30,255 nucleotides of DNA from a virus. Each line of letters starts with the position of its first letter. The first letter of the stretch is position 1. The stretch is from IMG/VR virus record IMGVR_UViG_3300007511_001042, positions 1 through 30,255 of that record; one strand, 5' to 3'. The position numbers were made by a program, and so were the translations under genes. A model generated the notes under the pieces. That model saw nothing but the letters and a program-made list of their open reading frames with translations, was not told the DNA's origin and made no database searches. Shown one piece after another: positions 1 through 30,255 of the stretch.

Positions 1-63
1 CGCAGAAGCAGAAAGCGGACACAAAAAAACCACCGCAAAAAGGGTGGCAAGCAAAACTCTCAT
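1..63 (-). CDS. N-terminal signal peptide of a gene cut by the window edge
   Basis: The reverse strand has an ATG at 63 followed by 21 open codons to the window edge. It follows the tail-fibre stop by 12 bases and has an AAAAGGA ribosome site. The peptide starts Met-Arg, continues with a hydrophobic run (Val-Leu-Leu-Ala-Thr-Leu-Phe-Ala-Val-Val-Phe-Leu-Cys) and ends in Ser-Ala-Ser-Ala, a typical Sec signal peptide with an AXA cleavage site. A Cys at residue 15 leaves a lipoprotein possible, but there is no clear lipobox. A lysis or membrane-associated late protein would fit this position. The mature domain lies outside the window, so no function is given. Confidence 0.6.
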   Translation of the reverse strand, partial: MRVLLATLFAVVFLCPLSASA

Positions 64-75
64 GTGATGTTCCTT

Positions 76-1272
76 TTATGCAGCGTATTCCGTAACGGTG
101 AGCGTGGTCGCCATAACGCCACCAAACCTTCTGGCCGATGCGTTCCCGTTAAGCGCAACTTGAGTTGTATCACTCCCCCCATATCTGACTTTAAAGGTGG
201 TGGCGCTTGTCGTTCCGGCTGTCATTTCGTAATCGAACGCCAACGGGTAAACCTCGTTCCCGCCGTTTATGTAACGCGCCCCACAAGTAAGGGCGCTGGC
301 TGTGGAATCCTGAAACAGTCCCATAATGACAGCCTTGGACGCTGACCCAGACACAAAGGCAAATACCCTGATATGTAATTTGTTGTTGCTGTTTTTGGGC
401 GTGATGGAAACCGTCAGGGCTTCCTTGCCCTCCGTGTTTTGCGGGATGGTGTCGTCATAAGGGATAGCTGTATTACTTGTATCGAAGGTGGTTAGTGTAG
501 ATCGTTGGCGCTGGACAACCGAAGCCCCCCACTCAGGAGCCGTTGCCCCCGTGTTCATTCTCAATCCCTGGTTGGCCGTTCCCTTCGCCAGCCGCACATA
601 ATCCGTGCCGTCATAATAGAGAACGTCACCTTGGGCATCCGACCCCATGGCGATCTTCGCCCCGGTCACAGCGTTATCGTCGATCTGTGCCGTATCAACC
701 GTGTTTAATGCAGCAAGTGATCCCGTATCGGCGGAATCGATCCCCGTTCCCGGCAGGGAAACCATTTGGAAGTTTGTCCCGTCATAAACGCAAACCACAG
801 CCTGCCCGGATTCAATATCCCCGGATTCAATATCCTGATCGTTGTATTTCTTGATCGTTTTTGCACCCAATGAATTGACGTTGAGCGTCGAGGCCCCCGT
901 CGAGGCGTTCCCTGCGGTGAAAATAACCACCTGTCGCGCCGTGTATGCCGACGGGGCGGGGGTTAGGGTCACAGCGTAGGTATCGGCTGTCCCGGAATCA
1001 GCCGCCGCCACGAGCGATCCGTCCTGCACCTGCCCCGCTGCTGCGTATTCGGTCAGGGCGGAACCATCAGCAACCCCGGTATGTTTGAAGTTCCCCATGG
1101 GCATGTTGGCCGTTGGGGTGGTCTGCCCGTCCTTTGTGATGCATGTAGAGAGGCCGGTGGCGAAGCCGTCCATTTCATCATCCATCTTTGAAGATCGGAT
1201 TTTGACTGAGTTAGCCGCATCAGTGGCCCAATTGTAGAGCCTGTTGAATGTGCCTGATCCGTTAAAGGCCAT
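76..1272 (-). CDS. Tail fibre protein
   Basis: This 398-aa protein begins with the kind of N-terminal virion-attachment region seen in podovirus fibres (FNGSGTF near residue 3, then a segment ending in PMGNFKHTGVADG near 58-70). The middle is a low-complexity, Ala/Thr/Gly/Asp-rich shaft. The C-terminal roughly 130 residues are beta-rich and probably form the distal head or receptor-binding part. The start ATG has an AAGGA ribosome site that sits immediately after a hairpin terminator, so this gene is separated from the rest of the late operon by a terminator array. The protein ends in Ala-Ala. Fibre assignment is by domain style; the receptor cannot be inferred. Confidence 0.75.
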   Translation of the reverse strand: MAFNGSGTFNRLYNWATDAANSVKIRSSKMDDEMDGFATGLSTCITKDGQTTPTANMPMGNFKHTGVADGSALTEYAAAGQVQDGSLVAAADSGTADTYAVTLTPAPSAYTARQVVIFTAGNASTGASTLNVNSLGAKTIKKYNDQDIESGDIESGQAVVCVYDGTNFQMVSLPGTGIDSADTGSLAALNTVDTAQIDDNAVTGAKIAMGSDAQGDVLYYDGTDYVRLAKGTANQGLRMNTGATAPEWGASVVQRQRSTLTTFDTSNTAIPYDDTIPQNTEGKEALTVSITPKNSNNKLHIRVFAFVSGSASKAVIMGLFQDSTASALTCGARYINGGNEVYPLAFDYEMTAGTTSATTFKVRYGGSDTTQVALNGNASARRFGGVMATTLTVTEYAA

Positions 1273-1288
1273 CGGTTTTCCTTATTAA

Positions 1289-1312
1289 AAATCCCCGCTT
1301 CTTAATGGCGGG
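1289..1312 (-). terminator. Hairpin terminator just before the tail-fibre gene
   Basis: On the reverse strand, CCCCGC and GCGGGG flank a 9-base loop and are followed by ATTTTT. The T-run leads directly into the AATAAGGA ribosome site of the fibre gene. The T-tract is interrupted by one A, so strength is uncertain. Confidence 0.55.
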
Positions 1313-1344
1313 GTTGTTCCTGTTTTTTTCTTGTCGTTTTTTCA

Positions 1345-1370
1345 TTAAAAAAGCCCCGGAAAGGGGCTAT
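1345..1370 (-). terminator. Intrinsic terminator after the internal virion protein gene
   Basis: On the reverse strand, AGCCCC and GGGGCT form a 6-bp stem with a 5-base loop, followed directly by TTTTTT. This is a classic rho-independent terminator for the structural operon. Confidence 0.8.
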
Positions 1371-1401
1371 GGTCGCGCCATGCTTTTAATCTGGCGTATA
1401 T

Positions 1402-1420
1402 ACAAGACAGTGAGTCTTGT
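1402..1420. other. Inverted repeat downstream of the internal virion protein gene
   Basis: ACAAGAC and GTCTTGT form a perfect 7-bp stem with a 5-base loop. There is no T-tract, so it is not an obvious terminator. It lies between the stop at 1447 and the terminator at 1345-1370 and could be an RNA-processing or mRNA 3'-end stability element. Confidence 0.4.
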
Positions 1421-1446
1421 GCTTGTCCTGTTGGCTATTTTGTTCG

Positions 1447-3162
1447 CTATCTTAAAGCGGGGGTAACACCGCGCCCTTGAAGGGCATTGACCAGCATCTG
1501 CCTTTCAAAGTCCTCATCCCCGATACGGCCTCCTTGGAATAACTCGTTGCCGAAGGCTCTTGCCTTTGGTGCATCGACATTACCAAGTAAACTCTTCGCC
1601 AACCCCGCGCCCTTGCCTGCGTAATACGCCGCCTCACCCACCAAACGCGGAGAAGACGCAGCTAATGCCGGAAGTGCCCAGGGACTTACAAAGCCTGAGC
1701 CCACACCCACGCCCAGCCCGAGGGCTGACGGCGCAAGTGAGACGCCTTGTATTCCCCTTGGCGCGGGGCTGCTTAAAGCCTGCCCTGCGAGTTTCTCTCT
1801 TATATTTGGCGCACCGGATTCCGCTAAAACATCAACCTGCTTCACGCGGTTTCCATAATTTGTGTTGGCATTGTTCCGCATGACGGATTGCAGTTTTCTC
1901 AACGCCTGATCCGTAGAGGCTTTACGGCCCCCAGACAATGATCGTTCAATTTCACGAATTTGAGTCGCCGCCGTTTCGTAATCCTTCATCACCTTTGCAT
2001 ATTCCGGGGCTTGCTTGGTGACTTCATTCTTAATCGCCGCGTAAACCTGGTCTGCAACCATGCGCCCCTGGCTCTTGGTCATGGGGTCGTAACCCGTCCC
2101 TATATCGCCAATTTTCTGCTTGAGGGCGTCCAGACCTTCCGGGGTGTGAAATTCAGCCGGATCGAGCAATTTCCATTCATCAAAGACCTTGCGAATTTCA
2201 TCTACAGCGCCCGCCGCATTTGGCCTAATCTGCTGGCCTTTATATGTTCCGACATTGGCAATTTTCTCAAAAGCCGCATCGATAGGCCCAAAGTCTATAA
2301 CCGTTTTGTCGGCGGCCACCCCCGCCATACCCTCCCGATAAGCGGCGTTTTTCTGTTGCTTCATTTGAGCTAATGCCGTGTGAAGATCGGTTACGGCGTC
2401 TTCCATATCTGCCGCGCCACGGAGATTGCCCTGAAAATCAGCGGCCTTTTCTCCCCCCTCTGCACCAGCAGCAGCAGCCCGCTTAATTGGCTCTCCTCCT
2501 GTCCCTGTTGCCGCGCCGAGAACATGGGCAGCCCCGGCCCCAAGATACTTACCGCCCTTGCCTGCTGTCCTCCCGGCTATAACAAGTGGGTCTATGGCCT
2601 TCCCTGTTGACTGCATCGCTTGGCCGGTTTTTTCAACTGCCATTCCCGTAGGGCCAACCTTTGGCGGAATGAATCCTGTCCTGCCAGCCTTTGCAACCAT
2701 GCCAGGGGCTTTAGCCGCCAACATTCCACCGCCCGTCAGAACGGCGCTGGCATCGGCCAACATACCCACCGGGTCATTGGCGAGGGTGTTTTTAATGCCC
2801 TCGATGGAGCCGTAACGGTCCATGAAGAATTGCCCCACCGCGTCAGCCATTTGTTCATCTGCCTGCTCACCGGGGATTAGCTTTTGGATAATTCCCAAGC
2901 CAAGCTGTCCGAGGGTCTTGGCGGTGTCAATGGGATGGATAATAGGCTGAACAATATCCTCACCGAATTGCACAGCACTTGAACCGAAATTACCCGCCGC
3001 CCCAGAGAAGGCTTCTCCCCATGACATAGAATCAGAAACCCCGCCTTCGGGGGCGGGGCTGTCAATCAATCCTCTGGTGCGAGCTTCGTTAAGGATTTCC
3101 TGTTTGTCGGGGGGTAAAATGCCTCGCCTTTCGGCCTCAAGCATTGCCTCTAACTTCTTCAT
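1447..3162 (-). CDS. Internal virion / ejection protein (candidate)
   Basis: This 571-aa protein has a charged helical N-terminus, a Gly/Ala-rich amphipathic region (about 110-230) with several hydrophobic stretches, a long helical region (about 255-430) and a hydrophobic Ala/Gly/Leu-rich C-terminal segment (about 470-530). Together with its position as the third gene after the tail hub, this is typical of proteins ejected with DNA that line a channel through the host envelope. No lytic transglycosylase motif was seen. Its ATG overlaps the previous stop as ATGA. Tandem hairpins follow its stop. No specific family is recognised. Confidence 0.55.
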   Translation of the reverse strand: MKKLEAMLEAERRGILPPDKQEILNEARTRGLIDSPAPEGGVSDSMSWGEAFSGAAGNFGSSAVQFGEDIVQPIIHPIDTAKTLGQLGLGIIQKLIPGEQADEQMADAVGQFFMDRYGSIEGIKNTLANDPVGMLADASAVLTGGGMLAAKAPGMVAKAGRTGFIPPKVGPTGMAVEKTGQAMQSTGKAIDPLVIAGRTAGKGGKYLGAGAAHVLGAATGTGGEPIKRAAAAGAEGGEKAADFQGNLRGAADMEDAVTDLHTALAQMKQQKNAAYREGMAGVAADKTVIDFGPIDAAFEKIANVGTYKGQQIRPNAAGAVDEIRKVFDEWKLLDPAEFHTPEGLDALKQKIGDIGTGYDPMTKSQGRMVADQVYAAIKNEVTKQAPEYAKVMKDYETAATQIREIERSLSGGRKASTDQALRKLQSVMRNNANTNYGNRVKQVDVLAESGAPNIREKLAGQALSSPAPRGIQGVSLAPSALGLGVGVGSGFVSPWALPALAASSPRLVGEAAYYAGKGAGLAKSLLGNVDAPKARAFGNELFQGGRIGDEDFERQMLVNALQGRGVTPALR

Positions 3163-3410
3163 AAATCACCCCACATGTTATCGTTCTTTCGTGGTAAAAG
3201 TCCCTGCCTTGCACACCACCCTTGGTCATATTCGGGGAAGATTCCCCGTTCCCGCGCCTCAAACAGATACGGAAGAATTGACCTGTCCAGCTTGCCTAAG
3301 CATTCAGCGCCGAGAATTACATAGGTTCTCGGGTCGTCTTCCGGCTTCTCGGGTGGCGGAGAGGCAGCCAAGGTCAAAAGGACAGGCGTTATCTTCAATA
3401 ATGGCGTCAT
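3159..3410 (-). CDS. Hypothetical protein in the tail/ejection cluster
   Basis: This 83-aa protein is joined to both neighbours by ATGA overlaps (3407-3410 and 3159-3162). The N-terminus is moderately hydrophobic (LLKITPVLLTLAA), and the rest is soluble and contains two Cys and three Trp/Tyr-rich patches. Tight coupling to the two putative internal virion genes suggests a structural or assembly role. The family is not recognised. Confidence 0.65.
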   Translation of the reverse strand: MTPLLKITPVLLTLAASPPPEKPEDDPRTYVILGAECLGKLDRSILPYLFEARERGIFPEYDQGWCARQGLLPRKNDNMWGDL

Positions 3411-4828
3411 TGAATAACATTCAGAATTTCATCATCGGTCATTTTTTTGACGCTACCATTCCCCGGCTGTCCTGTGCCAGTGGTTTGGGGTTGGGGTTTT
3501 TCAGGAACACCGCTAAGGGAATACTGGTTGCCGAATATCTTTTCATAGTTGGTAACGATATTCTGGCTGTGGCCTAAGCGCCGGTCAATCATCTCCAAGG
3601 CATCGCCCCAGACCGCCATACGCTCAGGGTGGCTTAATTCCGCGCTGCCTTCCAATGCGCGGAGAACCTCACCTTCTCGCTGGGTGAACTGCGCCCCGAG
3701 AGATGCGCGCAGTTTGGAAGCCCACTGCTTGCCGACAAGAGTCTCCATAAGATTGGTTGCGTGTGCGCCCTCTTTCCCAAAACCAGGCAGATAATCTGCA
3801 CCAGGAATATTACGAGAGGCCCAAGTGCGTTCGTTCGCTGTTGGCCCCTCAAAGGCTGTAGGACTCAACTCCATCGCCTTCACCAAAGATGCGCGTGCCT
3901 CTTCGAAACCCGGCATCTTGTCAACGTGAGTCGCATAAAGCTGCTCCTGTCTCGCGGTGGGGCGCTGCGTTCCCTGCACCATCTCTGGTCCCGCTGAAAT
4001 GACTGGAGAAGTGGGTTGCGGCTGTTGTGGTGCCTCTTGTCCCCCCCCCGCCTCTATCGGGGGTGGCGCACCCTGTGGGGCGGGTTGCTGTGGCCGAATT
4101 TGTGCCGGAATTTTCATAAACCCTTGCGGCGTGTTGACATATCTCGGCTCTGAAAGGTATTTAACCGCGCTTTCGTAGCGTGGGTCGGATGGGCCGTTGT
4201 TGTATGCATCCCACATATTGCCCTCGACAGAGTTACCGAAGTCAGGTCTTTCCTCCTGAAGTTGGGCGCTGGGGTCAACCCTGGAAGCATCATCTGTATA
4301 TATCAGATAACCCGCTGCGTTTTTCGCCGTGGGACGTTTTTGCGGCTTCTGAGGCGGAAATGCCTTATTCTGCTGCTGAAACAGATACAATTCCTTCTGC
4401 CGTTCCGTGTCCTGCTTGCCCTGCAATGCCTTCACAATTATTGCGATTGCCCCTTCATAATCCCCCGAAGCCGCAAGGCTATGGCCGTATTCAATCATGG
4501 GATCGCCCGGCACCGGGTTAGCATCCGACATAGCCCCGTTATCCGCCATTTGGTTGCCGCCCAAACGCTCCACAAGGCCCGCATATTTGGACCGTGCCGC
4601 CTCCGTCTGTTCGCGCTGCTTGTTCTCGTATTTCTCCTGTGCCTTGTTCGAGACAAAGGCCGAGGCAATATCTCCTACCGCCGAGTTAATACCCTCCCCG
4701 ACATTCCTGATCTGGCCGTTGCCTGAACGCAATGCTTCGGCAAGCCGTGAAAGCTGGTCATTCGCCATCTGCTTTTGCATGTCGGGGCTGAGAACAACCG
4801 GGGGGGCTTCCTGTTGAATAATTGCCAT
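3407..4828 (-). CDS. Putative internal virion protein
   Basis: This 473-aa protein is rich in Gln, Pro and Ala. The first 110 residues look helical and possibly coiled. A Pro/Gln-rich linker spans about 235-300, and a helical C-terminal half follows. It has no signal peptide or clear membrane segment. It starts at a TAATG overlap with the preceding gene and ends at an ATGA overlap with the next, placing it in the three-gene block after the tail hub where P22-like phages carry ejection proteins. The role is inferred from position and composition; no catalytic motif was found. Confidence 0.55.
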   Translation of the reverse strand: MAIIQQEAPPVVLSPDMQKQMANDQLSRLAEALRSGNGQIRNVGEGINSAVGDIASAFVSNKAQEKYENKQREQTEAARSKYAGLVERLGGNQMADNGAMSDANPVPGDPMIEYGHSLAASGDYEGAIAIIVKALQGKQDTERQKELYLFQQQNKAFPPQKPQKRPTAKNAAGYLIYTDDASRVDPSAQLQEERPDFGNSVEGNMWDAYNNGPSDPRYESAVKYLSEPRYVNTPQGFMKIPAQIRPQQPAPQGAPPPIEAGGGQEAPQQPQPTSPVISAGPEMVQGTQRPTARQEQLYATHVDKMPGFEEARASLVKAMELSPTAFEGPTANERTWASRNIPGADYLPGFGKEGAHATNLMETLVGKQWASKLRASLGAQFTQREGEVLRALEGSAELSHPERMAVWGDALEMIDRRLGHSQNIVTNYEKIFGNQYSLSGVPEKPQPQTTGTGQPGNGSVKKMTDDEILNVIQ

Positions 4829-5694
4829 TAGCCTCTCGCCCCATAATAAGCGCCCGCAGCTTTGCCGCCCGCTGCAAGAACATTACCAAACAAGGCAGAC
4901 TTCCTTGCGTTGGCGTCATTGGCGAACTGAGCATCAAGCCCATAAGCCCCCGCCGCATCCACCGGCTGGACATTCACTTGCGGATTAGCCCCGAAGTTCG
5001 GCACCTGCGTCTGGAATCCCCCAAGCAATGCCGTAACCTCATTCAAGGGCTGGCCCCTCTCAAGAAGCCTCTCGTTGATCCCCTGCGAGCGTGCGGCCTG
5101 CCCCAACCCGAACAGGCGGGATTGTTCCTGTCCGCCCGCCGCCAGGGCCCCCAACGAAAGATCATTAAAGGCGTTGTTTCTCTCCTGGTTGAAGTTTCCT
5201 AACTCCCGCCCGAAGGCTTCACTCCCCCGCGAAAAACCCTGGTTCGCAAGCTGCGCCTCTAATTCCTTCCGCCGCTGGTCGTAAAGAGGATTCACGCGAT
5301 CCGCAGCACGATTGAAATAAGCCTCCGTCACCCTGTCCCTGTCGGCAGAAAAATCATCCACCCCCGGTGCCTTGGGCAACCCCTTGAGGGTAAACTGGTC
5401 CTGGGGCACAAACCGCGCCAGATTTTCAGCCCTGATTCCCAAGGTTTCGGCAATACGGTTTTGCGCGTCAAACTGCCGTTGCCCCGAAGCGGAAAGCGAC
5501 GTGGTGCGGGTGCGGTTAGGTGAACCAATATCACCCGAATACGTCACCGACCCAAAGGGGTTGTATTCGTTTATTTGGTTGAGTTTGGCGGTTTCCTGCG
5601 CTGCCTTAATGTTGGCTTCCGCCCCGGCATTAATCGCCCTTGACGGATCAAACTCTGTCTTGCTGGTGCCGAGAAGGTCTGAAAAGAATCCCAT
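4828..5694 (-). CDS. Conserved virion-associated protein after the tail hub
   Basis: This 288-aa protein matches, from memory, a phage family with a PFGSVTYSG motif (about 46-54), a helical Gln/Arg/Glu-rich body containing LANQGFSRGSEAFGRELGNF (about 149-168) and a GQPLNEVTALLGG motif (about 215-227). The family lies beside tail-hub and ejection genes in many short-tailed phages. It is predicted mostly alpha-helical with an Ala/Gly-rich C-terminus. The start overlaps the hub stop as TAATG. Its function is not known to me; a structural or ejection component is most likely. Confidence 0.6.
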   Translation of the reverse strand: MGFFSDLLGTSKTEFDPSRAINAGAEANIKAAQETAKLNQINEYNPFGSVTYSGDIGSPNRTRTTSLSASGQRQFDAQNRIAETLGIRAENLARFVPQDQFTLKGLPKAPGVDDFSADRDRVTEAYFNRAADRVNPLYDQRRKELEAQLANQGFSRGSEAFGRELGNFNQERNNAFNDLSLGALAAGGQEQSRLFGLGQAARSQGINERLLERGQPLNEVTALLGGFQTQVPNFGANPQVNVQPVDAAGAYGLDAQFANDANARKSALFGNVLAAGGKAAGAYYGARG

Positions 5695-7184
5695 TATATC
5701 CCTGTTCCTGTTTCAAACCGCATATCCACAGAGTGAAACTCTACTGTCTGGTTTTTGGTTGCCGTCTTTAGATGGAGTGAGCCGTTACGCCCAACACCCG
5801 ATACGCTCTGCCACTCCGCAACCGGGGTAATCCCCGGTGCCCAATAATCAACGTCCCATGTGGCCGTATCCCACTCCGCGCCTGTTTGCGCGGTGGAGGA
5901 AATAGCCGACGTTGCGCCCCTGTCTGAAAAATCCGTGTCCAACCCAATGGAGACCGGCAACCCGCCATCTGCCGAAAATACCGGCCTTGCCATGGTGTAT
6001 CGCTTGAGCGATTGCCCCCCGTGGTATTTAAAGGCCGTTCTTATGTCACCGTTGATATTCGCCCCGGCGTCGCTGGTTCCTGTATCGGCCTTGTAAACAA
6101 CCCCACTCCAGCCGAAATAAAGGTTGTCGCTGAAAGTTGACCAGCACCGCGCGTCCATACCTGAAAACAGGCACCACGCCCCGGTGGTGGTGTTAATCAC
6201 ATGCTGCTCATATTGAGAATTGCCCTTTGGCACGTTAACGAGCGCCATCGACCCATTGGGGTAATGGATAGGCTGCCAGCCGAAGGTTGAAGAATTAAGC
6301 CTTGCCGCCTCCCTCACCGCGCCGGAAATCTTGTCGCTAATTCCCTCGTCGGTCCTCCCCGAAGGCAACTCCCTTGAAAGGGGTTTGTAGCCGTCCTTGG
6401 TAATAACGATCAGATCAGAGCCGACATTCAACAAACACCTTCGGCCAATCGGTGCGCCGATATTAAAGACACCCACTTTGGCAAAGGTTGAGGCCGAGGC
6501 AGGATCGGTGCCGGAATAAATAACCACTTCCCCGGTGGACATGACGAACACGGCCATATCATCGGGACCGGCCCCACCGTCACGGGTCCATGTTCCCATT
6601 GCCATCAACTCACCACCGCGAGAGACAATCGGGCCTAAATCAAATTCAGTTGCACCCCCGGCAACAGCTCCCGTGCCGAGATACCAGAATGACGCCGTGT
6701 TCTTCTCGATAAAAAATAACCTTGACCCGAAAACCATGGGCGCAATCAGGTTGGCCGATGTAACCCCGGTGATCGAGGGGGTTGACCACGTTGTGCCGTT
6801 ATAGTTCCTGACCGAATCGGCCCCGTTGCAGGCAACCAGGTAATCCCCGCCCCCGGCGGTAAACATGACATGCTGGAACTGGGCGCTTGTCAGGCTTGAA
6901 ACAACAGCCGCCCCCACCGCCCCGCTTGAGGAAACATCATAGATATTGGCCCCTGCCGCCGCGAACAACTCCGAGGCCGTCCCCGATTCATATTCCATCA
7001 GGGACTCAACATTTGACCCCAACCCGGTAGCGTATGATTCATACCCCTTGCGGAGTTTGACCGACGACGTTGAGGGAAAATAGTTCTCAAGCGTAATCGC
7101 CTCGTTTTCCACCATGTCTGAAATCTGGTCGCGGGCGTTCCACCCCCCGATAGGTGCGGGGGAGGTATCCTGTCCAATTGCCAT
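5694..7184 (-). CDS. P22 gp10-like tail hub / packaged-DNA stabilisation protein
   Basis: This 496-aa, beta-rich protein begins with APIGGWNARDQISDM and ENEAITLENYFPS, the N-terminal signature I associate with gp10-like hub proteins of short-tailed phages. Repeated blades rich in Gly, Trp and Tyr (for example GGDYLVACNG and FGSRLFFIE) suggest a beta-propeller fold. Such proteins seal the portal-adaptor channel after packaging and anchor fibres. It comes after the adaptor and fibre genes and just before the ejection-protein block. The ATG follows the previous stop directly (TAAATG). Confidence 0.7.
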   Translation of the reverse strand: MAIGQDTSPAPIGGWNARDQISDMVENEAITLENYFPSTSSVKLRKGYESYATGLGSNVESLMEYESGTASELFAAAGANIYDVSSSGAVGAAVVSSLTSAQFQHVMFTAGGGDYLVACNGADSVRNYNGTTWSTPSITGVTSANLIAPMVFGSRLFFIEKNTASFWYLGTGAVAGGATEFDLGPIVSRGGELMAMGTWTRDGGAGPDDMAVFVMSTGEVVIYSGTDPASASTFAKVGVFNIGAPIGRRCLLNVGSDLIVITKDGYKPLSRELPSGRTDEGISDKISGAVREAARLNSSTFGWQPIHYPNGSMALVNVPKGNSQYEQHVINTTTGAWCLFSGMDARCWSTFSDNLYFGWSGVVYKADTGTSDAGANINGDIRTAFKYHGGQSLKRYTMARPVFSADGGLPVSIGLDTDFSDRGATSAISSTAQTGAEWDTATWDVDYWAPGITPVAEWQSVSGVGRNGSLHLKTATKNQTVEFHSVDMRFETGTGI

Positions 7185-7553
7185 TTAACCCAGCACCCAA
7201 CTTGTCGCGGACTCATCCCATACATATCCGGCACCGGGATTAGGCGTGGGAGGATCCCAATCGCCCTCAGTCTCGTTCAATACCCATGAGGGATATTTCT
7301 TCGGTGGGATAAAACCATTTCTTGCGCGGTCAAACTGATAACCAATACCGGCGAAGTTCTTGCGGAACGGTGTCTTACCCTGAGCGTGGACATTGCGGCG
7401 CGTGTTGAAGCTGGTCTGCGCCCATTTCGTATCGTTGTCATAGAGGTTTTTCAGATACGCGACCCCCGTCGCCTCATCGGGAGCATCGCCGTCATGAACG
7501 ACAATAACCTGAACAACAATATCGCTCGCGTCGAGTTGTGCAAAATGCGCCAT
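7185..7553 (-). CDS. Small virion-associated protein of marine-phage type
   Basis: The chosen start is the ATG at 7553, which overlaps the previous stop as TAATG and gives 122 aa; the longer open frame starts inside the glycine-rich gene. The sequence has the recognisable order MAHFAQLD, VVQVIVVHD, KNFAGIGYQFD, FIPPKKYPSWVL and a Trp-rich end (DWDPPTPNPGAGYVWDE). Small proteins like this sit among fibre and tail genes in many marine podoviruses and myoviruses. Their exact role is unknown; a fibre-associated or chaperone-like role is possible. Confidence 0.65.
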   Translation of the reverse strand: MAHFAQLDASDIVVQVIVVHDGDAPDEATGVAYLKNLYDNDTKWAQTSFNTRRNVHAQGKTPFRKNFAGIGYQFDRARNGFIPPKKYPSWVLNETEGDWDPPTPNPGAGYVWDESATSWVLG

Positions 7554-8413
7554 TAGAACGTGATACTCCCTGATCCTGTCCACTCGTAAATACGATAACC
7601 ACCTGAAACAGTGTAAGTCGGTGAACCTGTCGTGCTGTCGGCTGGGGCGTAAGTGTCGGCGTATCGGATAATCACGACGCCCGAACCGCCTGCCGCGCCG
7701 TTCCCGCCCGTACCGTCCGTGGGGTGACCGAAGCCACCGCCGCCACCGCCTGTATTTGCTGTTCCAGCAACCTGGTCGTCATTTGTGCCGCCAGCACCGC
7801 CACCGCCTGAACCCCCAACACCGCCTGTGGTCGAACCACCGCCTGAGTAACCACGGCCACCACCGCCTCCTCCTCCACGGGTGACAGATGAACCGTTAAT
7901 CGAGGATGCAGAACCGGCACCGCCAGCCCCGCCGTCTGTTGAGGTTGCAGCCCCACCGACAGCACCCGCACCACCACCACCGCCCGCAGCCTGGGAGGCA
8001 TTATGACCAGCACCACCCGCATTGCCTTGGCCTGATGGAGTGGCTGCGCCAGCGGCGGAATTATAAGAACCGCCACCACCGGAACCGCCAGCCGTGCCAG
8101 CCGTGCTAGGCGTAGCACCACCACCGCCTCCGGTAGAGGTAACAGAATCAAAAACCGAATTGGAACCGTTTGAGCCGTTGTTATCGCCTGTGCCACCAGC
8201 ACCGCCACCGCCTACAGTCACGGTTAAGGGTGTGCTGTCTGCAACCGATAAGCCTGTAGCAGTTTTGTAACCTCCTGCGCCACCGCCACCACCGCCCGGA
8301 GATGAACCACTAAGCGCACCGCCACCAGCACCACCAGCCACCACAAGGTATTCAACCTCAGAAGGGGCGACTAGCGCACCGCCATAGCGGTAAGGATTAA
8401 GTATAACCCCCAT
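7553..8413 (-). CDS. Glycine-rich tail-tip / adhesin protein
   Basis: This 286-aa protein is dominated by polyglycine tracts (about residues 20-245) separated by short Thr/Ser/Asn segments. The flanks are conserved: VEYLVVAGGAGGG near residue 20 and GSGVVIIRY near 244. This matches glycine-rich domains of phage fibre tips, where packed polyglycine-II helices present hypervariable loops to the receptor. The C-terminal segment (GGYRIYEWTGSGSITF) is beta-like. The gene is linked on both sides by TAATG overlaps. The repetitive sequence makes it prone to recombination and assembly error. Confidence 0.7.
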   Translation of the reverse strand: MGVILNPYRYGGALVAPSEVEYLVVAGGAGGGALSGSSPGGGGGGAGGYKTATGLSVADSTPLTVTVGGGGAGGTGDNNGSNGSNSVFDSVTSTGGGGGATPSTAGTAGGSGGGGSYNSAAGAATPSGQGNAGGAGHNASQAAGGGGGAGAVGGAATSTDGGAGGAGSASSINGSSVTRGGGGGGGRGYSGGGSTTGGVGGSGGGGAGGTNDDQVAGTANTGGGGGGFGHPTDGTGGNGAAGGSGVVIIRYADTYAPADSTTGSPTYTVSGGYRIYEWTGSGSITF

Positions 8414-9447
8414 TATGTCTTGTAACCGATTAGGTAAACTTTCAGGCCCGCACCAGCAACCGTCGAGCCGATCTGGTCTATATCAACCGTAATCTCCGCA
8501 TCGTCAGCTAGGGACGCGTCGGAAATCACCGCCGGAGTTGCCGCCGTGGTGGAAGTTTTCTCAGAGGCATCAATAGTCAGCTTGGTGGAGAGGATTGTTA
8601 CACCGCCCTCGTTAATATCCACCGTCAATGTCGCGCCCGTTGGGGCCGTGGTTGCGGAACACCGAACCGCCGTCAGCGTGAAGGCGTAGGGCATACGGAA
8701 TGTTGCCTTGGCCGTTCCTGTAGTCAGGGCTGTAGTTTCGTCTGAACAGGCAATTGAGATGTGTTCTGTGGGGGCCGTTGATCCCGTCCTAGTGGCGTTG
8801 TCCGCATCGTAAGCCTGGACCGTAACCCCTATATCGGCGTCAACAACAATTGTGGCGTCGTAAGCTTGGACATCAGTTCCAATGACAAGCCCGAGCGTGG
8901 TTCTTTGTGCCGCCGCACTCGCATCATCCAGCAATGCAGCACCCGCCGCCGTAATCGTATAGGTGGAATCCTTGAGGGTCTTTCCACCCGTTCCGTCAAA
9001 CAGGGCAATAGCCGAATCCGTGGCACTCGCGGGGCCGGAAACGTCACCCGAACCCGCCAGATCGGAAAGCAAAACCTTTTTCAAGGTGGAGGCGGAATCG
9101 TCATAAGTCATAACGTAATCCGCACCCGAATCCGGCGACCCGTCAGCCGTCAAACTGCTTATATCAACGGCCAGCGTGCCGGTTGTGGAGATTGTGCCAC
9201 CCGACAGCCCCGTTCCTGCCGTAACGCCCGCCACCGCGCCGCTAACGCCGCCAGAGAAGGTCGCTACGCCCGTAACAGCCAAAGTGCCGGTGGACTTAAC
9301 TCCTGTCGTCGAAACCTGTAATGCAGAAGCCGTCCCCTCCCCGTCCTCCACATCTCTCAGGGTTGTATCAATACCGGCATTGGAATTGGAAACCTGCACT
9401 AAATCCTTATAGCTGTTTCCGGGCTTCTGCCCTGTAAGCGCGGTCAA
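8413..9447 (-). CDS. Tail fibre / appendage protein
   Basis: I place the start at the TTG at 9447. It overlaps the adaptor stop as TTGA and has GGGAGGA five bases upstream, giving MTALTGQKPGNSYKDLVQVSN, a start I associate with this fibre family. The upstream TTG at 9462 would lie within the ribosome site. The 344-aa protein has a collagen-free low-complexity shaft, two QAYDA-type repeats (about 190-215) common in marine phage fibres, and a beta-rich C-terminal domain (about 230-344). Its position after the adaptor fits a fibre or connector. Confidence 0.65.
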   Translation of the reverse strand: MTALTGQKPGNSYKDLVQVSNSNAGIDTTLRDVEDGEGTASALQVSTTGVKSTGTLAVTGVATFSGGVSGAVAGVTAGTGLSGGTISTTGTLAVDISSLTADGSPDSGADYVMTYDDSASTLKKVLLSDLAGSGDVSGPASATDSAIALFDGTGGKTLKDSTYTITAAGAALLDDASAAAQRTTLGLVIGTDVQAYDATIVVDADIGVTVQAYDADNATRTGSTAPTEHISIACSDETTALTTGTAKATFRMPYAFTLTAVRCSATTAPTGATLTVDINEGGVTILSTKLTIDASEKTSTTAATPAVISDASLADDAEITVDIDQIGSTVAGAGLKVYLIGYKT

Positions 9448-10181
9448 ACCAAATCCTCCCAATTATCGTTCGTCCAGTCCGCCCATGTATTGAGTGTCAC
9501 CGTCGCGACATCCTGCACCCCGTCATTCTTTGGTGACGCCATCCCCAAGGTTGGGGCAGAACCAGACCTCCCCAACGCCTTATCAACCCTTTTTTGGTAT
9601 GCCCTCTCGTCGGGTTCCCATTCAAAGCCCTTGCGCTTCAACCAACGCCAGATAATGCCGTCCGCCATAAGGCTTTCAGAGATTTTCCCGGTATCGTCAT
9701 CCGCCGTCCATGCGGTTTGCCCAACCGAACCAGATGATTGGCACCACTGGTCCGAGATATATTCAAAGGCCACCGTCTCCACACTCGTCGGTGTTGGCGT
9801 GATGATGATGTTCCCGCCCTGGATACGAAACCGCCCGAAGGGGTAATTGGTTCCTGACGCCTGGTCCGCCTGGTATCCCTGCGGAGAAAGCGGCCCTCCC
9901 ACCGGACGTCTTGTGGTGCGGTTCCAGATCGTGTCATTCAGCATCCGGTCGTAATCAGAGGCCACCGTGGACAGCGCGTATGACGCCGTTCCGTTGGCGG
10001 TGCTGAATGTCTCCTCGGTGATTAATTCCTGCCATGGACCACGCTCTGCCAGTTCCGCGCCTTCCTTGTTGGCAAGGCCCAGCAGCGTTCTCACGGTCTG
10101 GTCGGTTGAGTCGATAATGGCGGTAGGACGCGCAACGCCTATTTCGTCGGCTACGTCCTGCAACATGGAAAGAAGCGTCAT
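9444..10181 (-). CDS. gp4-like head-tail adaptor protein
   Basis: This 245-aa protein fits the phage adaptor family of P22/SU10-like phages. The N-terminus is helical (LLSMLQDVADEIGV, near 3-16), followed by the conserved WQELITEETF region near 50, beta strands, and DQWCQS near 145. A helical C-terminal part contains WRWLKRKGFEWE near 180. Such adaptors form a dodecameric ring under the portal. The ATG overlaps the previous gene as GGCATGA. Assignment rests on this order and on its place between capsid and tail genes. Confidence 0.7.
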   Translation of the reverse strand: MTLLSMLQDVADEIGVARPTAIIDSTDQTVRTLLGLANKEGAELAERGPWQELITEETFSTANGTASYALSTVASDYDRMLNDTIWNRTTRRPVGGPLSPQGYQADQASGTNYPFGRFRIQGGNIIITPTPTSVETVAFEYISDQWCQSSGSVGQTAWTADDDTGKISESLMADGIIWRWLKRKGFEWEPDERAYQKRVDKALGRSGSAPTLGMASPKNDGVQDVATVTLNTWADWTNDNWEDLV

Positions 10182-10735
10182 GCGGCTTTCTTTTTCCCTT
10201 TCTTTTCGACCTTGGCGGCGAGTTCGGCCACCTGGGATTTCAACATTTCGATTTCGTCTTTTTGCCGTTCGTTCTCGGCGGCCAGCTTTTCAAGTCCGGC
10301 GTTTCCGTTGGCCGCTTCCAATGCCGCCTTCGCCTTGGCAACAAGCTCCCTTGCCCCCATGCCGACGTTCTGGATTCCGGTATCGGAAAGCGCCGCCAAA
10401 GCCTCGACGGTGGGGATGTTCATGTGCTTGAGTTCGGCAATTTGCGACTTGGAAAGCGCTGGCCACTGCTCGATAGGCCAGCCCTCGACGGCAATTTCCT
10501 CGTTCTTCTCGTAAAACTCCCACTCACGGGGCCAGCGTTGCTTGTCGCTGTCCTTGATGGGGCGAATCACCTCATCCCGCGATCCCGCCGTCATGATCTT
10601 GACGAAGGGCTTGACCACATAAACAGGGTGGCCTTCTTCTTCCGATTTGAACTTGTGATGCACGGCCTCGGTAAAGAACTCGACGAATTGCGCCTTGTCC
10701 TGCTCCAGTCCTACAATGTCTCCGTTATTCAGCAT
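10178..10735 (-). CDS. Conserved phage structural-cluster protein with C-terminal coiled coil
   Basis: This 185-aa protein has a mixed N-terminal domain (1-85) with WPREWEFYEKNEE near 68-80. A short helical domain follows (about 90-130) containing LKHMNIPTVEALAALSD and IQNVGMGARELVAKAK, which looks like a helix-hairpin-helix fold. It ends in a Lys/Glu-rich coiled coil (about 135-185) with Ala-Ala last. Similar proteins occur between capsid and adaptor genes in P22-like genomes. I do not know the function. Its start has an AAAAGGAGC ribosome site. Confidence 0.6.
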   Translation of the reverse strand: MLNNGDIVGLEQDKAQFVEFFTEAVHHKFKSEEEGHPVYVVKPFVKIMTAGSRDEVIRPIKDSDKQRWPREWEFYEKNEEIAVEGWPIEQWPALSKSQIAELKHMNIPTVEALAALSDTGIQNVGMGARELVAKAKAALEAANGNAGLEKLAAENERQKDEIEMLKSQVAELAAKVEKKGKKKAA

Positions 10736-11537
10736 GTTTCGCTCCTTTTAGTTTCTTGTGGATATGGGCCAGCAACCCGTCACCATGAACGGTGAGGGAA
10801 AACATCCAGCCCCATTGTTGTATAAACTCGGTGAATACCGCCGCCTGCTTGGCAAGATACGGCATGGTCTTGAACAACCGCCCGCCACACCAGACCTCTA
10901 TAAACTGGTGATTCTCGTCGGTGCGATTGGTGTAAACGTGGGTCGTGTCCTCGCAACAGGCGTCGCAACCCACCATCTCGAATTTACGAAACCCCAACAC
11001 CAACCCAAGGGTTAAACAACTCAATGACGGGGTGCCAAGGCATGTCACCAGAAGCGGGTTTTCATCGGGGATAACCGCCACCTCGCCTATGTCTGATCTA
11101 GCGTGCCACATGGTGACGTCTCGGCCCTCGAGTCGGTCGAAGGCCGGTGGATGGGCGTGGGAGGGTATAAAATACCTGCACCCTTCCGGGTATTCCTCAC
11201 AAAGCGCATCAGGCCACGGGGCAACCTCAAGAAAGGCAAACCCCCAGGGGTAAATTCCCTCCCTCACAAGGAAGTCGTGGGCCTCATTTACGCAAATGAT
11301 TTTATTGTCTGTATTTTTTAAATAATCGAGATGGGTCTTTAACGACGGGCCACCGCCAACAATAACCAGCGTGTCGTCGCGTATTTCCCCGGCTTCCAAA
11401 CGTGGCAGGGGTCTTTTGCAGTTCTCGCGGATATGGCCTAAAGCCTCGTCAACCTGTTTGGGGTTAAATTCCCGTGAAAACTCCAGCGGGGAAAGTCCGG
11501 GGGGGATTTCTCCCCCCCGGTCAGTCCTAGAATCCAC
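10725..11537 (-). CDS. DUF115 / MptE-like Rossmann-fold protein
   Basis: This 270-aa protein contains VIVGGGPSLK (58-67), then KIICVNEAHDFLVREGIYP, the pattern of the DUF115/MptE-like group, which is related to 6-hydroxymethylpterin pyrophosphokinase and to glycosyltransferase-associated proteins. A second conserved region is VTCLGTPSLSCLTLGLVLGF (about 164-183), followed by a Cys-rich stretch (VGCDACCED). Phage relatives lie within structural operons and their substrate is unknown; modification of a virion or host surface sugar is speculative. The start is GTG at 11537, overlapping the previous stop, and the first codons run through a strong hairpin. Confidence 0.6.
   Translation of the reverse strand: MDSRTDRGGEIPPGLSPLEFSREFNPKQVDEALGHIRENCKRPLPRLEAGEIRDDTLVIVGGGPSLKTHLDYLKNTDNKIICVNEAHDFLVREGIYPWGFAFLEVAPWPDALCEEYPEGCRYFIPSHAHPPAFDRLEGRDVTMWHARSDIGEVAVIPDENPLLVTCLGTPSLSCLTLGLVLGFRKFEMVGCDACCEDTTHVYTNRTDENHQFIEVWCGGRLFKTMPYLAKQAAVFTEFIQQWGWMFSLTVHGDGLLAHIHKKLKGAKHAE
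11497..11520 (-). other. Very stable GNRA-capped hairpin after the decoration gene
   Basis: On the reverse strand, CCGGGGGGGA and TCCCCCCCGG form a perfect 10-bp stem capped by GAAA, a GNRA tetraloop. It starts 7 bases after the decoration-protein stop and lies inside the first codons of the next gene. Only ACTTTCCCC follows, so full termination is unlikely. Partial attenuation or protection of the upstream capsid mRNA is the likely role. Confidence 0.6.
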
Positions 11538-12009
11538 CAGACTTGGGATGGGTCATGATAACCTCAGTCCCGCCCGCCGGAGTGCCAAGCGCCGTGACAA
11601 CCACAACACCGTCAATCTTGGTCGTGGTGGTCGCGTCGTCAAGCGAACCGGCAGTAGCCGAAGTGTAAAGGGCAACGTCAGCCGCGCAAGATGCAAGCAC
11701 CGCGCCGTTGATGTTGGAACCCTTCGTGGCAACCCAGCCGTAATCGTTATCGGCAAAGGCCACCTGTGCAGCACCAATCATCCAACCGTCATCGGCCATC
11801 GCAGTCGTCAGCGAGGCCGCCTCAAAGTTTTCGTCAATGCCGACGAAATCATACTGGGTGATTGCACCGTTGGCGTGGACATACATATACACCCCGCCGT
11901 CATTGGTGGAGACACACTTGCCGAGAGCGAATCCCGGCGTGCCAGCTTCGGAATCTGCGGGTGTGGCCGTCAGGTCAACACCAGTAGAACCGTCAATGGT
12001 ATAAGCCAT
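11527..12009 (-). CDS. Capsid decoration-like protein (DUF2190-type)
   Basis: This 160-aa, Ala/Gly/Thr-rich protein lies 11 bases after the capsid gene and has a strong GGGAGGG ribosome site. The pattern FALGKCVSTNDGGVYMYVHANGAI, then GWMIGAAQVAFADNDYGWV, resembles small beta-rich DUF2190-type proteins that sit next to capsid genes and decorate or stabilise the shell. No catalytic residues are apparent. The close spacing and strong ribosome site suggest high expression together with the capsid. Confidence 0.6.
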   Translation of the reverse strand: MAYTIDGSTGVDLTATPADSEAGTPGFALGKCVSTNDGGVYMYVHANGAITQYDFVGIDENFEAASLTTAMADDGWMIGAAQVAFADNDYGWVATKGSNINGAVLASCAADVALYTSATAGSLDDATTTTKIDGVVVVTALGTPAGGTEVIMTHPKSGGF

Positions 12010-12020
12010 TATTCCCTCCC

Positions 12021-12992
12021 TTAATCTTTGAGAACGCCCTGGAGCGAAGCATTGCTCAGGGTCATGTTACCGGCCCAGCCAATCAGCTTGACCACGGAAT
12101 CCTGATTCACAGCATGGCGATCCGGCGAAAGCGGAACCATGTTGCGGTCACGATGCGGACGATAGTGGATGTAATCCGAATTGAGGAAATACATATGATT
12201 GCTCGGCGCATCGGCACCGAACCCACCATCAAGAACAACGTCTGCGCCCATGTATTTGAGCGAGGTAAAGCCAGCAGAGGCCATCTTGTCGTCAGTGACG
12301 CGCTGAATGGTCTGGAGGCTTCCCAGATAGAGGTTGTAATAATTGTTGTCGGCAACGATCAGGTCAGGATGATCGGTTCCACGAACCAACTGGTTGTAAA
12401 CCGTGTTCATGTAGCCCTGAATGTTGCTTGACGTAGCGGCACCGCCGCCGTCAGTGGTGGAATCGTAAGAGATATTCCGCCAAAACGACCAGTTGGCGCG
12501 GTTAATACCGCCAACCGTTCCCGTCGAGGGGCTATCGGCAACAAGCAACTGCAAGCCACCGATTTCCTTGGACGAGGAACCCGTGCCGTCGGAATACACA
12601 CCGTCGGACAGGGTGTTGACCATGGAACGCTCGGCGTTCTTCACGCGGGATTCCAGAAGGTCGATAATCGCTTCCTTGCCCGAGTTCTGAAGCTGCTCCA
12701 GGCCCGAAATCGACACGGCGACAGCAAGCTGCTTCCAGTCAAACTCGGCGCTGGTGAATACGTCCTGGGGCGTAATTTCAAGGTTTTCATACCCCGAATA
12801 CCACATGGTTGTGCCGTTGGCGGCGTATTCCAGTTCCTGGTTGATCTTACGACCGCCGGAAAGCGGGCGCATGTTGCCTTTCTTCTTCAGCCGATGAAGA
12901 AGGGCGTTGTTGTTCGACACGTTGTCCGCCAGCTTGCCGGAGCGATTGCTGATGGTCGTCGTGACGATTTCCGAGAGATTCGGAGATGCCAT
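12021..12992 (-). CDS. Major capsid protein
   Basis: This 323-aa protein follows the scaffold gene and has the features of a phage capsid family. The N-terminus is helical (NLSEIVTTTISNRS). A conserved KKKGNMRPLSGGRKI region lies near 36-50, and YSGYENLEITPQDVFTSAEF near 65-84 resembles a long E-loop. WKQLAVAVSISGLE lies near 86-99, and the C-terminal half is beta-rich, with MGADVVLDGGFG near 248. Its size and position between scaffold and decoration genes support the HK97-fold shell protein. The AAAAAAGGAAG ribosome site is strong. Confidence 0.85.
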   Translation of the reverse strand: MASPNLSEIVTTTISNRSGKLADNVSNNNALLHRLKKKGNMRPLSGGRKINQELEYAANGTTMWYSGYENLEITPQDVFTSAEFDWKQLAVAVSISGLEQLQNSGKEAIIDLLESRVKNAERSMVNTLSDGVYSDGTGSSSKEIGGLQLLVADSPSTGTVGGINRANWSFWRNISYDSTTDGGGAATSSNIQGYMNTVYNQLVRGTDHPDLIVADNNYYNLYLGSLQTIQRVTDDKMASAGFTSLKYMGADVVLDGGFGADAPSNHMYFLNSDYIHYRPHRDRNMVPLSPDRHAVNQDSVVKLIGWAGNMTLSNASLQGVLKD

Positions 12993-13032
12993 TTTTCTGA
13001 CTTCCTTTTTTTATTGTTTTTGTTCGGAAGCG

Positions 13033-14088
13033 TTAGAACTGGGCCGCGATTTCCTCCCTGAGAGAAGGTTTCGGACCCGCCGGGGATTCGCCCGATGGTG
13101 AACCTGTAACGCTGGACGAGGCATTGGCCGCATCCGCCGCTTTCTTTTTCACGGCTTGCGTGTTGGATTCGCTTACAGCCTTCTTTTCGTTATCGAGAAG
13201 GGCCTGCCTTGTTTCGGTGTTTCCCCATACCGCCCTGTCGTAAGCCAATTCCAGAACCTCCTTGTTGGGTTTGTTCGGATCGGTGGCGCGGATTTGCACA
13301 ATAATGCCTTCCATGTCCTTCACAACAGCCTCGTAATGGGGGCGCAACAATTGTCCGTTGGCGTCCTTCTCACTGGCAAAGGCGTTAATTTCCCCCTCCA
13401 CGGAGGCAAACGCGGCTTGCTGTCTGTCGTTCTGGTCACGTTGCATCATCGCCCGCAAGTCAGACACTTCGCGTTGTAGCGCGGTGGTCTGCGGGTCGGC
13501 GTATTCCTGTGCTTCGGTTAAGGTGTTGATGTCAACGGCGGCTAATTGTGATAGCCCCGTGATAATGTCGGCCTTCTGCTGCGGTGTCCCGTGTTCCAGC
13601 GTGTGAACCATGTTTAACGCCCCCTGGAATGCAACGAGAGGGGTGTCGCCCTTCGATTGCAGATAGGGGATATACGGTGTCACGATCTGCTGGAACTCGT
13701 CCGCGACCTTGGCCTTGTCGTCCATTGTCGTTTTGAGTTGCGTTACCCCGCTATCCATTTCCTCCTCACGCTGGAGGATATAGTCACGGGCCTCTTTCGG
13801 CAGGGCGCTGAATACCTCTTTGTATTCTGCTTTCCATGAGGCGGGCGCTTGTGGCGCTTCCTCTACTGCCTCCGGCTCGGCTTGTGGCTCGTCGCCGGTT
13901 GATTCTTCCGCCGGTTCTTCGGCGGGTGGTTCTTCTGCTTCGCTTTCAGGCTCCTCGTCCTTGGCCGCAAACCGCCCCTTGTCGTCACGGGTCGGGCCTT
14001 CTTCCGCCGGTTCCGCATCGAAAGCGTCGGTTAATGCCTCCCGGAGATCATCCCCGGTATCTTCAATTTCTTCGTTTTCTTCTTCCAT
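13033..14088 (-). CDS. Scaffolding protein
   Basis: The start at 14088 is chosen for its GGAG ribosome site; the longer open frame upstream begins at a GTG inside a hairpin region. The 351-aa protein has a highly acidic N-terminus (Glu/Pro/Ala-rich to about 100), a helical body with PASWKAEYKEVFSALPKEARDYIL near 98-121 and coiled-coil potential, and a basic C-terminus ending in LREEIAAQF. This acidic-helical-basic arrangement between portal and capsid genes is typical of P22-like scaffolds that direct procapsid assembly. Confidence 0.8.
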   Translation of the reverse strand: MEEENEEIEDTGDDLREALTDAFDAEPAEEGPTRDDKGRFAAKDEEPESEAEEPPAEEPAEESTGDEPQAEPEAVEEAPQAPASWKAEYKEVFSALPKEARDYILQREEEMDSGVTQLKTTMDDKAKVADEFQQIVTPYIPYLQSKGDTPLVAFQGALNMVHTLEHGTPQQKADIITGLSQLAAVDINTLTEAQEYADPQTTALQREVSDLRAMMQRDQNDRQQAAFASVEGEINAFASEKDANGQLLRPHYEAVVKDMEGIIVQIRATDPNKPNKEVLELAYDRAVWGNTETRQALLDNEKKAVSESNTQAVKKKAADAANASSSVTGSPSGESPAGPKPSLREEIAAQF

Positions 14089-14149
14089 TGCTCCATTCTC
14101 CTGTGGGCTTTTGTTGAAAGTGCGGTGGGGTGCGCGGGAGCGGCGCGCA

Positions 14150-14204
14150 AACACCCACCTGCCCGGCCAGGGTTTCGTTTTGCTCCTTTATGTGGCCGGG
14201 TGTT
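14150..14204. other. Overlapping inverted repeats before the scaffold gene
   Basis: CCCGGCCA (14162-14169) pairs perfectly with TGGCCGGG (14193-14200) around a 23-base loop. AACACCC (14150-14156) can instead pair with GGGTGTT (14198-14204), sharing three bases, so two mutually exclusive folds are possible. The repeats lie in the 114-base gap between the 96-aa gene and the scaffold gene. The loop carries an AAAGGAG ribosome-like sequence on the reverse strand that has no start codon after it. Confidence 0.45.
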
Positions 14205-14493
14205 AGTTCAGCGCCCTAATGATCTCATCGCGGGGGCTGTCCAGTTCCTTACGTTTGTTGTTCATTTTCTCATTGCCGACCTCGACGCATCCGGCGTCCC
14301 GTGTGGCCTTGGCAAAGGCCCGTTTGGAATCGTAATACTTGCCGTCACAGACGTTTTGCGTGCGGTCCATCTCGTCGGAGATAATCAGCGGGGCACCGTC
14401 CCCCGGTTCCCATTTCGAGGGCGGCTCCTCGCATCGCTCCCCACTGTCCTTGTCATACCAGAGGCCGTCGGCCTTAAGCGTTTTGCCCGGCAT
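14203..14493 (-). CDS. Small conserved protein between portal and scaffold
   Basis: This 96-aa protein overlaps the portal end by 20 bases and has AAGGAG seven bases before its ATG. It contains APLIISDEMDRTQNVCDGKY (about 34-53) and DSKRAFAKATRDAGCVEVGNE (about 55-75). From memory, small proteins with this pattern occur at the same place in other P22-like genomes of Proteobacteria. Two Cys (49, 69) and another near 20 could bind metal, but no clear motif is visible. The function is not known; a role in head assembly is inferred from position only. Confidence 0.6.
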   Translation of the reverse strand: MPGKTLKADGLWYDKDSGERCEEPPSKWEPGDGAPLIISDEMDRTQNVCDGKYYDSKRAFAKATRDAGCVEVGNEKMNNKRKELDSPRDEIIRALN

Positions 14494-16498
14494 TCATCTG
14501 CTCCTTGATTCTTTGATTTCCCTCAATCTCAGCCGCCTTCAATTCCATGTTGCCGACCATCTCCTGCTCTCGTAACGCCATGTCTGCCTGTTGGCCCTGC
14601 GCCTTCAGGGCCATGTCAGCCTCGGCCTTCTGCATTTCCGCGCTCTTGTCGCCGTGAACGGCGTCCAGTTCGGCTTTAAGCTGTTCGACGACCTGTTGGG
14701 CCTCCATCAGGCGCGGGTCGTCCTGGGGCTGTGAGAGGCGTTCCTGCAATCCCTCCATAGCCCTGTCAAAAGCCGCCTCCATGGTGCGCCCGGTCTTAAA
14801 TCCCCTCACGGTGAACATCATCATTTCACCGACCAGCGGGGCCATCTCAGGGGCGGCCTGCATTAACGGGAAGGCGCGCTCGATAAACGACGACATGGCC
14901 TCGATAAACTGGATGCGGGCTTCCTTTTCCGCCTGTTCGTCGGGCTGGATGGTTGAATCGGTTTCAATGTCGATGCGGAAAGACCGCTTTACCTCGTTCC
15001 GCAACAGGTCAATGACTTGGGGAAAGAGTTGCATATCTTCTTCATCCATCAGCTTGACGCCCGACATTTCTGCAATGCGCTCGGGGTCAAACTTCTCGGC
15101 AATCAGTTCCGCCTTCATGCGGATAATATCGCGGGCAAACCGCTGAACCTCCGTCTGCCTGTCCCTTATGCGGAGAGAGGCAAACTGTCCCTTTAACCGT
15201 TGCGCTGTCGCTGTCTCGGAGGCTTGTGACGTGCCCCGGATAATGTCCGATATACCGGTAATCTCGAACAACGCATCCTTCGCCTTGTCCCGTGCGTCAT
15301 ACAGCCCCGCCAGAACCGTGGCGATCTGGTCAATGGGGAGATAGTCAATAACCCCTTTCAACCCGCCCTTCTCGGCAAAGGTCGCCCATTGATCCACGGG
15401 AACAAGAACATTCTCCCGGCCCTTGATGATCTGCCCGAGATTCGCCGCGACGCTTGAATCATACACACCGGCAATTTTCAGGCTTTCAAGAAGCAGGTTG
15501 ATCCGCGCCGTCATTTCGTCAATTTCGAGCACCTGGTCCTGATACAGAACATAATCGGGAATGGGGTTGAGGCTGTCTGTCGTCAAGGTGGCGTATAACG
15601 GTCGCGGACAAGGGAAAAACCCCCTGAGATTCAGCGGGTCTTTCTTCCTGTCGAGCAATTCCTTGTGGTCACGGGCAATCCAGTAAACGGTCTTGGTGGT
15701 CTTGTCCCATATCTCCCAAACCGTCGCTTTCTTGAAGGCTTCATTCTGCTTGCCTTCGTCATCGAGTGCCGATTTGGGCTTATGATCGAGGGGAACCTTC
15801 TTGCCCTTGTCGCCAAATCGTTTCACCAGTTCATCACGGGTCATAAAGGCCCGCTTGGCAACCCACCTCACCTCACCCCAATACCGCGCCGGGTTGTGGA
15901 GGAAATCCATCCAGTGAATGTAATCGCAAACCGCTTCCTCGGACGTTACCTGCTGGTATGGCTCCTCCTGGGTAAAGGCCCGTCCATCCTCGCCATATTG
16001 CGCCCCCTCGGGAAAGCCTGTGCCGCCCGCCATAACATCGGCAACATCAGGCTCCAGATACTCAGGCTCCGGGGTGATGTCCTCAAACTCGGCATTGTAT
16101 CGCACCCATGCCGCGCCCCGTGCGGTCAGAAGGTAATCGGTAACGCAAGAGCGCATAACCGTGTCGAAGTCGTAATTCTCCACCGCATAGCCGGTCGCCC
16201 TCTCAAGTATCTCAGAGGCGGCGCGTCCTACCGGGTCGCTGTCCTTGAATTTACGGGTTATCTCAGGATTGGGGGTCGCCGCATATAAAGCGGGCTTTAA
16301 GGTTTCGACGTTCGACCACAGAAGATTGAACTTGCGTCCCCCCTTCTCACTTGAGGGGCGCTCATCACGATACCGCTTGATAACCTTCTTGGCCTGTCCC
16401 TCCCACTTCTCCCGGTCCTTCTCGGCCATGCGGATTTCGATATCCCAACGGTCATATTCACTCTTGGCGTCGGCTACCGTCTCAAGGGGTTCGTTCAA
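14474..16498 (-). CDS. P22-type portal protein
   Basis: I choose the TTG at 16498, which overlaps the terminase stop as TTGA and follows GAGGAACGAGG. It gives 674 aa, close to P22 gp1 (725 aa); the upstream frame would overlap terminase by 115 bases. The sequence has a P22-like portal N-terminus (DIEIRMAEKDREKWEGQA, then FNLLWSNVETLKPALYAATPNPEI), a central region with MDFLHNPARYWGEVRWVAKR, and TGISDIIRGTSQASETATAQRLKGQ in the conserved C-terminal half. The end is a long charged coiled coil resembling the P22 barrel. It forms the dodecameric DNA entry and exit vertex. Confidence 0.85.
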   Translation of the reverse strand: MNEPLETVADAKSEYDRWDIEIRMAEKDREKWEGQAKKVIKRYRDERPSSEKGGRKFNLLWSNVETLKPALYAATPNPEITRKFKDSDPVGRAASEILERATGYAVENYDFDTVMRSCVTDYLLTARGAAWVRYNAEFEDITPEPEYLEPDVADVMAGGTGFPEGAQYGEDGRAFTQEEPYQQVTSEEAVCDYIHWMDFLHNPARYWGEVRWVAKRAFMTRDELVKRFGDKGKKVPLDHKPKSALDDEGKQNEAFKKATVWEIWDKTTKTVYWIARDHKELLDRKKDPLNLRGFFPCPRPLYATLTTDSLNPIPDYVLYQDQVLEIDEMTARINLLLESLKIAGVYDSSVAANLGQIIKGRENVLVPVDQWATFAEKGGLKGVIDYLPIDQIATVLAGLYDARDKAKDALFEITGISDIIRGTSQASETATAQRLKGQFASLRIRDRQTEVQRFARDIIRMKAELIAEKFDPERIAEMSGVKLMDEEDMQLFPQVIDLLRNEVKRSFRIDIETDSTIQPDEQAEKEARIQFIEAMSSFIERAFPLMQAAPEMAPLVGEMMMFTVRGFKTGRTMEAAFDRAMEGLQERLSQPQDDPRLMEAQQVVEQLKAELDAVHGDKSAEMQKAEADMALKAQGQQADMALREQEMVGNMELKAAEIEGNQRIKEQMNAGQNA

Positions 16499-17814
16499 AT
16501 CCTGCCTCGTTCCTCTGGTTTCGCCGTTTTCCAGGCGTCGTTCATGGTCATAGTCTGCATGGTGCGTGGTTCTTCCGGCTTGGCCGGTTTGGGGGCAATC
16601 TCCCGCCACCCCATTGCGAGGTATCGGAAGGCGTCCGCCGCATGGCTTGTCCAGTCATGCAGGGGGCGATCCCTGAACACATTGTTCTTTTCGTCAAAAT
16701 CCGCCCGGTATTGGCGCAGTGCCTCGATACCGTCCCGGCATTTCACCTCGTCGAAATACATACGGGGCAACAAAACCCTTGCGGCGTTAATACCGTCATC
16801 AATCTTGTGGGCAGGTATCAGGCGCGGCTTGCGGCCCAAACCCTGCAAGGTTTCAATCCTTGTGCGCCCGGTTCCCAATTCCCGCACCTTGGCGTCATGG
16901 GGAACCCAGTCAAACTTGTATTTATAAGGCTTGCTCTCAAGCACCTTGGCGTAATGGCCGAGGCTAAAACCACTGTTCTCGTAGAAATCAATGACGCGGA
17001 TTTCATTGCCCGCCGCCTGCCAGAACCAGATAGCAGTTGAATCCCCTATCCCCAAATCCCAGACCGTGTGGACTTCCAGTTCCGGGTCATAGGGAACATC
17101 ACATATCCGCCTGTCCCGTTCCGCGTCGGCTATCTCCTTGCCGAAATAAGCCCCGGCAATCGCCGCCTCAAAGGAACACTCATATTCCTGGGCGTATTGC
17201 CCCGGCGTCATGTCCTTACGAGCCAGACCCAGCTCCTCGTCGTCGATCAGACTGGTTTCAGAGGCCCGCAGCATCATGTCGAACCACTTGGGGTCTTTCA
17301 CAGCGCCGTCATACACATCGAAAAAGGCGTTGCGCCCTTTCGGGGTGCCGATAAACACCGCCCAGCCCTTGCGATCCGACAAGGCCGGTCTGACAACCTC
17401 CCCCCATGTGCGGGGGTTCATGTCGGCGTATTCGTCGAGAATCACCCCGTCAAGATAGATACCGCGCAACGTGTCCGGGTTGTCGGCCCCGTAGAGCCGC
17501 ACACGCCCCCCGTTCCAGAAATCTATACGGAGTTCCGACTCATTGGCTTCGGCCAGCCCTGCCGCCATTAACGGCGCAACCGCCTCCTTTAGATACGTCC
17601 AGGCAACATCCTTGGCCTGCTTGTAAAGGGGCGCGATATAGGCAAAGCGCGGGTTCTTGTTTTCACAGCGTAGAGCGAAGTCCACAAGATCGTGAACGCA
17701 CGCCACGGTCTTTCCCGCCCGCCTGTGGCAGACAAGGGCGGCGAACCGTGTTTCCCTCTTGTGAAATGTTACAAACTGTTTCCGTGGCCGATAGCCGAGA
17801 TCAATCTGCGTCAC
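16495..17814 (-). CDS. terL: Terminase large subunit
   Basis: This 439-aa packaging motor has a Walker A-like CHRRAGKT (29-36), Walker B VILDEYADM (124-132) and the coupling segment IGTPKGRNAFF near 155. The C-terminal RNase H-like nuclease starts at HTVWDLGIGDS (first acidic residue Asp253), with DWVPHDAKVRE in the middle and HDWTSHAADAFRY near the end. It hydrolyses ATP to move DNA into the procapsid and cuts the concatemer. The GTG start overlaps the small subunit by 14 bases. Its neighbours are the small terminase and the portal. Confidence 0.9.
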   Translation of the reverse strand: MTQIDLGYRPRKQFVTFHKRETRFAALVCHRRAGKTVACVHDLVDFALRCENKNPRFAYIAPLYKQAKDVAWTYLKEAVAPLMAAGLAEANESELRIDFWNGGRVRLYGADNPDTLRGIYLDGVILDEYADMNPRTWGEVVRPALSDRKGWAVFIGTPKGRNAFFDVYDGAVKDPKWFDMMLRASETSLIDDEELGLARKDMTPGQYAQEYECSFEAAIAGAYFGKEIADAERDRRICDVPYDPELEVHTVWDLGIGDSTAIWFWQAAGNEIRVIDFYENSGFSLGHYAKVLESKPYKYKFDWVPHDAKVRELGTGRTRIETLQGLGRKPRLIPAHKIDDGINAARVLLPRMYFDEVKCRDGIEALRQYRADFDEKNNVFRDRPLHDWTSHAADAFRYLAMGWREIAPKPAKPEEPRTMQTMTMNDAWKTAKPEERGRI

Positions 17815-18139
17815 GCGGAACGCCGGTGAATACCGACACGGACCCGGAATGCTCTACGTCCTGCTTTTCAGACCACCGCATCCTGGCCTTTGTCCACCAG
17901 ATTAAAGCCGTTGTGTCGCCGCTTGTGGCCTTCTGGTAAAGGGTCTGCGCTATCTTGGCGTTTGCTTTTGTGGCCGCCGTGTCCAGTTCTTCGCGGTAGT
18001 GTTCCCGTAAGGTCTTGGGCGCAACGCCTATCACCACCGCAATATCATCTTGCAGGATACCGCCCGCCGCCATAGCCTCTACCGTCTTGCGGCTTTGGTC
18101 TGTAGGTTCGTGCTTGGGCCTTCCACCTTTATCTTTCAT
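17801..18139 (-). CDS. terS: Terminase small subunit-like protein
   Basis: This 112-aa protein begins with GGRPKHEPTDQSRKTVEAMAA, followed by a helix-turn-helix (GILQDDIAVVIGVAPKTLREHY, about 27-48) and a helical segment ending in GDTTALIWWTKARMRW. From memory this order is typical of small DNA-packaging proteins that recognise pac DNA and recruit the large terminase. It starts at an ATGA overlap with the Mom gene and overlaps the large terminase by 14 bases, which supports the assignment. Confidence 0.75.
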   Translation of the reverse strand: MKDKGGRPKHEPTDQSRKTVEAMAAGGILQDDIAVVIGVAPKTLREHYREELDTAATKANAKIAQTLYQKATSGDTTALIWWTKARMRWSEKQDVEHSGSVSVFTGVPRDAD

Positions 18140-18846
18140 TCGGCACCCGTTGATTTTGGAGCGTGGCGGTCAGTGCTGCCCTGCCGCTGTGCCGCTGGAA
18201 CGGCCATCGCCTGCTTGCCACGCTTAATGCCTTTGTACATGCCCGCACCCGCTTCCTCAATTGCGCTGAATGGCAATTCAGGGACGGTCAGCCTTTCTCG
18301 GCACGCCTTATCTAGAAAATAGATATACCTCATCTGGAAACCGGGCAATGTTTCGGAGCCGGAAAAATCCCTCTTGCTCGTCCCGTGCTTCGCCGCAACG
18401 CTACCATCTGCGAGACGCACAATGGTACTGTTCTTCTTCAACCCACAAAGGACAAAGCCGCTGGCTCTGTAGATAGTCCCGTCCCCGCATTGAGTGCCGT
18501 CCGCGAAGGATACCACCCACTTGATCTGCGGATATTGTCTTTTGATAAGCCGAAAGGCCACCCCTATTGCGCGGCTCTCGCTGTTACGCGGCAGCCTCTC
18601 TCCGAAGGCCATGCGATTTAGTTCCAGCATGTCGTTCCATTTGGCTCCGGCGACCAGACCCAACAAATTGCGCCTATCAATTGGAGGGCCAAACTGCATA
18701 GCACCCTCTAAGCGCCCATCAAGGAACACGCCCATATGCAGCTGACTATTCTGCACCACCTTGCCGCTGTAATGGATACGCCTAACAAGGGCCGCCGCGT
18801 CTTTTGCGGATATTGGCTCGACACGCAAATCTTTAGCCGACGCCAT
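18136..18846 (-). CDS. mom: Mom-like adenine modification enzyme (GNAT fold)
   Basis: The start at 18846 is chosen because GTGGGGC lies upstream and it gives 236 aa, close to phage Mu Mom (231 aa). The sequence has IHYSGKVVQNSQLHMGVF, LEGAMQFGPPIDRRNLLGLV, WNDMLELNRMAFGERLPRNS and ESRAIGVAFRLIKRQYPQIK, then SFADGTQCGDGTIYRASGF, a pattern I recognise as the Mom family. Mom has an acetyltransferase-like fold and converts DNA adenine to N6-carbamoylmethyladenine, protecting phage DNA from restriction. Here it sits just upstream of terminase, so packaged DNA would be modified late. It overlaps the ParB-like gene by 14 bases. Mu's Com regulator was not seen. Confidence 0.8.
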   Translation of the reverse strand: MASAKDLRVEPISAKDAAALVRRIHYSGKVVQNSQLHMGVFLDGRLEGAMQFGPPIDRRNLLGLVAGAKWNDMLELNRMAFGERLPRNSESRAIGVAFRLIKRQYPQIKWVVSFADGTQCGDGTIYRASGFVLCGLKKNSTIVRLADGSVAAKHGTSKRDFSGSETLPGFQMRYIYFLDKACRERLTVPELPFSAIEEAGAGMYKGIKRGKQAMAVPAAQRQGSTDRHAPKSTGAE

Positions 18847-19465
18847 ATTGCCCCACAAACATCTCACAAACGCGGGACAAAGCGTTCCCGTTCCCGTTTT
18901 CGTTTGGTGAGTCAACAAACTCGCCCATCTCTTTGGCTATACGCAAGGCGTTAGAAACACTGTCGGCCTGCTCGTCGTGAAGTGTAAACGTCATTTGCTG
19001 GAAAGGTGACTTTTCACCATCCGGGAGGTCCGGGTATTCATCAATTGGCGTTGGGTTTAATGCGTCTAATTCGCCTTCATCGAAGCCAAGGGCTCCAATG
19101 TCAAACCCAAGTGCATCTAACTCGCCGATCTCACAGCGCAACAAATCCAAATCCCACCCGGCGTTCAGGGCCAGCTTGTTATCAGCAATAACCAGGGCTT
19201 TGCGCTGCGCCTCGGATAAATGGTCAAGCGCGATACAAGGCACATCATCCATGCCAAGTTTCTGCGCCGCCAAAAGCCTGCCGTGGCCAGCGATAATTCC
19301 CCGATCCCCGTCAATCAACAAAGGGTTGGTAAAGCCAAACTCCTTAATGCTGGCCGCTATCTGCGAAACCTGTTGCTCGCTGTGCGTCCGGCTGTTGTTG
19401 ATATACGGAATCAGGTCAGAAACCGCGATATACTCAATTTCCTTTTTATCCACGGTAAAAACCAC
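18833..19465 (-). CDS. ParB/Srx-like N-terminal domain protein
   Basis: This 210-aa protein has the ParB/sulfiredoxin-like fold signature: EYIAVSDLIPYINNSRTH (11-28), ASIKEFGFTNPLLID (38-52), then AGHGRLLAAQKLG (59-71) and VPCIALDHLSEAQRKALVIADNKLA. The GHGR motif corresponds to the nucleotide-binding site of this fold. The C-terminal 90 residues are acidic and unrelated to ParB. Phage proteins of this type often accompany DNA methylases, Mom and terminase genes; whether they act as nuclease, CTP switch or regulator is unsettled. The start is GTG with a GGAG site ten bases upstream. Confidence 0.75.
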   Translation of the reverse strand: MVFTVDKKEIEYIAVSDLIPYINNSRTHSEQQVSQIAASIKEFGFTNPLLIDGDRGIIAGHGRLLAAQKLGMDDVPCIALDHLSEAQRKALVIADNKLALNAGWDLDLLRCEIGELDALGFDIGALGFDEGELDALNPTPIDEYPDLPDGEKSPFQQMTFTLHDEQADSVSNALRIAKEMGEFVDSPNENGNGNALSRVCEMFVGQYGVG

Positions 19466-19646
19466 GTTTAATCTGCTCCGTCTTTCCTCCGGGGTGTCCC
19501 GTCAGTCTTGGTTGATTTGATCCCTCGTAAATCTGCTCCGGGTCGTATTCGATTGATTTACCCCCCTGGTGTATCCGTGCAATCTCCCGCTTCCATTCCT
19601 CTAGATCGTCGAAGTCTTTGGGGATTAGCTTTATGTGGTCTTGCAT
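19446..19646 (-). CDS. Small hypothetical protein, first late gene
   Basis: This 66-aa protein is charged and soluble, with an acidic helical N-terminus (LIPKDFDDLEEWKREIARIHQGG) and a basic, Gly-rich C-terminus. It overlaps the ParB-like gene by 20 bases and is the first gene after the late promoter, terminator and tRNA-like element. The ribosome site is weak. The family is not recognised. Confidence 0.55.
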   Translation of the reverse strand: MQDHIKLIPKDFDDLEEWKREIARIHQGGKSIEYDPEQIYEGSNQPRLTGHPGGKTEQIKRGFYRG

Positions 19647-19738
19647 TCAGGTTGTTTCATTTATGCGCCGTCGAGTCCGTCCATGACGATTCTCCAAAAG
19701 ATAACCCCGCAAGCCGGAACCTACATACCTCTTTAAAC

Positions 19739-19821
19739 TGGTGGAGTCGTCCGGGCGCCGCCCCCGGAGTTTGCCGTTAAGATCATTTAACTGATCTTAT
19801 TTGGCCGTTCTACTCGACCCC
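19739..19821 (-). ncRNA. tRNA-like / tmRNA acceptor-like RNA element
   Basis: On the reverse strand, GGGGTCG (19821-19815) pairs with CGACTCC (19749-19743) as a 7-bp acceptor-like stem with one G-T pair, followed by A and then CCA (19742-19739). Next to the 3' strand is a T-arm-like hairpin (19750-19768) with a 6-bp stem and a 7-base loop. The centre holds a perfect 8-bp hairpin (19778-19799) with a 6-base loop. The T-loop lacks the TTC motif and no normal D-arm is seen, so this is not a canonical tRNA. The last 35 bases resemble, from memory, the 3' acceptor piece of alphaproteobacterial tmRNA. No tag-peptide region is present. Alternatives are an att site derived from ssrA or a regulatory tRNA mimic. 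Confidence 0.4.
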
Positions 19822-19824
19822 ATG

Positions 19825-19854
19825 AAAAAACCCGGCAGGATTGCTCCGACCGGG
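19825..19854 (-). terminator. Intrinsic terminator downstream of the late promoter
   Basis: On the reverse strand, CCCGG and CCGGG flank an inner GGA-GCAA-TCC hairpin with a GNRA-type tetraloop, and TTTTTT follows. It lies about 60-80 bases after the predicted late start site, in the position of lambda tR', and before the tRNA-like element and all late genes. Late expression would therefore need read-through. Confidence 0.75.
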
Positions 19855-19909
19855 CTTTGTGTGCGCCTCAAGGGTTTAATCTTGACGCACGAATTACATG
19901 TTATCTGGT

Positions 19910-19938
19910 TACATACACTTTTCGGGCAAAGGTGTCAA
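19910..19938 (-). promoter_or_regulatory. Candidate late promoter
   Basis: Reverse-strand TTGACA (19938-19933) is followed by 17 bases and TATGTA (19915-19910). The -35 is consensus and begins 5 bases after the stop of the 223-aa gene. The -10 matches only three of six bases, so activation or a phage-specific factor may be needed. Its place, directly after a Q-positioned gene and before a terminator, fits a lambda pR'-type late promoter. Confidence 0.45.
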
Positions 19939-19942
19939 GCGG

Positions 19943-20614
19943 CTATTTCCCCCTCACCAGCTCGGCAAACCGCCCCAGCCACTGCCTTAATATTTCCACC
20001 AACCCCTCCGTCGGGATTTTATATCTCCGCGCCGTTTCCTTTAACCCCGTCCCGTCGATCACCACCCCTAGAATCATATCCGCGTTAATCACTGATTCTT
20101 TCAACTCGTCGAGCCATGGCAAATACGCTTTTGACCTGATTAACGACAAATCTTCCGTCAGTGGTTCGTATTTACCCCCTCCCCCTCGATCATACCGCCC
20201 AATCCGAGCCATGCACGGCGCGGTGGTGGCGATGTAGAGCCTCTCGATGGTCAGAGCCGCAGAAAGGTGTTCATCGGCCAAGCGCCCCGCTTTATAGAGC
20301 CGCGCAATCGGCCCTGTAATCTGTGGCTTGGTCGCTGTCTCGCCTGTCGGCCCATCCTCGTTGTTCAGATTGGCGTATTTAAATTCCTCTAACAGTTCAA
20401 CCAACTCAAACACGGCCAGTTGAGCAAAATGCCGCGCCGGTCCCGCACACACATTGGCTTGCCCCTGATATTTGTTTAGCAGTTGGACAGCCTTCTCCCG
20501 TGCGTCTGTCTTGCGCCCGACAAATTCAAACCTCAAAGCAGAGAGCGTTTTCATAAACAACCCCCATTCCTCTGTACTGGTGGCGCAATTGGGGAGAGGA
20601 ATTACCTTGTTCAT
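19943..20614 (-). CDS. Conserved phage protein in the position of a late-gene regulator
   Basis: I do not recognise this 223-aa protein with certainty. The N-terminal half is helical. Central TGPIARLYKAGRLADEHLSAALTIERLY (about 100-127) is amphipathic, and the C-terminus contains KETARRYKIPTEGLVEILRQWLGRF, which looks like a helix-turn-helix. It is the last gene before the late promoter/terminator and has the size and place of lambda Q (207 aa). A late antiterminator or activator is therefore inferred from position only. No zinc motif was seen. Confidence 0.45.
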   Translation of the reverse strand: MNKVIPLPNCATSTEEWGLFMKTLSALRFEFVGRKTDAREKAVQLLNKYQGQANVCAGPARHFAQLAVFELVELLEEFKYANLNNEDGPTGETATKPQITGPIARLYKAGRLADEHLSAALTIERLYIATTAPCMARIGRYDRGGGGKYEPLTEDLSLIRSKAYLPWLDELKESVINADMILGVVIDGTGLKETARRYKIPTEGLVEILRQWLGRFAELVRGK

Positions 20615-20659
20615 TCTTCCCCTTTCTGCCAGTTCATGCCGCCCTCTCCCTTATTTCCA

Positions 20660-21115
20660 TTACGCCACACCATTCCAACCGGCCACCATCTGCGCCTTTT
20701 GCGCCCGGTGGAGTTTGGCCCTCTCCCGGTTTTTGTGCTGCTCGCAAAACGTCAGAAAATCGGCAATCGAGGGCGGGCTTGGGTATTTGTGGGTGCGGAT
20801 TAAATCCGTTGCCGCCTGATCGAGAACGCAATCTGGAAACTCTGAAAACTGCCGGAACCATTCCTTCATTCCGCCCTCACTCGGCGGGGTCAGAACCGAA
20901 AACAGCCGGTCCAGAACAACCGCTAAACCCTTTTCTCCCGCCGGGGATAATCGCTTTTCCTCGGCAATCACCACCTGGGCCGCGTCATTCGCCACACTCA
21001 CCGAAACAGGTAAATCCATGTTACCGTCCCATTCCTGCAACGATCCGGCTCCGTCGCTCGTCGTCAGAGATTTCCCCCTTGCGGGTAGTTTGACCACTTC
21101 GCCTATTTGCTTCAT
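20660..21115 (-). CDS. Probable helicase loader / replication P-like protein
   Basis: The start at 21115 is chosen for AAGGCG upstream; the longer frame would run deep into the preceding gene. The 151-aa protein has a short Lys-rich N-terminus, then WFRQFSEFPDCVLDQAATDL and THKYPSPPSIADFLTFCEQH (about 95-125). From memory this resembles the pattern in phage helicase loader/inhibitor proteins of the G39P type and in replication P proteins. Its gene follows the initiator gene that carries the repeats, as lambda P follows O. Direct evidence of helicase binding is lacking. Confidence 0.5.
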   Translation of the reverse strand: MKQIGEVVKLPARGKSLTTSDGAGSLQEWDGNMDLPVSVSVANDAAQVVIAEEKRLSPAGEKGLAVVLDRLFSVLTPPSEGGMKEWFRQFSEFPDCVLDQAATDLIRTHKYPSPPSIADFLTFCEQHKNRERAKLHRAQKAQMVAGWNGVA

Positions 21116-21755
21116 TTTTTCGCCTTTTCGCTTCCATTCTGCAAAAATTCCGATAAGCGGCGCGGTAACATTTGTAGGTTTTCCCGGTGGCTTGGCAGTA
21201 TCCGCGCAAATCCTCCAACACCGCAGGGGGGTCGCATCCATACCGGATTGCGTATTGCTCGTCGTCATGGGTTAAAACAAAATCATCCAACAGGGGTTTT
21301 TCTTTTTTATATATTTTTTCTTTCTTTCTTTCTGGTATCTGGCTTCTGGTATGCTGCCTTGTTTTTTGCAGCCCTTTTCCCGTTAAGTTGTTGATTTCCC
21401 TTAATTCTGCCCTTTTCTCGGCGGTTTTTAATCCACCTTTCGCGCCATTTTCGACAAACTTTCGCGCTTCTTTCGCGTCGTTTTCGCGCGTTTTTTCTGC
21501 CCGAAAATTATCCAAACACTCTCCGCTTACGAAAATCTTGCCCTTGTCGATCAGTTTTTGGCGGATGATTTTCCACTTACGAACAGAGCAGCCACAGGCG
21601 CGGGAAATCCATTGGGGGTCGTCTGGTATTGCCGCGCCCCTGTCGTAAATCAGATCGAGACAAACCGAATATGCGCCCTTCTCCTCAAGGGATAATTCCA
21701 GGGTGCCGGTGATGAAGTCGGCCCCATAACGCTTATACCAAGGCCGTGCGCTCAA
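21021..21755 (-). CDS. DUF1376-type phage replication initiator (O-like)
   Basis: I choose the TTG at 21755, which overlaps the preceding stop as TTGA and has AAGGAAGG eight bases upstream. The 244-aa protein begins with RPWYKRYGADFITGTLELSLEEKGAY (from residue 4), then LDLIYDRGAAIPDDPQWISRACGCSVRKWK, the DUF1376 DNA-binding domain found in phage replication proteins. The middle is Lys/Glu-rich, and the C-terminal part contains CYRAAYRNFCRMEAKRR. The gene contains phased 11-bp repeats and an AT-rich tract, as lambda O contains the lambda origin. It probably binds these repeats and starts phage replication. Confidence 0.7.
   Translation of the reverse strand: MSARPWYKRYGADFITGTLELSLEEKGAYSVCLDLIYDRGAAIPDDPQWISRACGCSVRKWKIIRQKLIDKGKIFVSGECLDNFRAEKTRENDAKEARKFVENGAKGGLKTAEKRAELREINNLTGKGLQKTRQHTRSQIPERKKEKIYKKEKPLLDDFVLTHDDEQYAIRYGCDPPAVLEDLRGYCQATGKTYKCYRAAYRNFCRMEAKRRKNEANRRSGQTTRKGEISDDERRSRIVAGMGR
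21296..21334. other. AT-rich asymmetric tract, candidate DNA-unwinding element
   Basis: About 39 bases are almost pure pyrimidine on the plus strand, with a TATATA core near 21309-21314 and three TTTC copies. On the coding strand this encodes Lys/Glu. It lies about 100 bases downstream of the 11-bp repeats in the direction of transcription. Next to it, TTCTGGTAT occurs twice, at 21330 and 21344. Confidence 0.5.
21438..21492. repeat. Five phased 11-bp repeats (iteron-like)
   Basis: TTTCG begins at 21438, 21449, 21460, 21471 and 21482, an exact 11-base period. Units are TTTCGCGCCAT, TTTCGACAAAC, TTTCGCGCTTC, TTTCGCGTCGT and TTTCGCGCGTT. Eleven is not a multiple of three, so the repeat is not a protein repeat and suggests selection on DNA. 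One turn of the helix per unit places all copies on one face. They lie within the DUF1376 gene. Confidence 0.65.
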
Positions 21756-22039
21756 GCCGCCACCTTCCTTGCGAACGCCCTGCAATTCCCGCATAGGCGG
21801 TTGAACCTTCCGTCAGCCGTGAAATCCTTGTGGCATCTCAGGCATGTGCGCCCCACCTTTTCAATCTGCGGGTTCTCTGTTTTGATATAATCCTCAACCG
21901 TTCCTCGTCTGGTATAAAAACGGTGGGCGCAGGTCTTTGGGCGTCGGGTCAGCCTCTTGCCGATCTGCCGCCATGTTGCTTTGCGTTCCCGCATGGCATC
22001 CATTATCCTGTCGTCCTCCGACGTCCATTGTTTTCTCAT
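21752..22039 (-). CDS. SANT/Myb-like protein with C-terminal zinc-ribbon-like motif
   Basis: This 95-aa protein starts at an ATGA overlap (22039). Residues 3-45 (KQWTSEDDRIMDAMRERKATWRQ..., then TRRPKTCAHRFYTRR) match a Myb/SANT-like DNA-binding helix bundle with conserved Trp residues. Cys66, Cys69, Cys83 and Cys86 form a CxxC-x13-CxxC zinc-binding arrangement. The gene lies between the DnaA-like gene and the replication initiator, so a DNA-binding role in early control or replication is likely. It ends in Val-Ala-Ala, and its stop overlaps the next TTG start. Confidence 0.6.
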   Translation of the reverse strand: MRKQWTSEDDRIMDAMRERKATWRQIGKRLTRRPKTCAHRFYTRRGTVEDYIKTENPQIEKVGRTCLRCHKDFTADGRFNRLCGNCRAFARKVAA

Positions 22040-22377
22040 GCCGCCTTCCTCATACGCCATGTCTGGGATAGTTTTCGTGTTGCTTCCTTGCGCTTAAACG
22101 TCACCCTCGCGCCGATCCGTGTAATAAGGGCGGCGAGGTTAGGATTGCGCTCAACCCGGCTCTCCGCAGCGTTTATGCCCTTGATTATGGTTGTGTGGTC
22201 ACGATCCAACATCCGTCCGATTTGGGGCAGGGAAAGACTGGTGGAATTTCGCGCGATCAACATGACATATTGGCGAGGCCATGCAATATTCCTTGACCTG
22301 CGGGGAGAAAATATCCACTGAATCGGAATATCAAATTCCTTCGATACCTCAATAGCGATTTGCTCAACAACGTTCAT
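22036..22377 (-). CDS. Stand-alone DnaA domain IV-like DNA-binding protein
   Basis: This 113-aa protein corresponds to the C-terminal DNA-binding domain of DnaA. SRNIAWPRQYVMLIAR (28-43) matches its first helices, and LPQIGRMLDRDHTTIIKGIN (50-69) contains the RDHTT signature (59-63) that reads the DnaA box. The AAA+ ATPase and other domains are absent. A basic tail of about 25 residues follows and ends in Arg-Lys-Ala-Ala. In phages such proteins may recruit or block host replication or act as regulators. The gene lies just before the replication module and overlaps the membrane-protein gene by 14 bases. Confidence 0.8.
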   Translation of the reverse strand: MNVVEQIAIEVSKEFDIPIQWIFSPRRSRNIAWPRQYVMLIARNSTSLSLPQIGRMLDRDHTTIIKGINAAESRVERNPNLAALITRIGARVTFKRKEATRKLSQTWRMRKAA

Positions 22378-22573
22378 TGAAGGCCCTCCTCACCGCGTAT
22401 TTTCTCAGAAAGGCCCATAACGTATAAATCACCGTCACTTCCGTGGCCGACTGGACGGAGGGAACAAATCCCCAAAATGGCAGAACGTAATAGGTGAGAA
22501 GCCACGAACCGACAAAACCGACAAAAACATCCGTCAGGGTTTCAATTATGGAGTGACGGCGGGTTTGCTTCAT
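22364..22573 (-). CDS. Small membrane protein (DUF7220-like)
   Basis: The start at 22573 overlaps the methyltransferase stop as ATGA and gives 69 aa; the longer frame lies inside the neighbour. The sequence KQTRRHSIIETLTDVFVGFVG, then a hydrophobic LLTYYVLPFWGF, then TVIYTLWAFLRKYAVRRAFN, resembles from memory a phage family with two membrane helices between a charged N-terminus and a basic C-terminus (DUF7220). The function is not known. Confidence 0.6.
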   Translation of the reverse strand: MKQTRRHSIIETLTDVFVGFVGSWLLTYYVLPFWGFVPSVQSATEVTVIYTLWAFLRKYAVRRAFNERC

Positions 22574-23073
22574 GCCGCCCTCCCGTAAAAGGCCGTTGCC
22601 GGGATTTCTTCCTTGCCAAACAGATACCAGGCGCAATTATCTTTACCCGTCATCTTGGAATCGGGAATCCATTTCACCCGTCCAACCGACACGATCTTGA
22701 CGCAGCGCTTCATGTATTCCGCAGATTGTTTCGTGTGCATCCAGTCGGCATCGAATAAAAGCCATGTCGGCGCTATGCTCGACAGGTGCAGAATGAGAGG
22801 GTGGAGGATTTTTCTATCCCACGGCGGGTTGGTGATAAAACAATCACCTAAACACTGGTCTATACTCAACGCATCAACACCGCCTTTAATGTCTGATTCA
22901 GCCATGCAAACATGGCCGTTCTTCCATAAGTGCCGCGCCAGATCGCCATCACCGTAACAAGGTTCATCGAACCCTGTGGGGATTTTTAAATGCGACAAAA
23001 GCGGAATCACGGCCTCATAAGGCGTCGGGTAAAAGTCCCGGTCTATACGCGGAAAATCAGACCGCTTACCCAT
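22570..23073 (-). CDS. SAM-dependent DNA methyltransferase, small
   Basis: The ATG at 23073 overlaps the upstream stop by 8 bases, has GGTGG nearby and gives 167 aa; the longer frame starts earlier within the nuclease gene. It contains FYPTPYEAV (14-22), a motif-I-like DEPCYGDGDLARHLW (36-50) and the catalytic NPPW (82-85), then WLLFDADW. NPPW after the SAM motif indicates an N6-adenine type methyltransferase with no separate target-recognition domain. It could modify phage DNA against host restriction or regulate early expression. It ends in Gly-Arg-Ala-Ala and couples to the next gene by ATGA. Confidence 0.7.
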   Translation of the reverse strand: MGKRSDFPRIDRDFYPTPYEAVIPLLSHLKIPTGFDEPCYGDGDLARHLWKNGHVCMAESDIKGGVDALSIDQCLGDCFITNPPWDRKILHPLILHLSSIAPTWLLFDADWMHTKQSAEYMKRCVKIVSVGRVKWIPDSKMTGKDNCAWYLFGKEEIPATAFYGRAA

Positions 23074-23398
23074 CACCACCCGCCAGTTCGATATAAACAC
23101 GGAACGGCATCACAACCAAAGTCTCCCGGTTATCCTCTCGCAGAAACAGAGCGTCATTATCGCCCAGCCATTCATTCAGCCATTTGGGGAATTGTTTTCG
23201 TGCCTTCACTTCGCAAACCAGGGGGGCAGATCGTCCCACGGGGTAAACGTCAATATCGGCGTCGTGGGTGTAATGGGAGGCTCCCGACATAGGGACTCTC
23301 ACGGCGTCAATGCCGTGGTCTTTGTGGAGATTGACGATTTCCCGCTCAATCCTCGCGCCTTTGTCTCTGCTCTTTTTCCCCACCCCTTTTCCTTTCAT
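23066..23398 (-). CDS. Hjc-like PDDEXK nuclease (resolvase-like)
   Basis: This 110-aa protein has the order expected of a small PDDEXK nuclease of the Holliday-junction resolvase type: RDKGARIEREIVNL with acidic residues 18 and 20, VRVPMSGAS, DADIDVYP (46-53) and CEVKARK with Glu63 and Lys65. A basic N-terminus probably contacts DNA. Such enzymes resolve branched replication intermediates before packaging. A GTG at 23383 has a better AAAGGA ribosome site, so the first five residues may not be made. It overlaps the methyltransferase gene. Confidence 0.65.
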   Translation of the reverse strand: MKGKGVGKKSRDKGARIEREIVNLHKDHGIDAVRVPMSGASHYTHDADIDVYPVGRSAPLVCEVKARKQFPKWLNEWLGDNDALFLREDNRETLVVMPFRVYIELAGGDG

Positions 23399-23439
23399 GG
23401 GTGTTGTTATTCGTTACGCCGCCGCCCTCTGTGTGAATT

Positions 23440-23772
23440 TCATGGCAGGCGGTGGTGCATGGCTCCGGCAATGCCTTTCATGCGCCGCCAAAATTTCACC
23501 AGCTTTCTTTCCTCGCGGTGGTCAATCTTCCCGCCCAAGGCGTCGGCATATTCCAAACTGCCTTGCGCGAGATAAAAGTTGGCATCCATGTGATTGGTGT
23601 CGAACCCGTCAATGTTGTGGGTTTCCATGACGGTAAAAACAGCATTTAAAAGATCAGGCCTGGAATCCGTCGCCCGCTCCACCGATTGCGCCGACGCGCA
23701 CAATTCCGCGAAAAGAGCCGTCTGGGAATTACGGTATGTGCAGCGTGAATTACTGGAACCGGCGTGACTCAT
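23440..23772 (-). CDS. Hypothetical early protein
   Basis: This 110-aa protein starts at an ATGA overlap with the Cro-like gene (GCCGCATGA). The first half is polar and Ser/Asn-rich with Cys at 11 and 26. The second half contains NIDGFDTNHMDANFYLAQGSLEYADALGG and a basic helix (REERKLVKFWRRMKG). No family was recognised. As the second gene of the leftward early transcript it corresponds in position to lambda cII, but no helix-turn-helix was seen. Confidence 0.5.
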   Translation of the reverse strand: MSHAGSSNSRCTYRNSQTALFAELCASAQSVERATDSRPDLLNAVFTVMETHNIDGFDTNHMDANFYLAQGSLEYADALGGKIDHREERKLVKFWRRMKGIAGAMHHRLP

Positions 23773-23984
23773 GCGGCCTCGTCCCGTGGGTATAAATCGG
23801 GGCGCAGATCATGGCGGGAAACGCCGGTGATCTTCTCCACATCCAGAACCCGTGTTGCGGGAACCCTTCGCCATTGTGAAACAGCCGCGCCGGAAATTTC
23901 CAGCTTTGCCGCCAGCTTGGACACCCCTGTGGCGCGGGTGATCGCGCTGGTAAGGGCCTCGTCTCTGTTTGTGGGATTTGTCAT
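23769..23984 (-). CDS. Cro-like repressor, translated from a leaderless mRNA
   Basis: The start is placed at the ATG at 23984 (71 aa) because the promoter -10 covers the first in-frame ATG at 23993. The predicted transcript begins at or one base before 23984, so the mRNA would be leaderless. The sequence ITRATGVSKLAAKLEISGAAVSQWRR (about 15-40) is a Cro/YdaS-type helix-turn-helix, followed by ATRVLDVEKITGVSRHDLRPDLYP, usual for such phage regulators. It probably binds the three dyads upstream. It ends in Glu-Ala-Ala and couples to the next gene by ATGA. A CI-type partner was not found. Confidence 0.75.
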   Translation of the reverse strand: MTNPTNRDEALTSAITRATGVSKLAAKLEISGAAVSQWRRVPATRVLDVEKITGVSRHDLRPDLYPRDEAA

Positions 23985-23991
23985 GAACCGC

Positions 23992-24012
23992 ATAATAAGA
24001 AACGCTTATTAT
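23992..24012. promoter_or_regulatory. Operator 1
   Basis: Core AATAAG-AAACG-CTTATT (23994-24010) is a perfect 17-bp dyad. It extends by AT on each side to 8-bp arms (23992-24012). It lies between the -35 and -10 of the leftward promoter, so a bound repressor would block polymerase. Confidence 0.8.
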
Positions 24013-24020
24013 CTTGTCAA
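23992..24020 (-). promoter_or_regulatory. Leftward early promoter with operator in its spacer
   Basis: Reverse-strand TTGACA (24020-24015), a 17-base spacer and TATTAT (23997-23992) form a near-consensus sigma-70 promoter. The start site falls near 23984, at the Cro-like ATG. The spacer is nearly filled by operator 1. Confidence 0.85.
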
Positions 24021-24051
24021 GAACTTCGTGGGGTTTATTTTTGCCTGTTGT

Positions 24052-24068
24052 AATAAGTTTCGCTTATT
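24052..24068. promoter_or_regulatory. Operator 2
   Basis: AATAAG-TTTCG-CTTATT is a second perfect dyad with the same arms and a 5-base spacer. It lies between the two promoters, 58 bases centre-to-centre from operator 1 and 33 from operator 3. Confidence 0.8.
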
Positions 24069-24074
24069 TTGTTC

Positions 24075-24103
24075 TTGACAGGACAATAAGCGTTTCTTAA
24101 TAT
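24075..24103 (+). promoter_or_regulatory. Rightward early promoter
   Basis: TTGACA (24075-24080), a 17-base spacer and TAATAT (24098-24103) form a near-consensus promoter facing the recombination genes. The predicted start is near 24110. Both early promoters share the context GTTCTTGACA, so they look like diverged copies. Confidence 0.85.
24085..24101. promoter_or_regulatory. Operator 3
   Basis: AATAAG-CGTTT-CTTAAT has one mismatch in the right arm compared with operators 1 and 2. It lies in the spacer of the rightward promoter, so that promoter may be repressed more weakly. Confidence 0.75.
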
Positions 24104-24176
24104 GGGGACACCCAATAGGGAACGGCCCCGCCCGAAGCCGTAAGTCAACAGAGGGCAACGCATCTTCAAGAAAGGG

Positions 24177-24264
24177 TGCAAATCGGTCGGATTGCAAGCC
24201 CGGCCTTTCGTGAAAACCGGACGCGGCGGGGGCAAATCCTCCCCTCCCACACCGCCCCCGCCGC
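24177..24264 (+). promoter_or_regulatory. Structured leader of the rightward early transcript
   Basis: The transcript has an untranslated leader of about 175 bases. TGCAA-A-TC (24177-24184) pairs with GA-TTGCA (24190-24196) as a bulged hairpin with a 5-base loop, a size reminiscent of boxB sites. Further on, GCGGCGGGGGC (24223-24233) pairs perfectly with GCCCCCGCCGC (24254-24264) around a 20-base C/T-rich loop. It lacks a T-tract and ends ten bases before the ribosome site. Attenuation, antitermination or translational control is possible; none is proven. Confidence 0.45.
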
Positions 24265-24286
24265 AGAAGGCTTCAAGGAGTGAATG

Positions 24287-24541
24287 ATGGCCCGTTATTT
24301 CAAATACCCCCTCAACAAAATTGCAGCCACGGCTGACGAGTTGGACGTGGAGATTCTGGACAACATAGAAGAAAAGGTTGCCGCCCTGATTAAATATCTC
24401 GAAGGCCAGAAAAAACAGACTGAGGGACGAGACGCCGAAAGAGCCGTTGAAGGCATGATTGGCCATGTGAGGGACGCAGCCTTCGACACCATCACCGATG
24501 TTAAAGAATGGCTGATTATGAATTTGGAGGACGCAGCATGA
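24287..24541 (+). CDS. Small helical hypothetical protein, first rightward early gene
   Basis: The second of two adjacent ATGs (24287) is preferred because the AAGGAG site is then six bases away. The 84-aa product is charged and helical (DELDVEILDNIEEKVAALIKYLEGQKKQ, then RAVEGMIGHVRDAAFDTITDVKEWL). There is no helix-turn-helix or membrane segment. It occupies the position of a lambda N-type early regulator but is not Arg-rich, so that function is not claimed. It ends in Asp-Ala-Ala and overlaps the next gene by ATGA. Confidence 0.6.
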   Translation: MARYFKYPLNKIAATADELDVEILDNIEEKVAALIKYLEGQKKQTEGRDAERAVEGMIGHVRDAAFDTITDVKEWLIMNLEDAA

Positions 24542-24657
24542 AGGATTTTGACCAGCGCGACTTCTTTGTCGGCCTGTTTTGTTTCGGCCTCCTGTTCTCG
24601 GTGCTTTTAACCCTTATGGGTATAGCCCCGGCAATTGATATGGAGTTAATGCGGTGA
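24538..24657 (+). CDS. Small single-pass membrane protein
   Basis: This 39-codon ORF starts at an ATGA overlap with the previous gene and ends at a GTGA overlap with the next. After a short polar N-terminus (MKDFDQRD) it has a hydrophobic span of about 23 residues (FFVGLFCFGLLFSVLLTLMGIA), then a short tail. Position, coupling on both sides and a membrane helix support a real gene despite the small size. The function is unknown. Confidence 0.6.
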   Translation: MKDFDQRDFFVGLFCFGLLFSVLLTLMGIAPAIDMELMR

Positions 24658-24878
24658 ACTTCGGGGATAAGGTTTTCATAACAGGTAAGACCAGATTGCT
24701 AGGCCGTGTGGTGGATCACTTCACCGACAACGGTTCTCAGGCCCATTTGGTTTTTGCCGAGGACGGCATGGATCATATCTGCTTTGAAGGCTCGATTATC
24801 CCCGCAATTTTTCCCGATTCGATGGTTATCGTCGCAAGGTCGGCAGACACCCCTTCGGATGTGGAGCCGGTGGCATGA
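24654..24878 (+). CDS. Small beta-rich hypothetical protein
   Basis: This 74-aa protein starts with GTG in a GTGA overlap. The sequence (NFGDKVFITGKTRLLGRVVDHFTDNG, then AHLVFAEDGMDHICFEGSIIPAIF) suggests a small beta-barrel of the kind seen in phage accessory proteins. It ends in Val-Ala and couples to the next gene by ATGA. No family is recognised. Confidence 0.6.
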   Translation: MNFGDKVFITGKTRLLGRVVDHFTDNGSQAHLVFAEDGMDHICFEGSIIPAIFPDSMVIVARSADTPSDVEPVA

Positions 24879-25081
24879 CTGACGAGGAATTTAAAACCGC
24901 CAAGGCTGAAATCGACACAGACAAGGCGGGTCATGCTACCGCCGCCCTTCTGTCTGCAAGGAACGCTCTGATTGAGGCAATGGAGATAAGCCCGACCGAA
25001 TTGGACGGCGCGGAAATCCTCAATATCACCGAGGAAATCCGTGAACTCTGCAAGCACATTCCAGAAAGGAAAGCGGCATGA
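24875..25081 (+). CDS. Small helical hypothetical protein
   Basis: This 68-aa, acidic, helical protein starts at an ATGA overlap. It contains HATAALLSARNALIEAMEIS and LNITEEIRELCKHI, and ends in ERKAA encoded by AGGAAAGCGGCATGA, where the ribosome site of the next gene lies in the last codons. The function is unknown. It belongs to a run of small genes between the early promoter and the recombination genes. Confidence 0.55.
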   Translation: MTDEEFKTAKAEIDTDKAGHATAALLSARNALIEAMEISPTELDGAEILNITEEIRELCKHIPERKAA

Positions 25082-25251
25082 GCAAGGAAATGTATATAGC
25101 AGCCCATGAACAAATGATTAAGGAGTTTATGGAGGAGAACCCGGAAGCGACGGAGGACGAGGCATACGTAAAAACGGCGGACGCAGCTTATGGCCGCATG
25201 GTCAACAATATGACAGCACAGGCCGACGCATACGCAGACAGGGAGAAATAA
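25078..25251 (+). CDS. Small acidic hypothetical protein
   Basis: This 57-codon ORF starts at an ATGA overlap and ends at a TAATG overlap with the ERF gene. The product is helical and acidic (MYIAAHEQMIKEFMEEN, then TEDEAYVKTADAAYGRMVNN). Coupling on both sides and the matching frame order support it as a real gene. The function is unknown; its position directly before a recombinase suggests the same module. Confidence 0.6.
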   Translation: MSKEMYIAAHEQMIKEFMEENPEATEDEAYVKTADAAYGRMVNNMTAQADAYADREK

Positions 25252-25922
25252 TGTTTCATTCAGAAAAGATTGACCAGATCGCCGCAGCCTTAGTGAAGGC
25301 CCAAGGTGAAATCGTCCCAGCCACAAAAGAGAGCGAAAACCCGTTCTTTAAATCCAAATATGCCGATTTGGGGTCTGTCTGGCGAGCCTGTTCCACCGCC
25401 CTCCACAGTAACGGGATTGCCGTCATCCAAGGCGCAGAGCCTGGGGCGGGGGAGAACATGAAAGACGCGAGGAACTTCCTCTCCTGCACCCTGCTTCATT
25501 CATCGGGCCAGTGGATCAAGGGTGTGTTCCCCCTCGTTTCCGGCAAGCCTCTTGACCCGCAATCCATGGGTGCCGCCATCACTTATATGCGCCGCTATTC
25601 ACTGGCCGCAATGGTGGGGATTACACAAGAGGACGACGACGGCAATTCCGCTATGCCCCGTGACGGATCGGAAATGGCGGGGGGCGCTGCATCGGTAGCA
25701 GCCGAACAGAAAAGAAGGAAAGCCCAGCCACCTGCACCACTGAACGAAACCGTCCAGCCCCTTGTTGATGAAATTTGGGAAACAACCGACTTGTCGGGGT
25801 TGGAGAAGTGGCAAGCAAAATCCAAGGATGAAATCGACAAGCTGAAAGAGGCCGACAAGAAAGAAGTCCGAACGGCCTATATGCAGAAACGGGAATCATT
25901 CAACAAGAAGGTAGCCGCATGA
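25251..25922 (+). CDS. erf: ERF-family single-strand annealing protein
   Basis: This 223-aa protein has the ERF signature. NPFFKSKYADLGSVW (29-43) is followed by HSNGIAVIQGAEPGAG, a strand-rich region with LHSSGQWIKGVFPL, and SMGAAITYMRRYSLAAMVGI (104-123) with EDDDGN. ERF proteins form rings on single-stranded DNA and anneal complementary strands, giving phage homologous recombination and genome circularisation or repair. The C-terminal 90 residues are Lys/Glu/Ala-rich, as usual for a variable tail. The gene is followed by SSB, a common partner, through an ATGA overlap. Confidence 0.85.
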   Translation: MFHSEKIDQIAAALVKAQGEIVPATKESENPFFKSKYADLGSVWRACSTALHSNGIAVIQGAEPGAGENMKDARNFLSCTLLHSSGQWIKGVFPLVSGKPLDPQSMGAAITYMRRYSLAAMVGITQEDDDGNSAMPRDGSEMAGGAASVAAEQKRRKAQPPAPLNETVQPLVDEIWETTDLSGLEKWQAKSKDEIDKLKEADKKEVRTAYMQKRESFNKKVAA

Positions 25923-26287
25923 ACATTTTTACTTTCACCGGACGGATCGGCAAGGACGCCGAAACCCGCACCACTCAAAACGGAACGAGCGTGACGTCTT
26001 TCTCCGTCGCTAATGACGTTGGTTGGGGTGACAACAAGAAAACCCTATGGATTGATTGCACTCTCTGGAAGGAACGCGGCGAGAAACTTTGCCAATACCT
26101 GAAAAAAGGAACGCCGGTCACGGTATCCGGTGAGGCCACGGTTCGCGCCTACACGAAAGACGGCGAAGCCAGGGGCGTTATCCAGGTCAGCGTCAGGGAT
26201 ATTGAATTGCAGGGCGGCAAGCAGGAACAGGCCAGCACCGGCCAAGGCCCTGCCCCGGCAGAATCCAACGACGATATTCCGTTCTAG
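25919..26287 (+). CDS. ssb: Single-stranded DNA-binding protein
   Basis: This 122-aa protein has an OB fold with FTGRIGKDAETR (6-17), SFSVANDVGWGDNKKTLWIDCTLW (27-50) and GTPVTVSGEATVRAYTKDG. It ends in the acidic tip DDIPF, the element that recruits SSB partners. It protects single strands during replication and works with the neighbouring ERF protein. It is shorter than host SSB, mainly in the linker. The start overlaps the ERF stop as ATGA. Confidence 0.9.
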   Translation: MNIFTFTGRIGKDAETRTTQNGTSVTSFSVANDVGWGDNKKTLWIDCTLWKERGEKLCQYLKKGTPVTVSGEATVRAYTKDGEARGVIQVSVRDIELQGGKQEQASTGQGPAPAESNDDIPF

Positions 26288-26290
26288 CCT

Positions 26291-26626
26291 ATGACCCTCC
26301 CCCCGAAAATACGAAAGCAACCCAAGAAGGAAAAACGGGTTAGATCGCCAGCCCATAGGAATTGGGTGAGACAACACTTCTGTTGCGTTCCTGAGTGTCA
26401 CAGGGAGCCGATTGAAGCGGCCCATGTGAGAACGGGAACAGGTGGGGGAATGGGAATGAAGCCGGATGATTGCTGGGTTATCTCCCTTTGCCGGGATCAC
26501 CACGGCGAGCAACACCGGATAGGCGAAAAACCTTTCGAGGAAAAATACCAGATCGACATGAAGGCATTAGCAATTGAGTTTGCCGACAAGTCCCCCCACC
26601 GGATGAAGCTGAGGAAAGCCGCGTGA
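26291..26626 (+). CDS. DUF968-like HNH/zinc nuclease-like protein
   Basis: This 111-aa protein has a basic N-terminus and a metal-binding core: FCCVPECHREPIEAAHVRTG (30-49), GGGMGMKPDDCWVISLCRDHHGEQHRIGE (51-79), with Cys31/32, Cys36, Cys67, His70, His71 and His75. Family members of the DUF968/HNH type occur in phage recombination clusters and are thought to act on branched DNA. It follows SSB by only three bases. The C-terminus is LRKAA, encoded by AGGAAAGCCGCGTGA. Confidence 0.65.
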   Translation: MTLPPKIRKQPKKEKRVRSPAHRNWVRQHFCCVPECHREPIEAAHVRTGTGGGMGMKPDDCWVISLCRDHHGEQHRIGEKPFEEKYQIDMKALAIEFADKSPHRMKLRKAA

Positions 26627-26694
26627 TTCCCTATCCAGACAGAACCCGCCCACCTGTTCTGGATTTTCTTAATGGGCGTTAATGGAGTGATTAA

Positions 26695-26961
26695 ATGAGC
26701 GAAAAAAAAGAACCACTGCCTAGCATCGACCGCACTTCAAGCGGCCTGAGAGATGCGTTACTGGATGAAATCGACGCTATGAGGGCTGGCGAAAGCAACG
26801 CAACGCGAGCCAACGCGGTTGCAAAGCTGGCTAGTCAGGTCGTCGATACTGTCCGCATGGAAATGGAAGTCCAGCGCCATGCAGAAAAAGTTGCGGCGAG
26901 TGCAACCGCTATAGGCGACGCCAAGTTACCCACTGCGCTTGCCTTGGGCGTGGCAGCTTAA
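26695..26961 (+). CDS. Conserved helical phage protein
   Basis: This 88-aa protein has SIDRTSSGLRDALLDEIDAMRAGE followed by TRANAVAKLASQVVDTVRMEMEVQRH. From memory this pattern recurs in small phage proteins near recombination genes, but no function is known to me. GGAG lies eight bases before the ATG. It ends in Val-Ala-Ala. The 68 bases before it contain only a 19-codon GTG frame, which is not supported as a gene. Confidence 0.6.
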   Translation: MSEKKEPLPSIDRTSSGLRDALLDEIDAMRAGESNATRANAVAKLASQVVDTVRMEMEVQRHAEKVAASATAIGDAKLPTALALGVAA

Positions 26962-26963
26962 CC

Positions 26964-27668
26964 ATGGAACGCTCCCCCAAAGGCCCAGGATCATCGAAAT
27001 ACAATTACCGTCTTTCTGAGGCGGTAAGCATCATACGCCAGATGCGGAGTTTCCGGCACTTGCGGGGGAGCGTTTTTATCGCGATAAACCAGATCAAAGA
27101 CGGGGAGTGGACTGATGGGAGATACAACTACTCCGTTGATGCGGAGTTGAGTGGCCTCGCCATTTCAAAACACATCCATGAAGAAATCCGGTTTAACGGT
27201 AAAGATTATATAGCAAATCGGGATTTTTTGCTGGCCGCTGTCAAAACAACAGCCTACGGCAAGCCTTTTGGTAGAGAAGATGAGCCATGGGAGGAGATTA
27301 TTGAGAGCGACCTTGCGTGGCGCGACTACGCCGGGGAATACCCGTCGATTGAAGTCGTTATTAGAAAAAGACACTATCACTTATATGATTTGCTGCGCGG
27401 CCTTGCAAATGTTTATGGGGTATCCTGCTTCGTTTGCGGTGAGAAAACTTACTACAAACGGCAGCGCGACACTATGCGGGGATTTGGTGTGACCGGGCAT
27501 GACGAGCTCGTGTCCCGGCTGTGCCAGTCATGCCACCGGAAGTTCTCAAAATTCCACAATCGAATACACGGCCATGGCGTTCCACATGGCGACGAAAAGA
27601 CGGGGCTTCTTTGGCTCGCTAATATTGCACAAAAACAACCCGCTTGGCTGACGAGGAAAGCAGCATGA
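26964..27668 (+). CDS. Hypothetical protein with Cys4 zinc-like cluster
   Basis: This 234-aa protein begins two bases after the previous stop and lacks a clear ribosome site. The first 150 residues are mixed and do not match a family I know. CFVCGEK (Cys155, Cys158) and RLCQSCHRKFSKFHNRIHGHG (Cys187, Cys190, with several His) form a CxxC-x28-CxxC cluster similar to HNH or zinc-ribbon nucleases. Base composition is more AT-rich than in neighbouring genes, which fits recent insertion. A homing-type or phage nuclease is possible but unproven. It ends in RKAA and overlaps the next gene by ATGA. Confidence 0.55.
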   Translation: MERSPKGPGSSKYNYRLSEAVSIIRQMRSFRHLRGSVFIAINQIKDGEWTDGRYNYSVDAELSGLAISKHIHEEIRFNGKDYIANRDFLLAAVKTTAYGKPFGREDEPWEEIIESDLAWRDYAGEYPSIEVVIRKRHYHLYDLLRGLANVYGVSCFVCGEKTYYKRQRDTMRGFGVTGHDELVSRLCQSCHRKFSKFHNRIHGHGVPHGDEKTGLLWLANIAQKQPAWLTRKAA

Positions 27669-28096
27669 AAGCGGTTTTCGTAAAACAGTTGGGTTGCCTC
27701 CGTCCTGTCGATGAACAGGGAGAGGAAATGCTTTCCAAGATCAAGATGAATGGTCAGGTCACTGTTGAGGTGAAGAAGGCCCGCAACCCCAACCATCACC
27801 GTAAAATGTTCGCCCTGCTCAACACGGTTTATGAAAACACAGACGAAAGGTTCCCCTCCGTGGATGCGCTTTTAACTGTGGTGAAAATCATGGTCGGGCA
27901 TTGCGACACGGTGATTGATAAGAACGGCAACCCTTTCTATTGCCCCAAATCAATCAACTTCGCCAGCATGGATCAAACTGCCTTTAACGAGTTTTACGAC
28001 AAGTCCCTGGATGCCATCTGCAAAAGGATCATGCCCGGCACAACACGCGAAGAATTAGAGGGTGAGGTTCAGATAAAAACGGGACGGGCTGCATGA
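27665..28096 (+). CDS. DUF1367-family phage protein
   Basis: The start at 27665 overlaps the previous stop as ATGA and has GAGGAAAG upstream; the alternative ATG at 27644 lies inside the neighbour. The 143-aa protein has KAVFVKQLGCLRPVDEQGEE, then VTVEVKKARNPNHHRKMFALLNTVYEN (about 32-58), MVGHCDTV, YCPKSINFASMDQTAFNEFY and a C-terminal LEGEVQIK. I recognise this order as DUF1367, common in phage recombination clusters. The biochemical role is unknown. Confidence 0.7.
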   Translation: MKAVFVKQLGCLRPVDEQGEEMLSKIKMNGQVTVEVKKARNPNHHRKMFALLNTVYENTDERFPSVDALLTVVKIMVGHCDTVIDKNGNPFYCPKSINFASMDQTAFNEFYDKSLDAICKRIMPGTTREELEGEVQIKTGRAA

Positions 28097-28272
28097 AGCC
28101 CTTTCTTCTCATATTCGGTTTTGCAATGGGGTCTTTCATGTCTCCGGGATACGGCCCCGAAGTTGAGATTATCGAGAGGGAAGTCTTTGTGATTATCGAC
28201 CCCCCGCCCATTCCGAATGCCAGAATACCGCTAAGGGTAAACGGAAGTTATCCAGAGGGATTTTTTGAATGA
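28093..28272 (+). CDS. Small secreted or membrane-anchored hypothetical protein
   Basis: This 59-codon ORF starts at an ATGA overlap with DUF1367 and ends at an ATGA overlap with the next gene. The N-terminus (KPFLLIFGFAMGSFM) is a short hydrophobic segment that could be a signal or anchor, followed by an acidic and then Pro-rich mature part (IDPPPIPNARIPL). The function is unknown. Confidence 0.55.
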   Translation: MKPFLLIFGFAMGSFMSPGYGPEVEIIEREVFVIIDPPPIPNARIPLRVNGSYPEGFFE

Positions 28273-28454
28273 ACGCAGTTGAAAGATGGAAAGCTCTAAC
28301 CAACGGAGAAAGCCTATCCGTATCACAAGTGATCGAGGCTGGCGACTTACTGGCCCGTGAACTGGAACAGGTTATCCAGGCTTGTGAGGCGTGTAATTCC
28401 AACTGTGGGAAATCCTCCCCCTCGCGGACAAACGAGACAAAGGCAGATGGATGA
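28269..28454 (+). CDS. Small hypothetical protein
   Basis: This 61-aa protein starts at an ATGA overlap. The N-terminal 40 residues are helical (AVERWKALTNGESLSVSQVIEAGDLLAREL), followed by CEACNSNCG, three Cys that could bind metal. Its end overlaps the acetyltransferase gene by eight bases. The family is not recognised. Confidence 0.55.
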   Translation: MNAVERWKALTNGESLSVSQVIEAGDLLARELEQVIQACEACNSNCGKSSPSRTNETKADG

Positions 28455-28902
28455 TGAAAGCGCAGAAAAAGCCGTCAAATATGCCGCCGACCTCATGCGG
28501 AAGAATTACGAGGCAGTGGGGTTCCTACCTATCCCGCGCCTCCTGGGCTACGCCAAGGCGGGCCAGTTATGGCTTCAATACGAGAACGACGAACCCTGCG
28601 GGTATCTTGCCTTCGGCAACGGCTGGCCCGTCCTCAAGGTCTATCAATGCTGCATCCAGACAGATGCGAGGCGGGCGGAACACGCGGCTACGCTCATTCG
28701 CGCTCTTATCCAAGTCGGCCAGGATCGGGGCTGCCTATCCATTTCCCTTTGGTGCGCCGAGGATTTGGAAAGCAACCTTTTCTGGCGGGCAATGGGCTTC
28801 CGCCAGGTCGCAACACGGGATAACGGAAACCGCCGGGGGCGGCTTCATATCGGGTGGGAGTATCGCCTTGAAAACGACCTATTTTCGGGGCTTGCGGCCT
28901 AG
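28447..28902 (+). CDS. GNAT-family N-acetyltransferase
   Basis: The start is at 28447, after AAAGG; the longer frame lies inside the previous gene. The 151-aa protein fits GNAT: YLAFGNGWPVLKVYQCCIQTDARR (about 53-76) covers the central strands. AEHAATLIRALIQVGQDRGC, then WCAEDLESNLFWRAMGF with RRGRLHIGWEY, matches the acyl-CoA helix and the typical C-terminal FWRAMGF motif. The substrate is unknown. It is the last ordinary early gene before the methyltransferase and ends in Leu-Ala-Ala. Confidence 0.7.
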   Translation: MDDESAEKAVKYAADLMRKNYEAVGFLPIPRLLGYAKAGQLWLQYENDEPCGYLAFGNGWPVLKVYQCCIQTDARRAEHAATLIRALIQVGQDRGCLSISLWCAEDLESNLFWRAMGFRQVATRDNGNRRGRLHIGWEYRLENDLFSGLAA

Positions 28903-28907
28903 TGCGG

Positions 28908-28943
28908 CCCCGTCCGTGAAACGAACGAACACGGAGGGCGGGG
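28908..28943. other. Hairpin in the gap before the methyltransferase
   Basis: TCCGTG pairs with CACGGA and, after a GGG bulge, CCCCG pairs with CGGGG. The 3' arm contains the only strong ribosome-like site (GGAGGGCGGGG) in this gap, so it would be hidden when folded. No T-tract follows. Confidence 0.4.
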
Positions 28944-28997
28944 AATAATGCGCCGGATTTCCGAATATTGTTGAGGCGTTTTTCTCGTAATGGGCCG

Positions 28998-30255
28998 GTG
29001 AACGACCTCTTAAACCAGTCCCCTGGAAACAATCAGAAAAGCCAAATTGAATGCCTTGGGCTGATTTTCGAGAGTGAGGACGCGCGACGAGACCATTTTA
29101 TAAAGCTGCTGACCGAGAAGCTGAAGGATCCCAATTTTCGGAACCAAGAAGGCTTTCCACAAGGCACCGACGAGGCGATTCTTGCGATGTCGGATCCACC
29201 CTACTACACGGCCTGCCCTAACCCGTGGCTCGAAGATTTCGTGAATCAGTACGGAACTCCCTACGGCTCGGCAGAGCAGTTTGCAAAAGAACCCTTCGCG
29301 TTTGACGTTAGTGAAGGAAGAAGCGGTATTTTTTACGATGCTCACAGCTACCATACAAAAGTTCCGCACAAAGCAATCATGCGCTACGTTCTTTATTATA
29401 CAAAGCCTGGAGATTTGATTGCTGACACTTTCTGTGGAACCGGAATGACGGGAGTGGCCGCACAGTTGTGTGGCAATAGAAAAGCTGTCGAAGACTTAGG
29501 CTATCGCGTTGACGAAAAGGGAACAATTTTTGAACCTGTTCATATTGCAGGAAAGATTGAATGGCGCGAGTTTTCGAAACTTGGCGAAAGAAAAGCCCTT
29601 TTAAATGATTTGTCCCCCGCAGCTGCATTTATTGCAGCTAACTACAACTCCAAGATCAATGTCGCGCGCTTTAAGCAAGAGGCAACTCAACTACTCGATG
29701 ACGCAGAACGAGAGTTAGGTTGGATATATGAAACCAATCACAGCAGCTCGACAATAAAGGGAAAAATTAACTACATCATCTGGTCAGACGTTTTCACATG
29801 TCCAGAATGCGCAGGTGAAATTATTTTCTGGAAATCGGCCGTTGATCATAAATCCGGCTCTGTTCGCGACCAGATTGATTGTCCTCACTGCTCGGCGGGA
29901 GTGACCAAGAGAACACTGGATCGTTGCTGGACAACCTTCAATGACCCAAAGCTCTCACGGCCCATCCAAATCGCGAAGCAAGTTCCGGTTCACATTAACT
30001 ACTCAATTGGCAAAACTCGGTATGAAAAAGAGCCAGACGAAAACGATTTGGGCATTTCTGAGCGGTGTATGCAGGAGCTTGTTAAGTACGATTACCCCAT
30101 CAAAGAATTGCCCGATGGTGAAAAAACTGGCGAACCTATCCGAATGGGCATAAATTTTGTCCATCACTTCTACACGCACCGCAATCTCTTGGCGCTGGCG
30201 TTTCTTCGAAAGCGCGCCGAAAACGGTGTGTATAGTAATGCCCTAAATTTTCTCA
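28998..30255 (+). CDS. DNA methyltransferase with zinc-ribbon insert, truncated by window end
   Basis: A frame open from at least 28971 to the window end encodes a large methyltransferase. Starting at the GTG at 28998, DPPYY is at residues 66-70 and FCGTGMTG at 145-152, so the catalytic motif precedes the SAM motif, as in beta-class enzymes. Conserved DLSPAATFIAANYN follows. An inserted CPEC...CPHC pair (about 270-300) is typical of this family of large DNA methylases. A TTG at 28971 overlaps a short upstream frame as TTGA and is an alternative start. The base composition is clearly more AT-rich than the phage core, suggesting acquisition. About 420 residues are visible. The modification target is unknown. 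Confidence 0.8.
   Translation, partial: MNDLLNQSPGNNQKSQIECLGLIFESEDARRDHFIKLLTEKLKDPNFRNQEGFPQGTDEAILAMSDPPYYTACPNPWLEDFVNQYGTPYGSAEQFAKEPFAFDVSEGRSGIFYDAHSYHTKVPHKAIMRYVLYYTKPGDLIADTFCGTGMTGVAAQLCGNRKAVEDLGYRVDEKGTIFEPVHIAGKIEWREFSKLGERKALLNDLSPAAAFIAANYNSKINVARFKQEATQLLDDAERELGWIYETNHSSSTIKGKINYIIWSDVFTCPECAGEIIFWKSAVDHKSGSVRDQIDCPHCSAGVTKRTLDRCWTTFNDPKLSRPIQIAKQVPVHINYSIGKTRYEKEPDENDLGISERCMQELVKYDYPIKELPDGEKTGEPIRMGINFVHHFYTHRNLLALAFLRKRAENGVYSNALNFL

Follow-up and report, generated by a model that had tools for sequence, protein, structure and literature searches.

The virus record analyzed here over its full length of 30,255 bp (IMGVR_UViG_3300007511_001042; hereafter, the window) contains a gene in which the bases that encode a protein also form short repeats at an exact 11-bp period, followed by an AT-rich tract. 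Does this segment serve as the replication origin of the phage, or is its regularity a by-product of the encoded protein, of DNA packaging, of DNA curvature or of repeat slippage? The initial annotation had proposed a probable phage origin, and our findings lend support to that reading: the phase of the repeats is conserved among homologues, synonymous codon choices follow it, and the order of iterons and tract is retained. From this sequence evidence, we consider it very likely that the array and tract constitute an origin resembling that of lambda O, with one-turn iterons bound by the product of the gene and the AT-rich tract opened.

An 11-bp array within a DUF1376 gene

The gene (21021–21794, minus strand; 257 codons) is annotated through Pfam and PHROG as a DUF1376 (PF07120) gene encoding a putative O-like replication initiator. 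Its product matches DUF1376 with E = 4.7e-17 and 62.6 bits, above the gathering cut-off of 30.1; the same Pfam search returned no other match and no O family profile. Among PHROGs, the protein matches families designated "primosomal protein" (E = 1.7e-24), with the remaining matches being to families of unknown function. Translation probably starts at the TTG at 21755, because homologues begin at the position matching codon 14 (MSARPWYKR); the gene would then overlap the stop of its upstream neighbor by 4 bp.

Recounting of positions confirmed the five TTTCG words described within this gene, which start at 21438, 21449, 21460, 21471 and 21482 on the plus strand (21438–21486) and therefore follow one another at exact 11-bp steps. 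Four of the five extend to TTTCGCG, the exception being TTTCGAC at 21449. The word itself occurs at chance level on the two strands of the window (95 seen versus 98 expected), and thus it is the phasing rather than the word that is special. Read on the coding (minus) strand, the words belong to seven to eight GAAAACGnnnC units of period 11. The complete array (21409–21496, minus strand), delineated by conservation in 50 homologues, by synonymous codon choice and by its uniqueness in the window, comprises the eight 11-bp units AAAAAACGCGC, GAAAACGACGC, GAAAGAAGCGC, GAAAGTTTGTC, GAAAATGGCGC, GAAAGGTGGAT, TAAAAACCGCC and GAGAAAAGGGC in coding sense, of which GAAAACGACGC through GAAAGGTGGAT form the core and the degenerate remainder flank it on both sides. 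A motif model built without the window phage scores the array at 43.3, compared with 3.9 for the next-best site on either strand of the window.

Conservation of the array and its phase exceeds what protein coding explains

We scanned IMG/VR and GTDB contigs and added annotated phages, which gave 89 homologous genes, and retained 50 after dropping those of more than 80% identity; these belong to alphaproteobacterial phages and prophages. Base identity was evaluated in the segment immediately 3' of the DUF1376 domain, against shuffles that preserve both the protein and the codon usage of every gene. The signal at lags 11 and 22 reached z = 13.6 each, with none of 200 shuffles attaining the observed value, in statistics that, like the z-scores and E-values throughout this report, ignore the tree. 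Smaller positive excursions fell mostly at lags near 11 and 22, plus 32–34. A second null, in which the codons came from this segment in the full set of genes to control for its local A-richness, left lag 11 at z = 12.8 and lag 22 at z = 10.4. Lag 11 was still the strongest among the 16 homologues below 50% identity (z = 7.7) and the nine below 40% identity (z = 4.4).

The units conform to the model G-A-A-A-(A)-C-G-n-n-n-(C/T), are mostly present in 5 to 12 copies per gene and are spaced by exactly 11 bp in 250 of 297 cases. Relative to the protein, their phase is constant, with excess only at positions 30 + 11n from the domain-end anchor and in the immediately neighboring frames. At in-phase positions, synonymous choices are almost invariant: 40 of 42 Arg codons have A as their last base (23% elsewhere, p = 7e-23), 26 of 30 Ala codons are GCG (27% elsewhere), 16 of 21 Ser codons are TCG (22% elsewhere), 63 of 65 Lys codons are AAA (50% elsewhere) and 58 of 64 Glu codons are GAA (49% elsewhere). 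Most of these contrasts stay significant when out-of-phase codons from within the segment serve as the reference. Such choices cannot be explained by the protein alone, and conservation of the array, phase included, extends to the DNA itself. The proposal that relatives would keep the phase and the core at synonymous sites was thus borne out.

Retention of the protein with loss of the phase, which had been named as evidence against an origin, is confined to a few divergent members: three genes have no clear array (L011, L056 and L070) and two have a weak one (L037 and L045), while Sinorhizobium phage phiLM21 swaps in iterons of another sequence, four near-perfect 11-bp units (CAACGGACGTT) at nucleotides 355–398 of its DUF1376 gene. 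Unit sequence co-varies with the DNA-binding domain (Mantel r = 0.26–0.27, p = 0.001), a correlation confounded by common descent and therefore no proof that the protein and its units are matched.

The same data bear on the idea that the array is a functionless product of neutral slippage. Some arrays in other genomes are indeed perfect tandem repeats, but units generally diverge except at core positions and the phase is kept among homologues below 40%–50% identity. Moreover, a single gain or loss of 11 bp shifts the reading frame, so neutral slippage should favor periods of 9, 12 or 15. We regard this explanation as extremely unlikely.

The encoded protein accounts for part of the periodicity

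An AlphaFold2 model computed from a 37-sequence alignment predicts an N-terminal winged-helix domain at residues 24–95 (21510–21725, minus strand; pLDDT mostly >90), a long continuous helix at residues 97–135 that coincides with the array, a disordered linker at residues about 136–167 that is partly encoded by the AT-rich tract, and C-terminal helices. Foldseek returned weak matches to generic winged helices of the MarR, CRP and DnaD-N types, none below E = 1e-3, and sequence searches found no relatives of the protein among solved structures. The predicted winged helix is probably the part of DUF1376 that binds the 11-bp units.

The predicted helix matters for the interpretation of the period. 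The initial annotation had held that a protein repeat cannot produce a period indivisible by three; this was overstated, since 11 nucleotides correspond to 3.67 residues, close to the alpha-helical repeat. The DNA period might accordingly be the shadow of an amphipathic helix with a 3.6-residue repeat (10.8 nucleotides, three units making an 11-residue repeat), as the overlap of helix 97–135 with the array would allow. Consistent with this, some lag-11 excess survives codon shuffling (0.319, compared with about 0.26 in lags away from the peak). Yet the observed value of 0.376 lies far above both the codon-shuffle and local-codon nulls, the excess is confined to in-phase synonymous third positions, and DnaD-like initiators (see below) keep the period in linkers rich in Gln, Thr, Asn and Pro, which bear little resemblance to amphipathic helices. 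The protein contributes part of the lag-11 periodicity and is insufficient for the rest; that a helix repeat explains the array as a whole appears very unlikely.

An AT-rich tract occupies a conserved place 3' of the iterons

About 77 bp past the last array unit begins a purine tract of 36 bp that is 86% AT (21296–21331, minus strand; coding-sense AAAGAAAGAAAGAAAAAATATATAAAAAAGAAAAAC), a putative unwinding element. Across the 50 homologues, AT content exceeds that of codon shuffles from +140 to +220 relative to the anchor at the end of the DUF1376 domain; at +160 to +180, the rise is +11.4% observed versus +1.1% expected (t = 10). The most AT-rich 36-mer lies downstream of the domain, at +60 to +330, in 46 of 50 genes. 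The lambda-like order of iterons followed by an AT-rich tract, first noted in the window, is therefore kept across homologues, in excess of what codon content provides.

One-turn arrays recur in other phage initiator genes

A scan of IMG/VR that used DNA alone, requiring six GAAA words at 11-bp steps, identified at least 120 stretches and yielded 80 readable loci. Among the matches listed, 47 of 80 lie within replication-initiator ORFs (16 DUF1376 and 31 other initiators), with GAAA on the coding strand in all 47, and imperfect arrays fall in initiator ORFs in 32 of 40 listed cases. The initiators other than DUF1376 were assigned by PHROG to DnaD-like helicase loaders and replication initiators, and two further ORFs with a period-11 array match replisome-organizer or replication-initiation PHROGs. 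Control scans at period 10 (47 loci) and period 13 (27 loci) placed 0 of 74 loci in initiator ORFs, a comparison of which only the DUF1376 part (16 of 80 versus 0 of 74) is strictly independent, because the period-11 loci themselves had supplied the DnaD-like profile.

For one DnaD-like member, we retrieved relatives through peptides outside the array, so that their selection did not depend on it. In the resulting 19 non-redundant genes, lag 22 reached z = 10.4 and lag 11 z = 9.9, and the units are highly different (CAACCAACTGT, CCAAGTAGCAG, GTGAGAGCCAG and ACAGAAAGGGC). An unbiased sample of 31 PF07120 genes outside the alphaproteobacterial branch likewise had its strongest signal at lag 11 (z = 4.6), with units such as CCAACGGCGTT. 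One-turn architecture thus recurs in other phage initiator genes, one of which has a record stating that it contains an origin. The rule is not universal, as the rep gene of TP901-1, a DnaD-like phage protein intended as a second positive control, has no 11-bp array. A further DnaD-like initiator gene (L353, IMGVR_UViG_3300022719_000091) carries perfect repeats of 12 rather than 11 bp (GGTCCACGGGTA) and is a possible exception.

These comparisons also help to evaluate whether the arrays are phased A-tracts whose bending of the DNA serves a host protein or transcription, with no sequence-specific binding by an initiator. The DUF1376 units do carry A3–A4 runs at near-helical phase, but runs of A4 or longer are found in 144 of 336 units, under half, where a phased A-tract bend would have them in most, and the flanking G and C/G positions are enriched too. 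Other initiators maintain 11 bp with units that have no A-tracts, such as GTGAGAGCCAG and CCAAGTAGCAG. That the period is held while unit sequence drifts favors assembly of protein on one face of the DNA over A-tract curvature, and we judge simple bending to be highly improbable.

Taken with the DUF1376 data, these arrays make it likely, with some reservation on our part, that linker-coding 11-bp iterons are a recurrent design of phage origins across families, here comprising DUF1376, DnaD-like loaders, replisome organizers and an actinobacterial-type initiator. The period would be fixed and the unit free, initiator and origin would travel as a self-matched pair, and the period alone would suffice to locate both.

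Genomic context of the array

The array could alternatively be a packaging (pac) site recognized by the small terminase. In a rhizobial sub-group (PBC5 and Atu_ph08), the small terminase is in fact the next gene. The array nonetheless remains in the DUF1376 gene where neighbors differ, the large terminase of the window lies several genes away, and similar arrays reside in initiator genes of other families, Tuc2009 rep included. Since it is the initiator gene that the array accompanies, with a terminase adjacent only in the rhizobial sub-group, we consider a packaging function very unlikely.

Genes flanking DUF1376 vary across loci, and no conserved P-like or helicase-loader gene was identified among them. 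In the window, an overlapping downstream gene encoding 202 amino acids (20660–21268, minus strand) is, by its position, a possible helicase-loader (P-like) partner; its product has no family match in Pfam or PHROG. A nearby gene (22036–22377, minus strand) encodes a small protein that consists largely of a DnaA domain-IV helix-turn-helix (Bac_DnaA_C; Pfam E = 4.9e-20). Such a neighbor accompanies DUF1376 in 11 of 50 loci, including those of phiLM21 and RHph_TM3_3_3, and is therefore not an obligate partner; for the same reason, we rejected it as the array binder.

It had also been suggested that cumulative GC skew might switch at the array. No switch occurs there; the skew turns at about 23.5–24 kb, where gene direction changes, and because the turn tracks gene direction it neither supports nor opposes an origin at the array. 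Close to this point, three operator-like palindromes (AATAAGAAACGCTTATT, AATAAGTTTCGCTTATT and AATAAGCGTTTCTTAAT; 23988–24107) adjoin a small leftward ORF (23769–23993), ahead of the rightward genes. This region is a probable lysis-lysogeny switch, and on account of these sites the virus is probably a temperate phage. Near the beginning of the rightward cluster, a gene encodes an Erf-like single-strand annealing protein (25251–25922, plus strand). Elsewhere in the window, a gene at 18136–18918 (minus strand) encodes a Mom-like DNA modification protein (PHROG 1384, E = 2.4e-49), and the phage DNA may thus be modified.

A model for initiation at the array

We infer three steps: DUF1376 binds the array, the tract unwinds, and replication begins at this site. 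The protein would bind the 11-bp units with one winged-helix domain per helical turn, placing all bound domains on the same face of the DNA to form a nucleoprotein array comparable to that of lambda O on its iterons. This assembly would strain and open the AT-rich tract, about 80–100 bp farther on in the gene, and a loader could then place the helicase there. With the array located inside the gene, initiator and origin would form a self-matched unit.

If correct, this model offers a specific and testable role for a domain of unknown function, with its target located to the base pair. A simple rule, period 11 inside an initiator gene with the unit free, could locate origins in many uncultured phages using nothing but sequence. 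It also raises the question of how the same bases encode a protein linker and a one-turn array, in three reading frames at once.

Comparison with known origins

Our search of the open-access literature found no description of 11-bp in-gene phage iterons, though the subscription literature may hold one, and among open-access papers mentioning DUF1376, none is about replication as judged by titles and abstracts. A DUF1376 domain is also present in YdaU of the E. coli Rac prophage, which has an active origin, oriJ (PMC3945230); we found no source that places oriJ in ydaU. In E. coli K-12, ydaU (L092, 4120–4977) has TGTTCAAACA repeats in its DUF1376 linker, along with an inverted TGTTTGAACA. These repeats are palindrome-like and spaced by 23 and 33 bp, and ydaU differs from the window gene in having no GAAA array.

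In the O genes of lambda and Stx phages, the origin lies mid-gene, with iterons followed in the 3' direction by an AT-rich tract (PMC7466680; NC_001416 annotation). The window shares with lambda O the placement of the proposed origin in the initiator gene, past the N-terminal DNA-binding part, and the same order of elements. Lambda iterons, however, are 18-bp inverted repeats at 20–24 bp, whereas the window units are non-palindromic and follow at exact 11-bp steps; the array contains no lambda-type 18-bp palindromic iterons at 20–24 bp. Applied to lambda O as a control, our lag method returned the known 20-, 23- and 24-bp spacings.

Gene 38 of SPP1 contains oriL, where gp38 binds direct repeats beside an AT-rich unwinding element (PMC6316719). 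By this published description, it resembles the window in that the initiator's own gene holds both repeats and AT-rich element, although gp38 is a different protein from DUF1376. For the rep gene (orf16) of Lactococcus phage Tuc2009, the record reads "Rep; contains origin of replication." CAACCAA units recur in this gene at 11 bp (z = 4.7, 0 of 200 shuffles). It encodes a helicase loader of the DnaD-like family rather than DUF1376, and its unit sequence is unrelated. As in the window, tandem 11-bp units (CAACCAANNNN) lie within the gene, followed in Tuc2009 by short purine-rich tandem repeats.
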